Notes under the pieces: generated by a model
The model's database searches: none
What the model was told of the DNA's origin: nothing
What the model saw: only the letters and a program-made list of their open reading frames with translations
Position numbers and translations under genes: made by a program
DNA from: Cytobacillus sp. NCCP-133
GTDB taxonomy: Bacteria > Bacillota > Bacilli > Bacillales > Cytobacillaceae
Direction of reading: 5' to 3'
Length of the DNA: 64,000 bases
Assembly: GCF_026011715.1 (NCBI RefSeq)
Contig: NZ_BRVM01000002.1
Coordinates: forward strand, 62,001 to 126,000
Shown here: piece by piece, positions 1 to 64,000 of the stretch
How the letters are laid out: each line of letters begins with the position of its first letter
Numbering within the stretch: position 1 is the stretch's first letter

Positions 1-52
1 AACCTATAAATGGATCGAAATGGCAGGGATTAAATTAGCAGTTAAAGGGTAA
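1..52 (+). CDS. C-terminal end of a protein cut by the window edge (possible antiporter regulatory subunit)
   Basis: An open frame enters from the left edge and gives the last 16 residues of a protein, ending ...IKLAVKG, with TAA at 50-52. It ends 38 bp before the CPA2 antiporter gene on the same strand. In Bacillus, membrane-only CPA2 antiporters are often preceded by a small TrkA-C-domain partner (KhtT or AmhM type), so such a partner is a reasonable guess. Sixteen residues are too few to identify the family from sequence; the function is inferred from position only. Confidence 0.4.
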   Translation, partial: TYKWIEMAGIKLAVKG

Positions 53-90
53 TGATAGTCCATACTATATGAAAAGGATTGATATACTGC

Positions 91-1230
91 ATGAATATGC
101 CTCTTGCAATAGGGCTCATCTTCCTAGTCTTATTTATAACCGCATTAATCGGGATTAAAATTTTAAGGATACCTGATATTGTTATTTATATTATCTTAGG
201 GGCCGGAATCGGCTTTTTGGGGTATTACCAGGATACAAAAGTGATTGAGGTTGCCGGTGAAATAGGTTTAATTCTATTATTCTTCCTGCTGGGCATGAAG
301 TTTTCCGTTCGCGAATTAAGGAAAAATGGGAACAAAGTTTGGAAGCCAGGGCTGTTGGACGTCCTGCTGGGTATTGGAGTGACTACAGGGATTGTTTACA
401 TCGCTGGTCAAAGCCTTTTTGTTTCATTATTAATTGGCGGGCTTGTATACGCTACAAGCTCTTCTATTACCGTCAAATTGCTGGAGAGCAAAAATCGCCT
501 TGATGATAAAGATTCCGAATATATGCTTTCCCTTTTGATTTTCGAAGATCTCATTGCCCCGATTCTCGTAACAGTTTTAATAGGATTAAAAGGAGAAAAC
601 TTCTCGCTTGCGGAATTCTTGTTTATTTTCCTTAAAGTGGCTATTTTAGCTGGGATTGCTATTTTGATGAGCAGAATAGTGCTTCATAAAGCCCAGCATT
701 GGATGAAAAAGGTTGCAAATGAAGACTCTTTTTTAATACTGGTTTTGGGAGTTGCCATTACTTATGGCGGTTTTGCGGTTTTTCTTGGACTCTCTGAGGT
801 TATTGGCGCCTTTCTTGCCGGTATCATGCTTGCCGGCACTGTCGTAAAAGAAAAAGTGGAAGAAGTGGTTCTTCCTGTAAGAAATCTCTTCCTGCCATTC
901 TTCTTCCTTCATTTTGGTCTATCACTTGAATTTAAAGAAGAAATCCCATCGCTCGGTCTATTGGCTATAATTTTTTTATGGTCCATCATTCATAAGCTTA
1001 CAGTTGGTTATTTCGGCGGCCAGTGGTATGGATTATCAAAAACAGATTCTCTCAAATCAGGTTTTTCATTAGCTTCAAGGGGGGAATTCTCCGTTATTAT
1101 TGCAGGGTTGGCAACAGGAGGGCTTAAGGTATTTGCGGGTGCATATATCTTAATTGCTGCCTTAGCAGGAATGCTGCTGTTTCAGCTGGCTCCACTTCTT
1201 CAGTCAAAATTTGCAAAGGAAAGAAAATAA
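91..1230 (+). CDS. CPA2-family cation:proton antiporter, membrane domain only (KefB/KhtU-like)
   Basis: About 380 residues of almost continuous hydrophobic helices, matching the Na_H_Exchanger (CPA2) domain. The family's charged pore residues are visible in FEDLIAP near residue 150, and GLSEVIGAFLAG follows in a later helix. There is no cytoplasmic TrkA-N/C domain after the membrane part, unlike full-length KefB, so regulation probably comes from a separate subunit, possibly the gene ending at 52. Likely role: K+ or NH4+ efflux in exchange for H+ at the plasma membrane. The TTG at 79 extends the frame, but AAAAGG at 72-77 abuts it; ATG 91 has a long but usable spacing. Substrate is not readable from sequence. 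Confidence 0.85.
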   Translation: MNMPLAIGLIFLVLFITALIGIKILRIPDIVIYIILGAGIGFLGYYQDTKVIEVAGEIGLILLFFLLGMKFSVRELRKNGNKVWKPGLLDVLLGIGVTTGIVYIAGQSLFVSLLIGGLVYATSSSITVKLLESKNRLDDKDSEYMLSLLIFEDLIAPILVTVLIGLKGENFSLAEFLFIFLKVAILAGIAILMSRIVLHKAQHWMKKVANEDSFLILVLGVAITYGGFAVFLGLSEVIGAFLAGIMLAGTVVKEKVEEVVLPVRNLFLPFFFLHFGLSLEFKEEIPSLGLLAIIFLWSIIHKLTVGYFGGQWYGLSKTDSLKSGFSLASRGEFSVIIAGLATGGLKVFAGAYILIAALAGMLLFQLAPLLQSKFAKERK

Positions 1231-1250
1231 ATCGGAAGAACCGCTCTATG

Positions 1251-1976
1251 CTAATGATAGAGGAGCGGCTCTTCCGGTTTGTATTTATCATCTTTTAACG
1301 AAATGTGAAGTTCTCTTTTTCCGTTAACAGCAGCGTAAAATACATCTTCTGTGTTTTTAACTTTCTTTTTTGATAATTCTTGTTTCAGCCATTCCTCGCT
1401 TATGTCTCTCCTTCGCATAACATTTTTGTAAACAATCCCATCTATTATGATTGGAAGTTCCCAGCTGCTCTCCCGTTTGGGAGAAGTAAAATGCTCTGCC
1501 CGGGCTGTTTCTTTTTGCGGGATTAACTTTACAGATAGCTCTCCATTCGCTTCAATAATAGCCATTTCAACATCCGTTACATTAAATACATTTTTTTCGC
1601 GAAGCATTTGAAGGACATTGTCGATTGAATATTTTATTGTTTGCATGTTTTTGACCAGAAACTTTCTTTTGTAAATGAAGATTGTAGGCTCAAAAGTAAC
1701 GAGCCTGCCGAATTTTCGATTCTTACCTTTTATATATGAAACGAGCATCTGCAGAGAGGCAATGGCTATCACGGCGAACATAGTGAAAAGATGATTGACC
1801 TTTGGTTCCGCTATATCGGCTCCGACTACTGATCCTAGAGTCAGGATGACTAAAAAATCAAATACCGGCAGCTCGCCAATCGACCTTTTTCCCATTATTA
1901 AGGTTACAGCCAATAATAAAGGCAAAATCGTATAAATTCTTCCTATTACTTTAAGCAAATCAATCATAGAATCCAT
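1251..1976 (-). CDS. DUF421 (YetF-type) membrane protein
   Basis: The protein has about three N-terminal membrane segments followed by a soluble alpha/beta part with the GxLVTFEPT...VLQMLRE region typical of DUF421/YetF proteins. In spore formers, members of this family (the SpoVAEa/2Duf relatives) sit in spore or cell membranes, but no function can be read here. The start is set at ATG 1976 because a GGGGG ribosome binding site lies about 8 nt upstream; an upstream in-frame start at 2009 lacks one. It converges with the antiporter gene, with 20 bp between the stops. The length (241 aa) is normal for a C-terminally extended DUF421 protein. Confidence 0.85.
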   Translation of the reverse strand: MDSMIDLLKVIGRIYTILPLLLAVTLIMGKRSIGELPVFDFLVILTLGSVVGADIAEPKVNHLFTMFAVIAIASLQMLVSYIKGKNRKFGRLVTFEPTIFIYKRKFLVKNMQTIKYSIDNVLQMLREKNVFNVTDVEMAIIEANGELSVKLIPQKETARAEHFTSPKRESSWELPIIIDGIVYKNVMRRRDISEEWLKQELSKKKVKNTEDVFYAAVNGKRELHISLKDDKYKPEEPLLYH

Positions 1977-2081
1977 TAGCGTGCCCCCTAAAACCTTTAT
2001 AATCAGCATTGTTGGTATAGAGGCGCACTTTTAGACAGGAATTCTTATAAAATTTACTCGAAGTATGCGGCTTTTATTATA

Positions 2082-2708
2082 TTATCCTCTCTTTCTCTGA
2101 CGCGATACATATGGATTTCCGGTAACCCAATATCTCCATGGATAATCCCTTGCTTCTCCAGAGTTATTAATACCAATCCGTTTCCCTCGCGAGATTTCTT
2201 GTGGAATGGTGCCTTTTGAGATCATGAGAGGAGGTTCTGAAAATGGGCGTCCATAATCCTCCATTGTTATTCCTAATGCCTTTGTCAATTTGCCTGGTCC
2301 ATTAGTAAGATGTTTAGGGTCTTCCATATTTCTCCGTTTCTTCATTAGTTCCAGTCCAACAACCGGTTCAACAGCTCTAATAAGGATCGCTTCCGGCTTT
2401 TCTTCTGGTCCGCTTACGACATTTACCAAACAATGGGTATGCATGACATATGTATAGGCAAGCCCAGATTTGCTGAACATAATTTCGGTCCGCTTTGTTC
2501 TCCTGTTTCCAAAGCTGTGCGCTGCCCGATCTTCAGGGCCCATATAAGCCTCTGTTTCAACAATATAGCCTGATGCGAGACCTTCTTTTGTTATTTTAAT
2601 CAATAGGCAGCCCAGAAGAGCTTCAGCTAAATCAAGAGTAGGCTGGTGAAAGAAATCCTTAGGAAGCGGATCATATGATAGATCCCAATCTGCATGTTTA
2701 TCGGTCAT
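2082..2708 (-). CDS. DNA-3-methyladenine glycosylase (AAG/MPG family)
   Basis: Base-excision repair enzyme that removes alkylated purines such as 3-methyladenine and hypoxanthine. At 208 aa it has the usual MPG size and motifs: VETEAYMGPEDRAAHS (catalytic Glu and DNA-intercalation region), TNGPGKLTKALGI near residue 130 and the conserved GKRIGI. The frame opens further upstream at 2789, but a GGGGTG site about 10 nt before ATG 2708 and the family's usual N-terminus (short tail, then LPKDFF) fix the start there. It is divergent from proC, with about 200 bp between them. Equivalent to B. subtilis YxlJ. Confidence 0.93.
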   Translation of the reverse strand: MTDKHADWDLSYDPLPKDFFHQPTLDLAEALLGCLLIKITKEGLASGYIVETEAYMGPEDRAAHSFGNRRTKRTEIMFSKSGLAYTYVMHTHCLVNVVSGPEEKPEAILIRAVEPVVGLELMKKRRNMEDPKHLTNGPGKLTKALGITMEDYGRPFSEPPLMISKGTIPQEISRGKRIGINNSGEARDYPWRYWVTGNPYVSRQRKRG

Positions 2709-2850
2709 CAAATAACACCCCAAACTATTTTCGTGATTTTCGTGAATAGCAGCTGAAACAGAAAGCATATAAACGGTGTTCCTTTTCATCCCTGTTCATG
2801 CTATTACCCTGTACCAATTCTGCCTAACCATACATATGCAGACGAGTTTT

Positions 2851-2879
2851 TTGTTAAGTAAATGTCTGTAAAGTATAAT
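2851..2879 (+). promoter_or_regulatory. Sigma-A-type promoter of proC
   Basis: TTGTTA at 2851-2856 and TATAAT at 2874-2879 are separated by 17 bp, with the proC start 34 bp further on. No T-box or other leader structure was seen. Confidence 0.6.
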
Positions 2880-2912
2880 AACAGCAGCAATATATAAGGG
2901 ATGTGGAATCAT

Positions 2913-3728
2913 ATGAATAAAAAGATTGGTTTTATCGGGTGCGGAAAAATGGCACAAGCAATCATTGGCGGGTTGTTAAAATCAAAAATCGTATCAGCTG
3001 GGCAGATTATCGCCACTGCCAAAACGGAGAAGACGCTGGAGGATGTAAATAAGAGGCTGGTTATTCAGACGATATTATCCAATATAGAGGCTGCGGCTGA
3101 AGCAGATATTCTATTCCTTGCTATAAAGCCGGATCTTCATGGCGCTGTTATTGATGAAATTAAAGACTGCATTAAGCGGGATGCGATAATCATAACGATT
3201 GCTGCCGGCATTACTCTTGACTTTATGGAAAAAGCTTTTGGCAAACAAATAAAGGCAATCCGTTCCATGCCCAATACTCCTTCATTAGTAGGAGAAGGAA
3301 TGAGCGCAATTGCGGCGAATCCTTCAGTAACAAAAGAGGAGCTGGATGATGTCATCCAAATTTTTACAAGCATTGGAAGAGCAGAAGTAATGGAAGAAAA
3401 AATGATGGATGCTATACCAGCCATAAGCGGCTCTTCCCCAGCATATGTATATATGTTGATTGAAGCGCTGGCAGATGGAGGTGTAAAAGCCGGGCTGCCG
3501 CGGGAACAATCATATCAGCTGGCTGCCCAGGCTGTCTTAGGCGCTGCCAAAATGGTGCTTGAAACAGGAAATCACCCTGCAGAATTAAAAGACCAGGTCT
3601 GCACTCCGGGAGGGGCAACAATTGAAGCGGTGGCTGAACTGGACCATAAGGGGTTCCGTGCAGCGGTATTGTCAGCGATGGAAAAATGCCACGAAAAGAC
3701 AATAGCCCTGTCGGAAAATAAGAATTAG
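2913..3728 (+). CDS. proC: Pyrroline-5-carboxylate reductase
   Basis: Last step of proline synthesis: NAD(P)H-dependent reduction of 1-pyrroline-5-carboxylate to L-proline in the cytoplasm. A Rossmann motif GxGxMA is at residues 8-13. The family signature follows in the C-terminal dimer domain (SGSSPAYVY near 172, then the CTPGGATIEA stretch near 230). The 271-aa length is standard. ATG 2913 is chosen because AAGGG sits 12 nt upstream, while the ATG at 2901 directly abuts that site. It is a single-gene unit with its own sigma-A promoter. B. subtilis has several ProC paralogs (ProG, ProH, ProI), and which one this matches cannot be decided by eye. Confidence 0.94.
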   Translation: MNKKIGFIGCGKMAQAIIGGLLKSKIVSAGQIIATAKTEKTLEDVNKRLVIQTILSNIEAAAEADILFLAIKPDLHGAVIDEIKDCIKRDAIIITIAAGITLDFMEKAFGKQIKAIRSMPNTPSLVGEGMSAIAANPSVTKEELDDVIQIFTSIGRAEVMEEKMMDAIPAISGSSPAYVYMLIEALADGGVKAGLPREQSYQLAAQAVLGAAKMVLETGNHPAELKDQVCTPGGATIEAVAELDHKGFRAAVLSAMEKCHEKTIALSENKN

Positions 3729-3803
3729 AAAGAGGATGTTAGATATACGCCCTGAAAATTCAGGAATCTATGGGGAAAATTAAAGACAGAAAAAACAATT
3801 TTT

Positions 3804-3841
3804 AATTCCGACTTGACTCATAGGAATACCTGTAATATAGT
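3804..3841 (+). promoter_or_regulatory. tcyP promoter with overlapping ATTCC/GGAAT inverted repeat
   Basis: TTGACT (3813-3818) and TATAGT (3836-3841) are 17 bp apart. An ATTCC...GGAAT inverted repeat with 13 bp between the arms overlaps the -35 box. B. subtilis tcyP is repressed by CymR, so this could be the operator, but I cannot match it confidently to a CymR consensus. Confidence 0.4.
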
Positions 3842-3883
3842 TAGACATTATAAAAATATAAATTTGGAGGAGGATCTTATCCA

Positions 3884-5272
3884 GTGACGACAGGTCTTTT
3901 GGTTTTGAATATTGCTATTATGCTGTTACTTATATCTGGCTTGTTCTATATGCAAAAAAAGCATATATCTTTCTCTAAACGAGTCTTTACTGCTCTCGGT
4001 TTAGGGATCCTATTTGGGTTTGCACTTCAGCTGGTTTATGGAGCAGGCTCAGACATCATTGCCAAGTCGGCGGACTGGTTTAATTTAGTAGGCGGAGGAT
4101 ATGTTAAATTTCTGCAGATGATTGTCATGCCGCTGGTCTTTATTTCAATTTTGGGGGCTTTTACAAAGCTTAAATTAACCAATAATATTGGAAAGATCAG
4201 TGTGTTGATCCTTGGCTTGCTGGTGGGTACAACAGCTGTGGCAGCTGCCGTTGGTATCGCAACAGCTGCTGGCTTTGATTTGGAAGCAGTGCAGATAAAT
4301 GGAGGCGATGCAGAAACAGCCCGCGGTGAACAGCTTGAAGAAACTTATCAGGACATAGAGGGAAGAACTTTTCCTCAAGCTATGCTTGATTTGCTTCCAG
4401 CCAATCCATTTCTTGACTTTACAGGAGCCCGGCCAGCATCTACAATCTCAGTGGTTATTTTCGCAGCATTCCTGGGAATTGCCTATGTAGGCGTCAGAAG
4501 GAAAACTCCGGAACAAGCAGAACTTTTTGCAAAAATTGTCGATGCTTTCTATGCAATCATTATGCGCGTGGTAACTTTGATTTTACGCCTAACTCCTTAT
4601 GGTGTTCTAGCAATTATGACCAAAACGGTCGCAATGAGTGATTTTAACAGCATTTTGAACTTGGGCAAATTTGTTGTAGCTTCATATGTGGCACTTGGAA
4701 TTATGTTTTTAATTCATTTGCTGCTTTTGACAATGAGCGGCTTGAATCCAATCACTTATATGAAAAAGGCCTTTCCGGTTTTAACATTTGCCTTTACTTC
4801 AAGAACGAGTGCAGGAGCTTTGCCTTTGAATATTAAAACCCAAAGATCTTTGGGTGTCCCAGAGGGGATTGCCAACTTTGCAGGCTCATTCGGACTTTCC
4901 ATCGGCCAGAACGGATGTGCAGGGATTTATCCAGCGATGCTGGCTGTAATGATTGCACCGACAGTTGGTATCAATCCGCTGTCACCAGGATTTATTTTCA
5001 CTGTCATTTTGATTGTAGCAATCAGTTCCTTCGGAGTGGCAGGTGTAGGGGGCGGAGCAACATTTGCAGCGATTCTTGTATTGTCCGCCTTGGACCTTCC
5101 AATTGCTTTGGCTGGTTTGCTGATATCGATCGAACCGTTAATTGATATGGGCCGTACAGCTGTAAATGTAAGTGGAGCAATGACATCTGGCATCTTGACC
5201 AGCCGAATCACAGGTGAAATCGACGGAAACATTTATAGCGACATGGATAATAAAATAGAAGCAGAAGCTTAA
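3884..5272 (+). CDS. tcyP: L-cystine symporter TcyP (dicarboxylate/amino acid:cation symporter family)
   Basis: Plasma-membrane uptake of L-cystine. The 462-aa length matches B. subtilis TcyP (463 aa). The protein has about nine hydrophobic segments; the substrate/cation region is visible as SRTSAGALPLN near residue 305 and SFGLSIGQNGC near 333, and a final GGGATFAA stretch lies in the second hairpin region. The GTG start at 3884 is preceded by GGAGGAGG at a normal distance. It stands alone with its own promoter and a strong downstream hairpin, as expected for a sulfur-source transporter under cysteine control. Confidence 0.92.
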   Translation: MTTGLLVLNIAIMLLLISGLFYMQKKHISFSKRVFTALGLGILFGFALQLVYGAGSDIIAKSADWFNLVGGGYVKFLQMIVMPLVFISILGAFTKLKLTNNIGKISVLILGLLVGTTAVAAAVGIATAAGFDLEAVQINGGDAETARGEQLEETYQDIEGRTFPQAMLDLLPANPFLDFTGARPASTISVVIFAAFLGIAYVGVRRKTPEQAELFAKIVDAFYAIIMRVVTLILRLTPYGVLAIMTKTVAMSDFNSILNLGKFVVASYVALGIMFLIHLLLLTMSGLNPITYMKKAFPVLTFAFTSRTSAGALPLNIKTQRSLGVPEGIANFAGSFGLSIGQNGCAGIYPAMLAVMIAPTVGINPLSPGFIFTVILIVAISSFGVAGVGGGATFAAILVLSALDLPIALAGLLISIEPLIDMGRTAVNVSGAMTSGILTSRITGEIDGNIYSDMDNKIEAEA

Positions 5273-5285
5273 GAAAAATAAAAAC

Positions 5286-5315
5286 GGCAGGCGCCTGGGT
5301 GCCTGTCCTTTTTTC
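5286..5315 (+). terminator. Rho-independent terminator of tcyP
   Basis: A 7-bp stem (GGCAGGC / GCCTGTC, one G-T pair) is followed by CCTTTTTT, 13 bp after the tcyP stop. Confidence 0.85.
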
Positions 5316-5380
5316 TTAAAAGAGGACTTTTCAATAGCAGTACAGAATTCTTAGTTTGAGAAATGGCAGGAGGAGAGACC

Positions 5381-5680
5381 ATAGCGCTGTACATATATGT
5401 CTCTCGATTGATCGAGCGTCTAAGAAAGGCTGAAAGTTGGACTGAAAAGGATCATAGCATTGTACTGGAGCATTTGATTATCTAAAGGAGACGGCTGGGA
5501 AGATCATACTGGCGGGAAGAACTGAGCAAACAGATGAATCGGGATTTGGGATTGTTATATTTAACAGTGAAGATAAGGACCAGGCTAAATACTTTATGGA
5601 GAATAGCCCGTCGATCAAAAGGGATCATGTCGGGGGAGTTGCATTCTTATCGAGTAGCTTTGCTGAAGCAAAGCTACTCA
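5381..5680 (+). pseudogene. Decayed YciI-like protein gene (lost start, two frameshifts)
   Basis: Translating across frames restores a YciI-type dimeric alpha/beta-barrel protein. Frame 1 from 5381 has a WTEKD motif and ends at TAA 5483. A second frame from about 5500 gives ILAGRTEQTDESGFGIVIF and MENSPSIK. Then a shift in a GGGGG run near 5635 returns to frame 1 with GELHSYRVALLK, the usual YciI C-terminus. An AGGAGGAG site at 5370-5377 sits just before ATA 5381, where an ATG is expected. The reading frame therefore has a start-codon change plus two single-base indels. Function of the intact family is uncertain (small metabolic or detoxification enzymes). Confidence 0.75.
5652..5679 (+). repeat. 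Perfect 12-bp inverted repeat with TGAA loop
   Basis: GAGTAGCTTTGC and GCAAAGCTACTC flank a 4-nt loop at the 3' end of the decayed gene. No T-run follows on either strand, so it is not a typical terminator by itself; a terminator hairpin lies 12 bp downstream. Confidence 0.7.
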
Positions 5681-5690
5681 AAATGGATAA

Positions 5691-5724
5691 GCAGAATCGC
5701 TTTCATTGTGATTCTGCCTTTTTG
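5691..5724 (+). terminator. Rho-independent terminator after the YciI-like pseudogene
   Basis: A perfect 8-bp stem GCAGAATC / GATTCTGC with an 11-nt loop, then CCTTTTTG. It overlaps the 3' end of the convergent YitT gene. Confidence 0.8.
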
Positions 5725-6278
5725 ATAACAGTTAACGAAGTCATGGCAGCTACAAAAATTATGGTGATGAAGGAATAAATGAATTTTTCCGCTCCCACAA
5801 TTTTTAAACCGCTTAAAATGACCAGGCCATCTATCGCGAAAATCAATGCTCCTATGTTTACGGGAATGAGTTTTACCATCAGCTGGGCAAGCAAATCTGT
5901 CCCACCCGTGCTGGTTTCATAGCGGAGCATGAGACCGATTCCAAAACCGACCAGGCATCCGCCTAAAATGGCACTTGGAAGAACAGAGAGTTCAAAAAAG
6001 TCCCCCATAAATGAGAGAAGGTCAATGGTCAGCGATGAAATGAAGAGCCCATGAAGGCTATAAAAAAAATATTTTTTTTCGTAAAACCAGGCGAGTGCAT
6101 ATAAGGGAATGCTTAAAACAATCATGCTTAACCCTGTAGGCAGTTTATAATAGTAATGAAGGATGAGCCCAATGCCTATGATGCCTCCATCCAGCAATTG
6201 GTGCGGGACGAGGAATCCATTAATGCCAATGCCTAATAAAAAGCTTCCCAGTAAAATTGCAATCAGCTTTTCGAAAAT
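5703..6278 (-). CDS. YitT-family (DUF161) membrane protein with apparent ATT start
   Basis: Five to six membrane helices with YitT landmarks: LLDGGIIGIGLIL near residue 30 and the GIGLMLRYETSTGGTDLL stretch in the second half. It lacks the C-terminal DUF2179 domain found in the other YitT protein of this window (40140-41033), so it is a short 191-aa version. No ATG, GTG or TTG fits the N-terminus. The frame runs back to an ATT at 6278 lying 7 nt after an AGGGGTG ribosome binding site, and translation from there gives FEKLIAILLGSFLLG, a normal YitT start. Either AUU initiation or a mutated ATG explains this. Function of the family is not established. Confidence 0.75.
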   Translation of the reverse strand: MFEKLIAILLGSFLLGIGINGFLVPHQLLDGGIIGIGLILHYYYKLPTGLSMIVLSIPLYALAWFYEKKYFFYSLHGLFISSLTIDLLSFMGDFFELSVLPSAILGGCLVGFGIGLMLRYETSTGGTDLLAQLMVKLIPVNIGALIFAIDGLVILSGLKIVGAEKFIYSFITIIFVAAMTSLTVIKKAESQ

Positions 6279-6361
6279 ATGCCATCACCCCTACTTGTCC
6301 TCACATTATTATTAGAATATGAGGGTATACAGAAAAGATAGAAGCAAAGCGATCAAAAAAT

Positions 6362-6388
6362 AAAAAAAGCCTGTCCTTGAAGACAAGC
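6362..6388 (-). terminator. Rho-independent terminator of the purine permease gene
   Basis: On the minus strand GCTTGTC / GACAGGC form a stem followed by a run of seven T, 12 bp after the stop codon. Confidence 0.8.
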
Positions 6389-6399
6389 TTTTGCTGAGA

Positions 6400-7701
6400 T
6401 TAGTGAGGCAAGAACGCAAGCTGATAGAAGAATAAGATAGCGAATAAATATACAAGTGGATGGACTTCTCTCCATTTTCCCTTTACGACTTTCATAAGGG
6501 GATAAGCGATAAATCCAAGGGCGATTCCAGTCGCAATGCTGGATGTGAGCGGCATGCTTAAAATAATCAGGAATGCCGGGAATGCTTCATCCAGTTCATT
6601 CCATCTTATATGAGAGATGCTTCCCATCATAAGGCTGCCAACGATAATCAAGGCTGGGGCTGTGATTGCAGCTAGCCCAGATACAGCACCAACAAGAGGG
6701 CCGAAGAAAGCAGCCAGAAGAAACAAACCTGCAACAGTCAAGGTTGTTAAACCGGTTCTTCCGCCGGCAGAAACTCCTGCAGATGATTCAATATAAGCAG
6801 AAGTCGGGCTAGTACCGAACATGGCACCAACAGAAGTAGCAATAGAGTCTGACAATAAAGCTTCCCGTGCTCTTGGCATCGTTTTGCCTTTCATTAACCC
6901 TGCCTGCTGGGCAACTCCAATCATTGTCCCGGTTGTATCAAAAATTGTCACAAGAAGAAATGAAAAAACAACTGCATACAAGCTGTGCTGGATAACATCA
7001 CCAATAGCTTCCAAAGGATTTAAAATAATGATTCCATCAGGAAGAGATGGCAATGAAACGAAACCCTGATCAAACGAGAGATGCCCAGTGAAATAGGCAA
7101 TCATGGCAGTAATGATCATTCCGAAAAATAAAGCTCCATTAATCCCGAGCGTCATCAGAATCAAGGTAGAGGCAAGTCCGACAAGTGCGAGGATGGCCTG
7201 AGGAGAGTGCAGGTCTCCAAGGGCAACAAGATTAGTTGGGTGGCTTGTAATAAGCCCGGTTAACCTCAAACCAATAAATGCTATAAATAATCCGATCCCG
7301 GCAGTGATTCCGTGTTTTAAATTATCGGGAATCGCAATAATCAGCTTTTCCCGGAAAGGAGTAAGCGACAGGATTATAAAGATAATACCTGCAATAAAGA
7401 CAGCAGAGAATGCTGTTAGATAATCAATATTTCCATGCGTGCCGACTACTGAGTAGGCATAATATGCATTCAGGCCCATTCCTGGTGCAATTGCGATTGG
7501 ATAGTTGGCAAACAAAGCCATCCATAGGGTACCAACAACAGTTGCAATGATGGTCGCTGAAAATACCTGTTCAAATGGAACGCCGGCATCAGACAAGATG
7601 ACAGGATTTACAACCACAATATAAACCATTGTTAAGAAGGTTGTAATCCCAGCAAGAACCTCAGTCCTCACATTTGTATTATTTTCTTTTAATTTGAACA
7701 T
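6400..7701 (-). CDS. NCS2 (AzgA-type) guanine/hypoxanthine permease, PbuO/PbuG-like
   Basis: Proton-driven purine base uptake across the plasma membrane. The 433-aa product has the AzgA-subfamily N-terminus (LAGITTFLTMVYIV), NPVILSDAG, the APGMGLNA motif near residue 75 and a GTSPTSAYIES segment in the second half. ATG 7701 has a GGGGGA site at 7 nt; the longer frame to 7788 has none. The upstream region carries two PurBox-like sequences and no guanine riboswitch, which fits B. subtilis pbuO (PurR-controlled) better than pbuG (riboswitch-controlled). Guanine versus hypoxanthine preference cannot be read. Confidence 0.9.
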   Translation of the reverse strand: MFKLKENNTNVRTEVLAGITTFLTMVYIVVVNPVILSDAGVPFEQVFSATIIATVVGTLWMALFANYPIAIAPGMGLNAYYAYSVVGTHGNIDYLTAFSAVFIAGIIFIILSLTPFREKLIIAIPDNLKHGITAGIGLFIAFIGLRLTGLITSHPTNLVALGDLHSPQAILALVGLASTLILMTLGINGALFFGMIITAMIAYFTGHLSFDQGFVSLPSLPDGIIILNPLEAIGDVIQHSLYAVVFSFLLVTIFDTTGTMIGVAQQAGLMKGKTMPRAREALLSDSIATSVGAMFGTSPTSAYIESSAGVSAGGRTGLTTLTVAGLFLLAAFFGPLVGAVSGLAAITAPALIIVGSLMMGSISHIRWNELDEAFPAFLIILSMPLTSSIATGIALGFIAYPLMKVVKGKWREVHPLVYLFAILFFYQLAFLPH

Positions 7702-7730
7702 ATATAGTCCCCCATAAAGTAAAACTTCAA

Positions 7731-7788
7731 AAACACGAACATTAAAAAATACAGTTAATATAATATTCGTTTTTATACTGGATTTCAA
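7731..7788 (-). promoter_or_regulatory. Sigma-A promoter and paired PurR boxes of the purine permease gene
   Basis: On the minus strand TTGAAA (7788-7783) and TATTAT (7765-7760) are 17 bp apart. Two oppositely oriented PurBox-like sequences (A-rich, then ACGAA plus WWTTA), at 7760-7775 and 7731-7746, overlap and follow the -10. The roughly 16-bp gap between the boxes is typical of PurR operators. Repression by PurR when PRPP is low is the expected behaviour. Confidence 0.7.
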
Positions 7789-8002
7789 GTGTTATTTTAT
7801 TATTCTATAATTGGGAAGAAATCATTCTTAAATAGCAGAAGATGTAACTTATTGACCAATTAGATTTTAAATGTGTCTTAGCTAAATTTGACCCTTGATG
7901 TTTCTTTAGGTTCTCCACGGAAATATTTTGCGGGAGTAGGTTGATTAATATGGAAGAATGCCTATACACTAGTGACAAATCAAAGGAAATGGGGTTTTGC
8001 TT

Positions 8003-9661
8003 ATGTTTGCTAAACTGATATCTCTGAGCCTGCATGAGCAGGCAGAATATTTGACGAGAGCGCTTGTACAGAAGGTGAGCTATAATCATACAGAGGGAGA
8101 AAGGAAGAAGGCTGGTTTTCTTGAAGATATCCTCCGTTCTTTCCCTTATTTTGAGGAGAATAAGGATCATGTATGGACTCAGGATATTCCAGGAGATGAA
8201 CTGGGCAGAAAAAATGTCTATGCTTTTCTGAGCGGCACCTCCAGCAGCAAAAAGACACTTATTTATTTGGCACATCTGGATACTGTCGGTACAGAGGATT
8301 TTGGGCCTCTTCAGAATATTGCCCATGACCCGGAAGCTCTGCACCAGTTCTTTTTGCATTATGATGCAGACCCCGAGCTGCAGCAGGATGCAATATCTAA
8401 TGAATGGCTCTTTGGACGCGGGGCTTTGGATATGCAAAGCGGGATAGCTGTCCACCTGGCTAATCTGCTTTATTTTTCAGATAATCTGGATGAATTGGAC
8501 GGGAATTTGCTCGTTATGTTCACTGCAGATGAAGAAGGTGAACACAGGGGAAGCAGGGCTGCTCTTGGTGAACTTCTTTCATTGAAAAAAAATCTTGGTC
8601 TTGAATACATGGCTGCTATAAATAATGATTTTATTTCTCCGTTATACGATGGTGATCAAACCAAATACATTTATACAGGTACAGCTGGAAAAGTCTTGCC
8701 GTGTTTCTCTATTTTCGGTAGGGAAACTCATGCCGGGGAAAGTCTTGCAGGCATTGATCCTACTTTGATAGCTGCTGAATTGACTGCAAGAATTAGCCAA
8801 AATTTTCAGCTGACTGAGAAGCTGGAAGGCGAACTGGTTCTTCCGCCAAGCTGCCTTTTTATGAGAGATGATAAAAAACGGTATGATGTGCAGACTGCAG
8901 TTAGCTGCCGGGTATACTTTAATTATTTTGTATATGAAAAACCGCTCAAGCAGTTATCGAATGAACTAAAGACAATTGCTGAAGATGCGAGCATCGCTGT
9001 GGAAAACCGTCTTGCAGCTGCGTTTAAAGATTTCAGGAATGCAAATGAGCTTCCGGAACGGCACCTTGACTGGAAAACAGAAGTGACCACGTTGGATGAT
9101 TTCTTGGGCTGCCTTGATGAAAAAGGAATTGATACGCCAAAAATAGTTGGGGATGTACTAAAGCGATGCACATTAAACGGCGAAGCGGATGCTAGGATTA
9201 TTGCATTTGATATTGTCGAGGCCCTTCATCAATCGGATCCTGAAAAGAAACCAAGGGTAATCTTGTTCTATGGCACGCCTTTCTTGCCTGCAAACACGGT
9301 AGATACAAATACAGATAGAGGCATATTTTTGAGAAAGTGCCTGGAAGAAGTTCTTGAAGAAGAAACAAAGAATTCCGGGGAAATATTTAAGGTGCGAAAA
9401 TACTTTCCATATTTGTCGGATGGGAGTTTCTTATCTTTCCGGGGTTCAGATGAAGATATTCAATCACTAAAAAAGAATTTTCCTGGATTAAAAACTCTTT
9501 TTCCTATTCCGCTTAGAGATATGAGGGATTTAAATATTCCTGTCATAAACCTGGGAGTCTATGGGAAGGCAGGCCATAAGTGGACAGAAAGGGTCTACAA
9601 ACCTTATACGCTTAAGATATTGCCAGAGCTTATTAGAAACCTGACAAAGCGAATTCTTTAA
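8003..9661 (+). CDS. rocB: M20-family peptidase, RocB-like arginine utilization protein
   Basis: Metal-dependent M20 hydrolase fold of about 552 aa, the length of B. subtilis RocB (566 aa), which is encoded with arginine catabolism genes but whose exact reaction is unclear. Metal-site motifs are in order: HLDTVG near residue 91, GRGALDMQSG near 140, TADEEGE near 175 and a late GHKWTE. The ATG at 8003 sits about 8 nt after GGGG; a TTG at 7997 is an alternative. It stands alone here, without rocABCDEF partners, so a role in arginine use is inferred from the family only. Confidence 0.85.
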   Translation: MFAKLISLSLHEQAEYLTRALVQKVSYNHTEGERKKAGFLEDILRSFPYFEENKDHVWTQDIPGDELGRKNVYAFLSGTSSSKKTLIYLAHLDTVGTEDFGPLQNIAHDPEALHQFFLHYDADPELQQDAISNEWLFGRGALDMQSGIAVHLANLLYFSDNLDELDGNLLVMFTADEEGEHRGSRAALGELLSLKKNLGLEYMAAINNDFISPLYDGDQTKYIYTGTAGKVLPCFSIFGRETHAGESLAGIDPTLIAAELTARISQNFQLTEKLEGELVLPPSCLFMRDDKKRYDVQTAVSCRVYFNYFVYEKPLKQLSNELKTIAEDASIAVENRLAAAFKDFRNANELPERHLDWKTEVTTLDDFLGCLDEKGIDTPKIVGDVLKRCTLNGEADARIIAFDIVEALHQSDPEKKPRVILFYGTPFLPANTVDTNTDRGIFLRKCLEEVLEEETKNSGEIFKVRKYFPYLSDGSFLSFRGSDEDIQSLKKNFPGLKTLFPIPLRDMRDLNIPVINLGVYGKAGHKWTERVYKPYTLKILPELIRNLTKRIL

Positions 9662-9663
9662 TT

Positions 9664-9702
9664 AGGCAGGGGATAAGCCCCTGCCATGTTAAATCCTTTT
9701 TA
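9664..9702. terminator. Hairpin between convergent rocB and rpiR-type genes
   Basis: An 8-bp perfect stem GGCAGGGG / CCCCTGCC with a 5-nt loop, three bases after rocB. A T-rich stretch follows about 12 nt later on the + strand; it can serve both converging genes. Confidence 0.6.
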
Positions 9703-10543
9703 CAGAAATAGCATTCCGCATTTTGTGGAGTGCTTTTTTGCCTTCTTCTTTTCTTGCCATCATAACATTTACATATAGGGCGTCAATGATGCTAAGCTGA
9801 GCAATACGGGAAGAAAGTGCTTCTGAGCGATAATCTGTTTCCTCAGCCACTGTATAAAGCGAAATGTCCGCCTTTTGGCTGAGAGGTGATTTCGCGAAAT
9901 TTGTGATCGCAATTGTTTTTACTTTATTCTCCTTTGAAACATTAAGAACCTGTATGACATCCTTCGTTGTTCCAGAGTGTGAGATAAAGACAGCGACATC
10001 ATTCTCATTTAGCTGCGAGGCAGACATTAACTGCATATGGGAATCGCTGTTTGCCAGGACGGTGATTCCGGTTCGGATAAATTTATGGTAAGCATCCATG
10101 GCAATAATGCTAGAACCTCCGCTCCCGACAAACTCTACTTTATTGGCATTCATTATTAATCCGACTGCCTCTTCAAATGCTCCTCCGCCAAGTATTTGCA
10201 GAGTATCCTCAAGGGTTTTGATATTGGAACGGAATACTTTTTCCGAAACAGTTAGAATCCCGTCATCTTCATTAATGGTTTCATGGATGTCTTTAATCGG
10301 CGTTACAATTTCAGATGCTAAAGCTATTTTAAGAGCTTGATAGCCTTTAAAACCGATTCTCTTGCAAAAACGAAAGACGGTAGAATCGGCAATGCCCAAA
10401 TCATCAGCTAGCTGATTGATCGAGCTGTGAACAATTTTTTCAGGATGTTCAAGAATATAATCTGCAATTTTTTTTTCTTTATCACTGAATTTTGCATAAT
10501 GAGTTTTAATTCGAGCAAAGCAATATAGATTGTCATAAACCAT
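9689..10543 (-). CDS. MurR/RpiR-family transcriptional regulator, probable gluconate-locus regulator
   Basis: At 284 aa, it has an N-terminal HTH_6 domain (FSDKEKKIADYIL, then the IADSTVFRFCKRIGFKGYQ helix-turn-helix near residues 48-66). A SIS sugar-phosphate-binding domain follows, with FVGSGGSS and the SHSGTTKD loop. SIS-domain regulators sense phosphosugars; here 6-phosphogluconate is the obvious candidate because the gene is divergent from gnd-gntP-gntK. B. subtilis uses a GntR-family repressor for its gnt operon, so the regulator type differs. ATG 10543 has AGGGAG about 8 nt upstream. The effector and operator are inferred, not seen. Confidence 0.87.
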   Translation of the reverse strand: MVYDNLYCFARIKTHYAKFSDKEKKIADYILEHPEKIVHSSINQLADDLGIADSTVFRFCKRIGFKGYQALKIALASEIVTPIKDIHETINEDDGILTVSEKVFRSNIKTLEDTLQILGGGAFEEAVGLIMNANKVEFVGSGGSSIIAMDAYHKFIRTGITVLANSDSHMQLMSASQLNENDVAVFISHSGTTKDVIQVLNVSKENKVKTIAITNFAKSPLSQKADISLYTVAEETDYRSEALSSRIAQLSIIDALYVNVMMARKEEGKKALHKMRNAISVKRI

Positions 10544-10602
10544 TTGGGCAGCTCCCTAGTATAAAATTTTGTGAAAAGCTCTTTCTCATAGAGTGTTATT
10601 AT

Positions 10603-10820
10603 GCTTATGAATTCAGCCCGTTGATTTCGGCACGGGGCACACAGCGAACCTGAGGGGAGGAACAGAGCTCCTCGGCTTCGCCTGTGGGGTCTCCTATTCC
10701 CTCTCTAGCCGCAGAACATTTGGAATAAGCTTCCTCGAATAGACACCGCACGAAGGAAATGCGGCAGCATTTTCGAGGATCAACTGCCCACAGCGCAGAT
10801 CAACTCAGTAAATTAAATTA
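10603..10820. repeat. Left copy of a ~220-bp inverted repeat flanking gnd-gntP
   Basis: This non-coding stretch matches the reverse complement of 13448-13669 over nearly its full length. Blocks such as GAATAGACACCGCACGAAGG and GAGGAACAGAGCTCCTCGGC are identical in both. It begins GCTTATGAATTCA and ends near the AACTCAGTAAA segment. No ORF or transposase is present, so it is a passive dispersed repeat or a MITE-like element. It lies in the divergent region between the RpiR-type regulator and the gnd promoter. Confidence 0.85.
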
Positions 10821-10876
10821 AGGTATTGATTTTAACAGCGCTTTATTAACAAATCCTAAAAATGCAAAGAATACTA

Positions 10877-10963
10877 TTAAAGCGCTTTCTAAATCATAAT
10901 TCTATTATAAAAGAAAAATATTTTTTTGAAAACGATTGCAAACGGAAAAATATTTTGTATAAT
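10877..10963 (+). promoter_or_regulatory. gnd promoter with two cre-like sites
   Basis: TTGCAA (10936-10941) and TATAAT (10958-10963) are 16 bp apart. A cre-like sequence TGAAAACGATTGCA (10927-10940) overlaps the -35 box, and a second, TTAAAGCGCTTTCT, lies at 10877-10890. CcpA repression during growth on glucose is the expected consequence. The RpiR operator is not identified. Confidence 0.65.
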
Positions 10964-11006
10964 GAAATCACAAACGAAAAAAATTTTCTTCATCCAGGAG
11001 GCTTTT

Positions 11007-11903
11007 ATGCAAGTAGGAATGGTTGGTCTTGGAAAAATGGGTTACAATTTATCCCTGAACCTTAAAGATCATGGGCATGAAGTAGTAGCTTTTGATAAAA
11101 ACAGCGGTTTAACTGAAAAAATTTCCGCTGAAGGAATTCAAGGAGTTTCAACTGTTAAGGAATTGGTCAGCAGTCTATCAAAGCCCCGTGTTGTGTGGTT
11201 GATGGTGCCTGCAGGCGATATTACAGAGGCGGTTATTGAGGAAACATCTGCTCTTCTTGAGGAAGGGGATATCCTGATTGACGGAGGAAACTCCAATTAT
11301 AAACAAACACTGCAAAGAGCAGAAATACTGCAGGAGAAAGGAATTTATTTCTTTGACTGCGGTACGAGCGGCGGCATGGAAGGAGCCCGAAATGGCGCAT
11401 GTACAATGATTGGTGGAGATGCGGAGGTTTTTAAAGCAATTGAGCCGATCTTCAAGGATCTTTCGGTAGAAAACGGCTATATGTATGCCGGCAGAACAGG
11501 AAGCGGCCATTTTCTCAAAATGGTACATAACGGAATCGAGTATGGCATGATGCAAGCGATTGCTGAAGGTTTTGAAATACTTGAAAAAAGTCCGTTTGAT
11601 TATGATTATGAAGGGGTCGCTAAGGTCTGGAATAACGGTTCTGTTATTCGATCATGGCTGATAGAGCTAACAGAGAATGCTTTTTCAAAGGATGCCAATC
11701 TCGATGGGCTTAAAGGTGTCATGCATTCGTCAGGGGAAGGCAAATGGACTGTGGAAACGGCACTGGACCTTCAAACAGCAGCTCCAGTCATTGCCATGTC
11801 CTTAATGATGCGCTACCGCTCATTAGAAGAGGATACATTCTCAGGCAAAGTAGTTGCTGCTTTAAGGAATGAATTTGGCGGGCATGCAGTAGAGAAGAAA
11901 TAA
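11007..11903 (+). CDS. 6-phosphogluconate dehydrogenase, decarboxylating, short (NAD-type) form
   Basis: Oxidative decarboxylation of 6-phosphogluconate to ribulose 5-phosphate. The 298-aa length is that of the short, typically NAD-preferring class (YqeC/GndA-like), not the ~470-aa Gnd/GntZ form. The Rossmann motif GLGKMG is at residues 7-12, the DGGNSNYKQT substrate loop near 93 and the DCGTSGG segment near 118. The catalytic region GSGHFLKMVHNGIEYG follows near 168. ATG 11007 is fixed by the CAGGAGG site; the frame runs open further upstream through the promoter. It is followed by gntP and shares cre-type control, so it handles the product of gluconokinase. Confidence 0.93.
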   Translation: MQVGMVGLGKMGYNLSLNLKDHGHEVVAFDKNSGLTEKISAEGIQGVSTVKELVSSLSKPRVVWLMVPAGDITEAVIEETSALLEEGDILIDGGNSNYKQTLQRAEILQEKGIYFFDCGTSGGMEGARNGACTMIGGDAEVFKAIEPIFKDLSVENGYMYAGRTGSGHFLKMVHNGIEYGMMQAIAEGFEILEKSPFDYDYEGVAKVWNNGSVIRSWLIELTENAFSKDANLDGLKGVMHSSGEGKWTVETALDLQTAAPVIAMSLMMRYRSLEEDTFSGKVVAALRNEFGGHAVEKK

Positions 11904-11976
11904 TACTTTTTAGGGAACAGGAAAAACCGGCTGAAGCAAGCGGGATTTCCTGACCCGAAAAAAATTTCAGAATAAA

Positions 11977-11990
11977 TGAAAACGCTTTAT
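11977..11990 (+). promoter_or_regulatory. cre-like site upstream of gntP
   Basis: TGAAAACGCTTTAT matches the cre consensus except for the last two bases. It lies 20 bp before the gntP start, in the gnd-gntP gap, where bound CcpA could act as a roadblock. Confidence 0.5.
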
Positions 11991-12010
11991 CGATAAAGGG
12001 AGGAAATGCA

Positions 12011-13354
12011 ATGTCAGGCTCAATGTTGATTTTAGTGGCAATGGCTGGTATATTTGTGCTATTATTCTTAGTTATGAAAACAAAGCTTCATGCTTTTGTA
12101 GCTTTGCTGCTTGTGAGTTTGCTAGTTGGAATTGCTGCAGGAATGCCGCTTGGCGATGTGGTACAATCAGTTCAAAATGGAATGGGCGGCACGCTTGGTT
12201 TCGTAGCAGTTGTTGTTGGTCTTGGTGCCATGTTTGGCCGTATGCTTGAAGTTTCTGGCGGTGCTGAACGTCTTGCGCAAACAATGATTAAAAAGTTTGG
12301 TGAAGATAAGGCGCAGTGGGCGCTTGGTATTACAGGTTTTATCGTTGCTATTCCGGTATTCTTTGATGTTGGTTTCATCATACTTGTACCAATTGTTTAC
12401 GGTTTGGCAAAGAAAACAGGAAAATCATTGCTTTACTATGGAATTCCGCTTTTGGCTGGGCTGGCTGTTACACACAGCTTCATTCCGCCGACTCCAGGAC
12501 CGATTGCAGTCGCAGATCTTATAGGTGCTGATCTTGGCTGGGTAATCTTATTTGGTATTATCGCTGGTATTCCTTCTATGATAATTGCCGGTCCTTTATT
12601 TGGGAGATATATTGCGAAAAAGATTCATGTTACAGTTCCTGAATACATGCAAATTGAAGAAAAAGAGTATGATAAAGAACTGCCAAGCTTTGGCCTGATT
12701 GCGAGCATTATCTTTATTCCGCTTGTTCTGATTCTAGTAAACACTGTATCTGGCGTTTTGCTTGAAGAAGGCAATGGGCTTAGATCCTTCTTTACTTTCA
12801 TGGGACATCCGTTTGTTGCTTTGACAATTGCTACATTATTAGCATTTTATAGTCTTGGAACAAAACGCGGCTATTCCCGCCAGGAAGTACAGGATATTGC
12901 TACAAAGTCTTTAGAGCCAGCAGGTATCATTATTCTTGTTACAGGTGCCGGCGGTGTGTTCAAGCAGGTTCTGATTGATTCAGGTGTTGGGCAGGTATTG
13001 GGAGATATGATGGCTGCTTCTGCACTGCCTCCCATCTTACTTGCATTCCTGATTGCGACTTTTGTACGTGTCGCTCAAGGTTCGGCAACAGTTGCCATGG
13101 TTACTGCTGCAGGTTTGATTGCACCGCTTATTGAAACAATGGGGCTTGAAGGACCTGTTCTAGGACTGATTGTTATCTCCATTGCTGCCGGTGCAACAAT
13201 CTTCTCTCACGTTAATGACTCGGGCTTCTGGCTTGTAAACCGTTACTTCGGCCTTGATGTTAAGGATACACTTAAGTCATGGACCGTTATGGAAACACTA
13301 ATTGCTGTTGTCGGGTTTGCAACAGTATTTATAATTGGCTTCTTTATTGCCTAA
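12011..13354 (+). CDS. gntP: Gluconate:H+ symporter, GntP family
   Basis: A 447-aa protein with about 12 hydrophobic segments. It carries GntP family motifs: IPVFFDVGFIILVPI near residue 115, AVTHSFIPPTPGPIAVADLIGADLG split around residue 155, and a RVAQGSATVAM stretch near 355. It imports gluconate at the plasma membrane for the kinase encoded downstream. AGGGAGG lies 8 nt before the ATG. It follows gnd by 107 bp, and a hairpin plus a repeat separate it from gntK. Confidence 0.94.
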   Translation: MSGSMLILVAMAGIFVLLFLVMKTKLHAFVALLLVSLLVGIAAGMPLGDVVQSVQNGMGGTLGFVAVVVGLGAMFGRMLEVSGGAERLAQTMIKKFGEDKAQWALGITGFIVAIPVFFDVGFIILVPIVYGLAKKTGKSLLYYGIPLLAGLAVTHSFIPPTPGPIAVADLIGADLGWVILFGIIAGIPSMIIAGPLFGRYIAKKIHVTVPEYMQIEEKEYDKELPSFGLIASIIFIPLVLILVNTVSGVLLEEGNGLRSFFTFMGHPFVALTIATLLAFYSLGTKRGYSRQEVQDIATKSLEPAGIIILVTGAGGVFKQVLIDSGVGQVLGDMMAASALPPILLAFLIATFVRVAQGSATVAMVTAAGLIAPLIETMGLEGPVLGLIVISIAAGATIFSHVNDSGFWLVNRYFGLDVKDTLKSWTVMETLIAVVGFATVFIIGFFIA

Positions 13355-13361
13355 AATAAAT

Positions 13362-13405
13362 GAAGAAGAGGAAGGGGCGACTTTATAGGGCCGCTTCCTT
13401 CTTCT
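13362..13405 (+). terminator. Imperfect terminator hairpin after gntP
   Basis: GAAGAGGAAGGGGC and GGCCGCTTCCTTCTTC form a long imperfect stem around an ACTTTATA-type loop, with T-rich sequence after it. It would cut or reduce read-through into gntK. Confidence 0.6.
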
Positions 13406-13447
13406 GTTTATAAGATTGGCTGTTTTCGTAAAGTTTGTTGCTTATCA

Positions 13448-13669
13448 ATAACTCAGTTTATTTTATTGAGTTGATCTTCGTTTTAGGCACTTGATCCTCG
13501 AAAATGCTGCCGCATTTCCTTCGTGCGGTGTCTATTCGGGGAAGCTTATTTAATATCCTGCGGGAGGAGAGGGAGCGTGAGACCCTACAGACGAAGCCGA
13601 GGAGCTCTGTTCCTCCCCGCGGGTTCGCTGCATGCCCTGTGCTGAAATCAACGGCGTGAATTCATAAGC
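13448..13669. repeat. Right copy of the ~220-bp inverted repeat flanking gnd-gntP
   Basis: The reverse complement of this segment aligns with 10603-10820, starting at the same AATTCATAAGC end and sharing long identical blocks around CTTCGTGCGGTGTCTATTC. It lies between the gntP terminator and gntK, where one would expect a continuous gluconate operon. No coding capacity. Confidence 0.85.
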
Positions 13670-13754
13670 AAAAACAAAGGTCTATAAGAGAACAGCCTTA
13701 ATAATTGAAAGACAACTGTTTTATAGAATATTTTTTTGAAAGGAGATTTTCATC

Positions 13755-15299
13755 ATGGCTGCCACAAAATATGTTATAGGCACGGATATTGGGACAACAA
13801 GCACTAAATCGGTTTTATTTGACCATAAGGGGCAGGTACTTGGAAAATACGCAATTGAGTATCCTTTACATACACCTAATCCTTCTACTGCAGAACAAGA
13901 TCCAGATGAAATTTTTCAAGCTGTTATTGGAACCATTAGAGGCTGCTTGACAGAATCGAACGCCAGTGCTGAGGAAGTGACATGCGTTTCCTTTAGCTCA
14001 GCCATGCACAGTGTTATTGCTGTGGACTCAGAAGGAATGCCTTTGACCAAAAGCATTACCTGGGCTGATAATCGCAGTGCGAAATGGGCTGACAAGATTA
14101 AACAGGAACTGAATGGCCATGAAATTTACTTAAGAACTGGGACTCCCATTCATCCGATGTCACCGCTCTCTAAAATTCTTTGGCTGAAGAATGAGCAGCA
14201 GGATCTCTTCGAGCATACTTTTAAATTTATTTCCATTAAAGAGTATGTTTTTTATAAGCTATTTGGCGAGTATGTTGTTGATTATTCCATTGCTTCGGCT
14301 ACAGGAATGTTCAATTTGGAAAAACTCGATTGGGATGATGGAGCACTAGAAGTGGCAGGGATTACTGCAGAAAAACTATCCAAGCCTGTTCCCACTACTT
14401 TTTCTATAAAAGGATTGAAAGATGAATTCAGCAAGCTGACCGGTCTGAATCCGGATACGCCATTCATTGCAGGGGCAAGTGATGGCGTTCTTTCCAATCT
14501 TGGAGTCAATGCGATTGAACCAGGGGTTGTGGCGGTTACAATTGGAACAAGCGGTGCAATCCGTGCTGTAACAGATAAACCGGTAACGGACCCGAAAGGC
14601 CGGATTTTCTGTTATGCCCTTACTGAGAATCATTGGGTCATTGGCGGGCCGGTAAACAACGGCGGCATGATCTTCCGCTGGGTCCGTGATGAATTTGCCG
14701 CTTCGGAAGTGGAGACGGCTAAGCGTCTTGGAATTGATCCCTATGTCGTTCTGACAAAAATCGCATCAGGAGTTGCTCCAGGCTCAGATGGACTCATTTT
14801 CCACCCTTATATGACAGGAGAAAGAGCCCCTTTATGGGATGCCAACGCACGAGGCTCTTTCTTCGGCTTAAGCCTGCATCATAAAAAAGAGCACATGATC
14901 CGTTCCGTTCTTGAAGGCGTTATTTATAACCTTTATACCGTGCTGCTGGCTTTAGAGGAGCTTACAGGGGAACCGAAGCGTATTCAGGCAACAGGAGGGT
15001 TTGCGAGGTCTGAACTATGGCGCCAGATGATGGCGGATATTTTTAATCAGGAAGTTGTGGTGCCAGAAAGTTATGAAAGCTCCTGTCTGGGAGCAGCTAT
15101 CCTTGGTTTATACGCTTTAGGCGAGGTTGAAAATCTTAATGTTGTCTCTGAAATGGTTGGAGCAACATATGGCCATCAGCCAAAAGAAGAAAATGCGAAA
15201 GTATACCGGGAACTATTGCCGATTTATATTCGATTATCCCGTCTATTCGTAAATGAATATGAAAGCATTGCTGGTTTTCAGCGAAAATACTTGGGATAA
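13755..15299 (+). CDS. gntK: Gluconokinase (FGGY family)
   Basis: ATP-dependent phosphorylation of gluconate to 6-phosphogluconate. The 514-aa length and FGGY architecture agree: an N-terminal ATPase motif GTDIGTTSTKSV at residues 9-20 and the gluconokinase-type TWADNRS near 103. A GTSGAIRAV phosphate-binding loop sits near 264 and the FGGY signature region RSVLEGVIYNLY near 383. AAAGGAG precedes ATG 13755 by about 10 nt. In most Bacillus gnt operons the kinase gene is contiguous with gntP; here a repeat and a hairpin intervene, so it may have its own promoter. Confidence 0.94.
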   Translation: MAATKYVIGTDIGTTSTKSVLFDHKGQVLGKYAIEYPLHTPNPSTAEQDPDEIFQAVIGTIRGCLTESNASAEEVTCVSFSSAMHSVIAVDSEGMPLTKSITWADNRSAKWADKIKQELNGHEIYLRTGTPIHPMSPLSKILWLKNEQQDLFEHTFKFISIKEYVFYKLFGEYVVDYSIASATGMFNLEKLDWDDGALEVAGITAEKLSKPVPTTFSIKGLKDEFSKLTGLNPDTPFIAGASDGVLSNLGVNAIEPGVVAVTIGTSGAIRAVTDKPVTDPKGRIFCYALTENHWVIGGPVNNGGMIFRWVRDEFAASEVETAKRLGIDPYVVLTKIASGVAPGSDGLIFHPYMTGERAPLWDANARGSFFGLSLHHKKEHMIRSVLEGVIYNLYTVLLALEELTGEPKRIQATGGFARSELWRQMMADIFNQEVVVPESYESSCLGAAILGLYALGEVENLNVVSEMVGATYGHQPKEENAKVYRELLPIYIRLSRLFVNEYESIAGFQRKYLG

Positions 15300-15302
15300 T
15301 TA

Positions 15303-15325
15303 AAAGGAGCCTGCTGGCTCTTTTT
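15303..15325 (+). terminator. Terminator of gntK
   Basis: Stem GAGCC / GGCTC with a TGCT loop followed by TTTTTCT, directly after the gntK stop. Confidence 0.75.
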
Positions 15326-15331
15326 CTGTCA

Positions 15332-15970
15332 TTAGCCATTAAGATGGCCAATGAAATCATTAAGCTGATCCAATGAAATCAGATTATGATTGCACTTCTG
15401 GCTATCCTGGCAAATGTAGTTTCCTTTTTTTGTATAGGTTCCTAATTGAGGCCCTTTTGTTTCATACAGGAACATCCCGATTTCTTCAAATTTATTGCAA
15501 ATTGTACAGATACCTTTCTTGCTTATCGGCTTAAAAGTTCCATGCAGGGCTGATAATTTACCATCATTCTGACTGATCATATACTTCCTGTTAGTCCCAT
15601 TATCATTCCAGCCCAAATAGCTAATTCCTCTGAAATCAATATGATCGAGTACTGGCAACTTTAATTTTTTCGCTTTAGGGAATAGTTTCTTAATGGACTG
15701 TTCGTTTAAAGTCTTAAAAGGGATTACATATTCTTTTAGTTCCGTTAAAAATGCATCTGCCTGATCTCTTTCTTTTAAGTCTCTGACGGGTGAAAGAAGC
15801 TGTACCTGTTCCTCGCCAAGTTCATCAAAAAGACTAAATACCTTTTCAATAGAAAGAGCTTTCAGTGCATTCAGCACACCTGTATCATTAACAGACGCAT
15901 GGGCATTAATTAAAACCTGTGTCTGAGCTCTAATAAAATTGTATTGATCACTCCTAATGAAAGTTTCCAT
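15332..15970 (-). CDS. FusB/FusC-family EF-G-binding protein
   Basis: A 212-aa protein with the two-domain FusB layout: a helical N-terminal domain and a C-terminal treble-clef zinc domain. The latter shows ICTICN near residue 164, YICQDSQKCNHN near 190 and the conserved LHGTFKPISKKG just before. FusB-type proteins bind elongation factor G and free it from fusidic-acid-stalled ribosomes; chromosomal members in Bacillus and Listeria probably help ribosome recycling. AGGAG lies 8 nt before ATG 15970; a nearer ATG six bases upstream is too close to it. It is a lone gene converging on gntK. Whether it confers resistance cannot be judged. Confidence 0.85.
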   Translation of the reverse strand: METFIRSDQYNFIRAQTQVLINAHASVNDTGVLNALKALSIEKVFSLFDELGEEQVQLLSPVRDLKERDQADAFLTELKEYVIPFKTLNEQSIKKLFPKAKKLKLPVLDHIDFRGISYLGWNDNGTNRKYMISQNDGKLSALHGTFKPISKKGICTICNKFEEIGMFLYETKGPQLGTYTKKGNYICQDSQKCNHNLISLDQLNDFIGHLNG

Positions 15971-16075
15971 TTTCATCACTCCTAGCACACAGCACCTTCA
16001 CATATCTCTTTCACTTTAAAAGAATTTCATAATATTGTATATGTATAAAACAACTAGGAAATGAAATCGGCATAG

Positions 16076-16111
16076 AAAAAAGCACTGATCAAAATGATCA
16101 GCGCTTTTTTT
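16076..16111. terminator. Bidirectional terminator downstream of the CD3324-like gene
   Basis: GCACTGATC / GATCAGCGC stem (one mismatch) with an AAAAT loop, flanked by A6 on the left and T7 on the right. Confidence 0.85.
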
Positions 16112-16373
16112 ACTTCTTATAAATTATTTTTTTTATGGTTTCAATGGAAAGGTAATATTCCTCAGCTAGTTGGCTGATTGTTTTACCGCTTTTAAAGGAA
16201 TCTTTAATCGACTGATTTCTTTCATCAAGAGTTTTCCTGGCTCCAGAGCGGGTGCCCCATTTTCGATGAGCATTTTCTGGCTTCGGGATATAAATCGTTT
16301 CTCCCTGGACATATTTTTGGATCTCTTTAATTAAATTTTTTGGTAAAACGGCATTAGCCTTTAAATAGCTCAT
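16110..16373 (-). CDS. CD3324-like HTH protein (Mor/resolvase-type helix-turn-helix)
   Basis: An 87-aa basic protein. The N-terminal part reads MSYLKANAVLPKNLIKEIQKYV with YIPKP. A GTRSGARKTLDERNQSI segment and a helix-turn-helix (GKTISQLAEEYYLSIETIKKII) make up the C-terminal half. This matches the small 'CD3324 family' found in Firmicutes, related to the Mor transcription activator fold; targets are unknown. AAGGAG lies about 9 nt before ATG 16373, while the frame's upper start at 16442 has none. A 28-codon ORF with a very strong ribosome binding site lies 90 bp upstream on the same strand. Confidence 0.8.
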   Translation of the reverse strand: MSYLKANAVLPKNLIKEIQKYVQGETIYIPKPENAHRKWGTRSGARKTLDERNQSIKDSFKSGKTISQLAEEYYLSIETIKKIIYKK

Positions 16374-16462
16374 TTCTGCCAGCTCCTTATTATTTTTTTG
16401 TAAAAAATGAATAAGGTGCAAAGCTGATATCAGAAATGGCATTGCCTTTATGGGCGATTATT

Positions 16463-16549
16463 TTATTCCATTACCGCCTCATGCAAAGTATCGCCGCCAA
16501 TATCAGGCTTTGCATGAGACGCTGCAGTATCAGGCATTACAATTGCCAT
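16463..16549 (-). CDS. Possible 28-aa peptide gene upstream of the CD3324-like gene
   Basis: A short ORF, too small for standard gene calling, starts at ATG 16549 eight nt after a near-perfect AGGAGGTGATG ribosome binding site and ends with TAA at 16465-16463. The product is hydrophilic and acidic-to-neutral (MAIVMPDTAAS... ending LHEAVME), with no signal peptide or membrane helix. I do not recognise it. Strand and spacing suggest co-transcription with the HTH gene. A 20-bp palindrome overlapping a TATAAT sequence lies just upstream, so the pair may be self-regulated. Confidence 0.45.
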   Translation of the reverse strand: MAIVMPDTAASHAKPDIGGDTLHEAVME

Positions 16550-16577
16550 TTTCATCACCTCCTAAAAAGTGGATTTT

Positions 16578-16597
16578 CCTTTATTATAAAATAAAGG
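16578..16597 (-). promoter_or_regulatory. 20-bp palindrome over a -10-like TATAAT, upstream of the small ORF
   Basis: CCTTTATT / AATAAAGG are perfect 8-bp arms around 4 bases, and on the minus strand the centre contains TATAAT. A good -35 is not evident. Probable operator. Confidence 0.45.
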
Positions 16598-16637
16598 GAA
16601 TAGACCTGTATATCTTGATTGAATTCCGGCAAAATTC

Positions 16638-16890
16638 GTGTGGTGCCAGGCACTGAAAAAAGTTTTCTTGCCCAATGCAGAGTTTTCTGATAATATATTT
16701 TTTTGCCCACGCGCACGCTCATATGCATTTCTCTATTGCGGCTGAAAAAATAATCGCAGTTTAACGGACAATAAGCGCCTCACATCAAAACTTTGAAGAA
16801 TTAAAGAAAGGTAAGTGAGGGCCACCTGCCCATAAAGGCCGATTGGTTCGACTAACACTTAGTGTATCTACTGAGTGAAGTTTCACTTTA
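16638..16890. other. Non-coding stretch before helD with short repeat-like palindromes
   Basis: No gene is visible between the small ORF and helD. It contains GTGTGGTGCCAGGCAC (16639-16654), a fragment of a REP-like motif common in Bacillus genomes. At about 16855-16885 there is an imperfect palindrome built on CACTTAGTG / CACTGAGTG-like arms, close to the helD ribosome binding site. Confidence 0.4.
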
Positions 16891-16905
16891 GGAAAGGAGA
16901 AGCAT

Positions 16906-19173
16906 ATGCCATCTATACATGAACATCCCGATTTTCAACAGGAGATTCAGCGACTGGAATTCACAAAACGTTATATTGATGTGGTAATTAAAACTTCAGA
17001 GTCCAGCAAAGACAAATTTCAGGAAAACATGAAAGAGGCCTTCGAAGATGTCGATTGGCTAGAATCGAGCTTAAGTTATTCATCTTTATTGACCAATGCC
17101 CGCTTTTTTGAAATGTCAAAGGATGAATTAACACAATTGAAGAAGGCCAGAAAGAAGCCTTATTTTGCAAGGATTGATTTTCATAGGGAAGACCTTGACG
17201 AGAAAGAGGTCTTATACATAGGCAAAACTTCCTTATATTCTCGTGAAAGTCAAGAACAGATCATTGTCGACTGGAGGTCTCCGATTGCCAATTTATACTA
17301 TGAAGGCAGAATTGGCAAGGTTCATTATCATTCGTATGAGGAAACCTTTAAGGGCCATCTTTCACTAAAGCGTCAATTTATGATTGAAGAAGGGGCTCTT
17401 GATCAAATCCGCGATATCGATTTAACCACAACAGATGAATTGCTTCAGGAATCACTTTCCAAAAGTTCAAGCAACCGCCTCACAGAAATAATTTCAACCA
17501 TTCAGGAAGAGCAGAACCAGATTATTCGTGCAGATTTGAACAAGCCGATTATTGTCCAGGGAGCAGCCGGCAGCGGTAAAACGACGATTGCACTGCACAG
17601 AATCAGTTATTTTATTTATCAGTACAAAGAAAACTTTGCCCCTGAGCAGCTGATGATTCTTGCGCCAAGCAGGCTCTTTATTGATTATATTTCAGAAGCG
17701 CTTCCAGAATTGGGTGTTGAGAGAGTCCGTCAGACAACCTACCAGGAATTTGTACAGGGATGCCTGGGAGCCAAGCTAATAATGGCTGAGGATAATAAAC
17801 TGGTGAGCCTGCTTGAAAACCCAAGCAGCAAGGAGACACAGCTTGCCGCTTGGGCATCGTCCGTTAAAGGCTCACACTTCTTCCAAGGAATCCTCAACAA
17901 TTACCTTAAGGAAATCTATAAAAGCTTTTATCCAAAAGCTGATTTCGCGGTTGATAAATTCAGGCTGTTCAGCCATAAAAAATTCATTGGGCTATTTAAA
18001 GATGATTATGACTATCTGCCTCTTTATAGAAGGCTTGATAAACTGAAAGCGGTTCTTCAAAATGACCTGGCAAAGAAAAAGAATAACATCCTTAAAAAAA
18101 TTGAAACCTATTATGATGAGAGGATCGAACGGGCTCTCTACAGAGGAAAAGACTTGGAAAAAAGAAGGAAATATGTATCTGAGGCACTTGATAAAAAAGC
18201 AGCCAGGCTCGAAGAAATTAAGAAAAGCATTAGAAGTGCAGTTCCAAAGTATATGAGGCAATTTCCGGAAAAAAGCCTTATTCAATACTATAAAGAGCTA
18301 TTTGCGGACGGGGAATGCCTTTTCAGAATGTCAGGCGGTAAGTTATCGCAAGAAGATGCAGACTTGCTTTGTGAATACAATCAGAAACTGTTTAGGAAAA
18401 AAGTGTATGAAAGAGAAGACCTTGCTTTAATGCTGTATTTACAGGAAAACCTTTTTGGCATCCCTAAAAACTTGAGGGCAAAAAATATAGTAATTGATGA
18501 AGCACAGGACTACAGCTTTATGGAGCTTCTTTCTTTAAAACAAGCACTTGATACAGACATGTTTACACTTGTTGGGGATCTTGCCCAGGGAATCCATTCC
18601 TACAGGGGATTGACAAGCTGGAGTCAGGTGCTCGATTATATTTTTCCGCGTGCTACCTATACAGAACTCCAAAAAAGCTATCGTACAACAGTGGAAATCA
18701 TGCAAAAAGCAAACGAACTGCTAACGATGCTCCCTTATTCATTTCCGGAAGTGGAACCTGTGGTCCGCCATGGAAAAAGCCCTGTATTTATAAAAAGGAA
18801 AGAGGGCGAGGGGCTGGTAAAGCAGATTGAAGAACAGGTTACCTGCTTAAAAGAGGAAGAATACAAAACGTTTGCGGTAATCGGGAAAACAATGAAAGAT
18901 TGCCGGCTCCTTCATACTCTTTTTGAAAAATATGCCGAACTGCCATTTAAGCTGCTTCAGGAGCAGGAAAGCATACCGAAGGATGAAATTATCATCGTGC
19001 CATCTTACTTGGCCAAAGGTCTGGAATTTGATGGAGTCATGATTCTGTCAATTGAAGAAAAGTTCTCCAGGGGGTCTGAACTGGATATAAAGCTTCTTTA
19101 TGTTGCCATGACACGTCCTCTTCATCGTTTATATTTTTATGGGCTGAATAAGGGCGATTTTATTATTTCTTGA
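16906..19173 (+). CDS. helD: RNA polymerase recycling helicase HelD
   Basis: A superfamily 1 (UvrD/Rep-like) ATPase that binds RNA polymerase and removes it from DNA after termination. The 755-aa length is close to B. subtilis HelD (774 aa). The N-terminal ~110 residues form the coiled-coil arm that enters the secondary channel. Then come VDWRSPIANLYYEG near residue 121, Walker A GAAGSGKTT near 219, a second charged arm around 390-470, and VIDEAQDYS (Walker B) near 530. The C-terminal motif is LLYVAMTRPLHRLYFYG. AGGAAAGGAG precedes the ATG. No partner gene is adjacent. Confidence 0.93.
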   Translation: MPSIHEHPDFQQEIQRLEFTKRYIDVVIKTSESSKDKFQENMKEAFEDVDWLESSLSYSSLLTNARFFEMSKDELTQLKKARKKPYFARIDFHREDLDEKEVLYIGKTSLYSRESQEQIIVDWRSPIANLYYEGRIGKVHYHSYEETFKGHLSLKRQFMIEEGALDQIRDIDLTTTDELLQESLSKSSSNRLTEIISTIQEEQNQIIRADLNKPIIVQGAAGSGKTTIALHRISYFIYQYKENFAPEQLMILAPSRLFIDYISEALPELGVERVRQTTYQEFVQGCLGAKLIMAEDNKLVSLLENPSSKETQLAAWASSVKGSHFFQGILNNYLKEIYKSFYPKADFAVDKFRLFSHKKFIGLFKDDYDYLPLYRRLDKLKAVLQNDLAKKKNNILKKIETYYDERIERALYRGKDLEKRRKYVSEALDKKAARLEEIKKSIRSAVPKYMRQFPEKSLIQYYKELFADGECLFRMSGGKLSQEDADLLCEYNQKLFRKKVYEREDLALMLYLQENLFGIPKNLRAKNIVIDEAQDYSFMELLSLKQALDTDMFTLVGDLAQGIHSYRGLTSWSQVLDYIFPRATYTELQKSYRTTVEIMQKANELLTMLPYSFPEVEPVVRHGKSPVFIKRKEGEGLVKQIEEQVTCLKEEEYKTFAVIGKTMKDCRLLHTLFEKYAELPFKLLQEQESIPKDEIIIVPSYLAKGLEFDGVMILSIEEKFSRGSELDIKLLYVAMTRPLHRLYFYGLNKGDFIIS

Positions 19174-19500
19174 ATTTTTTAGAAAACAGCTGTACTTTTG
19201 TGCGGCTGCTTGTTTTGAGGAAGAAGCTTTATAGAAAATTTGGTGTCCATTGTTTAGGACATTTTTATGCCGGGAAGAACACACATAGAGAAGAAATGGC
19301 AATAACATGCAGCAATAAAAAGGAGGATTCAGTGATTGTTGGCCACAAGATAAATAATCCCGGCATCTGCCGTTTATATAGATAGGCGATTGCTCTCCTC
19401 AGGCGATTGCTTTTATATTTTTAAAAGGCTAAATACTAGGACTCTGTTTAGGCAAATGCTAAAATTATGAAAGAAAGCATGGAGGAGATGATTCCGTTTT
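19174..19500. other. Intergenic stretch between helD and the aldo/keto reductase
   Basis: No supported gene. A 17-codon GTG ORF with AAGGAGG upstream (GTG at about 19332) is possible but unsupported. Two direct copies of AGGCGATTGCT lie at about 19383-19411, followed by T-rich sequence. Confidence 0.35.
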
Positions 19501-20328
19501 ATGAAGAATATCCATAGTACCTTAACTTTGCATAATGGGGTTAAAATGCCCCAATTTGGCCTGGGTGTGTACAAAGTAGAGGAAGGGCAGCAAGTTGAAG
19601 ACACCGTAAAGGATGCGATCAATTTAGGATACAGGCTGATAGATACTGCTTCTTTTTACGAAAATGAAGAGGGTGTGGGAAAAGCCATAAGAGAAAGCGG
19701 CGTGCCAAGGGAAGAGCTTTTTATCACAACAAAGGTGTGGAATACGGATCAGGGGTATGAACAGACCCTTGCTGCGTTTGAAAAAAGTCTCAAGAAACTT
19801 GAGTTAGATTACATAGATCTATATTTAATCCATTGGCCTGTAAAGGAGAAATACCTTGAAACCTGGAGAGCTCTCGAAAAGCTATATAAAAATGGAAAAG
19901 TAAAGGCAATTGGGGTGAGCAATTTTCAAATCCATCACCTGCAGGACATAATGGAGAACTCTTCCGAAAAGCCAGTAGTTAATCAGGTTGAGCTTCATCC
20001 TAGGCTAACTCAGGAGGAATTAAGGTCATTTTGCGATGAGCACAATATTAAAGTGGAAGCATGGTCTCCAATTGCAAGAGGAAGAGTGCTCGATGATCCC
20101 GTGATAAAGGAGATAGCAGACAAATACTGCAAATCAGCGGCACAAGTTATTCTTAGATGGCATATCCAAAACGGCGTAATTGTTATACCAAAATCAGTCC
20201 ATGAAGAAAGACTGAAGGAAAACGCGGATATTTATAATTTTGAATTATCTGCTGAAGAGATGAAACACATAGATGCATTAAATAAAAATGTACGTTATGG
20301 GGCTGACCCGGATAATTTTGAATTTTAG
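19501..20328 (+). CDS. yvgN: Aldo/keto reductase, YvgN-like (glyoxal/methylglyoxal reductase)
   Basis: NADPH-dependent reduction of aldehydes such as glyoxal and methylglyoxal in the cytoplasm. The 275-aa length matches B. subtilis YvgN (276 aa). AKR motifs are [18 protein letters not shown] (catalytic Asp and Tyr) near residue 43, KVWNTDQG with the active-site Lys near 77, and LYLIHWP near 107. GVSNF is near 138 and the cofactor motif [13 protein letters not shown] near 228. A GGAGGAG site precedes ATG 19501. Single gene with its own terminator. Substrate is by family. Confidence 0.88.
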
Positions 20329-20343
20329 TGATATGTGTTAGTA

Positions 20344-20367
20344 AAGCATCCTGCGGGGTGCTTTTTG
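20344..20367 (+). terminator. Terminator of the aldo/keto reductase gene
   Basis: Stem GCATCC / GGGTGC around TGCG, followed by TTTTTG, 15 bp after the stop. Confidence 0.75.
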
Positions 20368-20409
20368 TTTTATAGGAGCTTTCCCAGAAGAATAGTTTTA
20401 AAAAAAATG

Positions 20410-20434
20410 GTTTTAGATATTGAATCCTGGGTAA
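20410..20434 (+). promoter_or_regulatory. Candidate sigma-B promoter of the GlsB/YeaQ gene
   Basis: GTTTTA (20410-20415), a 13-bp spacer and GGGTAA (20429-20434) fit the sigma-B pattern GTTTAA-N12-15-GGGTAT. Homologs such as B. subtilis ywzA are general-stress genes, which supports the reading. Confidence 0.55.
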
Positions 20435-20538
20435 TTTAATTGTACAAGCAGATAAGATCACCAACAGCTGCGCAGCTACTGAATGAAATTCTTAATCTGA
20501 AGAGAAACTAACTAAAACGAACAAGGAGTGATTTTAAC

Positions 20539-20799
20539 ATGATGAGCTTTTTATGGGCATTAATTATAGGTGGTATCATTGGCTGGTTAGCAGGCATGAT
20601 CGTAGGAAGAGATATTCCGGGTGGAATTATCGGTAATATTATTGCAGGTTTCATTGGTGCATGGTTAGGTTCATTGATTCTTGGTGATTGGGGTCCTGTC
20701 GTAGCGGACTTTGCTATTATTCCTGCTTTAATTGGTGCTATCCTGCTTGTATTCATCGTAGGCTTTATTATGAAATCTATGCGTAAATCTCATGACTAA
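20539..20799 (+). CDS. GlsB/YeaQ/YmgE-family stress membrane protein
   Basis: An 86-aa, glycine-rich protein with three hydrophobic helices (MSFLWALIIGGIIGWLAG first). The family core GRDIPGGIIGNIIAGFIGAWLG is visible around residues 27-48. The 'transglycosylase-associated' name is historical; the role is unclear but expression is usually stress-induced. AAGGAGTG lies 9 nt before the ATG. The upstream sigma-B-like promoter and a private terminator make it a single-gene stress unit. Confidence 0.88.
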   Translation: MMSFLWALIIGGIIGWLAGMIVGRDIPGGIIGNIIAGFIGAWLGSLILGDWGPVVADFAIIPALIGAILLVFIVGFIMKSMRKSHD

Positions 20800-20811
20800 T
20801 ATTTAGCAAAT

Positions 20812-20840
20812 AAAAGAAGTCCCGATCGGGGCTTCTTTTT
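20812..20840 (+). terminator. Terminator of the GlsB/YeaQ gene
   Basis: AGAAGTCCCG / CGGGGCTTCT stem with a two-base loop, followed by TTTTT. Confidence 0.85.
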
Positions 20841-20885
20841 AATTTCTAACTCTAACTGACTAAAAATACGGGCACAGCTTTTTCC

Positions 20886-21806
20886 TTAAAAAAGATATGG
20901 ATCAATCCCTTTAAAAATCTCGGGAATGTCCAGGAAAGGCGCATGGCTTGTGACGGGTTCCCCTGTGAAGGGGTGAGGAGTTTCCAGTTTGACAGCATGA
21001 AGTGCTTGCCTGGGGAAAACTGGTTTCCCTCCATATAATACGTCACCTGCGAGGGGGTGGCCTAAATGGCTTAAGTGGATGCGAATCTGATGCGTTCGTC
21101 CTGTATCCAGCCTGCATTTAATCAGGGTAAGATCCTGGTTACCATGCGGTTCAATTAATTCAAAATGTGTCACGGCAGGCTGCCCTTTGGGAGAAATTCT
21201 TCTTCTAGTAGGATGATGTCTGTCACGCCCAATTGGTTCACGAATCGTTCCCTTTTTTTGAAGAGGCTTCCCATGTACCAAAGCCAGGTATGTGCGCTTA
21301 ATTGCTCTTTCCTCAAGCTTTTTATCCATAATCGCCCCTGCAAGGGGATGTTTGGCAAATAGGACAGCCCCGGTCGTATCACGATCCAGACGATGGACAT
21401 GCTTAATGCTCCTATATTCACCCTGCATCTGGAGATGGAAGGCTGCTGCATTGGCAAGAGTGTTATTTTGGTCTGGAAAATTGGGATGCGTATCCATACC
21501 AGAGGGTTTATTAAGAACCAGTAAATGATCATCCTCAAATAATACTTCGATCTCATGATAAGTTGGAATCACACCAAATTCTTCTTCCTGAAAAAGTTGC
21601 AATTTTAGTTTATCCCCTTCATGCAAAGGTAGTGCCCAATTTGCCGGTTCATCGTTGACCAATACCTGCTTTTGCATTCTAATATGATGAGTTTGCTTCT
21701 TGGGGGCTGACCAAATAGTTCGGAAAATGTAGTCCACGGTGTAACCTTCCCACCCGCTTGGCACCGTTATTTCACACCATTCGCCAAACCTTTGTATTTT
21801 TACCAT
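20886..21806 (-). CDS. RluA-family RNA pseudouridine synthase (YhcT-like)
   Basis: Isomerises specific uridines of rRNA or tRNA to pseudouridine. The 306-aa protein has a diverged N-terminal S4-like part (residues 1-70) and the RluA catalytic domain: LNKPSGMDTHP near 98, the catalytic HRLDRDTTG near 137, LDTGRTHQIRIHL near 232 and HPLAGDVLYGG. AGGAGAAGGAG precedes the ATG. The gene order, RluA-type synthase next to a YhcU homolog, repeats B. subtilis yhcT-yhcU. The modified site is unknown. Confidence 0.88.
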   Translation of the reverse strand: MVKIQRFGEWCEITVPSGWEGYTVDYIFRTIWSAPKKQTHHIRMQKQVLVNDEPANWALPLHEGDKLKLQLFQEEEFGVIPTYHEIEVLFEDDHLLVLNKPSGMDTHPNFPDQNNTLANAAAFHLQMQGEYRSIKHVHRLDRDTTGAVLFAKHPLAGAIMDKKLEERAIKRTYLALVHGKPLQKKGTIREPIGRDRHHPTRRRISPKGQPAVTHFELIEPHGNQDLTLIKCRLDTGRTHQIRIHLSHLGHPLAGDVLYGGKPVFPRQALHAVKLETPHPFTGEPVTSHAPFLDIPEIFKGIDPYLF

Positions 21807-21973
21807 AAATTACTCCTTCTCCTGATTGAATAATCATCATTTATTATCATACATATAAATTAATCACAATAATATCTTAGCCCTTATAACTGGCGGTTAA
21901 AAGGCAAAAGGAGCAGAAAATTATTATAGTAATCATCAAAAACTGCTTCCGTTATTCTATTAAGGAGGTTAAT

Positions 21974-22153
21974 ATAGAACTTTGGAACTGGTTAATGGGG
22001 AATACCTGGATGACAACTATTTCCGCAGGAGGGGAAGATGTCAACAAATTCCTGATTCATGGGTATAATTACCACCCTAAAGGGCTTTCAGAATATGATA
22101 TTCTTAAGTATATATTACGAACTGATTACAAGGATTACAAAGGTGGGTTATCA
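21974..22153 (+). other. In-frame open extension upstream of yhcU, possible separate small protein
   Basis: AAGGAGG at 21962-21968 is followed by ATA GAA CTT TGG (ATA at 21974) and then 60 sense codons in the yhcU frame without a stop. They encode a compact sequence with HGYNYHP, GLSEYDILKYILR and TDYKDYKGG. ATG 21995 is the first standard start. The stretch looks protein-coding (biased composition, a good ribosome binding site), but yhcU has its own GTG start, so this may be a distinct domain whose stop is lost or a small gene whose ATG became ATA. I do not recognise it. Confidence 0.35.
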
Positions 22154-22552
22154 GTGAAGGTTGTATTTGCATCAACTCCTGATCAGGAACAAAAAATAAT
22201 GGAGCTAATTCAAAAATTTTATTCAAATGTGTTTCCTCTTTATTTCACAGATGATGACATAAGAGAATTTGAGCAGCAGAAGATTTTACATACTTCTACG
22301 AGACACTTTGAATACTTTGGGACTTTAAAGGAGGCATATCAGGTTATTGCAGGATTGCAAACGCTTATGGCTATTCTTGAATCTCCACAGCAGAAGGAGA
22401 AGTATGAACGTATTTTCGTCAAAAATGTGCAAACCCTTAAAGAATTCGGTTTATCGTTCCCATTTGACTACAGTCATTTTTGCGGTGAAAGAACGCCGAG
22501 AAATGATGAATTCAGTGTCTATGCCCAAGCCGCAAATGAAATATTGGTATGA
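22154..22552 (+). CDS. yhcU: YhcU-like protein (DUF5365)
   Basis: From GTG 22154 the product is 132 aa, about the length of B. subtilis YhcU (131 aa). It starts MKVVFASTPDQEQKIMELI, as homologs do, and continues with VFPLYFTDDDIREFE and a helical C-terminal half. AAAGGTGG lies at a normal distance before the GTG. The same frame is open up to ATG 21995, so a 185-aa form is possible and is described separately. The function is unknown. It lies next to the RluA-type gene, as in B. subtilis. Confidence 0.75.
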   Translation: MKVVFASTPDQEQKIMELIQKFYSNVFPLYFTDDDIREFEQQKILHTSTRHFEYFGTLKEAYQVIAGLQTLMAILESPQQKEKYERIFVKNVQTLKEFGLSFPFDYSHFCGERTPRNDEFSVYAQAANEILV

Positions 22553-22554
22553 AG

Positions 22555-22584
22555 AAAACGCCTGCAGCCGCAGGCGTTTTCTTA
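22555..22584. terminator. Bidirectional terminator between yhcU and the thioredoxin-like gene
   Basis: A perfect 11-bp stem AAAACGCCTGC / GCAGGCGTTTT with an AGCC loop, flanked by A- and T-rich ends, serving both converging genes. Confidence 0.9.
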
Positions 22585-23052
22585 TTTTGTATTCTCATCA
22601 AACCACTGTTTAAAAATAGCTTTTTCCTGGTAGCCTGTTATTCTGTTTACTTCTTTGCCGTCTTTATATTGAACGATTGTCGGAGTCTCGTTAATTCTGT
22701 AATCGTCCCAGCCATCTTCGAATTCCAGAAGATTGAATTGGACAAGGTCGATATTCATTTCTTTTGCAAGCGGAGCTAGTTCAGGAGTTGTCCGCTGGCA
22801 ATGCGGGCAAGTAGGACTATAAAAATAAACGGTAACATCCTCGTTACGATCCAGTTTGTCCTCCAATTCTCCTGGAAGGATTAGATTTTGGTAGTTCGGG
22901 TCATTAAGCTGTTTGACAGTTTCGGGATGAAGCGTATCCTTGTCATATGGATTATTTCCTGATACCTTTTCTTCATTCTGCATCTTTGTTAAAATCCCCA
23001 CAGCTGCGAATAATACAATGATCACAGCGAGGAATATAATTATTTTTTTCAT
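22582..23052 (-). CDS. Membrane-anchored thioredoxin-fold protein with CPHC motif
   Basis: A 156-aa protein. An N-terminal signal/anchor helix (residues 4-22, IIIFLAVIIVLFAAVGIL) is followed by a thioredoxin domain facing the outside, with the active site YSPTCPHC near 80 and the cis-Pro loop ETPTIVQYKDG near 124. The start overlaps the bdbC stop by one base (TGATG), so the two are translationally coupled. Probable role: extracytoplasmic thiol oxidation or disulfide exchange, re-oxidised by the DsbB-like partner, as for BdbA/BdbD with BdbC. GGAGG lies 8 nt upstream of ATG 23052. Confidence 0.88.
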   Translation of the reverse strand: MKKIIIFLAVIIVLFAAVGILTKMQNEEKVSGNNPYDKDTLHPETVKQLNDPNYQNLILPGELEDKLDRNEDVTVYFYSPTCPHCQRTTPELAPLAKEMNIDLVQFNLLEFEDGWDDYRINETPTIVQYKDGKEVNRITGYQEKAIFKQWFDENTK

Positions 23053-23492
23053 CAATATGCCTCCTCTTTTGTTTTCTTCCATACAAGATAACTGCAAATA
23101 AAAATAACAATAAAAGCTGTTAAAGCTAAAAAGGGAATCGTCATAAATCCAAGCCAGTTTATGTATTGGCCAGTACATGGAACTCTGCCGCATGATGCCG
23201 CATGGTCTGCCATAAAGGATATTTTCTGTATGGAATAATGGTAGATGGAAATGCCCGCTCCAACAGCGGAAAGGAACATAGAATAAAGGCTGATCCGGTA
23301 ATCCTTCTTGATGACGGCAAGTCCAAGTATAATAGCAAATGGATACATGATAATCCTTTGATACCAGCAGAGCTCACACGGCTCATACTGCCTGATTTCC
23401 GAAAAATAAAGGCTGCCGAACATGGCAAGTATTGCTACTGCCCAAGCAGTAAACAGTAAATTTTCCCGTTTATCTTTTTTTGTTTTCTCCAT
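23052..23492 (-). CDS. bdbC: Disulfide bond formation protein BdbC (DsbB family)
   Basis: Quinone-linked oxidase that regenerates extracytoplasmic thiol oxidoreductases. At 146 aa it has four membrane helices. The first cysteine pair, ELCWYQR (C-x-x-C region near residue 40), and a second pair in SCGRVPC near 101-107 are both present, so the electron path is complete. It overlaps the thioredoxin-like gene by one base and forms a two-gene unit with it. AAGGAG lies upstream of the ATG. Confidence 0.93.
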   Translation of the reverse strand: MEKTKKDKRENLLFTAWAVAILAMFGSLYFSEIRQYEPCELCWYQRIIMYPFAIILGLAVIKKDYRISLYSMFLSAVGAGISIYHYSIQKISFMADHAASCGRVPCTGQYINWLGFMTIPFLALTAFIVIFICSYLVWKKTKEEAY

Positions 23493-23613
23493 GATTATCT
23501 CCTTATTATTTTTACTCTAAAAATTATAATGCTAATGGCTGCTCCTTGTAAATCAACATGAACAGCAATATGGTAAATAGCCCAAATGTGTGATGAACTA
23601 AATGGAGATGAAC

Positions 23614-23639
23614 TTGCTGATTCGCGTACAAATCAGCAA
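23614..23639. repeat. 9-bp inverted repeat in the bdbC to SDR-like intergenic region
   Basis: TTGCTGATT / AATCAGCAA with an 8-nt spacer lies between two divergent genes. No T-run follows, so an operator or an RNA hairpin is as likely as a terminator. Confidence 0.5.
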
Positions 23640-23717
23640 ATTTAAATTTAAAAAAGATTTTTAGCGTCTTTGTAGAAATATATATATAGGAAAATACGTA
23701 AGATAAGAGGTGATTAG

Positions 23718-24269
23718 GTGGAAAAGCATGCTTTAATTATTGGCGGGACAGGGATGCTTAAATATGTGGCTGATTGGCTATCAAAAGAAGGATATAAAGT
23801 GAGTGTTGCAGGAAGAACGCAAGAGAAGTTCACTGAAGCTTTCGGGGGCCTGCCTGCTGCTGAAAGAAGAATTACTTTCATTCAAACAGATTACAATTCC
23901 AGCGATACATTTGCTAAGGAAATGAAAGAAGCGATTAGGAAACAAGGCAATGTGAGTCTTTGCGTCTGCTGGATGCGAAGTGATGCAGTTAATAGCTTTG
24001 AATGGCTGATATCATACCTTGCCGAATCTAACAGAACTGTCCAGTTTTATGAGGTGAAAGGAAGCCGTGCTTCAAGAGAAATATTTACATCTTCTACTAT
24101 CAATAATCTTAAATGGAATCGTGTCATTCTGGGATTTAAAAGGGAAAATGGGCTGTCTAGATGGCTGACGGACAAAGAAATTTCCGAGGGCGTTATGAAT
24201 GCAATAAAAAAGGGAAAGGAACTGTATATCACTGGAGAAGTTGAACCCTGGGATCAGCGTCCAGGATAA
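23718..24269 (+). CDS. SDR-like NAD(P)-binding Rossmann protein
   Basis: A 183-aa protein with one N-terminal Rossmann fold: IIGGTGMLKYVADWL at residues 7-21, AGRTQEKF near 31 and TDYNSS near 57. It lacks the Tyr-x-x-x-Lys of true short-chain dehydrogenases and resembles the small SDR-like proteins often listed as 'short-chain dehydrogenase' in Bacillus. GTG start at 23718 after AGAGGTGATTAG. It lies 30 bp before the yhcX-like gene and may be co-transcribed with it. Substrate unknown. Confidence 0.75.
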   Translation: MEKHALIIGGTGMLKYVADWLSKEGYKVSVAGRTQEKFTEAFGGLPAAERRITFIQTDYNSSDTFAKEMKEAIRKQGNVSLCVCWMRSDAVNSFEWLISYLAESNRTVQFYEVKGSRASREIFTSSTINNLKWNRVILGFKRENGLSRWLTDKEISEGVMNAIKKGKELYITGEVEPWDQRPG

Positions 24270-24298
24270 TTACTATTGCCTAAAGGAGTGCAGCATCA

Positions 24299-25837
24299 TT
24301 GACAAAGCTGGATCTTAAGAAATTTGAGAAGAAAATGATTATACGGAATACCCGCCATACAGATATTAACCATATCATTGCCCTTCAGGAAGTTTGCTTT
24401 CCTGGCATGGAACCATGGAAGCGCAATCAGCTTGAAAGCCATCTGGATATTTTTCCCGAGGGACAGTTTGTTGCAGAATATGATGGGGAAATCATTGGCT
24501 CTTGTTCGAGCCTGATTATAAATTTTGATGAATATGATGACCGCCATTCCTGGGATGACGTGACGGATAAAGGCTACATAACAAACCATAACCCGGAAGG
24601 CTATAATTTATATGGCATTGAGGTAATGGTTCACCCGGATTACAGAAGAATGAAAATTGGCCATCGGCTTTATGAGGAAAGGAAGGAACTTGTAAGGGAG
24701 CTAAATTTAAAGAGCATCATAATAGGAGGCCGTATCCCGAATTACCATAAACATGCCAATGAAATGAGCCCTAGGGAATATGTAAGCGAAGTTTCACTCC
24801 ACAAAATATATGATCCTGTCTTGTCGTTTCAGCTTCTGAATGGATTTATTTTGATGAGGATTAATCCAAATTATTTGCCAGATGATGTCCAATCAAACAA
24901 GTATGCTACGCTAATGGAATGGAATAACGTGGACTACCGCCCTATGACAAAACGTTTTTACAAAACGAGTTATCCAGTCCGAATTTGTGCGGTTCAGTAT
25001 TTAATGAGACAGATTAACTCATTTGATGAATTCGCCCACCAGGTAGAATATTTTACTGATGTTGCATCAGATGCAGGATCCGACTTTGCGGTATTTCCGG
25101 AGATTTTTACCACCCAGCTCATGTCCTTTTTGGATGAACGTTCTCCGAGTCTTGCAGTCCGCAAGCTTACGGAATACACCGAGCAATATATCGAATTATT
25201 TACGGATCTGGCTGTCAGATATAATATTAATATCATTGGCGGATCGCATTTCGTAAAAGAGGACGATGATGAAATCTATAATATCGCTTATCTGTTCAGA
25301 CGGGACGGAACAATTGAGAAACAATATAAGCTTCATATTACGCCAAACGAGCGGAAGTGGTGGGGCATCAGCCGCGGAGACGAAGTGAAGGTCTTCGACA
25401 CGGATTGCGGAAAGATTGCGATACAAATTTGCTATGATATAGAGTTTCCAGAACTCGCAAGAATTGCAACAGATAAGGGGGCCAAAATTATCTTTACCCC
25501 TTTCTGTACGGAAGACCGTCAAGGCTACTTGCGCGTTCGGTACTGTGCCCAGGCACGGGCCGTTGAAAACCAGATTTATACTGTTATATCGGGAACAGTC
25601 GGCAACCTGCCACAAACTGAAAATATGGATATCCAGTATGCGAGGTCAGGAATTTTTGCACCATCAGATTTTGAATTTGCAAGAGATGGAATAGTAGGGG
25701 AAACCAATCCGAATATTGAAATGGTGCTGATTGGGGATGTTGACCTGGAAATTTTAAGGCGCCAAAGACAGGACGGTACGGTACGTCAATTAAAAGACCG
25801 CAGGCATGATATTTACAGCATTCAATATAAGAAGTAA
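24299..25837 (+). CDS. yhcX: GNAT acetyltransferase fused to a nitrilase-family amidohydrolase (YhcX-like)
   Basis: A 512-aa two-domain protein, the same size as B. subtilis YhcX (513 aa). Residues 15-205 form a GNAT domain with the acetyl-CoA loop VHPDYRRMKIGHRLYEER near 118. Residues 225-500 form a carbon-nitrogen hydrolase with the Glu-Lys-Cys triad: FPEIF near 266, QYKLHITPNER near 343 and QICYDIEFPELAR near 379. The natural substrate is not known. TTG start at 24299, nine nt after AAAGGAGTG. The neighbourhood is the B. subtilis yhc region without glpPFKD. Confidence 0.92.
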   Translation: MTKLDLKKFEKKMIIRNTRHTDINHIIALQEVCFPGMEPWKRNQLESHLDIFPEGQFVAEYDGEIIGSCSSLIINFDEYDDRHSWDDVTDKGYITNHNPEGYNLYGIEVMVHPDYRRMKIGHRLYEERKELVRELNLKSIIIGGRIPNYHKHANEMSPREYVSEVSLHKIYDPVLSFQLLNGFILMRINPNYLPDDVQSNKYATLMEWNNVDYRPMTKRFYKTSYPVRICAVQYLMRQINSFDEFAHQVEYFTDVASDAGSDFAVFPEIFTTQLMSFLDERSPSLAVRKLTEYTEQYIELFTDLAVRYNINIIGGSHFVKEDDDEIYNIAYLFRRDGTIEKQYKLHITPNERKWWGISRGDEVKVFDTDCGKIAIQICYDIEFPELARIATDKGAKIIFTPFCTEDRQGYLRVRYCAQARAVENQIYTVISGTVGNLPQTENMDIQYARSGIFAPSDFEFARDGIVGETNPNIEMVLIGDVDLEILRRQRQDGTVRQLKDRRHDIYSIQYKK

Positions 25838-26023
25838 CATAGAAGGGAAGCGGCAGAAGCATAGAGCTTAAGCTGCTTTTCTTATCTCTTTGAAAGCTGC
25901 CCTTGAATTGCATACATATTGTAAAGCGTGAAAAATGTCAAAATAACACGGATATTTTTGAGAGGAAAATCAATTTTTTTATCGAAAAGGGTAGTAGAAG
26001 GCTTATTATTGGGAGGTCAAGCA

Positions 26024-27772
26024 ATGGACTGGAAAACAGCGGCAGAACGATGGATAAATCATGAAAATTTAGACGGGGCATTATTAGAACAACTGAAAAG
26101 CCTGCAGGGGGATGAAAAGCTTCTCGAAGAGGCATTTTATAAAGGGCTGGAATTTGGCACAGGCGGAATGCGCGGCGAGATAGGGCCTGGAACGAACCGC
26201 ATGAATTTATATACAGTCCGAAAAGCATCGGCTGGCCTTGCAGCATACATAGAAGAAAAAGGCTTGGAAGCGAAAAACAGGGGAGTCGCAATTGCCTATG
26301 ACTCCCGTCATATGTCTCCGGAGTTCGCCATGGAAGCAGCAAAAACACTGGCGACAAGAGGGATACAGACATATGTTTTTGAGGAATTGCGGCCTACACC
26401 TGAATTGTCATTCGCGGTGCGATATTTGCATGCCTGTGCTGGCATTGTGATTACAGCGAGCCATAATCCGCCTGAATATAACGGATATAAGGTATATGGC
26501 TCTGACGGTGCACAGCTTCCGCCGGCAGATGCTGATGTTGTGATCAGCAAAGTCAATGAAATTGACAATGAACTGATGATTGATGTAATGGAAGAGTCAG
26601 TATTGAAGGAAAAAGGGCTAATCACGATGATTGGCAAAACAGTTGATCGTGCCTATCAGGAACAGCTGCTAACAATATCCGAAAATCCTTCGATTGCCAA
26701 TGAAATTGATTTAAATATCGTCTTTACACCCCTTCATGGAACAGCCAACAAGCCTATAAGAGAGGGTTTATCGGCATTAGGATATGAAAATGTTCACGTG
26801 GTAAGGGAACAGGAACTTCCAGATCCTGAATTTTCAACGGTGAAAAGTCCAAATCCCGAAGAAACATCAGCGTTTGAACTGGCAATGAGGGAAGGCAAAC
26901 AAAATGATGCCGATCTACTGATAGCAACTGATCCGGATGCAGACCGCCTTGGCATTGCTGTGAAAAACAAGGATGGTGAATATATTCTTCTGACAGGGAA
27001 CCAGACAGGCGCCTTGCTTCTTCACTATATTCTGTCTCAGAAAAAAGAAAAGAACACACTTCCTGCCAATGGCATCATGCTAAAAACCATTGTTACATCG
27101 GAATTCGGGCGAAGGGTTGCCTCTTCTTATGGGATTAAAACCAAAGATGTGCTGACTGGGTTTAAATTTATTGCAGAGAAAATCAAAGAATATGAGGAAT
27201 TGGGGGAATATCAATTCCTTTTCGGATATGAAGAAAGTTATGGCTATCTGATTGGAGACTTTGCAAGAGATAAGGATGCAGTCCAGGCAGCCTTGCTTGC
27301 AACTGAAATGGCAGCTTTTTATAAAAAGAAAGGAATGTCCCTTTATGATGCACTCCTCCACCTTTTTGAAGAATATGGATTTTTCCTTGAAGGCTTGCGT
27401 TCACTTACGTTAAAAGGAATTGAGGGAGCAGAGAAAATCCAGCAGACACTTGCTTCTTTCCGTAGCGCCCCTCTTGCAGAATTAGAAGGCATGAAGGTTC
27501 AGGCTGCTGAAGATTATTTAACAGGAATCCGGTCGGAAACAGGCGGTGCCGAAAGGAATATTGATTTGCCGAAATCAAATGTGATTAAATATTTCTTCGA
27601 AGATGGAACGTGGATATGCGTAAGGCCATCAGGAACAGAGCCGAAGATAAAATTTTATTTTGGCATTAGCGCTTCTTCTCTGGAAGAAAGCAAGAAAAAG
27701 CTTGAATTTGTCGAGAAGGCTTTTATGAAGATTGTAGAAGAAAGAATGAGTAATCCTTCCGGATCAAAGTAA
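26024..27772 (+). CDS. pgcA: Alpha-phosphoglucomutase PgcA
   Basis: Interconverts glucose 6-phosphate and glucose 1-phosphate for UDP-glucose, glucolipid and teichoic-acid glycosylation. The 582-aa length matches B. subtilis PgcA/YhxB (581 aa). The phosphoserine loop [17 protein letters not shown] is near residue 140, the metal loop TDPDADRLG near 302, FGYEESYGY near 400 and the phosphate-binding VRPSGTEPK near 535. ATG 26024 is chosen for its GGGAGG site; the frame opens earlier, at 25928, without one. Confidence 0.95.
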
Positions 27773-27808
27773 TTAACCAACACCAAGAATTTTAGGGAAA
27801 GGGAAGAT

Positions 27809-28534
27809 ATGATGTTGAAAGGGCAAGTAGCAATTGTTACAGGTGCGTCAAGAGGGATTGGGAAAGAAATTGCTTTCAGGCTGGCTGGGCAGGGAATGAA
27901 GCTTACTGTAATTGGCAGCTCGGGAGAAATCCATAGATCTGCGGAGGACCTTAAAGGGAAGGGATTTGCAGATGTGCTTCCGATTCAGGCAGATATTTCA
28001 AATGAGGCAGAAGTAAAAACAGCCGTTGAGAAAACACTTGATAAGTACAGTCAAATAGATCTGCTGGTCAACAATGCAGGAGTAGGATTTTTCAAGCAAG
28101 TGGATGAAACCACACTGGAAGAATGGAAGAAAGTATTTGAAGTAAATGTACAAGGAGTATTCCTGGGCAGCAAATCTGTTCTCTCTCATATGAAAGAACG
28201 GAAATCAGGGACAATTATCACCATTTCTTCAGATGTAGCCCGATATACAATTCCAAATGGTTCTGCCTATACAGCAACAAAATATGCTGTTCAAGGCTTT
28301 TCTGGTTCTTTGGCGCAAGAGGTAAGAGAATACGGTATCCGGGTCGGAACCATTAATCCCGGCATGGTCGATACGTATTTTGCAGCATCCCAGCAAGGGC
28401 TTGAAGAGAAAAAGGATTGGCTAAAAGTCGAAGATATAGCAAACGCTGTAGTTTATATGGCTTCTGCACCAAAGCATATGATGATTGATGAAATTGTCCT
28501 TCATCCTTTTGTCCAAAACTATCCAATTGCTTAA
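27809..28534 (+). CDS. Short-chain dehydrogenase/reductase (classical SDR)
   Basis: A 241-aa classical SDR with cofactor motif TGASRGIG near residue 12, NNAGVGFF near 88 and catalytic Ser plus YTATKYA (Tyr-x-x-x-Lys) near 151. NPGMVDT is near 182. The fold resembles FabG-type 3-oxoacyl reductases, but SDR substrates cannot be predicted from this. A purine-rich site precedes ATG 27809; ATG 27812 is an alternative. It follows pgcA by 36 bp, so the two may be co-transcribed, and a strong terminator follows. Confidence 0.88.
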   Translation: MMLKGQVAIVTGASRGIGKEIAFRLAGQGMKLTVIGSSGEIHRSAEDLKGKGFADVLPIQADISNEAEVKTAVEKTLDKYSQIDLLVNNAGVGFFKQVDETTLEEWKKVFEVNVQGVFLGSKSVLSHMKERKSGTIITISSDVARYTIPNGSAYTATKYAVQGFSGSLAQEVREYGIRVGTINPGMVDTYFAASQQGLEEKKDWLKVEDIANAVVYMASAPKHMMIDEIVLHPFVQNYPIA

Positions 28535-28540
28535 ACCATG

Positions 28541-28570
28541 CACCGAAGAGGCGTCCTCTTCGGTGTTTTC
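28541..28570 (+). terminator. Terminator of the pgcA-SDR unit
   Basis: A perfect 10-bp stem ACCGAAGAGG / CCTCTTCGGT with a CGT loop, then GTTTTC. Confidence 0.85.
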
Positions 28571-28698
28571 ATTTGGCAATAATATAACTAATGAAAATAC
28601 ATCTTTTGTTGTAGTCAGCATCCTTCTATTTGCCAAGGAAGAGAATAGGAAAGAGATATATAATATAGTCATATTGATCATTTAAAAGGGGGATAAGG

Positions 28699-29832
28699 GT
28701 GTCAGGGGAAAAAAAGCGGTCTGAAATCAGCATTTTAAAAGAAATTGCAGAGATTTTAAATGAAGGAACAGAAATTGAATCCCTTCTGAAGGAGGTTTTG
28801 CAGAAATTACTTCATATAACCGATCTTGAAACAGGCTGGATATTTCTTATAGATCACCAAGGTGAATTCCATTTGGCTGCAGAAGAAAAATTGCCCCCGG
28901 CTCTTTCCCGGGAAAATTTTAAACCAATGTGCAAAGGGGATTGCTGGTGCATCGACAGATATAATGACGGCAGATTAACCAACGCTTCCAATATCATAGA
29001 GTGTAAACGAATAGAGGATGCAATTGCCGAACAAAGAAAGGATACAAATGGGCTTACCCATCATGCCTCAGTTCCGCTTAGAGCGGGGACTGAAAAGTTT
29101 GGAATTCTTAACATTGGCTCTCCTGATAAAACTCATTTTACACCTGAAGAGCTGGCTTTGCTGGAATCTGTTGCTTTTCAAATTGGCACAGCTTTAAAAA
29201 GAATAAAACTAACGCAGCTTGAACAGGAATCAGCCCTTGCAGCCGAGAGGAACAGGCTGGCAAGAGATCTGCATGATTCAGTTAACCAGCTTTTATTTTC
29301 CTTAAGCTTAACGGCGAGAGGAGGAGCTGAGATGACTGATGAACCTGAAATAAAAGAGACTTTCTCATACATGCAGGACCTTGCTCAGGAAGCCTTAAGC
29401 GAGATGAGAGCACTCATTTGGCAGCTGAAGCCAAGAGGCCTTGAAAATGGGATTATCAGTGCGATGCACAGCTATAGCCAAATGCTGGGCCTCAAGCTGG
29501 AGTCGAAAGTAATTGGTGTTATTTCACTTCCAGGCAAAGTAGAAGAAACACTTTGGAGAATTGGCCAGGAGGCGCTGGCCAACTGCAAAAAACACTCGGG
29601 TCAATCAACAGCAGAATTAACGCTCACAGTGGAAGATGAAAGGGTAATCATGGTCATTTCCGATTACGGGAGGGGCTTTCATTTTTGCGAAAATACAGAC
29701 ATACCATCACTTGGTCTAAAGAGCATGAGAAACCGCACAGAAGCATTAAATGGCATTTTCAAGCTAACGACCGAACCGAATAAGGGAACAAACATTGAAT
29801 TGATCATTCCAATTAAAGAAGGAGGGAAATAA
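28699..29832 (+). CDS. yhcY: GAF-domain sensor histidine kinase (YhcY-like)
   Basis: A soluble 377-aa kinase. A GAF sensor domain spans about residues 20-168 and contains the Cys-rich segment CKGDCWCI near 75. A HisKA_3 dimerisation helix follows with the phospho-acceptor in ERNRLARDLHDSVNQLLFS near 182, and then an HATPase domain (GQEALANCKKHS near 288, DYGRGF near 320). It lacks membrane helices, so the signal is cytoplasmic; the cysteines may bind a metal or sense redox. GTG start after GGGGG. It directly abuts the response-regulator gene, as B. subtilis yhcY-yhcZ. Confidence 0.92.
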   Translation: MSGEKKRSEISILKEIAEILNEGTEIESLLKEVLQKLLHITDLETGWIFLIDHQGEFHLAAEEKLPPALSRENFKPMCKGDCWCIDRYNDGRLTNASNIIECKRIEDAIAEQRKDTNGLTHHASVPLRAGTEKFGILNIGSPDKTHFTPEELALLESVAFQIGTALKRIKLTQLEQESALAAERNRLARDLHDSVNQLLFSLSLTARGGAEMTDEPEIKETFSYMQDLAQEALSEMRALIWQLKPRGLENGIISAMHSYSQMLGLKLESKVIGVISLPGKVEETLWRIGQEALANCKKHSGQSTAELTLTVEDERVIMVISDYGRGFHFCENTDIPSLGLKSMRNRTEALNGIFKLTTEPNKGTNIELIIPIKEGGK

Positions 29833-30480
29833 ATGGCCATCCGGGTTTTAATAGCAGACGATCATCATGTCGTCAGGAGAGGTCTTGTGTTTTTTCTAAG
29901 AACACAGCCTGAGATAGAAATAATCGGTGAAGCAACAAACGGTCTTGAAGCTGTAGAAATGATAGGGAAAAGTCAGCCTGATGTAATATTGATGGACTTG
30001 GATATGCCTGTTATGAACGGAATTGAAGCAACTCGCAAAATCAAGGAAACCCATCCAGAAGTGAAAATAATGATTTTGACAAGTTTTTCCGATCAAGACC
30101 ATGTCATTCCTGCCATTGAGGCAGGTGCCTCTGGCTATCAGCTCAAAGACATTGAACCTGATGTTCTTGTGAAGGCAATCAGGCAGCTTATGAGGGGAGA
30201 GAACCAGCTGCATCCAAAAGCAACGTCTCATTTGCTTACACATTTAACGAATAAAAACAGTTCGCAGAGAAAGCCGCTGGAAGAGCTGACCAAAAGGGAA
30301 ATGGATGTTTTGCGGGAAATTGCAAGTGGAAAGAGCAATAAAGAGATCGCATCCGCCCTTTATATAACAGAAAAAACAGTTAAAACACATGTCTCCAATC
30401 TTCTGTCCAAATTAGAGCTATCAGACCGAACACAGGCTGCTCTGTATGCGGTAAGGAATGGGCTTTTGGAAGGAAAGTAA
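29833..30480 (+). CDS. yhcZ: NarL/LuxR-type response regulator (YhcZ-like)
   Basis: A 215-aa response regulator with an N-terminal receiver domain (acidic ADDHH near residue 9, phospho-acceptor Asp in VILMDLDMPVMNG near 54, Lys in QLKDIEPD near 105). A C-terminal GerE/LuxR helix-turn-helix follows (LTKREMDVLREIASGKSNKEIA near 152). It starts immediately after the kinase stop, with its ribosome binding site GGAGGG inside the end of yhcY. Targets are unknown; the flavin reductase downstream is a candidate, by position only. Confidence 0.92.
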   Translation: MAIRVLIADDHHVVRRGLVFFLRTQPEIEIIGEATNGLEAVEMIGKSQPDVILMDLDMPVMNGIEATRKIKETHPEVKIMILTSFSDQDHVIPAIEAGASGYQLKDIEPDVLVKAIRQLMRGENQLHPKATSHLLTHLTNKNSSQRKPLEELTKREMDVLREIASGKSNKEIASALYITEKTVKTHVSNLLSKLELSDRTQAALYAVRNGLLEGK

Positions 30481-30626
30481 CAAATAAGACTCAACCGAAA
30501 GTCGTATAAACTATTTACTGAAATAGATCTAAATCTTTATAGAAAAAACTCATTCTTACCGACGATGTTAAAGCTTTCCTCGATCTGTATACTAATAGTA
30601 GATAGGAAATAAAAGGAGAGTTAATC

Positions 30627-31163
30627 ATGAAGCTGACAATTATAAATGGAAGTCCCAGACAAAAGGGCAGAACGGGAATAGCCTCAAGGTATATTGCAAG
30701 AAAGTATCATGCAGAGTTGATTGATTTGAGTCTTGGGGAAATTCCATTATACAATGGAACTGAGGAACAATATCTGATTCCTGCCGTTAAAAAACTTCGC
30801 GAGCTGGCTGCAGGCTCGGATGGAATGATTTTAGCATCCCCTGAATATCACAGTGCTATGAGCGGGGCATTGAAAAATGCGCTTGATTTTCTTGGAAGCG
30901 AGCAATTTGCACACAAGCCAGTAGGTCTGCTCGCAGTAGCAGGCGGAGGAAAAGGCGGGATAAATGCCCTTAATAACATGAGGATTGCCGGCAGAAGCGT
31001 ATATGCGAATATTATTCCAAAGCAGCTTGTTCTCGATCCGCATTGTTTCGATTATGAAAACGATGGGCTGTTAGAAGATCCTGCCAAACTTGTTGATGCT
31101 TTAATACAGGAACTTCATTTATATATGAAAGCATATGCTCATAGTAAGCAGGAAATAAAATAA
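30627..31163 (+). CDS. azr: NADPH-dependent FMN reductase / azoreductase (YhdA, Azr)
   Basis: A 178-aa flavodoxin-like quinone/azo reductase, close to B. subtilis YhdA (174 aa). The FMN phosphate loop INGSPRQKGRTG is near residue 5, SPEYHSAMSGALKNALDFL near 71 and the GGGKGGINAL loop near 108. It reduces quinones, azo compounds or chromate with NADPH. AAGGAGAG precedes the ATG. It follows yhcZ after a 146-bp gap and ends at a strong terminator. Confidence 0.9.
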   Translation: MKLTIINGSPRQKGRTGIASRYIARKYHAELIDLSLGEIPLYNGTEEQYLIPAVKKLRELAAGSDGMILASPEYHSAMSGALKNALDFLGSEQFAHKPVGLLAVAGGGKGGINALNNMRIAGRSVYANIIPKQLVLDPHCFDYENDGLLEDPAKLVDALIQELHLYMKAYAHSKQEIK

Positions 31164-31167
31164 TTTG

Positions 31168-31202
31168 AAAAAACACGGATCTGCATGATCCGTGTTTTCT
31201 TA
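31168..31202. terminator. Bidirectional terminator between azr and yhdB
   Basis: A perfect 12-bp stem AAAACACGGATC / GATCCGTGTTTT with a TGCAT loop, A-rich on the left and T-rich on the right. Confidence 0.9.
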
Positions 31203-31221
31203 TTGGTGGAATCCAATTATA

Positions 31222-31476
31222 TTAGGTTATTTCATAAAATGAAATATCTGGCAGCTGGGGTTCCGATAATTCATTAGCATGGTCAATGTATCTGAGTAAA
31301 GAATATAAATGTTTCTCAATGACCGAATAATCTTTTTCAAAGTTGTAGGCATGAAGAAAATGTTCAATTTTCTTGGATAGAAATTGATCTTCGGTCCTGA
31401 CCATCAGAATGAGCAAGTTATCCCATTCTGACCGGTGCGTATAGTAAAGCGCACGATCATAATCCACTTTATTCAT
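31222..31476 (-). CDS. yhdB: YhdB-like small protein
   Basis: An 84-aa, mostly helical, acidic protein starting MNKVDYDRALYYTHRSEWDNLL, matching B. subtilis YhdB in size and genomic position (next to azr). There is no signal peptide, membrane helix or known catalytic motif. AGAGGAGG precedes ATG 31476. Function unknown. Confidence 0.8.
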   Translation of the reverse strand: MNKVDYDRALYYTHRSEWDNLLILMVRTEDQFLSKKIEHFLHAYNFEKDYSVIEKHLYSLLRYIDHANELSEPQLPDISFYEIT

Positions 31477-31681
31477 TTGTCCTTGCCTCCTCTTTCAGGA
31501 GTTGACTTTAGTTTGTGATGAACACGATATTTATTTCAAAGTAAATCTTGGTCTTGTTGATTTAAAAGGACTTTCATCTTTTACCTGTATAGAAAATCTG
31601 ATCAATTTAAGAAGAAAATCCATACATAAAAATGAAAACAGAACCAAAAATAGATAATGACAAAACTTAATGGAGGATAAT

Positions 31682-31993
31682 ATGAAAAAGTTCTTATCAA
31701 TTTTTATGTTTCTCTGTTTATTAGCTGGCGGCAATTCTTTGGCAGGGGCAGTCCAAAAGCCTGACTATGAAAAATATGGGCGAATTGCCATATCTGTCGT
31801 AAAGGAAGATTATCCGGGGGAAGAAGTAGTGGAATACCAGTATGGAGGCAGGCAGAAAGTGTCTGAAACAGATGTAATGGATTCATTCACTTTCACAGTA
31901 AAAGAAAATGGCAAACCGGTAACTGTCCTGGTAAAAGTAACCCATAGTTTGCAGGATAATAAACTAGTCAGCTTAATTGAGGAAAGAAAATGA
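31682..31993 (+). CDS. yhdC: Secreted DUF3889 protein (YhdC-like)
   Basis: A 103-aa protein with a signal peptide (MKKFLSIFMFLCLLAGGNSLAGA, cleavage near residue 23). A small PepSY-like domain (IAISVVKEDYPGEEVVEYQYGGR) typical of DUF3889 follows. ATG 31682 is five nt after GGAGG; the frame also opens four codons earlier. It is between yhdB and spoVR, as in the B. subtilis yhd region. It probably acts outside the membrane; the function is unknown. Confidence 0.82.
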   Translation: MKKFLSIFMFLCLLAGGNSLAGAVQKPDYEKYGRIAISVVKEDYPGEEVVEYQYGGRQKVSETDVMDSFTFTVKENGKPVTVLVKVTHSLQDNKLVSLIEERK

Positions 31994-32026
31994 TAACAAA
32001 TATTTAATCAGTAAGTTGAAGAATTT

Positions 32027-32055
32027 ACCCGCCAGAGTATGATGGCGGGTTTTGA
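32027..32055 (+). terminator. Terminator of yhdC
   Basis: Perfect 8-bp stem ACCCGCCA / TGGCGGGT with an 8-nt loop, then TTTTG. Confidence 0.85.
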
Positions 32056-32125
32056 TGCTCTAACAATAAACAAGTTGATTGTATAAAAATTATCTCAAAA
32101 TCATCATTCTCCCATTTTGGTCATA

Positions 32126-32135
32126 GATTATGTTA
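32126..32135 (+). promoter_or_regulatory. Weak sigma-E-like -10 element before spoVR
   Basis: CATAGATTAT fits the sigma-E -10 pattern CATAnAnT, about 25-30 bp before the spoVR start. The matching -35 is poor, so this is only suggestive; B. subtilis spoVR is a sigma-E gene. Confidence 0.3.
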
Positions 32136-32158
32136 AGGACTAAAAGGGGGGAGTGGCA

Positions 32159-33571
32159 ATGCGAGAAGAGGTTAATCAATCACTGGAATATGCCATTCAG
32201 GAAATTACTGAGATTGCAAACGGTTTTGGATTGGATTATTACCCGATGAGATATGAAATTTGTCCCGCAGAAATTATTTATACGTTTGGTGCATATGGAA
32301 TGCCAACAAGGTTTTCGCATTGGAGCTTTGGCAAGCAATTTCATAAAATGAAACTTCATTATGACTTGGGTTTATCTAAAATCTATGAATTGGTTATCAA
32401 TTCGAATCCATGCTACGCATTTTTGCTTGATTCCAATTCGCTCATCCAAAACAAATTAATTGTTGCTCATGTTTTAGCACATTGCGATTTCTTTAAGAAT
32501 AATGTCCGCTTTCAAAATACCAAGCGAGATATGGTAGAAAGCATGGCTGCAACCGCTGAGAGAATCAGGCAATATGAAATTAAATTTGGGAAAAAAGAGG
32601 TTGAAATGTTCCTTGATGCAGTACTCGCGATCGAAGAGCATATTGATCCTTCCCTAATGAGGCCGAAGCTTGCCTGGAGTACGGAAGATGAATATGAAAG
32701 CAGCGGAAATCAGGCAGCTCCAAGTCCTTACGATGATTTATGGGGTCTTGATGAAAGAAATAAGAAGGATGAACCTAAGAAAAAGAAAAAGAAATTCCCG
32801 CCAAAGCCTGAAAAGGATTTACTCTTATTCATAGAAAGCTACAGCAGGGAACTTACTGATTGGCAGAGAGATATCTTAACAATGATGCGAGAAGAAATGC
32901 TCTATTTTTGGCCGCAGCTTGAAACGAAAATTATGAACGAAGGCTGGGCATCGTATTGGCATCAGCGGATTTTAAGGGAAATGGATTTGACTTCTGCGGA
33001 AGCACTAGAGTTCGCCAAGCTGAATGCTGGGGTTGTTCAGCCGTCAAGAACTGGCATAAATCCATATTATCTTGGACTGAAAATTTTCGAGGATATTGAG
33101 GAAAGATACAATAACCCCACAGAAGAAATGAAACGGCGCGGAGTAGAACCTGGCTCAGGAAGAGAAAAAATGTTTGAAGTCAGGGAGATTGAATCAGATA
33201 TTTCATTTTTGAGGAATTACCTTACAAAAGATCTTGTTATGAGAGAAGATATGTACCTTTTCCAAAAACAGGGGAAAGATTATAAAATCGTAGATAAGCA
33301 ATGGGAGCATGTTCGGGATCAGCTTGTCAGTATGCGTGTTAACGGCGGCTTTCCATATTTGACCGTTAATGATGGTGATTACATGAAAAATGGAGAATTG
33401 TGCTTAAAGCATTGGTTTGAAGGTGTTGAACTTGACCTCAAATACCTTGAAAAAGTTCTTCCATATGTTCAGCAGCTATGGGGGCGCAGTGTCCATATGG
33501 AAACCATTGTGGAAGGGAAAAACATGCTGTTCACTTATGATGGTAAGAGTATTCATAGAAAATATTTATAA
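32159..33571 (+). CDS. spoVR: Stage V sporulation protein R
   Basis: A 470-aa protein, the length of B. subtilis SpoVR (468 aa), needed for normal spore cortex formation; its biochemistry is unknown. Conserved SpoVR landmarks are the [12 protein letters not shown] region near residue 23, [15 protein letters not shown] near 52, [11 protein letters not shown] near 108 and NEGWASYWH near 261. ATG 32159 lies 7-8 nt after GGGGGG; the GTG at 32153 is too close to that site. A Lys-rich linker (residues ~200-215) separates two halves. Confidence 0.95.
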
Positions 33572-33720
33572 TGAGCATTGTCAAATCACACTTGATGCGG
33601 CCCGTTTTTTGGGCAGTGTGAAGTCAAGTGATAAATTTTCGGAGGCGCGGGAACCTCTGCATTGCATACACAGTTAAAGAAGGGGTATAGAGCATTTGCA
33701 ATATTAATGAATTTAACCAG

Positions 33721-33754
33721 AAAAAACTGTTCAAGCGGACTTGAACAGTTTTTT
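33721..33754. terminator. Bidirectional terminator between spoVR and the arsR-type gene
   Basis: A perfect 15-bp stem AAAAAACTGTTCAAG / CTTGAACAGTTTTTT with a four-base loop. Confidence 0.92.
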
Positions 33755-33787
33755 AGTCATACAACTAAAGCCTGAAATGAATGCTCC

Positions 33788-34114
33788 TCAGCAGCAGCTA
33801 GGTCTAAATAAACAGCATAACTCAGGGGAAAGCAGGTGATTAATTTCCTCTTGATTGATCCGATAGTAGCTCCATGTTCCCTTTGTTTCTTTTAAAATTA
33901 ATCCTGCATCTAATAAAATTTTTAAATGGTAGCTCAGTTTGGACTGTGGCATTTCGATAAGACCGCTTAAATCACAAACACAGCTGGAGTCCTGCTTGCA
34001 TAGCAGGTTTAATATATGAAGGCGTTTCCGGTCAGCAAGAGCCTTAAATTTAGCTTCATACTTAGAAAAAGTTTCATCTAAAGAAGTATCTTTTAAAGGA
34101 ATCATATTATCCAT
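33788..34114 (-). CDS. ArsR-family thiol metalloregulator (arsenite-type motif)
   Basis: A 108-aa winged-helix repressor. The DNA-binding helix (SKLSYHLKILLDAGLI) is preceded by SSCVCDL, the metal-sensing Cys-x-Cys-Asp-Leu of classic ArsR proteins that bind As(III)/Sb(III). The C-terminus adds PELCCLFRPSCC, a second cysteine cluster. No arsB, acr3, arsC or other export gene is adjacent, so its targets lie elsewhere or it senses another thiophilic signal. Its promoter is bracketed by two ATCAA-N6-TTGAT boxes, indicating autoregulation. ATG 34114 follows GGAGG. Confidence 0.88.
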   Translation of the reverse strand: MDNMIPLKDTSLDETFSKYEAKFKALADRKRLHILNLLCKQDSSCVCDLSGLIEMPQSKLSYHLKILLDAGLILKETKGTWSYYRINQEEINHLLSPELCCLFRPSCC

Positions 34115-34129
34115 GTTGAATCCTCCTTC

Positions 34130-34208
34130 ATCAAATTCCTTTGATAAAATGTATTATACTTCCATTAGCGGCAAAATGCAACTTTATAAATCAATTTATA
34201 TTGATTTA
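34130..34208 (-). promoter_or_regulatory. arsR-type promoter flanked by two ATCAA-N6-TTGAT operators
   Basis: On the minus strand TTGCAT and TATAAT (plus-strand 34076-bp-scale positions 34176-34181 and 34153-34158) are 17 bp apart. One operator (arms TAAATCAA / TTGATTTA, 34187-34208) lies upstream of the -35. The second (ATCAAATTCCTTTGAT, 34130-34145) lies between -10 and the ribosome binding site. Both have the same N6 spacing, as expected for an ArsR dimer site. Confidence 0.75.
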
Positions 34209-34410
34209 TTCCGGAGATAGATTTACAGAAGCACTAAAAAAATGTTACTTTACAAAGGGTTGTAGGTAAGAGACAGCTAGCCGGCAATTAATCTTGGCTT
34301 TAAGAAGGAAAGTGCAAAGAGCTCCGGCAATCCTCAAAGGTTCAAATGATCATTCAATGAGCCTAGCCTGGCAATATAATAGTGATAGGTAAATATATCT
34401 TGTAAAAAGG

Positions 34411-34444
34411 AAAGAAAGGCACCCAGTTTTGGGTGTTTTTCTTT
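34411..34444 (+). terminator. Orphan terminator before the persulfide locus
   Basis: CACCC / GGGTG core inside longer AAAGAAAGG / TTTTTCTTT flanks. No gene on the + strand precedes it within 800 bp (spoVR already has its own terminator). It may end a small RNA or insulate the CstR-controlled promoter. Nothing else is visible in 34209-34410. Confidence 0.6.
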
Positions 34445-34466
34445 ATAAAAAAATTTGATTTAATTG

Positions 34467-34495
34467 TTGACATAATACCTTAAGGGGTATAGAAT
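34467..34495 (+). promoter_or_regulatory. Promoter 1 of the persulfide locus with CstR-type operator
   Basis: TTGACA (34467-34472) and TAGAAT (34490-34495) are 17 bp apart. The 16-bp palindromic operator ATACCTTAAGGGGTAT (34475-34490) fills the spacer, so a bound CsoR/CstR-family tetramer would block RNA polymerase directly. Confidence 0.8.
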
Positions 34496-34533
34496 ATGGG
34501 ATGTAAGTTATTATTAACGCAGAGGAGATTATA

Positions 34534-34878
34534 ATGCTGTATATTTTACTAACTTTGCTTTTACTTATAATCCCGTTGTTCAAAAGATATTACCCAGTGA
34601 AAAATATACCATGCTATAGCCTGGACCAATGCAGTCCCAACGAAGGAACAATCCTGCTTAATGTAAGGGACTATAATGATTCCTGCCATTGTGAAATTCC
34701 CAGCGCGATCAAACTTCCGATTCCCTATATCAATAGGCACATTAAAGAAATACCACATAGCCAGATTCACCTGGTTGCTTCCAGTCCATTGGAGAAAAAT
34801 GTAGGAATTAGGATGCTTCGCAAAAAAGGCTTTAAAGTAGTGGGGTTTTCCATGCCTGAATGCCAATGCACCAAATAA
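34534..34878 (+). CDS. Membrane-anchored, cysteine-rich degenerate rhodanese-like protein
   Basis: A 114-aa protein. An N-terminal membrane helix (residues 1-16) is followed by a short rhodanese-like fold (ILLNVRDYNDS, IPSAIKLPIPYIN, then a final helix and VVGFSMPE). The loop that normally carries the catalytic Cys reads VASSPLEKN and has none. Instead six cysteines lie elsewhere, in CYSLDQC, CHC and a terminal CQC. It is the first gene behind the strongest CstR-type operator, directly before cstR. It may be a persulfide or metal carrier rather than a sulfurtransferase; that is inference. Confidence 0.7.
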   Translation: MLYILLTLLLLIIPLFKRYYPVKNIPCYSLDQCSPNEGTILLNVRDYNDSCHCEIPSAIKLPIPYINRHIKEIPHSQIHLVASSPLEKNVGIRMLRKKGFKVVGFSMPECQCTK

Positions 34879-34894
34879 AAATGGGGTGAAGAAA

Positions 34895-35155
34895 ATGCTA
34901 TATGATGCAAAAACTAAAAATCGAATTAAAAGAGCCGAGGGGCAGTTAAGAGGCATATTAAAAATGATGGACGAAGAAAAAGACTGCAAATCTGTTATTA
35001 CTCAATTAACTGCTTCCCGTTCAGCGATTGATAAAGCAATTGCGGTTATTGTCAGCTCTAACCTAGAACAATGCATCCTTGAGAACGCGGAGAATGGAAA
35101 TGAGCATTCCAGCATGATTGAAGAGGCTGTCAACTTACTTGTTAAAAGCAGATAA
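34895..35155 (+). CDS. cstR: CsoR-family persulfide-sensing repressor CstR
   Basis: An 86-aa all-helical DUF156 protein. The sensing cysteine in EKDCKSVITQL (near residue 33) and the second in SSNLEQCIL (near 62) are present. The His that binds Cu(I) in true CsoR (His-x-x-x-Cys) is Asn here. That Cys-Asn-Cys pattern is characteristic of CstR, which forms inter-subunit di- or trisulfides with persulfides and releases DNA. ATG 34895 follows GGGGTG by 6 nt; GTG 34886 is too close. The surrounding genes are all sulfur-transfer functions, and CstR-type palindromes precede each subunit of the locus. Confidence 0.87.
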   Translation: MLYDAKTKNRIKRAEGQLRGILKMMDEEKDCKSVITQLTASRSAIDKAIAVIVSSNLEQCILENAENGNEHSSMIEEAVNLLVKSR

Positions 35156-35162
35156 AAGGTAG

Positions 35163-35207
35163 TTGACATCTCTTTTCATTTAAATTAATATATACCCTAT
35201 TAGGTAT
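35163..35207 (+). promoter_or_regulatory. Promoter 2 of the persulfide locus with CstR-type operator
   Basis: TTGACA (35163-35168) and TAATAT (35186-35191) are 17 bp apart. The operator ATACCCTATTAGGTAT (35192-35207) follows the -10 directly. Confidence 0.8.
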
Positions 35208-35243
35208 TTAGAAAACTAACAGCAAAAATTGGAGGCAAGGTAA

Positions 35244-35603
35244 ATGACTATTGTAAACAGCATAATTATTGCACTGCTTATTATCTTTCTGGTTCAAAAA
35301 CTGATCCCTGTGAAGGGCATTAATCAAATGACTGCGGCTCAGCTAAAAAATAATCTAAGAGATAAAAACAAGCAGTATATTGATGTGAGAACACCAGCTG
35401 AATTTAACGGCTTCCATGTTCCTGGATTTGTGAACGTACCGCTTCATCAGCTTCATCAGAAGATGGGTCAGCTATCAAAAGATAAAGAGATAGTTGTCAT
35501 TTGCCAAAGCGGAATGAGAAGCAGCAAAGCTGCAAAAATGCTTAAAAAGTCTGGATTTAAAAACATTACAAATATCAGGGGCGGAGTAAGCGCCTGGAGA
35601 TAA
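35244..35603 (+). CDS. Membrane-anchored single-domain rhodanese
   Basis: A 119-aa protein with an N-terminal membrane helix (residues 4-19) and one complete rhodanese domain: YIDVRTPAEFNGFHVPGFVNVP near 45, then the active-site loop CQSGMRSS near 89 and a GGVSAW end. The catalytic Cys can carry a persulfide at the inner membrane face. GGAGG precedes the ATG. It has the same topology as the degenerate protein at 34534 but with an intact active site. First gene behind promoter 2. Confidence 0.9.
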   Translation: MTIVNSIIIALLIIFLVQKLIPVKGINQMTAAQLKNNLRDKNKQYIDVRTPAEFNGFHVPGFVNVPLHQLHQKMGQLSKDKEIVVICQSGMRSSKAAKMLKKSGFKNITNIRGGVSAWR

Positions 35604-35618
35604 TGGGGAGGATTTAAG

Positions 35619-35918
35619 ATGAAAACAATGACTGTTAAAGAAGTAGAACAAAAGCTGGCTGCTGGAGAACAATTAAACATGATTGATGTACGGGAAGTCG
35701 ATGAAGTAAAAGAAGGAAAGATTCCTTCAGCTATTCATATTCCACTTGGTTTAATTGAATTCCGAATGCATGAATTGGATAAAAAAAAAGAGTATGTGAT
35801 GGTTTGCCGATCAGGCAACCGCAGCGGATTAGCCGCACGTTTTCTTGAAAGTCAAGGTTTTAATGTCATCAATATGCTTGGAGGCATGATGAATTGGGAA
35901 GGCCCTATTGATAAATAA
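35619..35918 (+). CDS. Soluble single-domain rhodanese
   Basis: A 99-aa cytoplasmic rhodanese with MIDVREVDEVKEGKIPSAIHIP near residue 20 and an active-site loop CRSGNRSG near 65, ending GGMMNWEGP. It transfers sulfane sulfur between thiols. It lies 15 bp after the membrane-anchored rhodanese, with GGGGAGG as ribosome binding site, so the two are co-transcribed. Confidence 0.92.
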   Translation: MKTMTVKEVEQKLAAGEQLNMIDVREVDEVKEGKIPSAIHIPLGLIEFRMHELDKKKEYVMVCRSGNRSGLAARFLESQGFNVINMLGGMMNWEGPIDK

Positions 35919-35980
35919 ATAAGCTTCTGTCACAAGGGACTGTAATGTAATATTTTTTAATCAAAATATACCTAATGAGT

Positions 35981-36004
35981 GAAATCCGGCCAAACCGCTG
36001 CGCA
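35981..36004 (+). pseudogene. Short remnant of a persulfide-dioxygenase C-terminus
   Basis: These 24 bases encode EIRPNRCA and match 21 of 24 bases of the 3' end of the MBL-fold gene (38460-38483, EIGPNRCA). The PNRCAV tail is a conserved end of that protein type. The bases around it are A/T-rich and unrelated. It looks like the leftover end of a second dioxygenase gene, suggesting a past deletion or rearrangement here. Confidence 0.5.
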
Positions 36005-36032
36005 CTTCATCACACACATTAATTTAGAAACT

Positions 36033-36060
36033 AAAGAGGAGAATGTTTTCTCCTCTTTAT
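36033..36060 (+). terminator. Terminator of the rhodanese pair
   Basis: Perfect stem AAAGAGGAGAA / TTCTCCTCTTT with a TGTT loop. Confidence 0.85.
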
Positions 36061-36084
36061 CGAAAATTTAAATGACAAACCATG

Positions 36085-36129
36085 TTGACAGATGCTCTAA
36101 TATAAGATAGTATATACCCTGTAAGGTAT
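36085..36129 (+). promoter_or_regulatory. Promoter 3 of the persulfide locus with CstR-type operator
   Basis: TTGACA (36085-36090) and TAGTAT (36108-36113) are 17 bp apart. The operator ATACCCTGTAAGGTAT (36114-36129) follows the -10 directly, the same arrangement as promoter 2. Confidence 0.8.
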
Positions 36130-36203
36130 TAATGCTCCATATGGTATTTACACTATTTACACATTAAAAATAAAATAAACAAGGATTTTTATTGATTAAA
36201 TAT

Positions 36204-36219
36204 ATACCTATTAGGGTAA
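36204..36219 (+). promoter_or_regulatory. Fourth CstR-type operator, next to the dsrE-like ribosome binding site
   Basis: ATACCTATTAGGGTAA matches the other three palindromes except for the last base. It sits about 75 bp after promoter 3 and ends just before GGGAGG, so it may act as a roadblock or allow looping with the operator at 36114. Confidence 0.65.
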
Positions 36220-36236
36220 AGGGAGGACGAGAACAA

Positions 36237-36713
36237 ATGGAAAAGAAAAAAACAACGATTGTTCTTTTCAGCGGTGATTATGACAAAGTTATGGCAGCTT
36301 ACATTATTGCAAATGGTGCAGCTGCTTACGATCATGAGGTAACGATTTTTCACACATTCTGGGGATTGAATGCTCTTAGAAAAGATGAACCGATTCAAGT
36401 GAACAAATCATTTCTGGAAAAAATGTTTGGAAAAATGATGCCAAGAGGTCCTGAAAAAATGGGTCTGTCAAAAATGAACATGGCCGGTATGGGTCCTAAG
36501 ATGATTAAAGACATCATGAAAAAGCATAACACAATGCCTGTTAAAGATCTGATTGAAATGGCGAAGGAACAGGATGTAAAGCTTGTAGCCTGCCAAATGA
36601 CTGTTGATTTGCTTGGTTTCAAACAAGATGAAATTATTGATGGTGTTGATTTTGCCGGAGTAGCTGCTTACCTGGCGGATGCAGAAGATGGTAATGTCAA
36701 CTTATTCATATGA
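36237..36713 (+). CDS. DsrE/DsrF/DrsH-like sulfur carrier protein (DsrE2 type)
   Basis: A 158-aa protein with the DsrE fold: TTIVLFSGDYDKVMAAYIIANGA at the N-terminus, FHTFWGLNALR near residue 43, a Met-rich middle (MGKMMPRGPEKMG...), and the conserved Cys in KLVACQMTVDLLG near 122, which would hold the persulfide. DsrE2 proteins exchange sulfur with TusA and rhodaneses, both encoded next door. ATG 36237 follows GGGAGG; the longer frame from 36192 runs through the operator and is rejected. Confidence 0.9.
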   Translation: MEKKKTTIVLFSGDYDKVMAAYIIANGAAAYDHEVTIFHTFWGLNALRKDEPIQVNKSFLEKMFGKMMPRGPEKMGLSKMNMAGMGPKMIKDIMKKHNTMPVKDLIEMAKEQDVKLVACQMTVDLLGFKQDEIIDGVDFAGVAAYLADAEDGNVNLFI

Positions 36714-36748
36714 TTAAAATTTCGAAATACACGATAGGAGGACTATTA

Positions 36749-37327
36749 ATGGAATCATTAAAAACAAACTTTACTGTAGATGCAAAGGGCCTAGCTTGCC
36801 CAATGCCGATTGTCAGAACAAAAAAAGCGATCAATGAATTAAACCCTGGTGAAGTACTTGAGGTTCTTGCAACAGATAAAGGTTCAAAGGCTGATATCCA
36901 GGCATGGGCAAAAAGCTCAGGTCATCAATACCTTGGAACAATCGAAGAGGGGGATGTGCTAAAGCACTATATCCGCAAAGCTAGTGCAAATGAAGAGCGA
37001 GAAGCTGTAAAATTTGAGACTGTTGCTTCAAATGAAGAGCTTAAAAAAGAGCTTGAATCCAATTCAGATGTTGTCGTTCTTGATGTAAGAGAACCTGCTG
37101 AATTTGCATTCGGCCATATTCCAAACGCTGTATCAATTCCTTTCGGCGAACTGGAAGAGCGCATCGGCGAATTGAATAAGGATAAGAAAATCTATGTGGT
37201 GTGCCGTACAGGAAGCCGTAGTGATATGGCGTCACAGACATTAGCTGAAAAAGGCTTCACAAACGTAACGAATGTTGTACCTGGAATGTCTGAGTGGAAC
37301 GGGCCAACTGAAACAAAAGTGAATTAA
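36749..37327 (+). CDS. TusA-rhodanese fusion sulfurtransferase (CstA-like)
   Basis: A 192-aa fusion. Residues 5-75 form a TusA domain with DAKGLACPMPIV (Cys persulfide site near 18). Residues 95-190 form a rhodanese with VVLDVREPAEFAFGHIPNAV near 108 and active-site loop CRTGSRSD near 153. S. aureus CstA joins the same domain types in one longer protein. It would relay sulfur from low-molecular-weight persulfides to acceptors. ATG 36749 follows AGGAGG; it starts 35 bp after the DsrE-like gene. Confidence 0.9.
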   Translation: MESLKTNFTVDAKGLACPMPIVRTKKAINELNPGEVLEVLATDKGSKADIQAWAKSSGHQYLGTIEEGDVLKHYIRKASANEEREAVKFETVASNEELKKELESNSDVVVLDVREPAEFAFGHIPNAVSIPFGELEERIGELNKDKKIYVVCRTGSRSDMASQTLAEKGFTNVTNVVPGMSEWNGPTETKVN

Positions 37328-37367
37328 AAAAATTTTTGAATAAAATAATACAGTAGGAGGTATAAAA

Positions 37368-38492
37368 ATGGCAAATGCAATGACTGCTAAAGAAGTAACG
37401 AAAAAGGTTTTCAATAACGAAGAACTCTTCGTCCTTGATGTCCGAAATGAAAGTGACTTTAATGATTGGAAAATCGAAGGTAAAGACTTCGAATATTTAA
37501 ATGTTCCATATTTTGATCTTCTTGATGGGGTTGAACCTATTCTTGATAAGATCCCAGCGGATAAAGAGCTTTTAGTGGTGTGTGCAAAAGAAGGATCTTC
37601 CGTAATGGTTGCCGATATGCTTGAAGAAGCAGGACGTGAAGCTTCATATCTGCAAGGCGGAATGAAAACATGGAGTGAACACCTTGAGCCAGTTAAAGTA
37701 GGCGACTTGAAGGATGGCGGAGAAATGTATCAATTCGTCCGCATCGGCAAAGGCTGCCTATCTTACATGATTATTTCAAACGGTGAAGCTGCAATCGTTG
37801 ATGCAACTAGAATGACTGAAGTATTTACTGATTTTGCAGCTGATAAGAATGCAGATATCAAGCATGTCTTTGATACACACCTGCATGCAGATCATATCTC
37901 TGGCGGACGAAAAATCGCTGAAAAAACAGGAGCTTCTTATTGGCTTCCTCCAAAGGATGCTGAGGAAGTAACATTTGAATATAAACGACTGGAAGATGGA
38001 AATGAAGTATTGATTGGATCTACCAAGATCAGCATTCAAGCTGTATATTCACCAGGCCATACAATTGGTTCAACATCTTTCGTAGTAGATGATCAATACC
38101 TTCTTTCAGGTGATATTCTTTTCATCGATTCAATCGGTCGACCTGATCTTGCCGGGAAAGCGGGTGACTGGGCTGGAGATTTGAGAGAAACGCTTTACAA
38201 GCGCTATAAAGAGCTATCAAGCGAATTAGTTGTTTTGCCTGCACACTTCATGATCATTGATGAGTTAAATGAAGATGGCAGCGTATCAGAAAAGCTTGGT
38301 ACATTATTCGCTGAAAATCACGGATTAAACATCGAAGACGAAGTCGGGTTTAGAAAATTAGTTTCTGAAAACCTTCCCCCTCAGCCAAATTCTTATCAGG
38401 AAATCCGTGAAACAAATATGGGGAAAATCAGTCCGGATGAAGAAAAACAGCGTGAAATGGAAATCGGACCAAATCGCTGCGCAGTCAGATGA
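37368..38492 (+). CDS. Rhodanese-MBL fold protein, probable persulfide dioxygenase (CstB/BlhA-like)
   Basis: A 374-aa protein. The N-terminal ~105 residues form a rhodanese domain with loop VCAKEGSS near 72. The rest is a metallo-beta-lactamase domain with iron/zinc ligands in [10 protein letters not shown] near 168, YSPGHTIGS near 226, [15 protein letters not shown] near 246 and LPAHF near 288. The PNRCAVR tail is conserved in such proteins. Related enzymes oxidise glutathione or CoA persulfide to sulfite. In S. aureus CstB the rhodanese is C-terminal; here it is N-terminal. Expected partner: the TauE-type exporter downstream. Confidence 0.87.
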
Positions 38493-38552
38493 TTTTTGGG
38501 ATGAAATATACTGCAACTAAAATACTATGATTAAAATTGGAGGAATTCAAAC

Positions 38553-38780
38553 ATGAACGTAACTAAAGTACTAGATGCTAAAGGTTTAGCTTGCCCAATG
38601 CCAATTGTAAAAACAAAGAAAGCAATTGCAGAAATCGAATCTGGCCAAGTGCTTGAAATTCATACAACAGACAAAGGCGCTGTAAAAGATTTGACTGCTT
38701 GGACAGAGTCAACTGGACATGAGCTTTTGAAACACGAAGATGACAACGGCGTTTTAAAGTTCTGGGTTAAAAAAGGCTAA
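38553..38780 (+). CDS. TusA-family sulfur carrier
   Basis: A 75-aa stand-alone TusA with the signature DAKGLACPMPIVKTKKAI (persulfide Cys near residue 13) and the usual LEIHTTDKGAVKDL segment. Its sequence is close to the TusA domain of the fusion at 36749, suggesting duplication within the locus. GGAGG precedes the ATG. It would carry sulfur to or from the dioxygenase. Confidence 0.93.
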   Translation: MNVTKVLDAKGLACPMPIVKTKKAIAEIESGQVLEIHTTDKGAVKDLTAWTESTGHELLKHEDDNGVLKFWVKKG

Positions 38781-38795
38781 AATATTGAAATGATG

Positions 38796-38819
38796 AAAGG
38801 GAGTTTTTTACTCCCTTTT
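38796..38819 (+). terminator. Hairpin between tusA and the exporter gene
   Basis: AAAGGGAGT / ACTCCCTTTT stem with a T5 loop and a short T-run. It may attenuate rather than stop transcription into the exporter gene 25 bp on. Confidence 0.6.
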
Positions 38820-38844
38820 GTCGATTAAAGGAGGGGACAGCCAC

Positions 38845-39621
38845 ATGGATTTTACCTTTTTGATCGTCATATTTTTAATCGGTTTTATCGGTTCATATAT
38901 ATCCGGTATGGTAGGAATCGGCGGCTCAATTATTAAATATCCTATGCTCTTATACATTCCGCCATTATTTGGTATAGCTGCTTTTTCTGCTCATGAAGTT
39001 TCCGGAATCAGTGCAGTACAAGTGTTTTTCGCTACAATCGGCGGTGTCTGGGCTTATCGAAAAGGCGGATACTTAAATAAGACATTAATAATTTACATGG
39101 GTTCAGCTATATTAATTGGCAGTTTAATCGGAAGCTACGGTTCACGTTTTATGACTGAAGGCGGCATTAACCTTGTATATGGAGTATTGGCCTTCATCGC
39201 AGCCATCATGATGTTCGTGCCAAAAAAGGGTTTAGACGACATCCCCTTGGATCAAGTAAAGTTTAATAAATGGCTCGCAGCATTCTTTGCTCTGATTGTT
39301 GGATTAGGTGCTGGTATAGTTGGTGCGGCAGGTGCATTCCTACTAGTGCCAATTATGCTGGTTGTATTAAAAATTCCTACTAGGATGACGATTGCAACAT
39401 CTCTTGCAATTACCTTTATTTCCTCAATTGGTTCGACAGTTGGTAAAGTGGCAACTGGACAGGTCGACTATGTTCCTGCTGCCATTATGATTATTGCCAG
39501 CTTACTTGCTTCTCCCTTAGGGGCACAGGCAGGCAAGAAAGTAAATACAAAGATTCTGCAGGTCATTTTGGCTGTGCTTATCTTAGCTACAACAATTAAG
39601 ATCTGGATGGATATTCTGTAA
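38845..39621 (+). CDS. TauE/SafE-family sulfite exporter candidate
   Basis: A 258-aa protein with about eight membrane helices and the two family repeats: [23 protein letters not shown] near residue 10 and [19 protein letters not shown] near 155. Family members export sulfite, sulfonates or related anions. As the terminal gene of the sulfur locus it is expected to remove sulfite made by the dioxygenase. AAAGGAGGGG precedes ATG 38845. Confidence 0.88.
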
Positions 39622-39627
39622 AAGTAC

Positions 39628-39649
39628 GGGGGCTTTGGCTCCCTTTTTG
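39628..39649 (+). terminator. Terminator of the persulfide locus
   Basis: GGGGGC / GCTCCC stem (one G-T pair) with TTTG loop, then TTTTTG, seven bp after the exporter stop. Confidence 0.8.
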
Positions 39650-39710
39650 TTTATCTCCAGAATATCTGGAAAATATAAATTTATACTTTATTTAGGGGAG
39701 AGCAGTTTTT

Positions 39711-40073
39711 ATGACAGAAACCAAAGAGTCGAAATATATACAGCAGCACTTGGCAAACGAACGCACATTTTTGGCGTGGGTCCGAACCTCGATCGCAGTG
39801 ATTGGAATTGGTGTCCTTGCTTCAACCATGCACTTTAATACTGCAGAAAGAGTAAATGGTTTCGCAGATAGAATGGCTATCGCATTAAGTCTGTTATCGC
39901 TTGTCACAGGCTTAACGATCCTTATCTATTCAACGATGAATTATTTTAGAATAAGAAAAAGAATTAATACACAAACCTATACGTCATCACGGTCATTAAT
40001 CTTTTTTGTCACCAGCATTGTTGTGATGATCTTTGCTTTTTTGCTGACGTATTTGTTTTTTATTTTGGTTTAA
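39711..40073 (+). CDS. DUF202 (YidH-type) small membrane protein
   Basis: A 120-aa protein with three membrane helices. The DUF202 signature LANERTFLAWVRTSIAVIGIG is at residues 14-34, with its conserved Asn-Glu-Arg-Thr and Trp. Function unknown. It lies after the locus terminator, so it is probably a separate unit rather than part of the sulfur operon. GGGGAG precedes the ATG. Confidence 0.88.
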   Translation: MTETKESKYIQQHLANERTFLAWVRTSIAVIGIGVLASTMHFNTAERVNGFADRMAIALSLLSLVTGLTILIYSTMNYFRIRKRINTQTYTSSRSLIFFVTSIVVMIFAFLLTYLFFILV

Positions 40074-40125
40074 ATCTTCAGATTAAGAAGAAAATAGATC
40101 TCGCATGAGGAAAAACACCCTTTGC

Positions 40126-40160
40126 AAAAAAGCATCCTTTCAGTGGATGGCTTTCTTTTT
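40126..40160. terminator. Terminator between the DUF202 and YitT genes
   Basis: AAAGCATCC / GGATGGCTTT stem, A6 before and CTTTTT after; it overlaps the 3' end of the convergent YitT gene. Confidence 0.75.
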
Positions 40161-41033
40161 AAATCTTCCGCCTCTAACCTCTGCAATATCAGCAACTGCC
40201 AGAAATGCATTAGGGTCAATTTCTTCGACAATGGCTTTCAGCTTTGCTTCTTCGAGCCTGGTAATGACGCAGAATATTACTTTTTTGTCGTCGCCGGTAT
40301 AAGCGCCTTCGCCATTTAAGTAGGTAACGCCTCTTCCAAGACGTGCAAGAATGGCTTCGCCGATTGCCTCATGTACATCACTGATAATCCAGGCAGATTT
40401 CGATTCGTCCAATCCGCGAATGACGACATCAATTGTTTTAAAGGCAATGAAATAAGCCAGAATGGAATACATAGCACGATTCCAGCCGAAAACAAAGCCT
40501 GCAGTTCCAAAAATGAAGAGATTGAAGAACATGATAATTTCTCCTACAGAGAAAGGGAGTTTCTTGTTTACAAGAATGGCTAAAATTTCGGTACCATCCA
40601 ATGATCCTCCGTACCGTATGACCATGCCTACACCAACTCCAAGGACAATTCCGCCAAATACTGTAGCTAGCAGCAAGTCTTCTGTAAAGACGGGGACGTC
40701 GTGCAGAAGGAGCGTTGTAGCGGATAAAACAGCGATGCCAAGAAGGGTCGAGAGTGCGAAAGTTTTTCCAATTTGTTTGTATCCAATATAGAAGAAGGGA
40801 ATGTTTAAGACGAAGATATACCAGCCGAGTTTCCAGCTGGACAAATGGGAAAGGATAATGGAGATGCCAACAATTCCGCCATCCAGAATCTTATTGGGAA
40901 CTAAAAATTCCTCTATGCCGACTCCCATTAGAATGGCACCCAATATGATAAAAAAGATTCTTTTAGCTAGCTTTCCTTTCGTTAACCCCCTATGTATATT
41001 TTGTTCTGCTGCTGATTCTAACGGTACATTCAT
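40140..41033 (-). CDS. YitT-family membrane protein with DUF2179 domain
   Basis: A 297-aa protein. After a short cytoplasmic N-terminus come about five membrane helices (ILDGGIVGISIIL near residue 50, VIRYGGSLDGTEILAIL near 135). A cytoplasmic DUF2179 domain occupies the last ~85 residues (SDVHEAIGEAILARLGRGVTYL, DPNAFLAVADIAEVRGG). This is the complete form of the family; the protein at 5703-6278 lacks the tail. GGGGGTC precedes the ATG. Transport function is suspected for the family but not shown. Confidence 0.9.
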   Translation of the reverse strand: MNVPLESAAEQNIHRGLTKGKLAKRIFFIILGAILMGVGIEEFLVPNKILDGGIVGISIILSHLSSWKLGWYIFVLNIPFFYIGYKQIGKTFALSTLLGIAVLSATTLLLHDVPVFTEDLLLATVFGGIVLGVGVGMVIRYGGSLDGTEILAILVNKKLPFSVGEIIMFFNLFIFGTAGFVFGWNRAMYSILAYFIAFKTIDVVIRGLDESKSAWIISDVHEAIGEAILARLGRGVTYLNGEGAYTGDDKKVIFCVITRLEEAKLKAIVEEIDPNAFLAVADIAEVRGGRFKKKAIH

Positions 41034-41085
41034 AAATGACCCCCAATTAGTTATTTAAGAAAACTTATCTGTTGATCTTTCCTAC

Positions 41086-41219
41086 TCAATTTCCGATGGC
41101 AGACAGAAGCTCCTCATGCCATTTGTGTCTGCCGGTACGTATGACATACTCCGCTTGCAGGATACTGAATAATCCATTTATAAGCCCGGCTGTGAAGAAA
41201 ATGGCTTTCTATGTTTCAT
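41086..41219 (-). pseudogene. Frameshifted small membrane protein ORF
   Basis: On the minus strand ATG 41219 begins MKHRKPF and then hits a shift. One extra T in the TTTT run would join it to FFTAGLINGLFSILQAEYV and a Trp/His-containing tail ending at TGA 41086, giving about 44 residues with one hydrophobic segment. GGCAGG lies before the ATG. The composition of the second part looks coding. I do not recognise the family. The single-base change could be real or an assembly error. Confidence 0.35.
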
Positions 41220-41733
41220 CGACTTCCTGCCTCAATCAAAGGTTGTAAAAAAAAACCATTAACAAGCGATAAAAAGTCAAACGCATATGGTCGTCTTTAG
41301 GCTTATCTTGTTTTTATATATTAATATGACAGCTTGTGCCAAAATAGGCCATATAGCCATATATATCAATTTCAAAAGTTCTGTAAAATCATTATAGCAT
41401 TTTATGGATTAATTTGGTTAAGATAGCCTTTGTTCTATTTTAATGCAAAAAAGATGAATACCCTTTAAACGTGAAAAATATGAAGTTGCTTATTTTATGA
41501 AAAGAATGGTTAATAACCAATATCAAAAATAGGAAAAGGTGTCTCAGGAATTATTGGCACCTTTTCTTTCGTGCCAAAAATAATAGTTAAATCAAAATAT
41601 TTTGATGTTGTTCTTATAATCCCTTAAGTTCCGAAATGCAACTGATAATTCAGCTAAAAATGATTACAGATGCTTCCCCGGGGGAAAAGAACTAGTATGA
41701 AAACGCAAAAGCGACAAGGAGGACGGTAAAACA
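41220..41733. other. Intergenic stretch before the YihY gene
   Basis: No gene is seen. A hairpin GAAAAGGTG / CACCTTTTC with a long loop lies at about 41533-41567, followed by T-rich sequence and resembling a terminator for an unidentified + strand transcript. The rest is A/T-rich without recognisable promoters. Confidence 0.4.
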
Positions 41734-42648
41734 ATGAATAAGGCGATCAAATTTGGGAAGAAGCTCGGAAAGGAATTTAAAAATGACCGGGCAACAGGGC
41801 TTGCTGCTGAACAAGCTTACTACTATATGCTTTCCATTTTTCCATTACTAATCCTGCTCATTTCCATTGTTCCTTACCTATCTTTGGATCCCCAAAAAGC
41901 ATTATCCTATTTACAGACTGTAATGCCGGCAGATTCATTTAATGTTATAGAAGGCAATGTAGTGAATATTATTACCAAACCCAATGGAGGACTGCTGACT
42001 TTTGGGATCATCGGTACATTATGGTCAGCATCGAATGGGATGCAGGCATTTATAAGGGCCATGAATGATGCATTTGATGTAAAGGAAACAAGGACGTTTA
42101 TTAAGTCAAGGCTCATATCAATTGGATTGACTTTAGGTTTGATTGTAGCGGTGATCATAGCGATGGTTCTGCCTGTATTCGGTAAAGTGATTATGAATTT
42201 TATAGGAAATTTCATTCATATTTCGAGTGGTATGCAAGTCCTTATTACTGTTTTAAGATGGGTCATTGCGTTTGCCATCATGGTATCTGTTTTGGCAATT
42301 CTTTACAAAGTTGCCCCGAATAAGCACTATCCTTTTAAACAGGTTGTCCCTGGTGCACTGGCTGCAACAGTTATGTGGCTGCTTATATCACTTGGATTAT
42401 CCTTTTATGTAAGCAATTTCGGAAATTATTCAGCAACATATGGAAGTTTAGGCGGAGTAATTGTTATGATGCTATGGTTCTTTTTGACAGGGCTGGCCCT
42501 TGTAGTTGGCGGTGAAATAAGTGCTATTTACCATAGGCATAAATCGAAGGGGGCCGGCTATTTGAAAAATGATAAAGATAAAGATAAAGATAAAAATGAT
42601 AAAGGGAAGTCAGATGCAGAAGCATATCAAACACTTTCTATGAAATAA
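41734..42648 (+). CDS. YihY/BrkB-family inner membrane protein (YfkH-like)
   Basis: A 304-aa protein with six membrane helices and the family motifs: TGLAAEQAYYYMLSIFPLLILL at residues 20-41, LWSASNGMQAFIRAMNDAF near 97, GALAATVMWLLISLGLSFYV near 208 and a GGVIVMMLWFFLTGLALVVGGE stretch. The C-terminus is Lys/Asp-rich and includes a short DKDKDKDKN run encoded by GATAAA repeats. It was once thought to be RNase BN; the real function is unknown. AAGGAGG precedes the ATG. Confidence 0.9.
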   Translation: MNKAIKFGKKLGKEFKNDRATGLAAEQAYYYMLSIFPLLILLISIVPYLSLDPQKALSYLQTVMPADSFNVIEGNVVNIITKPNGGLLTFGIIGTLWSASNGMQAFIRAMNDAFDVKETRTFIKSRLISIGLTLGLIVAVIIAMVLPVFGKVIMNFIGNFIHISSGMQVLITVLRWVIAFAIMVSVLAILYKVAPNKHYPFKQVVPGALAATVMWLLISLGLSFYVSNFGNYSATYGSLGGVIVMMLWFFLTGLALVVGGEISAIYHRHKSKGAGYLKNDKDKDKDKNDKGKSDAEAYQTLSMK

Positions 42649-42680
42649 AACAAGAGGGGGATTCCCCTCTTGTTTTATTT
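42644..42680. terminator. Bidirectional terminator between the YihY and DUF948-like genes
   Basis: Perfect stem AAAACAAGAGGGG / CCCCTCTTGTTTT with GATT loop. Confidence 0.9.
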
Positions 42681-42989
42681 GATCTGGTGGATAAACGGTA
42701 TATTAATATTCCCCCACTTCTTAATTTTTTTTGGTGTGTCTTTAAAAGCTGAAATTGTCAAGTTGACTGTTTGTTTTTTATACTCAATATCTTTTTTGAT
42801 CTCCTGCTGTGTTGTCTTCAGTTCGTCCATTCCGGATTTAAGCTGATCTGCCTTCAGCTGCATGACAGTACTTACGGCTGTCAGCCTTTCAATGGCAGGC
42901 TTGGCATCCTTATATACTTTAATTGCGTAGATGCCAAGGAATATCAAAGAAGCTGCAAAAAGTGCAAGGCTTACATAAATGATAATCAA
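42675..42989 (-). CDS. Small membrane-anchored coiled-coil protein (DUF948-like)
   Basis: About 104 aa: one N-terminal membrane helix (IIIYVSLALFAASLIFLGIYAI) followed by a heptad-rich helix (AKPAIERLTAVSTVMQLKADQLKSG...) and a basic tail. This layout resembles DUF948/YtxG general-stress proteins, but the match is weak. TTG at 42989 is preferred because GAGGAGGTG lies 7 nt upstream; the TTG at 43007 overlaps that site. Function unknown. Confidence 0.65.
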   Translation of the reverse strand: MIIIYVSLALFAASLIFLGIYAIKVYKDAKPAIERLTAVSTVMQLKADQLKSGMDELKTTQQEIKKDIEYKKQTVNLTISAFKDTPKKIKKWGNINIPFIHQIK

Positions 42990-43216
42990 AGTGATCCACC
43001 TCCTCAAGCTGTCTTTTTTAGTGTTTACCCAATAATCGAAAAAATTAACTTCAGATATTTTTTCATATAACGTTATGATTATGGGGAATTCTCTGAATAA
43101 ATTAAAGAATTGACTTGTTTACCGGCATAAACCTAGCGCTGTCTGTTTTACAGGAAGTTTGTTTTGTTTTAATTTCTTGTCATTAGTCTAACTATAAAGG
43201 AAAGCATAAAAAAACA

Positions 43217-43268
43217 TTGAACGATAAAGGAATGTAATACATAATATATATGAGCATATATTCATATA
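43217..43268 (+). promoter_or_regulatory. czcD promoter with CzrA/SmtB-type operator
   Basis: TTGAAC (43217-43222) and CATAAT (43240-43245) are 17 bp apart. A 12-2-12-like palindrome built on ATATGA...TCATAT (43245-43268) follows the -10, as in zinc-responsive ArsR-family operators. Confidence 0.7.
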
Positions 43269-43283
43269 AAGGGGTGTTAAGGT

Positions 43284-44189
43284 ATGGGTCACGGCCAATC
43301 ACAAGATCATCATCATACAGGCAATAAAAAAGCGTTAATGTGGGCATTTTTCCTGATAGCTTCTTTCATGATTGTGGAAGTTATCGGTGGCATTCTAACC
43401 AACAGTTTGGCGCTTCTCTCGGATGCAGGACATATGCTTAGTGATGCAGCTGCACTCGGATTAAGCTTTTTAGCCATCAAAATGGGAGAAAAGAAGGCGA
43501 CAAATTCAAAGACATTTGGATATAAAAGATTTGAAATTATTGCCGCATCAATAAATGGAATGACACTTCTCCTGATTTCATTGTATATTTTCTATGAAGC
43601 ATATCATCGCATCCTTGAGCCACCTGCCGTTCAAAGTATGGGAATGCTTATTATTTCCTCTATCGGCCTGCTTGTGAATATTGCTGCAGCATTTATCTTA
43701 ATGAAGGGAGATAAGGACCACAACCTAAATGTTAGAAGTGCATTTTTGCATGTTCTCGGGGACTTGCTTGGTTCAATTGGAGCCATTTCAGCCGCTGTGC
43801 TGATCTACTTCTTCGGCTGGGGCATCGCGGATCCGCTTGCCAGTATCATTGTAGCAATCCTGATTTTAATAAGCGGCTTGAGAGTTGTTAAAGAATCTTT
43901 CCATATTCTAATGGAGGGGACTCCTTCGCATTTAAATACGAATGAAATAAAACAGAAGCTTCTTGGCATTTCCAGCGTAAAGGATGTCCATGACCTTCAT
44001 GTCTGGACAATTACTTCCGGTTTTCCATCCTTAAGCTGCCATCTTGTTATTGAGCATGAAAGCAGTCATGATACCATCCTTCATGAAGCCCAATCGGTAC
44101 TGCATGATGAATATGGCATTGAGCATAGTACCATACAGGTGGAAGGGGAAAGAGAAGGCTGCCCTGGACATCGTGAAAACTGCAATTAA
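43284..44189 (+). CDS. czcD: Cation diffusion facilitator CzcD (Zn/Cd/Co efflux)
   Basis: A 301-aa CDF antiporter exporting Zn(II), Cd(II) or Co(II) in exchange for H+/K+. The N-terminus is His-rich (QDHHHTG). The transport site pairs are in LALLSDAGHMLSDAAAL (helix 2, His-Asp) near residue 45 and RSAFLHVLGDLLGSIG (helix 5) near 152. The cytoplasmic C-terminal domain has VKDVHDLHVWTITSG near 232. It is convergent with the czrA-type repressor gene. GGGGTG precedes ATG 43284. Confidence 0.94.
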   Translation: MGHGQSQDHHHTGNKKALMWAFFLIASFMIVEVIGGILTNSLALLSDAGHMLSDAAALGLSFLAIKMGEKKATNSKTFGYKRFEIIAASINGMTLLLISLYIFYEAYHRILEPPAVQSMGMLIISSIGLLVNIAAAFILMKGDKDHNLNVRSAFLHVLGDLLGSIGAISAAVLIYFFGWGIADPLASIIVAILILISGLRVVKESFHILMEGTPSHLNTNEIKQKLLGISSVKDVHDLHVWTITSGFPSLSCHLVIEHESSHDTILHEAQSVLHDEYGIEHSTIQVEGEREGCPGHRENCN

Positions 44190-44214
44190 TGAGACGGTAT
44201 AATGGAAAGTTTAT

Positions 44215-44535
44215 TCAGGAATGCTGGCTATGCTCAATAGCCTGTTTCAATAAACTAATGACATGGTCATCGTCATGGCTGTAAAAAAGAGTTGTTCCTT
44301 CTCGGCGGAACTTTACCAATCGAAGGTTTTTCAAAAAACGAAGCTGGTGTGATACTGTTGACTGCAGCAATGAAAGCTTATCAGCAATTTCATTAACCGC
44401 ATACTCCCCTTGGAATAATAAATGCAAAATTCTTAGTCTGGTGGGATCTGATAAAGCTTTGAACGTCTGTGAGACCATGAACAAAGTTTCTTTATCCAAG
44501 TCGGATGGGGGCTGAAGCGGTTTTTCATTCTTCAT
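44215..44535 (-). CDS. czrA: Zinc-sensing ArsR-family repressor CzrA
   Basis: A 106-aa winged-helix repressor with the recognition helix [19 protein letters not shown]. The C-terminal alpha-5 metal site reads [19 protein letters not shown], with the Asp-x-His...His-x-x-His spacing of CzrA/SmtB. No alpha-3 Cys site is present, so it should respond to Zn/Co rather than As or Cd. It represses czcD through the palindrome at 43245. ATG 44535 follows GGAGGTG; the frame is open up to 44676 without a ribosome binding site. Confidence 0.93.
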
Positions 44536-44578
44536 AGCAAACACCTCCATTTCAATTATAATCCTGGTTAATATAAAA

Positions 44579-44615
44579 CGAAACCGCAGAGTAGGTTGAC
44601 TCTGCGGTTTTTTTC
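44579..44615 (+). terminator. Strong hairpin upstream of czrA, oriented to stop + strand transcripts
   Basis: AAACCGCAGAGT / ACTCTGCGGTTT perfect 12-bp stem with AGGTTG loop and T6 on the right. It may stop czcD read-through past the antisense czrA. Confidence 0.8.
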
Positions 44616-44654
44616 CACAAAATAAGAAAGTATAAAATTTTGTACATCGATCAC

Positions 44655-44770
44655 TGTCTAGCTCCATAAGGAACACTTCGACAGCCTAATTATCGCACGT
44701 CTAGCTTTTAGAAGGAACGCCTACCTGTCTTGTGCTTATCGGGGAGGAGGGCAAGGTGCATACGCCTTTC
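44655..44770. repeat. Degenerate copy A of a dispersed Bacillus repeat
   Basis: Contains TCTAGCTCC near 44657 and CTGTCTTGTGCTTATCGGGG near 44725-44744, the landmarks of a repeat common between genes in Bacillus. Copies B (47876) and C (60460) share GTCTTGTG and TTGTCGGGG blocks. Non-coding. Confidence 0.5.
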
Positions 44771-44773
44771 TTA

Positions 44774-45412
44774 TTAATTTTCCTTCTTAATATCCTTTTG
44801 GATTTCATTTACAATTTTTTTCATTTCATTATGGATCTGCTCTTTATTCAATTTAAGTTCTTTTTTTATTTCATGAAAAGATTTACCTTGTTCTTTCATT
44901 TTCATCACATCTGCTAAATCTTTATTCGCCGCTTTAGCCATGGCTGCACATGAAACAAGGGAACGCAATGAGATCCCTTTCTCAAGGTAGCCCTGCAATT
45001 CTTGAGTGTTATTGTCAGAATATTTTGAGACATTTTGAAGAACTGCATCCTTGTTTTTCTCAAGGAACTTATCCATGTGATGATGATGCTTCTTCATTTT
45101 TTCTAAATCTACTCCATAATGCTGGGCTGTTTTCTCCCAGGAGGAATCATTCTTTTTGTAATAATCTAATACTTCTTCTATCTTTTGTTTGGAGAATTTT
45201 GCTATATGGGCAGCTATGAAAATTTCCTTCTTAGAAAATCCTTTCTCCTGCAAGCTATTTAGCAGGGAATCATCAATGATTCGGTGATGGTGTTCCTGCT
45301 TTTGTACATGATTAGGTGTATGGTCTTTTGGTGCGGTTTCTGCGTTTGCTGATAAAGCAGAACTTACTAATAGTAAGCAAAAAACAAATACTGCTGAAAT
45401 TCTTTTTTTCAT
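44774..45412 (-). CDS. Secreted His-rich helical protein with two internal repeats
   Basis: A 212-aa protein with a signal peptide (residues 1-24, ending SANA). The mature part is helical, charged and His-rich (EHHHR near 40, KKHHHHM near 108). Two copies of a ~45-residue unit occur at residues ~56-103 and ~144-190: each starts EKG(F/I)S, then AA..AK, a (I/L)x(E/D)V(L/M) turn, K..SW or SF, and ends VD or LN. I do not recognise the family. It is divergent from a two-component system, an arrangement like CpxP/Spy with their sensor kinases, so a sensory or chaperone partner role is possible. ATG 45412 follows AAGGAGTG. Confidence 0.75.
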   Translation of the reverse strand: MKKRISAVFVFCLLLVSSALSANAETAPKDHTPNHVQKQEHHHRIIDDSLLNSLQEKGFSKKEIFIAAHIAKFSKQKIEEVLDYYKKNDSSWEKTAQHYGVDLEKMKKHHHHMDKFLEKNKDAVLQNVSKYSDNNTQELQGYLEKGISLRSLVSCAAMAKAANKDLADVMKMKEQGKSFHEIKKELKLNKEQIHNEMKKIVNEIQKDIKKEN

Positions 45413-45508
45413 TGGTGAAAACACTCCTTTTCAATTGCATTGATTCTTATATAGTATGTCCTGAAATACAGGAAAAACAAGAATAAATTGGCTGTTTTCA
45501 AAAGAAAA

Positions 45509-45520
45509 TCCTTATAAGGA
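45509..45520. promoter_or_regulatory. Perfect 12-bp palindrome between divergent genes
   Basis: TCCTTATAAGGA lies between the secreted-protein gene and the response-regulator gene. It is a plausible binding site for the adjacent OmpR-type regulator, but no repeat-pair was found. Confidence 0.4.
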
Positions 45521-45595
45521 AGAGCTGCTCGTTGAAATAGTGCGTTATGTTGGATTACATTTAAGAAAAGAATTTGTTCCGGGATGGTGTACGAA

Positions 45596-46297
45596 ATGAA
45601 AATTCTTGTTGTGGAAGATAATGAAAGTGTTTGCTCAATGCTTGAGATGTTTTTTATGAAAGAGGGGTATCATGGAGTCTTTGTCCAAGATGGACAGGAG
45701 GGATTTGAGCGTTTTAATAAAGAAAAATGGGATCTCATCATTTTGGACTGGATGCTTCCCGTTATGGATGGTGTGACTCTTTGCAGGAAAATCAGGGAAT
45801 TAAGCAAGGTTCCAATTATCATGCTTACGGCGAAGGATAGTGAATCTGATCAGGTTTTGGGGCTAGAAATGGGTGCTGATGACTACGTGACAAAACCATT
45901 TAGTCCGTTAACGTTAATGGCAAGAATCAAAGCAGTGACTCGACGGTTTCAGGCTGAAACAGAAACGGCTGGAGACACCCAATTTGTCTCCAGTGATTAC
46001 TTCAAAATCAGCAAGGAATCCAGAGAGGCCTATTTTGATGGCCATCTTGTGGGCAATCTGACGCCTAAGGAATTTGACTTGCTATACTATCTCGTAAAGC
46101 ATCCGAAACAGGTTTTTACTCGTGAACAGCTGCTTGACAGTGTTTGGGGCTACCAGTTTTACGGGGATGAACGGACGGTTGATGTACATATAAAACGGCT
46201 TCGAAAAAAAATAGGAACGGCTGAGCAGCCTTTTATCCATACGGTTTGGGGAGTAGGCTATAAATTTGATGAAACGGCTGCGGAAAATGAAAATTAA
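45596..46297 (+). CDS. OmpR/PhoB-type response regulator
   Basis: A 233-aa regulator: receiver domain (VEDNE near residue 8, phospho-acceptor in IILDWMLPVMDG near 50, MLTAKD near 80, VTKPFSP near 101) and a winged-helix Trans_reg_C domain (LTPKEFDLLYYLVKHPKQVFTREQLL, then VDVHIKRLRKKI). It overlaps the sensor-kinase gene at its 3' end. ATG 45596 or the in-frame ATG 45584 may be used; a clear ribosome binding site is lacking for both. The likely target is the divergent secreted-protein gene. Confidence 0.9.
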   Translation: MKILVVEDNESVCSMLEMFFMKEGYHGVFVQDGQEGFERFNKEKWDLIILDWMLPVMDGVTLCRKIRELSKVPIIMLTAKDSESDQVLGLEMGADDYVTKPFSPLTLMARIKAVTRRFQAETETAGDTQFVSSDYFKISKESREAYFDGHLVGNLTPKEFDLLYYLVKHPKQVFTREQLLDSVWGYQFYGDERTVDVHIKRLRKKIGTAEQPFIHTVWGVGYKFDETAAENEN

Positions 46298-47696
46298 ATA
46301 TTTTTATCAGCTGCTGATCAGCCATGTCAGCATTTTGATATTGGCGTTCTTGCTGTTAAGCCTGCTTTTCTCCCAGTTTGTTGAAAGTTATATTTTTGAA
46401 AATAAAGTGGGCGAACTGAATTCTTACGGTGAACAGATTTTAACAGATTTAACGGTTCGGATTGAAGGAAACGAGGAATTTTTAACAGAATACAGCCAAC
46501 TGCTGGAAGCAAGGAATATTAAATATATTCTCTTTGACAACAAAGGCAGGGTTTTATATCCAGAGTTAAAGTCAGATCTAATGATCCAGCTGACAAGTGA
46601 TGAATGGGCTGCTATCTCAAAGGGCAACAGAATATCCGTTAAACATGATATAAAACGTTTTGATCAGGAGGTAACATTGGTCGCCCTTCCATATATGCAG
46701 GGAGGAAGGCTTGTTGGCGGAGTGCTTCTGTTATCGCCCATAACAGGAGCAATGGAAATGGTCAGCCAGCTTAACCGGTTTTTATTATATACCATTGTTA
46801 TTTCACTTTCAGCGACTATATTATTAAGTCTCGTTCTATCCAAAAATTTGATTAAAAGAATTACAGATCTGCGGAATGCGGCATCAATGATTTCCTCAGG
46901 AAATTACGATGTAAATGTCCCATATACATACGTGGATGAAATTGGTGAATTGGCTCAAGATTTCAATGAAATGGCTGCTAAACTAAAGAAGTCAGATGAA
47001 GAAATCAAACGGCTGGAGAATAGAAGAAGAAAATTTATAGCAGACGTGTCGCATGAATTAAGAACCCCGCTGACAACGATCAGCGGGCTGGCAGAAGGAA
47101 TTAAGAATGGTTTAATTCCCGATGAAGAAAAGTCAAAAGGAATGGTGCTGATTGATAGGGAAGCTAAAAGGCTGATTCGTCTTGTAAATGAAAACCTTGA
47201 TTATGAAAAAATCAGGTCCAATCAGCTTCAGCTAAACAAATTGGATATTCATTTATTGGAAGCCTTTGAGATTGTAAAGGAGCAGCTTGAAATTCAGGCA
47301 GAGGAAAAGGGGAATGTCATTTATATTGAGGCTGAAGACGACATAACTGTTCATGCAGACTATGATCGGCTCATCCAGATTCTCGTTAACATCGTTAAGA
47401 ACAGTATACAATTTACCGAGAAAGGAGCCATTTTTTTAAGGGGGAAAGAGAGCCTATCCGAAACTATTATGGAAATTGAAGATACAGGCGTTGGAATTGA
47501 TCCGAGAGAAATCGAATCCATCTGGCTGCGGTTCTACAAAGCTGATTTGTCCAGGACTAATCATTCCTTTGGTGAATTCGGCATTGGACTTTCCATTGTA
47601 AAGCAGCTGGTCCAGCTCCATAACGGAGCAATTGCAGTCAGCAGCGAAAAAGGAACAGGCACCAAATTTATAATTAGAATTCCAAAAGAAATCTAG
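46269..47696 (+). CDS. Membrane sensor histidine kinase (HAMP, HisKA)
   Basis: About 475 aa. Membrane helix 1 (LISHVSILILAFLLLSLLF) is followed by an extracytoplasmic sensor region of ~130 residues and membrane helix 2 (LLYTIVISLSATILLSLVL). The HAMP domain has RITDLRNAASMISSGNYDV, the HisKA domain the phospho-acceptor in FIADVSHELRTPLTTISG, and the HATPase domain NIVKNSIQFTEKG, DTGVGID and GIGLSIV. It overlaps the response-regulator gene, so the two are coupled. The starts at 46266 (TTG), 46269 and 46287 are all possible. The external domain could meet the secreted His-rich protein. Confidence 0.92.
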   Translation: MKRLRKMKIKYFYQLLISHVSILILAFLLLSLLFSQFVESYIFENKVGELNSYGEQILTDLTVRIEGNEEFLTEYSQLLEARNIKYILFDNKGRVLYPELKSDLMIQLTSDEWAAISKGNRISVKHDIKRFDQEVTLVALPYMQGGRLVGGVLLLSPITGAMEMVSQLNRFLLYTIVISLSATILLSLVLSKNLIKRITDLRNAASMISSGNYDVNVPYTYVDEIGELAQDFNEMAAKLKKSDEEIKRLENRRRKFIADVSHELRTPLTTISGLAEGIKNGLIPDEEKSKGMVLIDREAKRLIRLVNENLDYEKIRSNQLQLNKLDIHLLEAFEIVKEQLEIQAEEKGNVIYIEAEDDITVHADYDRLIQILVNIVKNSIQFTEKGAIFLRGKESLSETIMEIEDTGVGIDPREIESIWLRFYKADLSRTNHSFGEFGIGLSIVKQLVQLHNGAIAVSSEKGTGTKFIIRIPKEI

Positions 47697-47801
47697 GGGT
47701 CTTGGTGCTTATTGAATGTGGCAGAATCAATGCTATAGCATCTTCTTGCCTGCGAAGAGAAAAAAGATGCATATATGATAAATCTAAGTTTAGCATATAC
47801 A

Positions 47802-47837
47802 AAAAAAGGAACAGCTTCCAATAGCTGTTCCTTTTTG
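47802..47837. terminator. Terminator of the two-component operon
   Basis: AAGGAACAGCT / AGCTGTTCCTT perfect 11-bp stem, A-run before and T5 after. Confidence 0.88.
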
Positions 47838-47875
47838 TCTAAGGCAAGAAAGTAGAATCTTAAACTCAGATAACT

Positions 47876-47945
47876 TTCTAGCTCCCGCGCATGCGCTTTC
47901 CCCCGTCTTGTGTTTGTCGGGGATAGGTAAGGCTCTTCGCTTATT
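47876..47945. repeat. Degenerate copy B of the dispersed repeat
   Basis: TCTAGCTCCCGCGCATGCGC followed by CCCGTCTTGTGTTTGTCGGGG and GGTAAGGCTC. Same orientation as copy A, so the two act as direct repeats around the secreted protein/two-component module. Confidence 0.5.
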
Positions 47946-49299
47946 ACGATAATACCTCAGACTCGGTCAAAGGGATTTTTTTTGTATGAGCCTGCCCTTC
48001 TGTTTCAGGGAGAGCCATTACCTCAATATACTTAATATGATGTTCCTCCATATCAAGAATTTTAAAGAGGTACTTTTCATGCTGGATTGTATCGCCCTGT
48101 TTGGCTTCATAATTTTCTGTCAGGATCCAGCCCCCGATGGTATCTACATCTTCATCATTAATATCCGTTCCAAGGAGGTCATTTACCTCGCTTACGAGAA
48201 CTTTAGAATCAATGATATAGTGTCCCTCTTTAGTATTTCTGATCATTGGCACTTCATCCATATCAAATTCATCACGGATTTCTCCGACAATTTCTTCGAT
48301 AATATCTTCAACGGTTACAAGGCCGGAAGTACCGCCATACTCATCCATTAAAATCGCCATGTGGATCCGGTCCTTCTGCATTTTTAGCAGCAGTTCATGA
48401 ATCGGTATGCTGTCAATGACTCTGATGATGGGGCGAATATAGGATTCAAGTGTGCTTGAAGACAGTTCCCTGTTCATGATCAGGTCTGTCATGACCTCTT
48501 TAATATTGACCATCCCGATAATATGATCTTTATCTCCATCAATTATTGGATAGCGTGTGAACTTTTCTTCCTGGACGATTTGAAGAAAAATTTCCAGTGT
48601 ATCATCTTTTGAGAGTGAGACAATTTCTGTACGAGGAACCATTACTTCCTTCGCAATGCGATTGTCAAACTCGAATATCTTGTTTACATACTTAAACTCA
48701 GATTGGTTGATTTCGCCGCTTTCATAGCTTTCTGATAAAATTATCCGAAGTTCTTCTTCCGAATGGGCCAATTCGTGTTCAGAAGCAGGCTTTAGTCCAA
48801 ACATGCTGGTTAAAAGGCGGGCAGAGCCATTCAGCGCCCAAATGAACGGATACATGATCCGGTAAAACCATATTAAAGGGCGGGCTGTTATAAGTGTTAC
48901 GGCTTCTGCCTTTTGAATAGCCAGCGTCTTTGGAGCCAATTCGCCAACTACCACATGAAGAAAGGTGATAAAAGCAAATGCGATGCTGAATGAAACTACT
49001 TGGGCAATCGAAACCGGCAAGCTGAACTGGTTAATGACAGGACGAAGCAAATGTTCAATTGTAGGTTCTCCGAGCCACCCAAGGCCAAGAGCGGTAATGG
49101 TAATACCAAGCTGGCAGGCTGAAAGGTATTCATCCAAGTTGGAAATAACTTTCTTGGCAGCAATTGCATTCTTATTGCCTTCTTCAATCAATTGATCAAT
49201 TCTGGAACTTCGAATTTTTACAATGGCAAATTCCGATGTGACGAAAAAAGCCGTTAAAGCAATTAAAATGGCTATAAAAACCAAGTTTAATATGTCCAA
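47944..49299 (-). CDS. CNNM/CorC-type transporter-associated protein (hemolysin family), paralog 1
   Basis: A 451-aa protein: an N-terminal DUF21/CNNM membrane domain (residues ~1-190; [21 protein letters not shown]), two CBS domains ([11 protein letters not shown] near 220 to the [10 protein letters not shown] region, and [20 protein letters not shown] near 300) and a C-terminal CorC_HlyC domain ([11 protein letters not shown]). Family members affect Mg2+/divalent cation homeostasis, and the 'hemolysin' label is historical. TTG start at 49299. Closely related to paralog 2 at 50033. A hairpin leader shared with paralog 2 lies upstream. Confidence 0.9.
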
Positions 49300-49345
49300 A
49301 TAAGTTCCCCAAATCCCGCAGAAACGGGCAGGGTGTCACCTCCTG
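49300..49345 (-). promoter_or_regulatory. Hairpin leader of CNNM paralog 1 (distal AGGAGGTG, sequestered proximal SD)
   Basis: On the minus strand AGGAGGTG is followed by a hairpin (CCCTGCCCG pairing with CGGG...GGGG) and GGAACTTAT directly before the TTG start. The start-proximal G-run is part of the stem. Paralog 2 has the same layout. Confidence 0.5.
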
Positions 49346-49363
49346 ATAATGTGAAAATGGGAT

Positions 49364-49785
49364 TTAGCTTGTCAGGCTGGAAAGGGAACGCAGCAATACA
49401 GAACTTTCAGCAGTCAGTTTTTTGGAGAGGTCATCCTTCTGGTCGTCATCCAACGTATTTATTAACGGCATAAGAACAGATATTTCTTGATGAAGCTGCT
49501 TCATTTGCAGTGCGACTGCGTCTATTTGCTTTTTAACATCCCCTGTGTGAATCTCCCTTTTCGTCTTCATTTCTAGTTTTCTTTTAATCTCTTCAAGCGG
49601 AAGATGCAGTATTTTGCATTCTTCAATAAACCTTAAATCAGACAGTGCGTCATCTGTATATATTCGGTAGTTCGATTTTGTGCGTTGAGCTTTTATAAGT
49701 CCGATGCTAGTGTAATAATCTATTGTTCTTTTAGATACTTTAGCAATACTCGCTAATTCGCCGATACGATAGTAAGCCCCATCAT
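49364..49785 (-). pseudogene. MerR-family regulator with a frameshift at its start
   Basis: Conceptual translation gives a complete MerR protein of ~139 residues: helix-turn-helix YYRIGELASIAKVSKRTIDYY, the wing KSNYRIYTDDALSDLRFI, and a long dimerisation coil ending LSSLTS at 49364. In the native frame no ATG, GTG or TTG precedes YYRIGEL. The ATGs at 49785 and 49782 follow a GAGGTG site but are one base out of frame; one more G in the GGGG run would give MGAYYRIGEL. The gene is therefore frameshifted at codon 2-3 or mis-sequenced. It lies between two CNNM paralogs, as in B. subtilis yhdP-yhdQ-yhdT, but lacks CueR's metal cysteines. Confidence 0.8.
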
Positions 49786-49854
49786 ATCACCTCTGCTTTA
49801 GGATACTTATATCTCTTAGGAGGGCCGCTCCATAAAGAGCTATAGTTAAAGTTA

Positions 49855-49884
49855 ATTATACTTTAGCCCAAACCATACAGTCAA
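49855..49884 (-). promoter_or_regulatory. Promoter of the merR-type gene
   Basis: On the minus strand TTGACT (49884-49879) and TATAAT (49860-49855) are 18 bp apart, slightly long as expected near MerR-type genes. Confidence 0.5.
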
Positions 49885-50032
49885 ACGTAGCAGTTTGGCA
49901 AAAAGGATTACTTTTATTTTATGAAAAAATCCAGCAGATATGAAATAAAAAGATTCAAAAAAATAAATAAAATAACATTCGGAAGAAGCTGCAGGAGAAA
50001 TTATCCACTGTAACTCCTCCCAAAAACTGAGG

Positions 50033-51325
50033 TTAGTTCTTAATGACTTCAATATACGAAATATGATGTCCTTCGATTTCTTTAATAATGAATTTGTAAC
50101 CCTCTTCCTCGACAACATCCCCCTGCACTACATCATATTTCTGCGTCAGAATCCATCCGCCGATTGTATCAACATCTTCTTCACTTAGATGAGTGTGAAG
50201 GAGGTCGTTTGCTTCCGAAATCAGCAGCTTGGCATCCAGTATAAAGTGGCTGTCCCCCAGCTTCTGAATAAGCGGCAGTTCGTCAGCATCAAATTCGTCC
50301 CTGATTTCTCCAACAATTTCTTCCAGGATGTCCTCAACTGTAACCAAGCCTGCAGTGCCGCCATATTCATCATGCAGGATAGCCATATGAGATCGTTCTT
50401 TCTGCATCTTAAGAAGCAAATCATGAATAGGAATGGTTTCAATCACTCTGATGACAGGCTTTATATATTGCAATAAAGGCTTATCGCCTTCACATTGTTT
50501 TCTTACACAATCCGTTAAAATTTCCTTCACATTGATAAAGCCTAATATATTGTCTTTATCACCGGATGTGACAGGGTATCTGGTATACCGCTCATCTAGT
50601 ATAACGTCCAGAATTTCTGATAAGGTGTATTCCTCCGGCAGACTGACAATCTCGGTTCTAGGAACCATGATTTCTTTTGCTATGCGATTATCGAATTCGA
50701 AGATCCGATCTACGTACTGGAATTCTGAAGGATTGATTTCCCCGCTCTTCAGGCTTTCGGATAAAATGATCCGCAATTCTTCCTCTGAGTGAGCTATTTC
50801 ATGTTCAGATACAGGTTTTAATCCAAAAAGCCCTGAGACAATCCTCGCCGAACCGTTCAGGATCCAAATAAAAGGATACATAATTCGATAAAACAAAATA
50901 AGAGGCTTTGAAAAAGTGAGTGTTACCTCCTCTGCTTTCTGAATGGCAAATGTTTTAGGTGCAAGCTCTCCAATGACCACATGGAGAAAAGTTATAACAG
51001 CAAATGCGATGACAAAAGAAAGAATATGTGTAATGGACGCCTGTAAGTTCAAACTATCAAATACAGGCCTCAAGAGCCTTTCAATAGTAGGCTCGCCCAG
51101 CCAGCCAAGGCCCAATGCTGTAATCGTTATGCCAAGCTGGCAGGCAGATAAATATTCATCTAGATTGCTGATGACACGTTTCGCTGAATGAGCCTTTATG
51201 TTACCCTCGGAAATCAGCTGGTCAATGCGTGAAGTGCGCACCTTTACTATGGCGAATTCTGAAGCAACAAAAAAGGCTGTTAAAGCGATTAAGAATAATA
51301 ATAAAAAAACGTTAAGAATAGTCAT
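50033..51325 (-). CDS. CNNM/CorC-type transporter-associated protein (hemolysin family), paralog 2
   Basis: A 430-aa protein with the same layout as paralog 1: CNNM membrane domain ([31 protein letters not shown]), CBS pair ([31 protein letters not shown]) and the CorC_HlyC tail ([15 protein letters not shown]). The two proteins are mostly identical in the membrane and CBS cores and differ at the C-terminus, so they come from a tandem duplication shared with B. subtilis yhdP/yhdT. Probably involved in Mg2+ or other divalent cation flux. ATG 51325. Confidence 0.9.
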
Positions 51326-51366
51326 ATAAGTTCCTTACACATAAGTAAGGGGATTGCACCTCCTTC
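51326..51366 (-). promoter_or_regulatory. Hairpin leader of CNNM paralog 2 (distal AGGAGGTG, sequestered proximal SD)
   Basis: On the minus strand AAGGAGGTG is followed by CCTTAC / GTAAGG (perfect 6-bp stem), then AACTTAT and ATG 51325. The start-proximal AAGG is locked in the stem. The remaining intergenic sequence to 51602 shows no gene. Confidence 0.5.
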
Positions 51367-51602
51367 ATAATATGTACTTTTCCCTTATTCAAGAAATTTT
51401 ACAAATAGTTAGGTTAAAAAGCTTGGCTTACCATGAAATTACCCTTATATGGGTGAAAGATAACTGAAGAAGGGGCAAAAAATGCTCGATTATTAGGATT
51501 AGATGAAATTTGCGAACAGTAAAGGAAATCAGGTCAGTATTCATTTGTATGAGACAATTATGTTTAAAGGGATGAACCGACATATTTTTCTGTAGAAAAA
51601 TA

Positions 51603-51627
51603 AACAAGAAGCCTGTGGACAGGCTTC
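51603..51627 (-). terminator. Terminator of the GNAT acetyltransferase gene
   Basis: On the minus strand GAAGCCTGT / ACAGGCTTC, followed by TTGTTTA. Confidence 0.75.
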
Positions 51628-51640
51628 CATATGTTTTCTG

Positions 51641-52177
51641 CTACCAGTGCCTTGCCAGCATTCCATACACGGCCAGATCATGGTATTGATTATAAAGGTA
51701 CTCGCCATCGCGGATCATACCTTCCTGTTTAAAGCCGAGTCTTTCAGGAATCGCTCGGCTTTTCAAATTATCCACCCCGCAGCGGATCTCCACTCTGTTT
51801 AATTTCAAGTCAAAAAAAGCATGATTAACCATGGCTTGTACACTGCGAGTCATGATTCCCTTTCCTTCATAACCTTTTGCAAGATAATATCCAACGCTAG
51901 TCTGTCTGTTATGCCAGTCAATTTGATGAAAGCCAATTGAGCCAGCAAGCAGTCCGCGATAACGGATTCCAGCATTAAAGCCATTATTATCTGCAAATTG
52001 CTTCAGCCACATTGAAATAATGGAATGATATTGGACAGGCGAAGCCATATTATCCACCCAGGGCAGCCATTCTCTTAAATGCTGGCGGTTGCGGTCAACT
52101 AGGTTGAAAAGTTCTTCCGAATGATGAAGCTGAAATAATTGCCATTCGATTTCCTGGTCAACTTTTAAGCAAAACAC
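51641..52177 (-). CDS. RimJ/RimL-type GNAT acetyltransferase (YdaF-like)
   Basis: A 178-aa GNAT protein acting on amino groups of ribosomal proteins or small molecules. Landmarks: HLREWLPWVDN near residue 33, GSIGFHQIDWHNRQTSVGYYL near 79, the acetyl-CoA loop KGYEGKGIMTRSVQAM near 100, and NRVEIRCGVDNLKSRAIPERLGF near 127, typical of the RimL class and of B. subtilis YdaF. AAGGAGTG precedes the ATG. Single gene; substrate unknown. Confidence 0.88.
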   Translation of the reverse strand: MFCLKVDQEIEWQLFQLHHSEELFNLVDRNRQHLREWLPWVDNMASPVQYHSIISMWLKQFADNNGFNAGIRYRGLLAGSIGFHQIDWHNRQTSVGYYLAKGYEGKGIMTRSVQAMVNHAFFDLKLNRVEIRCGVDNLKSRAIPERLGFKQEGMIRDGEYLYNQYHDLAVYGMLARHW

Positions 52178-52354
52178 AGCAACACTCCTTCAACTATTAA
52201 ATAGTTTTATAATAATAGGAAACTATCAAAAAATACATATTATTATGGAAAATATATCAAAAAAGCGAATAAGTTTCGTTCATTAGCAAATAAGTTGTAA
52301 AATGGAAGTATTAACCAAAAAAGGATCCATATAAAACATTATGAGTGAAACACA

Positions 52355-52392
52355 CAATAAAGGCTGAATCTTATAAACTAATAGTCAGCCTT
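52355..52392 (-). terminator. Terminator of the soluble histidine kinase gene
   Basis: On the minus strand AAGGCTGA / TCAGCCTT with a 17-nt loop, then TTATTG. Confidence 0.65.
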
Positions 52393-52399
52393 AGTTAAT

Positions 52400-53530
52400 T
52401 TATAGAATCTGTTCAGAGGTAGGAAGGATAATGCTAAAAACTGTCCGTTCAGTATCAGAGTCACACGTAAGTTTTCCCTGGTGTTTTTCAATAATTTCCC
52501 TGCAAACAAATAAACCTAGTCCCGTTCCAAGTGTTTTGGTCGTGACAAAAGGCTCGAAAATGGAAGAGACCAAATGATCAGGAATCCGAGGCCCATTGTT
52601 GGCGATATCTAGCTTGATTTGTCCGTTTTCTGTTAACCTGCTTTTTATATCGATGACTGGATCGCTACGGTATTGGGTTAAGACATCGATGGCATTAAAG
52701 ATTATATTAATCAACACTTGCCGAATTTCATCTGAATAGCCGTTCAAGTAAATGCTGTCCTGCATATCCTGCAATATTTTTACTTTTCCGTCCAAAATAC
52801 TCGGATATAGGAAAATCAGCACTTCTTCTATCAATTCATTTAAGGAGAAAGTGATTTTCTCTTTTCCAATCAATTCTTTCTTAGAAAGCAGCAAGAATTG
52901 AGATATGCGAAAGTTCAGCTGTTCCAGCTCATTGGATATAATGTCTAAATACTTCATGGAAGGGTGCTCTGATTTTAACAGCTGTATAAAACCCTGTACG
53001 GAAGTGAGCGGGTTTCTGAACTCATGAATGAAACTGGATGTCATTTGCCCAAGTAAAGTTAACCTGTCTTTATGGGTTGAATCAATAAATTGGGTTTTTT
53101 CTTTAATAATTTGGTCTTTAGCATCTGTATATCTTGAAACGGCATAATATAAAAATTTATCGAAGCAGTAATTGATCTTTTCATGGTATTCCTGCAGCTT
53201 CTGGAAGGTAATCTCAGAGTGATTCAAATATTTTTGAACAATTGACCGGCCCATATTCACATTATAAACAAAGTCTCCAATGTTTATGTCCGCTTCCACT
53301 CGCTGTTCTGCAATAGAGTAGGCAAGCTGCTGAATGAACTTTTCGAGATCATTCTCTTCTCTTGATAGAAATTGAATTATAAGATGGAACATCATTTCAC
53401 CGTTGTCGCGAATCTTATCTTTATAAGGATCCTCATCGGTAATGAGGATTTTTTCTTTCCATTCACTCAAAAGGGCTTCTTTCTCGCTTCGCAAAAGTTC
53501 CAATACGACCTCATTTGTTTCGATTGCCAT
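52400..53530 (-). CDS. Soluble sporulation-type sensor histidine kinase
   Basis: A 376-aa kinase without membrane helices. The N-terminal ~150 residues form a helical sensor-like domain (LLRSEKEALLSEWKEKIL..., RVEADINIGDFVYNVN), similar to the globin-like/RsbR-N helical sensors. The HisKA domain has the phospho-acceptor in SSFIHEFRNPLTSVQGFIQLL near 172. The HATPase domain shows NIIFNAIDVL, NNGPRIP and TTKTLGTGLGLFVC. The HEFRNPLT box is that of Spo0F-phosphorylating Kin-type kinases, but no response regulator is adjacent; phosphorelay input is inferred. ATG 53530 follows GGAGG; the frame extends to 53605. Confidence 0.87.
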   Translation of the reverse strand: MAIETNEVVLELLRSEKEALLSEWKEKILITDEDPYKDKIRDNGEMMFHLIIQFLSREENDLEKFIQQLAYSIAEQRVEADINIGDFVYNVNMGRSIVQKYLNHSEITFQKLQEYHEKINYCFDKFLYYAVSRYTDAKDQIIKEKTQFIDSTHKDRLTLLGQMTSSFIHEFRNPLTSVQGFIQLLKSEHPSMKYLDIISNELEQLNFRISQFLLLSKKELIGKEKITFSLNELIEEVLIFLYPSILDGKVKILQDMQDSIYLNGYSDEIRQVLINIIFNAIDVLTQYRSDPVIDIKSRLTENGQIKLDIANNGPRIPDHLVSSIFEPFVTTKTLGTGLGLFVCREIIEKHQGKLTCDSDTERTVFSIILPTSEQIL

Positions 53531-53879
53531 TTTAACCTCCACTCTTTCACATAAAAACAGTCTATTCCATAAATTTCGATAGAATCTATCAAAATCCTTT
53601 GTCAATTTAATGGAAAATTACAGCAGACTCCCAAAATAAGAAACTAATCTGATTGCAACAGTGATAAAAAAACTGCAATCCGATAAAAAAAATTGATATA
53701 TAAAGAATTCCCTTAAACACAGATTAGGTAAAGAACATCCTTGGGACATTCATTACTGTGATAAAAGAATTAAACTTTAAAAAGGCTCAATTTACTGTTA
53801 GGAAAATAAACTGCTGTTTGGTCAGCTAGGTTATTTTATTTGTAATTTTGACACTATTTCTTTTATAATAAAATAAACA
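53531..53879. other. Intergenic stretch between the kinase and XRE genes
   Basis: A/T-rich divergent region without an ORF. TTGACA occurs at about 53849 with no well-spaced -10, and TATAAT at about 53867. The palindromic operator of the XRE gene begins at 53880. Confidence 0.4.
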
Positions 53880-53893
53880 GTGTAAATTTACAC
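53880..53893 (+). promoter_or_regulatory. 14-bp perfect palindrome upstream of the XRE regulator
   Basis: GTGTAAATTTACAC lies 26 bp before the TTG start and just after A/T-rich promoter-like sequence. This is the expected place for an autoregulatory operator of a Cro/CI-type repressor. Confidence 0.6.
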
Positions 53894-53919
53894 CATAACA
53901 AAAAAGGAATGAAGCTGCA

Positions 53920-54390
53920 TTGACAAGAGATGAAATTATTCTAAAGGTATCTGATAAAATTCGACTTATCCGCACTGAAGCGGGATATACACAGGATAAA
54001 ATGGCAGAAATTATTGGCGTTTCCAAGAAAACTCTTGTACAAATTGAAAAAGGAAGAGCGGTGGCCGGCTGGTCAACCGTAGTGGCTGTTTGTGCATTGT
54101 TTAGGGAAACAGAAACAGTAAGATTTCTATTCGGAAATGAGCCGCTTGAGGTCTTGGAAACGGTAGCCAGAGAAGGTATTGATTATAGAAAGGAAAAGAC
54201 GCTTGGCGGGAAAATCTGGTGGCGTGAAGTAAAAAAAAGCAATGGCCTCATATTGCAGCAGAACATAATTAGCCAGCATTACCGAATTATTGATCAGGAT
54301 CATTTTAGGATTTATAGCAGTTTTGATGAGATTTCTTCGAAAGAACGGTTTGAGGAACTGGCAGCGGAAAACGATGGTTTTCTGAGTTAA
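53920..54390 (+). CDS. XRE-family transcriptional regulator
   Basis: A 156-aa protein. The N-terminal helix-turn-helix (DKIRLIRTEAGYTQDKMAEIIGVSKKTLVQIEKGR, residues 12-46) is followed by a conserved C-terminal half (GGKIWWREVKKSNGLILQQNIISQHYRI, then FRIYSSFDEISSKERFEEL) found in a Bacillus/Clostridium XRE subgroup of unknown role. No phage genes are nearby. TTG start at 53920, 11 nt after AAAGGA. Probably autoregulated through the palindrome at 53880. Confidence 0.85.
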   Translation: MTRDEIILKVSDKIRLIRTEAGYTQDKMAEIIGVSKKTLVQIEKGRAVAGWSTVVAVCALFRETETVRFLFGNEPLEVLETVAREGIDYRKEKTLGGKIWWREVKKSNGLILQQNIISQHYRIIDQDHFRIYSSFDEISSKERFEELAAENDGFLS

Positions 54391-54485
54391 GAGGTAAAAG
54401 CAGTTGTACACCACTTTTTTTATAAGTCCCATGTGCCTCCAATGAAAAGCATCTTTCAAGGATAGAAGAAAAAAGGACTTTAAAA

Positions 54486-54513
54486 GAAAAAGCAGCCCAG
54501 TTTCGAGCTGCTT
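54486..54513 (-). terminator. Terminator of the universal stress protein gene
   Basis: On the minus strand AAGCAGC / GCTGCTT with a 10-nt loop, then TTTCTTTT. Confidence 0.8.
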
Positions 54514-54527
54514 TCAGATGGATTATG

Positions 54528-55070
54528 TTACTTCAGTTCTGCCTTGTCTTTGGCGACCAAAACAGGACATGGTGCATTTTGAGCAACTTTTGCACTTGTA
54601 CTGCCGAGAAACATCCTTTTAATTCCGCCTTTGCCCGAGTTTCCGACAATAATCAAATCCGCCCCCTCAGCTGCAGCATATTCACATATACTATCAGCAG
54701 GGTTTCCCTCTAGAACATCAAACTTGGCATTAATGTTATAAGTCTTTAGAACTTCCCTTGCATTGTAAAAGGCCTGTTCCACACTATGTGTCACTTTTGC
54801 GTGTGTAGTGGTATTGGCTTCTTCATGATAGACCGGAAGTGGGGGGATTTGAATTCCTTCAAGCAGATAGCCATTTGTTCTGACTGGTTCCACCACTTTT
54901 TCATTGCTATTGCTAACAGGAATATTCTCAATTTTTTCTTCAAAGACCTGGGCTATCAGCAATTGGGAGTCAGGGTTTTCCTTGGCTAACCCAATACCCA
55001 GATTTAAAGCATACTTGCTTCCTTCTGTATCATCATAACCAACTACAATGCGGTTAAACTGCATGCCCAT
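54528..55070 (-). CDS. Universal stress protein (UspA family)
   Basis: A 180-aa protein. The N-terminal Rossmann-like strand is RIVVGYDDTEGSKYALNLGIGLA, and the C-terminal ATP-binding loop VGNSGKGGIKRMFLGSTSAKVAQNAPCPVLVA matches G-x2-G-x9-G(S/T). It should bind ATP. A ~35-residue insert with many Asn/Thr/His separates strand 2 and the middle helix. ATG 55070 follows AAGGGTG; ATG 55064 is also in frame. Confidence 0.9.
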   Translation of the reverse strand: MGMQFNRIVVGYDDTEGSKYALNLGIGLAKENPDSQLLIAQVFEEKIENIPVSNSNEKVVEPVRTNGYLLEGIQIPPLPVYHEEANTTTHAKVTHSVEQAFYNAREVLKTYNINAKFDVLEGNPADSICEYAAAEGADLIIVGNSGKGGIKRMFLGSTSAKVAQNAPCPVLVAKDKAELK

Positions 55071-55612
55071 AATTATCACCCTTTCAGTGAGGAATAGAAT
55101 TTAAATTTCCCATATACGTATATATACCCGCCTCAGCAGAAGTCAATCTAGTTATCTTCTTGTAGGAATAAGATTACTTAGATGCCCCCATAAACACCAA
55201 CAAAGCTGCGTACACTTTAGTAATACTTTCACATTAAAAAATGTCTGCAGCAACGTGATCTCCTGCAGGGAGAACAAATCGTCTAAATAGATTGATGTAA
55301 GCAAAAACTGAAAGGTCCGCAAGATCGTCAGCTGCAGTTGGGATCCTGCACGGAATTGAAAAAGAAAGCATTCGGATTCTTCGATTGCTTTTTTTTGATG
55401 TGAATTAAGTCGATAAATTAAGTGTTTAATGGCATGGATATTGGGTAAATGTATATGTCATATGAATTTTGTTTTCTAGTTGGCAGCAAAATCCTATATG
55501 AACACTAGATTTTTGCAGTTATGCTGATAACGGTATAGACTAGTAGCTGGCTAAAGGAGTCATTTCATGCGGCAAAAATAAAGAAGTTTTATAGCAAGAC
55601 ACTGGAGGACAT
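55071..55612. other. Intergenic stretch between the Usp and PBP genes
   Basis: No gene is visible. A terminator-like hairpin AAGCA-TTCG...CGAT-TGCTT followed by T8 lies at 55364-55396 on the + strand without an identified upstream gene. On the minus strand TTGACT at 55146 could be the -35 of the usp promoter. Confidence 0.45.
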
Positions 55613-57685
55613 ATGAGAAATAAAAAGACTTCATTTATTAACAGATTTCAAATAACTTGGAAAAAACTGCATTTAACCCAGGTAGCTATCCTGCTTGGAT
55701 CCACTTTGGTTCTGGCATTTTTAAGCTTCGTTTATTTTTCATATAAAGATGCCGATATTAGTGCCCTTGAAGCCGGCTTGGCACAATCGACGATTATCTA
55801 TGATGCAAATGGAGAAATTGCCAGTAAAATCTCGGCAAATAAAAATGAAGGAATATCGATCGACGAAATACCTGATCATATGAAAAATGCCATTATTGCG
55901 ATAGAAGATCACCGTTTTTATGAACATGGCGGGATTGATTTGAAAGGGATCGGGAGAGCTTTTTTTACAAACATGAAGGCAGGGGAGATCGTTGAGGGGG
56001 GAAGCACGCTTACCCAGCAGCTGACAAAAAACGCCCTTTTGTCTGACGAAAGAACTTATAAGCGGAAATTGGAAGAATTTTTCCTGGCACTTGAGATTGA
56101 AAAGGAATATAACAAAGATGAGATCCTGCAAATGTATTTAAATCAGGTCTATTTTGGAGAAGGTGCCTGGGGAATTAAGCGTGCAGCAATGAAGTACTAT
56201 GGAAAAGAAGTTCAGAATCTTACAATCAGTGAAGCAGCTTTACTGGGTGGGTTGGTTAAAGCACCTTCGGCGATCAATCCTTATCAAAATGAACAAAAGG
56301 CGATCGAACGAAGGGATTTAGTGCTTGATCGAATGAGGGAACTCAGCTTCATCACTGAACAGGAATGGGAACAAGCAAAAAATGAACAGCTTGTATTTGA
56401 TGATAGCGGGGGAGATCCTTTTAAGGGGAAATATCCATACTATGTAGATGTTGTACTTGAGGAAGCCATAAAAGAATATAATCTGTCACTTAACGACCTT
56501 CTTAGTGACGGATACCAAATTTATACTGAGCTGGACCAGGAGATGCAAAGCAGTGTAGAAGAAGCTTATCGAAACGATGCACTTTTTCCAACAGGAACAG
56601 GCGACCAATTGGTTCAAAGTGGTGCTATCCTGTTAGATCCCCATAACGGAGGCATAAGGGCCCTTGCAGGAGGCCGGGGGGAACACACACTTCTAGGCCA
56701 TAACCGTGCTGTCCACAAGGTAGGACAGCCGGGATCAACCATGAAGCCAATCGTTCCTTATACAGCTGCACTTGAAATGGGCTGGAACATCACAGATATA
56801 TTAAAAGATGAAAAAATGACATTTGGAAAAGACTATGAGCCGAATAATTTTAATGGCCAATTCCGTGGAGATGTCCCCATGTATGAAGCGTTCAAGGACT
56901 CTTTAAATGTTCCAGCGGTATGGCTTCTTGATGAAGTAGGCATAGAAAAAGGTGTGGATGCTGCCAAAAGATTTGGAATCCCGGATGATGCTATAAACCG
57001 GAACCTTGCACTCGCACTTGGGGGGACAAGTGAGTGGGTCTCCCCATTAACGATGGCACAGGCATATGCTGTCTTTGCAAATGGAGGCGAAAGGCCTGAA
57101 GCTCACTCCATCACCAAAATAGTTGATAAAAGTGGCGAGACGGTTGCTGAGTGGAAAGGCAAGAATACGCGCGTCATATCAAAGGACATAGCAGATAAAA
57201 TGACAACCATGCTGCTTGGTGTCGTTCAGCATGGAACAGGCAAGGCTGCTCAGATTCCTGGAAGAGAAGTAGCCGGAAAAACAGGCAGTACACAGCTGAC
57301 AATTGAAGGAATAGATGGCGTAAAGGACCAATGGTTTGTAGGATATACGCCACAGCTGGTAGGTGCTGTTTGGGTCGGCCATGATAAAACAGATGCCCAA
57401 AATTACCTTACTACCTCCAGCAGCGAGGGTACAGCTCCCATATTTAAAGAAATCATGTCTGAGGCCATAAGAAACCAGGAACCAAAATCTTTTCATGTTC
57501 CCCAAATTGCGGCACTTATGGAGCAAAGACAGAAAGAGCAGCAAAGAAAAGCCTGGGAGGAGAGCATTAGAAAAGAAACAGAAAAGATAAGGGAAAAGAT
57601 CGGAAAAGAAAAAGAAAAATGGAAAAAGAAATGGAATAAAGGGAAAGAAAAAGATAAGGGTAAGAATAAAGAGAAGAAGGATTAA
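55613..57685 (+). CDS. Class A penicillin-binding protein, PBP2d/PbpG-like
   Basis: A bifunctional peptidoglycan synthase of 690 aa, the size of B. subtilis PbpG (691 aa). One membrane anchor (residues 24-43) is followed by a glycosyltransferase domain with EDHRFYEHGG near 97 and EGGSTLTQQLTKN near 127. The transpeptidase domain has the catalytic Ser in GQPGSTMKP near 373, SLN near 430 and KTGST near 555. The last ~60 residues form a Lys/Glu-rich tail (KEKEKWKKKWNKGKEK...), probably extracellular and wall-associated. GGAGG precedes the ATG. Vegetative or sporulation use cannot be told. Confidence 0.92.
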   Translation: MRNKKTSFINRFQITWKKLHLTQVAILLGSTLVLAFLSFVYFSYKDADISALEAGLAQSTIIYDANGEIASKISANKNEGISIDEIPDHMKNAIIAIEDHRFYEHGGIDLKGIGRAFFTNMKAGEIVEGGSTLTQQLTKNALLSDERTYKRKLEEFFLALEIEKEYNKDEILQMYLNQVYFGEGAWGIKRAAMKYYGKEVQNLTISEAALLGGLVKAPSAINPYQNEQKAIERRDLVLDRMRELSFITEQEWEQAKNEQLVFDDSGGDPFKGKYPYYVDVVLEEAIKEYNLSLNDLLSDGYQIYTELDQEMQSSVEEAYRNDALFPTGTGDQLVQSGAILLDPHNGGIRALAGGRGEHTLLGHNRAVHKVGQPGSTMKPIVPYTAALEMGWNITDILKDEKMTFGKDYEPNNFNGQFRGDVPMYEAFKDSLNVPAVWLLDEVGIEKGVDAAKRFGIPDDAINRNLALALGGTSEWVSPLTMAQAYAVFANGGERPEAHSITKIVDKSGETVAEWKGKNTRVISKDIADKMTTMLLGVVQHGTGKAAQIPGREVAGKTGSTQLTIEGIDGVKDQWFVGYTPQLVGAVWVGHDKTDAQNYLTTSSSEGTAPIFKEIMSEAIRNQEPKSFHVPQIAALMEQRQKEQQRKAWEESIRKETEKIREKIGKEKEKWKKKWNKGKEKDKGKNKEKKD

Positions 57686-57699
57686 TGGTATTAAATGTT

Positions 57700-57742
57700 T
57701 AGAGGGTGTCCCAAAAGCATAATGTGGGCACCCCTCTTTTTA
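57700..57742 (+). terminator. Terminator of the PBP gene
   Basis: AGAGGGTGTCCC / GGGCACCCCTCT stem (one bulge) with a 13-nt loop, then TTTT. Confidence 0.8.
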
Positions 57743-57756
57743 AACTCTATATAAAG

Positions 57757-57828
57757 TTAGAATAACCAGCTAATTAGAGCACCGATTACCACGATAGCTC
57801 CCACTACCATAAAAATAGTTCGTATCAT
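57757..57828 (-). CDS. 23-aa single-helix membrane peptide
   Basis: A very short ORF starting at ATG 57828, 7 nt after GGGGTG, and ending at TAA 57757. After MIRT the product is one hydrophobic helix (IFMVVGAIVVIGALISW) with a terminal Leu-Phe. The sequence looks like the single-pass micro-proteins of Bacillaceae; I do not know a function. It lies upstream of nothing on its strand, between the PBP terminator and the HPr-like gene. Confidence 0.6.
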   Translation of the reverse strand: MIRTIFMVVGAIVVIGALISWLF

Positions 57829-57872
57829 AAATATTCACCCCGTCCCCATTTCAATCTTATCTGTATTTTGGA

Positions 57873-58196
57873 TTAAATTTGAATGGTTTCTGAAGAATTA
57901 ATAAAATGCTTCTCTGTCATGCGCAATACAGAAACATGGCTTGTGCACATTTCTTTGATTTTTTGAAGATGATTCTGAACCTCGCTTCCTTCAACAATGA
58001 TTTTCAATGTTGTTTGAGGTTTGACTGTCAGCAAGAAAGAAACCAGTTTAGACAAGTTAGAGGCATCAACAGCTTTATGTTTGCTGTAAAGATATGTAGT
58101 GCCTTTGAATTGTTTTGATGTCTGATAGATTTCCAGCATTTTTTTCATGGTGAATTTATTCTGTACAAGAACGTTGGTAGAAATAATTTCTTTCAT
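57873..58196 (-). CDS. Degenerate HPr-like protein without the phosphorylatable histidine
   Basis: A 107-aa protein whose middle (GTTYLYSKHKAVDASNLSKLVSFLLTVKPQTTLKIIVEGSE) follows the HPr fold pattern, including the region around Ser-46 (ASNLSKL). The N-terminal GxHARPA active site is replaced by VQNKFTMKKM, so phosphotransfer by Enzyme I is not possible. Similar HPr-like proteins occur in Bacillus without known role; a regulatory, Crh-like function is conceivable. AAAGGAG precedes ATG 58196. It has a sigma-B-like promoter and a palindrome upstream. Confidence 0.7.
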   Translation of the reverse strand: MKEIISTNVLVQNKFTMKKMLEIYQTSKQFKGTTYLYSKHKAVDASNLSKLVSFLLTVKPQTTLKIIVEGSEVQNHLQKIKEMCTSHVSVLRMTEKHFINSSETIQI

Positions 58197-58225
58197 TTTA
58201 AAATCTCCTTTGCAGTAGTTTTTAT

Positions 58226-58290
58226 ATTAATCGATTAATAGGTGAAGTCGTTTGTACTAGGAATTTACCCAGGGTGCTAAAAAGGTAAAC
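58226..58290 (-). promoter_or_regulatory. Sigma-B-like promoter and palindrome of the HPr-like gene
   Basis: On the minus strand GTTTAC (58290-58285), a 14-bp spacer and GGGTAA (58270-58265) fit a sigma-B promoter. A perfect 14-bp palindrome ATTAATCGATTAAT (58226-58239) lies between it and the gene. Confidence 0.55.
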
Positions 58291-58533
58291 CCCCCCTATG
58301 AAAGTGTGAATATTTACCTAAAGATTTGAGAATAAGAGGCAAACGCAAGTTTTGAGGGAGGATACTGTATCTCAGTCAGCAGCAGGAGATAAAATTCTGG
58401 AAGTTTTTTATTGCAGCTTTTAGCCGATGTGAATTACAGCACTGTACAACCAAAGTTAACGAAAGCTCCGAAAAAAAAACCAGAAACACATTATTTGGAA
58501 CAAACTGGTACAGTATAATGGTATTAGCAGGTT

Positions 58534-58557
58534 AAAGTCCCTCAAATAGGGATTTTT
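58534..58557 (+). terminator. Orphan terminator-like hairpin upstream of sigY
   Basis: GTCCCT / AGGGAT stem with CAAAT loop and T5. No + strand gene precedes it after the PBP terminator; the 58291-58533 region has no ORF. Confidence 0.5.
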
Positions 58558-58586
58558 CGTGTGTAAGAAAAGATTTTATTAAATAA

Positions 58587-58611
58587 TGAACGAATTCATC
58601 TCTTGAGCGTC
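58587..58611 (+). promoter_or_regulatory. Autoregulatory sigma-Y (ECF) promoter
   Basis: TGAACG (58587-58592), a 15-bp spacer and CGTC (58608-58611) match the B. subtilis sigma-Y promoter. Transcription would begin just before 58620, which rules out the ATG at 58614 as the sigY start. Confidence 0.75.
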
Positions 58612-58667
58612 TTATGAGTGAAAAAACAGTTAACAATGGAAGGATAAGGAAGAGAGGAAAGAAGCTA

Positions 58668-59219
58668 ATGGAGGAGAAAGATCTTATAATAAGCGCCAAA
58701 CGTGGAGATCAGCTCGCTTTTGCCATGCTTTTTAAAAATAACTATCCCTTTCTTGTTAAGTACTTAATCAAGATTACGATGAATCCTGACATAGCAGAAG
58801 AGCTTGCTCAGGAAACGATGGCCAAATGTGTGGAAAAAATCGACATGTTTAACGGCAAAGCCAAATTTTCATCTTGGCTGATTTCAATTGCGACCAATTT
58901 ATATATTGATCAGCAGCGTAAGTCAATAAGAGAGAAAAAGTGGAAACAGCAGGAGAAAGATTTCAGGAGAATGAAGTGGCAGCTCGAAAGCCGAAAGGAA
59001 GAATGGAATGAAGCCTTATCTGCTCTTGGGAAGCTTAAAGAAGATGTCAGGATCCCTATTATTCTTAAACATTATTATGGCTATTCTTACGAAGAAATAG
59101 GAGACATGATGAATTTATTCGCTGGTACGGTTAAATCAAGAGTTCATAACGGAATAATGGATGTAAGAAAGGAGTTGAGACTTCATGACGAATCGAAAAG
59201 TGCTGCCGCTCGAACATGA
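58668..59219 (+). CDS. sigY: ECF RNA polymerase sigma factor SigY
   Basis: A 183-aa ECF sigma factor (B. subtilis SigY: 178 aa). Region 2 runs from FAMLFKNNYPFLVKYLIKI to the FSSWLISIATNLYIDQQR stretch; region 4 has LKHYYGYSYEEIGDMMNLFAGTVKSRVHNG. ATG 58668 is chosen because the sigma-Y promoter lies at 58587-58611 and the frame's ATG at 58614 would be at the transcript's very end. Genes resembling yxlC and yxlD follow with overlaps, as in the B. subtilis sigY operon, and should control its activity. Confidence 0.9.
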   Translation: MEEKDLIISAKRGDQLAFAMLFKNNYPFLVKYLIKITMNPDIAEELAQETMAKCVEKIDMFNGKAKFSSWLISIATNLYIDQQRKSIREKKWKQQEKDFRRMKWQLESRKEEWNEALSALGKLKEDVRIPIILKHYYGYSYEEIGDMMNLFAGTVKSRVHNGIMDVRKELRLHDESKSAAART

Positions 59220-59535
59220 ACATCAAGATGAAAAGTATCAGGCTGCTTTAAAGCAATTAAAGGACGGATTGGGATCGCTCGAAGAAAATATTCCAGTGTA
59301 TACACCTGATCTGCAATACTTTGAACAATTGGCAGTGGAGCAAAAACAAACAATGAGAAAGAAATTAATGAGGGATTTAGCTATCTTTACTGTTGTGGGG
59401 CTCCTCGTTGTAAGTTCTGTTTTATTCATGCTCTATCAGCTTCCGGCTGCATTTTTTATTCTGCAGGGCATTGTCACATTAATTATTTTTGCTTATAGTA
59501 CAGTAAGCTATGTTAAGCAGGTGAATGGCACATGA
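59185..59535 (+). CDS. yxlC: YxlC-like anti-sigma-Y component
   Basis: A 116-aa protein with a charged N-terminal half (DEKYQAALKQLKDGLGSLEENIPVYTPDLQYFEQL) and two membrane helices in the second half (DLAIFTVVGLLVVSSVLFMLY, FFILQGIVTLIIFAYS). This is the layout of YxlC, which holds sigma-Y inactive at the membrane. It overlaps sigY by 35 bases, and AAAGGAG lies within sigY's end, so the two are translationally coupled. Confidence 0.85.
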   Translation: MTNRKVLPLEHEHQDEKYQAALKQLKDGLGSLEENIPVYTPDLQYFEQLAVEQKQTMRKKLMRDLAIFTVVGLLVVSSVLFMLYQLPAAFFILQGIVTLIIFAYSTVSYVKQVNGT

Positions 59536-59738
59536 ATAATGAAGAACTTTCACTTCCTTTATTAATCGTTGTAGGGCTGATATTAATTGCTCAGAGTATT
59601 TTTTTATTTGTAGATGCACGAAGGCACGGCCATAATTATTGGCTATGGGGGATTGCTGGCTTGATTCAGGCTCCCATGCCCACGCTGTTTTACTTAATTT
59701 TTGTCAGGAAGATTTGGCAGAAAAAAGAAAAGTATTGA
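59532..59738 (+). CDS. yxlD: YxlD-like small membrane protein of the sigY operon
   Basis: A 68-aa protein, the same length as B. subtilis YxlD. One membrane helix (LLIVVGLILIAQSIFLFV) is followed by DARRHGHNYWLWGIAGLIQAPMPTLFYLIFV, a PLDc_N-like motif common in anti-sigma accessory proteins. ATG 59532 overlaps the yxlC stop (ATGA). It probably assists YxlC in restraining sigma-Y. Confidence 0.82.
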   Translation: MNNEELSLPLLIVVGLILIAQSIFLFVDARRHGHNYWLWGIAGLIQAPMPTLFYLIFVRKIWQKKEKY

Positions 59739-59749
59739 GGGATGGAAGA

Positions 59750-59953
59750 ATGAAAAAGTTAAAGCAGATGCTGCTGCTTATAGCGGCAGGCGGCCAGCTT
59801 CTAGGCATTGCTATGCTTTTCATTAATATTAAAGCAGCAATTATGTTTTATATATTATATGCAATGATGATTTTTGCGATTTTTATTGTACTGTTGTTTG
59901 AGAGAAAGAAAGAAAAAGAGGAGGATGACCAAAATGATTATCTTAACTACTGA
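59750..59953 (+). CDS. Small two-helix membrane protein of the sigY operon
   Basis: A 67-aa protein with two membrane helices (MLLLIAAGGQLLGIAMLFI and IMFYILYAMMIFAIFIVLLF) and a charged C-terminus (ERKKEKEEDDQNDY). It occupies the place of yxlE in B. subtilis, but the sequence match cannot be judged by eye. GAGGGATGGAAG precedes ATG 59750; it starts 11 bp after yxlD and overlaps the next gene by 20 bases. Confidence 0.75.
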   Translation: MKKLKQMLLLIAAGGQLLGIAMLFINIKAAIMFYILYAMMIFAIFIVLLFERKKEKEEDDQNDYLNY

Positions 59954-60254
59954 TATCGTCCCTGGAAGAGAAATTAAGGATGTAAAGGGTTTTGTAAGAG
60001 GAAGTACAGTTCAGACAAAACATATTGGCAAAGATCTATTAGCCGGTTTGAAAACAATTGTAGGCGGAGAAATTAGCGAGTACACTGAAATGATGGATGA
60101 GGCACGACAAAAGGCAATTGGCAGAATGGTAGAGGATGCCAGAGCAAAAGGGGCAAACGCAATCATTGGCATGCGCCTTCAAACTTCAGCAGTTATGCAA
60201 AATGCTGCAGAAATTATTGCTTATGGAACGGCAGCAGTTATTGATGGAGATTAA
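59934..60254 (+). CDS. YbjQ-family (DUF74) protein
   Basis: A 106-aa protein with the YbjQ pattern: MIILTTDIVPGREIKDVKGFVRGSTVQTKHIGKD at the N-terminus, GGEISEYTEMMDEARQKAIGRMVEDARAKGANAIIG in the middle and a short beta-rich end. The family forms ring-shaped oligomers and is annotated as possible heavy-metal binding. GAGGAGG lies about 10 nt before ATG 59934, inside the preceding gene. Last gene of the sigY operon here, which differs from yxlFG (an ABC transporter) in B. subtilis. Confidence 0.88.
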   Translation: MIILTTDIVPGREIKDVKGFVRGSTVQTKHIGKDLLAGLKTIVGGEISEYTEMMDEARQKAIGRMVEDARAKGANAIIGMRLQTSAVMQNAAEIIAYGTAAVIDGD

Positions 60255-60830
60255 TAGTAAACGAACCAGCTGATTACAGACAGCTGTCTTAATTATGAAT
60301 AGCCCTGGATTTTGCAGAAGAGCGAACGTATTTATAGAAAAAAGTTTTGGCAATAAATACTTTAGAAAAACAAGGTATATTAGATGATTTCTTTGATGAA
60401 ACTCATACAATAAGGTGAAACATTTTCTTCAATCCGTTCAAAAGGTTAAAGAATAACCTTTCAGCCGGCTCGTCTTTTGCTTGTTGTCGGGGGTGGTCAA
60501 GGCGTCTTGTGCTTTTCTTATGTTTTATAGGGAGAAAGAAGAGAGATAAGTTTAACTTTCTTGAAATTGAAATTCACCATCCAATTTGCTAAGTGCCTTA
60601 CAGAAGGCTGACAAGAGAGTGGAAGGGAACGAATAGCATTGAATAGTCTCACTAACTGAGGAAAGTTGAGAGCTGAATGGACTAATTACCTTAATAAGTG
60701 CTGTGCTTATTTAGGAGAATTCTTGTTCATAAAAAATTCACTTCTCCGACACAGAATAGTACCGAGTTAGGTGGTCCAGGTCAAAAATCCCATGATAATT
60801 TTAGAATATTATTTATATGGAGGGATGGAA
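60255..60830. other. Intergenic stretch after the sigY operon, with repeat copy C
   Basis: No ORF is supported. Around 60460-60525 lies a degenerate relative of the dispersed repeat (GCTTGTTGTCGGGGGTGGTC and GGCGTCTTGTGCTTTTCTTA). The remainder is A/T-rich. Confidence 0.45.
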
Positions 60831-60914
60831 GTGGAGGAATTTTCAATTACGTTAGTCATAGCAAGTATTATGGTACTTGGCTACTTCATCGGTTATACTA
60901 TTATAAAAGCATAG
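60831..60914 (+). CDS. 27-aa single-helix membrane peptide
   Basis: GTG 60831 lies 6 nt after GGAGGG and opens a 27-codon ORF ending at TAG 60912-60914. The product MEEFSITLVIASIMVLGYF... is a single hydrophobic helix with a lysine near the end. An ATG at 60825 is in frame but abuts the ribosome binding site. A strong terminator starts right after the stop, which supports a real transcript ending here. Function unknown. Confidence 0.6.
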   Translation: MEEFSITLVIASIMVLGYFIGYTIIKA

Positions 60915-60947
60915 CTGCCGGCTGGATCAGCCAGGCAGTTTTTTTTT
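60914..60947 (+). terminator. Terminator of the 27-aa peptide gene
   Basis: CTGCC-G-GGCTG / CAGCC-A-GGCAG stem with GAT loop followed by T9. Confidence 0.88.
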
Positions 60948-61046
60948 ATGGCAATTCTCACTAATTCCAATTTTTATCATTAAAGTTTGACAATCAGGGA
61001 AAAGAATATATATGAACAATAGTGACATTTTAAGGAGGTATGACAA

Positions 61047-62429
61047 TTGGCTGATTTTCGGATTGAGCGAGATACGCTTGGCGATGTCAAAGTTCCAGCT
61101 GATAAATATTGGGGAGCGCAAACACAGCGGAGCAAGGATAATTTTAAGATTGGCATTGAAAAGATGCCGCTGGAAGTGATCTATGCATTTGCAAAGGTTA
61201 AACGGGCAGCGGCTGTTGTCAATCATAAAATAGGCAAGCTTTCGAATGAGAAAAAGGAAGCAATTACAAGGGCTTGTGACGAAATACTTGGTCATAAGTT
61301 TGACAGCCATTTTCCGCTGGCGGTTTGGCAGACTGGCAGCGGGACGCAATCGAATATGAATGTCAATGAGGTTGTGGCAAAAAGGGCAAATGAGATATTG
61401 GAGGAACAGGAACATTCAGACATGAAAATCCACCCGAATGATGATGTCAATATGTCTCAAAGCTCCAATGATACATTTCCGACAGCCATGCATATAGCGG
61501 CTTATATTGAAGTGGAAGAAACGCTGATTCCTTCACTGAAGGAATTAAAAGAGACCGTTGAAACGAAAGAAAATGCCTTTAACAATATAGTCAAAATCGG
61601 AAGGACCCATTTGCAGGATGCAACTCCGCTTACCTTAGGCCAAGAAATAAGCGGCTGGCGTGCGATGCTTGAAAAGAATGAAAAAATGATTAACGATGCA
61701 AGGCAATACCTTTTGGATTTGGCGATTGGAGGTACGGCTGTAGGAACAGGCATTAATGCAGATAAGGCATTCGGAGATGAAATGGCAGAAGAAATATCCA
61801 GGCTGACCGGCCATCCATTCCGTTCTTCGGAAAATAAATTTCAGGCTCTGACCAGCCATAATGAAATCGTCCATGTGCATGGGACGTTAAAAGCTCTCGC
61901 CGCCGATCTTATGAAAATGGCGAATGATGTCCGCTGGCTTGCAAGTGGCCCGCGCAGCGGAATAGGAGAATTATCGATACCAGCCAATGAGCCTGGCAGC
62001 TCTATTATGCCGGGAAAAGTAAATCCTACACAAAGTGAAGCTCTTACGATGGTGGTTTGTCAGGTTTTTGGAAATGATGCTGCTATTGGCTTCGCAGCAA
62101 GTCAGGGTAATTTTGAATTAAACGTATTTAAACCGGTGATTATTTATAACCTTCTTCAAAGCATAAGAATCCTTGGAGATGGAATGGCATCGTTTAATGA
62201 AAAATGCCTGTCAGGCTTAGAGGCGAACGAAGATGTGATATCAGGTCATGTTGAAAGGTCATTAATGCTTGTAACAGCCCTTAATCCATATATCGGATAT
62301 GAAAAAGCAGCTGAGATTGCCAAGCTCGCATTCAAGGAAAATACAACATTAAAGGAAGCAGCACTAAAAACTGGTTACATTACAGAAGAGCAATATGAAG
62401 AATGGGTTGTGCCGGAAAAGATGGTGTAA
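61047..62429 (+). CDS. fumC: Class II fumarate hydratase
   Basis: Reversible hydration of fumarate to L-malate in the TCA cycle. The 460-aa length is standard for the iron-independent class II enzyme. Signature regions: [23 protein letters not shown] at the N-terminus, [15 protein letters not shown] near residue 93, [21 protein letters not shown] near 130, and [15 protein letters not shown] near 317 (the flexible catalytic Ser loop). TTG start at 61047, eight nt after AAGGAGG. Single gene followed by a GC-rich hairpin. Confidence 0.95.
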
Positions 62430-62434
62430 ATTAA

Positions 62435-62462
62435 AGGGCCCTCTTTAATGAAGGAGGGCCCA
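62435..62462. terminator. Hairpin after fumC
   Basis: GGGCCCTCTT / AAGGAGGGCCC stem with TAATG loop. There is no long T-run on the + strand, so termination may be partial. Confidence 0.65.
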
Positions 62463-62493
62463 GCCAAATTTATTCAATTGTTATCTTGCTTTA

Positions 62494-62712
62494 TTAGAAA
62501 GAACCGCCGCCAAGCTGTTGTTCTGCCATTTGTACAAGGCGTTTTGTGATTTCTCCACCAACAGATCCGTTAGCACGTGAAGTTGTTTCTGCACCAAGGT
62601 TTACGCCAAATTCAGTAGCGATTTCGAACTTCATTTGGTCAAGTGCTTGTGCTACTCCTGGTACTAGTAATTGGTTTGAGGAATTGCTTCTGCTAGATGT
62701 TTGGTTGTTCAT
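62494..62712 (-). CDS. Alpha/beta-type small acid-soluble spore protein
   Basis: A 72-aa SASP that coats and protects spore DNA and is an amino-acid store at germination. Family signatures: [23 protein letters not shown], containing the GPR protease site (KFEIATEF), and the terminal [17 protein letters not shown]. The Asn/Ser-rich N-terminus is normal. ATG 62712 follows GAGGAGG. A sigma-G-type promoter lies ~150 bp upstream, and between it and the gene is a tRNA-Gln-like sequence, giving an unusually long structured leader for a SASP mRNA. Confidence 0.95.
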
Positions 62713-62746
62713 GTGATTTTCCTCCTCATAAAATTTTGTTGGTTTT

Positions 62747-62813
62747 TGGTTGGGTTAGCTGGAATTGCACCAGCGCAAGGATCAAATCCTGTTCCACTGC
62801 CTGGCTTAACCCA
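62747..62813 (-). tRNA. Degenerate tRNA-Gln(TTG)-like sequence in the SASP leader (pseudo-tRNA)
   Basis: On the minus strand 67 nt fold tRNA-like. The 7-bp acceptor stem TGGGTTA / TAACCCA is perfect and is followed by A and an encoded CCA. The T stem GCTGG / CCAGC is perfect, but its loop is TGCAATT instead of TTCAANN. The anticodon arm has loop ATTTGAT (anticodon TTG, Gln) on a weakened stem. The D arm is shortened (GCCA...TGG, 5-nt loop) and the variable loop is one base. It is 9 nt shorter than a normal tRNA. From memory it resembles Bacillus tRNA-Gln. It ends 34 nt before the SASP start and lies inside the predicted transcript; it is unlikely to translate but may act as an RNA structure. 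Confidence 0.6.
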
Positions 62814-62857
62814 TCGGTATTGGTGTGCGGTGGCTTGCTGCCGCTGTGTTTACTCTC

Positions 62858-62886
62858 TATTATGTTTGATTTATAAAAGTTTATTC
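62858..62886 (-). promoter_or_regulatory. Sigma-G-type promoter of the SASP gene
   Basis: On the minus strand GAATA (62886-62882), a 17-bp spacer and CATAATA (62864-62858) fit the forespore sigma-G consensus. The transcript would start near 62851, so the 5' leader is about 140 nt and includes the tRNA-like element. Confidence 0.65.
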
Positions 62887-63009
62887 TTTAATTAAATCGG
62901 GAATTTTTTCCTGGAGTGTTACCTGTTTAGGTGTGTTATATAACAAAGCAGAAACAAACAAACTATATAAGAAATATACTCTGTAAAACGAAAGCGAGAG
63001 GTTCTGAAA

Positions 63010-63252
63010 ATGGCAATTTGCCCTGTTTGCAATGGTTTTGAAAATTTGGAAGCAGCTTGCTGCTCTTGCGGAAAGAAAATGGAGGACAGCGGCAGAATCA
63101 TGGATTTTTACGATGATTACAGTGCTTATATGCCTATTGATCAAATGAAAATGGAAGATGGCTTTCCTCAAGATTTTCAAAAAGAGGAATGTCCGCATCT
63201 TTTGAAATGTCCATCATGCGGCCAGGATTCAGTGATGTTTATAAAAGAGTAA
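63010..63252 (+). CDS. Small zinc-ribbon protein of unknown function
   Basis: An 80-aa acidic protein with an N-terminal four-Cys knuckle set (CPVCNG near residue 4 and CCSCGKKM near 17) and a second pair at the C-terminus (CPHLLKCPSCGQDS). The middle FYDDYSAYMPIDQMKMEDGFP is conserved-looking. It would bind zinc; partners are unknown. GAGAGG precedes ATG 63010. It is divergent from the SASP gene, and a bidirectional terminator follows. Confidence 0.8.
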   Translation: MAICPVCNGFENLEAACCSCGKKMEDSGRIMDFYDDYSAYMPIDQMKMEDGFPQDFQKEECPHLLKCPSCGQDSVMFIKE

Positions 63253-63261
63253 ATTAAACCA

Positions 63262-63302
63262 AAAAACCCCGTCTGCCTGGCCTGACGGGGTCTCTTTTTT
63301 TA
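63262..63302. terminator. Bidirectional terminator between the zinc-ribbon and ABC ATPase genes
   Basis: Perfect 8-bp stem ACCCCGTC / GACGGGGT with a 10-nt loop, A6 before and T6 after. Confidence 0.88.
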
Positions 63303-63305
63303 ATC

Positions 63306-64000
63306 TTAATGTGAGCGGATTCTGCTTTCCGTTTGGGCATCAAAGAAATGGGCTTTGTTCATATCAAATGCCAGCTCAAGGTTTTGCCCTGGGTTAATAT
63401 CTGTACGGGAATCAACGCGTGCAACGAAATCCTGGCCTTCAATGCTAGAGTAAATCATTGTTTCAGCACCAGTAAGTTCGGAAACGTCAATCCGTGCATT
63501 AATTTTAGAACCTGAGGAAGCATCAATAAAAACAGGTTCGTCATGAATATCTTCCGGGCGTATGCCAAGAATGATATCTTTTCCCACATAGCTTTGGTCA
63601 CGAAGTACCTTCATTTTTCCTCCTGGAACGGTAATTTGTGTTTGGCTGACAACAAACTTTCCGTCTTCAAGCTTGCCGTTGAAGAAGTTCATGGCAGGAG
63701 AGCCTATAAAACCGCCGACAAAAACATTTTCAGGTTTCTCATATACTTCTTTCGGTGCACCAACCTGCTGGATTATCCCATCCTTCATAACAACAAGACG
63801 GGTTGCCATTGTCATGGCCTCTGTCTGGTCATGTGTTACATAGATGGTTGTTGTCTGCAGACGCTGGTGCAGCTTGGCAATTTCTGCACGCATTTGCACA
63901 CGAAGCTTTGCATCTAAATTGGATAATGGTTCATCCATCAGGAAGACTTTTGCATCACGGACAATCGCTCGGCCTAATGCAACACGCTGGCGCTGACCGC
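63306..64000 (-). CDS. Sugar ABC transporter ATP-binding protein, MsmX/UgpC type (5' part outside the window)
   Basis: C-terminal ~231 residues of a CUT1-family ATPase. The window edge cuts upstream of the signature motif; GGQRQRVALGRAIVRDAKVFLMDEPLSNLDAKLR spans the LSGGQ-equivalent, Walker B and D-loop (first part at 63930-64000). Then come the H-loop VTHDQTEAMTMA and a C-terminal TOBE/OB regulatory domain (ILGIRPEDIHDEP, ELTGAETMIYSSIEGQDFVARV). In Bacillus, MsmX energises several carbohydrate importers, so partners need not be adjacent. A terminator follows. Confidence 0.92.
   Translation of the reverse strand, partial: GQRQRVALGRAIVRDAKVFLMDEPLSNLDAKLRVQMRAEIAKLHQRLQTTTIYVTHDQTEAMTMATRLVVMKDGIIQQVGAPKEVYEKPENVFVGGFIGSPAMNFFNGKLEDGKFVVSQTQITVPGGKMKVLRDQSYVGKDIILGIRPEDIHDEPVFIDASSGSKINARIDVSELTGAETMIYSSIEGQDFVARVDSRTDINPGQNLELAFDMNKAHFFDAQTESRIRSH

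Follow-up and report, generated by a model that had tools for sequence, protein, structure and literature searches.

A tRNA-shaped leader of an alpha/beta-type SASP gene: probably a functional RNA element instead of a defunct tRNA gene

Why should a sequence shaped like a tRNA lie between the promoter of an SASP gene and its ribosome binding site, and is it the remnant of a tRNA gene or a working part of the message? The question arises in a stretch of 64,000 nucleotides from Cytobacillus sp. NCCP-133, referred to here as the window, where the minus strand carries, in this order, a sigma-G-like promoter, a leader, a 67-nt tRNA-like element, a Shine-Dalgarno sequence and a 72-aa alpha/beta-type SASP gene. 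The promoter consists of a -35-like box, GAATA (62882..62886), and a -10-like box, CATAATA (62858..62864), separated by a 17-nt spacer, and from their position transcription would be expected to start near 62851. The 5' leader contains a small hairpin, GCGG...CCGC (62827..62844), whose stem is also called on the plus strand, upstream of the tRNA-like element, and positions -3 to -1 of the element are CGA (62814..62816). The element itself (62747..62813) begins with the acceptor 5' strand TGGGTTA (62807..62813), followed by a D-arm-like stem, CCA/TGG, with the loop GGCAG (62794..62804) and by a third arm in the anticodon position with the loop TTG (62775..62792), both of these delimited by comparison with the folds of relatives. 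The T arm GCTGG-TGCAATT-CCAGC (62758..62774), the acceptor 3' strand TAACCCA (62751..62757) and an encoded R73-CCA, in this copy ACCA (62747..62750), complete it. The 7-bp acceptor stem, the 5-bp T stem and the CCA are all perfect. Downstream are the Shine-Dalgarno sequence GAGGAGG (62721..62727) and the SASP gene (62494..62712, with its ATG at 62712). The arrangement given in the original prediction, from GAATA-N17-CATAATA through a 67-nt tRNA-like sequence with 7-bp acceptor stem, T stem and CCA to the ribosome binding site, can all be seen in the sequence, and the identity proposed for the gene agrees with its match to PF00269. The sigma-G-like promoter is borne out by the leaders of relatives, 139 of 161 of which match the two-box pattern (mean of 8 in shuffles), and the box CATA[ACT]TA occurs in 125 of the 161 (mean of 18 when shuffled). 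Elsewhere in the window, a plus-strand ORF (58614-59219) matches the sigma factor SigY (NF007216, above cut-off).

The element is not recognized as a tRNA gene. ARAGORN reported no tRNA gene in the window, no Rfam 15 family matched the window at gathering, and the interval 62650-62950 gave no tRNA-family match in Rfam even at E<=10. Seven related loci (L270, L253, L078, L232, L022, L197 and L038) were compared with Rfam at E<=1 and gave five matches, all below gathering, with none in the B. subtilis-like locus L270. Membership of a known RNA family was rejected, as neither the window nor the seven related loci had an Rfam 15 match at gathering. Weak sub-gathering matches to Plastid-ycf2 (RF04354) were seen on the strand opposite the element, at 62749-62813 (plus strand) in the window and at 630-693 in L197. 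Of the properties expected in a functional tRNA gene, the element has the 7-bp acceptor stem, the T arm and the CCA end, but neither recognition by tRNA finder or covariance model nor a conserved anticodon in a 7-nt loop, a loop length found in 4 of 138 two-hairpin elements.

The original prediction had likened the element to tRNA-Gln, and this is half right. Among 30 tRNA genes of the same genome, taken from five loci, tRNA-Gln is the nearest: it scores 30, the next type 13.5, and none of 200 shuffles more than 11. The tRNA-Gln(UUG) of this genome shares with the element the acceptor (TGGGYTA/TARCCCA), the D-arm AGCC, the T arm and the encoded CCA; the element differs in lacking both a 7-nt anticodon loop and a conserved anticodon, in its short D loop and in a T loop that has TGC in place of TTC, in being embedded in an mRNA leader, and in escaping detection by ARAGORN and the Rfam tRNA model. 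The supposed anticodon does not survive comparison. In the window copy TTG (62785-62783) forms a 3-nt loop, and in eight close relatives the same loop reads TTA, TTT, AAA, ATA, ATT, CAT or GAA. The sequence of the third arm varies freely, with 75 different 5' strands and 104 different loops among the 138 two-hairpin elements, eight of which have TTG in the loop, and the arm is absent altogether from some copies (L222 and L224). Because this loop varies so freely in relatives, the TTG of the window copy is due to chance, and a reading of it as the tRNA-Gln anticodon is rejected. The sequence likeness makes it plausible that the element descends from a tRNA-Gln gene, the element being nonetheless maintained. 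The same genome also holds a solitary further tRNA-Gln(TTG) gene (L155 1501-1575; C1:299061-299135), whose 3' end is GTTA instead of GCCA.

Similar elements were found in many leaders among 80 SASP loci. A covariance model, R1, was made from 15 sequences using the acceptor and T stems only; the sequences used toward it were picked for stem pairing, so that the starting alignment leans to structure. In the window's own genome R1 scores the leader at 75.4 bits, and tRNA-Gln genes account for the next four matches, at 32.2 to 27.7 bits. Since the window copy is itself one of the 15 source sequences, the 75.4 bits are the weaker evidence; the stronger is that R1 matches lie before SASP genes in other genomes, with covariation. 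The loci of the other five PF00269 genes of the same genome contain no R1 match. An order-wide search, which is free of bias toward SASP neighbours, gave some match at E<=0.01 in 340 of 397 genomes, the weaker ones being listed at 75 nt, like tRNA-Gln. Matches of at least 37.6 bits were present, one each, in at least 129 of the 397 genomes, a hand count that is a lower bound (stricter filters above 40 genomes), the next matches scoring at most 37.4 bits and being 75 nt long; at this threshold 268 of the sampled genomes have no match. An alpha/beta SASP gene, recognized by a motif in the ORF that follows, lies directly downstream in all of the 121 matches that were inspected (121 of the 129, the window's own included). 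In the other orders of a 398-genome class sample, which also holds genomes of the window's order and in which divergent elements could be missed, the best match reached 36.1 bits and was 75 nt long like tRNA-Gln, and none was counted as a tRNA-like element.

For comparison we assembled 153 of 177 R1 matches (16 of 31, 57 of 65 and 80 of 81 from three locus sets), among which 16 come from loci fetched by SASP and 29 from a leader DNA query and thus have an SASP neighbour by construction. Omitted were the window and L001 (the same place as L115), L116 and L117 (both seen with SASP), second tandem copies and, as weak, L066, L083, L071, L040, L017 and L021. Family labels could be given to 128 elements (108 and 20 rows from two sets, nine of the 20 from a single-genus search), which fall in 22 families, and three of these rows, without CCA, were dropped before loops and flanks were counted, leaving 125. 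When 44 genomes of one genus were searched, several matches had an SspB-like protein downstream. One of these genomes has a match of 38.5 bits at 1,050,261-1,050,332, before an SspB-like protein; we take the genome to be that of B. subtilis 168 and the protein to be SspB. The tRNA-shaped leader therefore appears to sit in B. subtilis, the best-studied spore former, in which the sspB promoter is a standard sporulation reporter.

The two stems are preserved by matched mutations. Across 92 loci, a hand-thinned subset of the fetched loci aligned to R1 with its source sequences included, pairing in the acceptor and T stems stands at 98.0% and double changes occur in nine of the 12 pairs. Double-change cells number 81 against 13.3 in shuffles, which ignore relatedness, and the signal is destroyed by sliding the partners. 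Acceptors in relatives include TGGACCA/TGGTCCA, TGGGCCA/TGGCCCA and AGGGTTA/TAACCCT, with U1-A72 in 85 of 91 distinct rows. The original prediction had made conservation and covariation in relatives the test of its claim, and both are present, in the 22 families and the 81 double-change cells. Its description of the element as decayed, with damaged loops, is not upheld: relatives from the 22 families typically share the short D loop, the altered T loop and the changed anticodon arm, and they show compensatory changes, and for this reason we regard the element as maintained. A tRNA pseudogene, for which no structural constraint across relatives would be expected, is rejected on the same figures.

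Folding predictions agree less uniformly. When the region from acceptor to T arm was folded in 60 divergent representatives, 48 formed two hairpins, ten formed one and two formed none, the last two being rows with a wrong 5' end; the mean folding z is -1.85 relative to dinucleotide shuffles. Folded alone, the window copy has an alternative pairing at -22.7 kcal/mol against -20.6 kcal/mol for the cloverleaf, and within its leader the mean pairing probability is 0.91 for the acceptor and only 0.39 for the T stem. Of 147 distinct leaders, 101 have both stems above 0.5, a group to which the window's own leader does not belong. In one alignment 42 elements were located by a pattern requiring CCA, which missed L255, L266 and L269 and misplaced the 5' ends of L267 and L271; two bad rows thus stand in the hairpin and promoter counts and were dropped from one of the loop counts below (n=137 and 16), while the CCA and flank counts (n=151 and n=147) use model-located elements only. 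Some variants depart further from the common form. In SASP leaders, L021 (1409-1467) and L040 (1415-1478) have elements with a different acceptor, GGACTAT/ATAGTCC; L083 (1414-1463) has a very short element of 50 nt, with acceptor and T arm and scant space for an anticodon arm; and the first element of L066 (1291-1372, 82 nt) has a hairpin-forming insertion in the T-arm region. That the tRNA-like element is a conserved RNA element we consider almost certain. Because matched mutations have preserved it upstream of one type of gene across numerous Bacillus relatives, the tRNA-shaped leader is probably a working RNA part.

The loops also change together. In standard tRNAs the GG of the D loop is joined to the TTC of the T loop. 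Among the 125 labelled elements, those with a TGC T loop (n=105) have AG in the D loop in 83 cases, GG in nine and neither in 13, whereas those with TTC (n=15) have GG in 11, neither in four and AG in none; five elements have other T loops. Another set, counted by another loop rule, gave TGC with AG in 101 of 137, TTC with GG in nine of 16 and TTC with AG in none of the 16. TTC-GG occurs in five families and TGC-AG in 17, and Fisher's test, counting each family and state once and thus not tree-based, gives p 0.007. This co-change suggests that an A18-G55 contact has replaced G18-U55 and that selection acts on the tRNA elbow. Tandem elements are found in some leaders (L022 1397-1459, L023 1397-1459, L027 1407-1460, L035 1413-1475, L050 1415-1464 and others), and the second copy has no CCA, a TTC T loop and a GG D loop. 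In eight CCA-less elements, mostly second tandem copies, GG accompanies TTC in all eight by eye. The T-loop TGCA of most elements is self-complementary, and loop-loop dimers are conceivable.

What is kept at the ends of the element may indicate what it is for. Of 151 distinct model-located elements, 147 have R73-CCA (116 as ACCA and 31 as GCCA, with other letters in the remaining four), though the mRNA runs on past it. On the 5' side, among 147 model-located elements, C(-3) is found in 132, G(-3) in none and R(-2) in 144. Position -1 is A in 65, T in 49, C in 26 and G in seven, and A(-4), a preference of RNase P, is not favoured here, with 30 of 147. The combination G(-2)T(-1), able to pair with C74-A73, occurs in two of the 125 labelled elements against 20.4 expected. 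According to the available parts of PMC4919913 and PMC10731613, bacterial RNase P reads a 12-bp stack, the elbow, RCCA and an unpaired flank, and pairing of the leader with RCCA is an antideterminant (PMC10731613). The element has the 12-bp acceptor/T stack with its T loop, the 3' RCCA and a 5' flank unpaired with RCCA, and its freest part, the third arm, is not named in those parts of the two papers as read by the enzyme. Since the parts kept are the parts that RNase P reads, we propose that RNase P may cut before U1, which would yield an mRNA starting with a tRNA fold. The element would then mimic that part of a tRNA which RNase P reads, giving the SASP mRNA a processed and structured 5' end. 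We put the chance of an RNase P route for the SASP leader at about even. Somewhat more tentatively, we suggest that such messages may form a class with a "tRNA for a cap", in which the RNase P-cut SASP mRNA would begin with a tRNA fold, its elbow built on A18-G55, that could protect or time the message in the forespore and the dormant spore.

The genome encodes RNase Z as well as an RNase P RNA of type B. The original prediction had named both enzymes as possible makers of the mRNA ends; RNase P stays as a possible partner, but RNase Z cutting is unlikely because CCA, an antideterminant of that enzyme (PMC4919913, in the part available), is encoded in nearly all distinct copies. The RNase P route does not account for everything. 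The U(-1) that RNase P prefers (PMC10731613) is not favoured here, and neither is C(-3)R(-2) explained by the preferences described in the accessible portions of PMC10731613 and PMC4919913. The weakly folding copies, the exceptions to the D/T-loop rule, the five PF00269 loci without a match and the 268 genomes without one also count against it. The 5' ends of ssp mRNAs were reportedly mapped decades ago, defining the sigma-G promoters; if such an end lay close to the promoter, it would suggest that processing is partial or does not occur. As for the fate of the message, sspB was absent from the abundant spore mRNAs in one study, unlike in an earlier one, and the matter is disputed (PMC7407066, as far as its available text goes).

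The fold might instead remain uncut and control translation or decay through the ribosome or a tRNA-binding protein, for example EF-Tu, the CCA enzyme or a forespore factor, with RNase P uninvolved. RNase P is only one of several factors that read the elbow, acceptor and CCA (PMC4919913, in part), the CCA end lies 10-23 nt before the Shine-Dalgarno sequence in 150 of 161 leaders, and the conserved C(-3)R(-2) could belong to a protein site. A CCA internal to the mRNA is, however, unusable by enzymes that need a free 3' end. Sequestration of the Shine-Dalgarno sequence by the element is not predicted, the pairing probability between them exceeding 0.5 in none of 136 leaders (median 0.004); the sequence is predicted to pair elsewhere, with a median of 0.70 for bases outside the element, and control by these other pairings may occur. 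A terminator-switching riboswitch was rejected, as the window has no minus-strand terminator-like site between the element and the ORF. We regard the uncut fold as unlikely, though the likeliest of the rival readings.

In another reading, RNase P and a second cut would release a stable tRNA-like small RNA acting in trans, and the SASP mRNA would start after the CCA. The complete tRNA ends, CCA included, and the A-rich spacer that follows the CCA would suit such a product, but the encoded CCA hinders RNase Z (PMC4919913, same part), the anticodon arm is unconserved and all 121 inspected matches of the order are tied to an SASP gene, which leaves it a slim chance. Slimmer still is the chance that the enzymes charging glutamate or glutamine bind the leader through its tRNA-Gln identity and sense the supply of amino acids, as the thrS operator does. 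The acceptor indeed resembles that of tRNA-Gln, down to the prevalent U1-A72, but the conserved anticodon-loop identity that marks a synthetase-binding operator is lacking, as the rarity of TTG and the copies without the arm make plain. A functionless, decayed tRNA-Gln gene, to which only the closeness in sequence to tRNA-Gln would point, is scarcely credible in the face of 22 families and double compensatory changes.

Several known tRNA mimics were compared with the SASP leader, and each differs from it. The E. coli thrS operator, a mimic of tRNA-Thr, likewise lies in a bacterial mRNA leader, but there the anticodon arm is mimicked for the synthetase, whereas this arm is the freest part of the SASP element. 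The tRNA-like structures of plant viruses are also tRNA mimics in cis within mRNA-like RNAs; they are viral and 3'-terminal and are aminoacylated at a free CCA end. The tag frame of tmRNA lies inside an RNA that stands by itself; the SASP element lies in cis, 5' of an ordinary ORF and with its CCA internal. The mascRNA and menRNA of MALAT1 and MEN-beta sit at the 3' end of their parent RNAs, which are human and noncoding, unlike the bacterial 5' leader of a protein-coding mRNA described here. The tRNA-like domain of tmRNA shares with the SASP element the acceptor/T half of a tRNA and RCCA, and it is an RNase P substrate (PMC10731613), as the SASP leader would be on the proposed route. In the case of mascRNA and menRNA, which also mimic tRNAs, RNase P matures the parent RNAs (PMC11693755).

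In the literature searched, outside which lie most subscription journals, we found no description of a tRNA-like SASP leader. We know of no other bacterial protein-coding mRNA whose leader holds a full tRNA-like fold conserved over many families and tied to one kind of gene. On the reading of a tRNA for a cap, the SASP leaders would make up a conserved RNA family that is new, with B. subtilis sspB among its members. The tRNA-shaped leader makes testable where the 5' ends and the stability of spore messages come from, and whether mRNAs are matured by RNase P in the forespore. The elements also constitute a natural series of minimal tRNAs, with a free or missing anticodon arm and a rebuilt elbow, from which it may be learnt which parts of a tRNA are needed by partners that do not decode.
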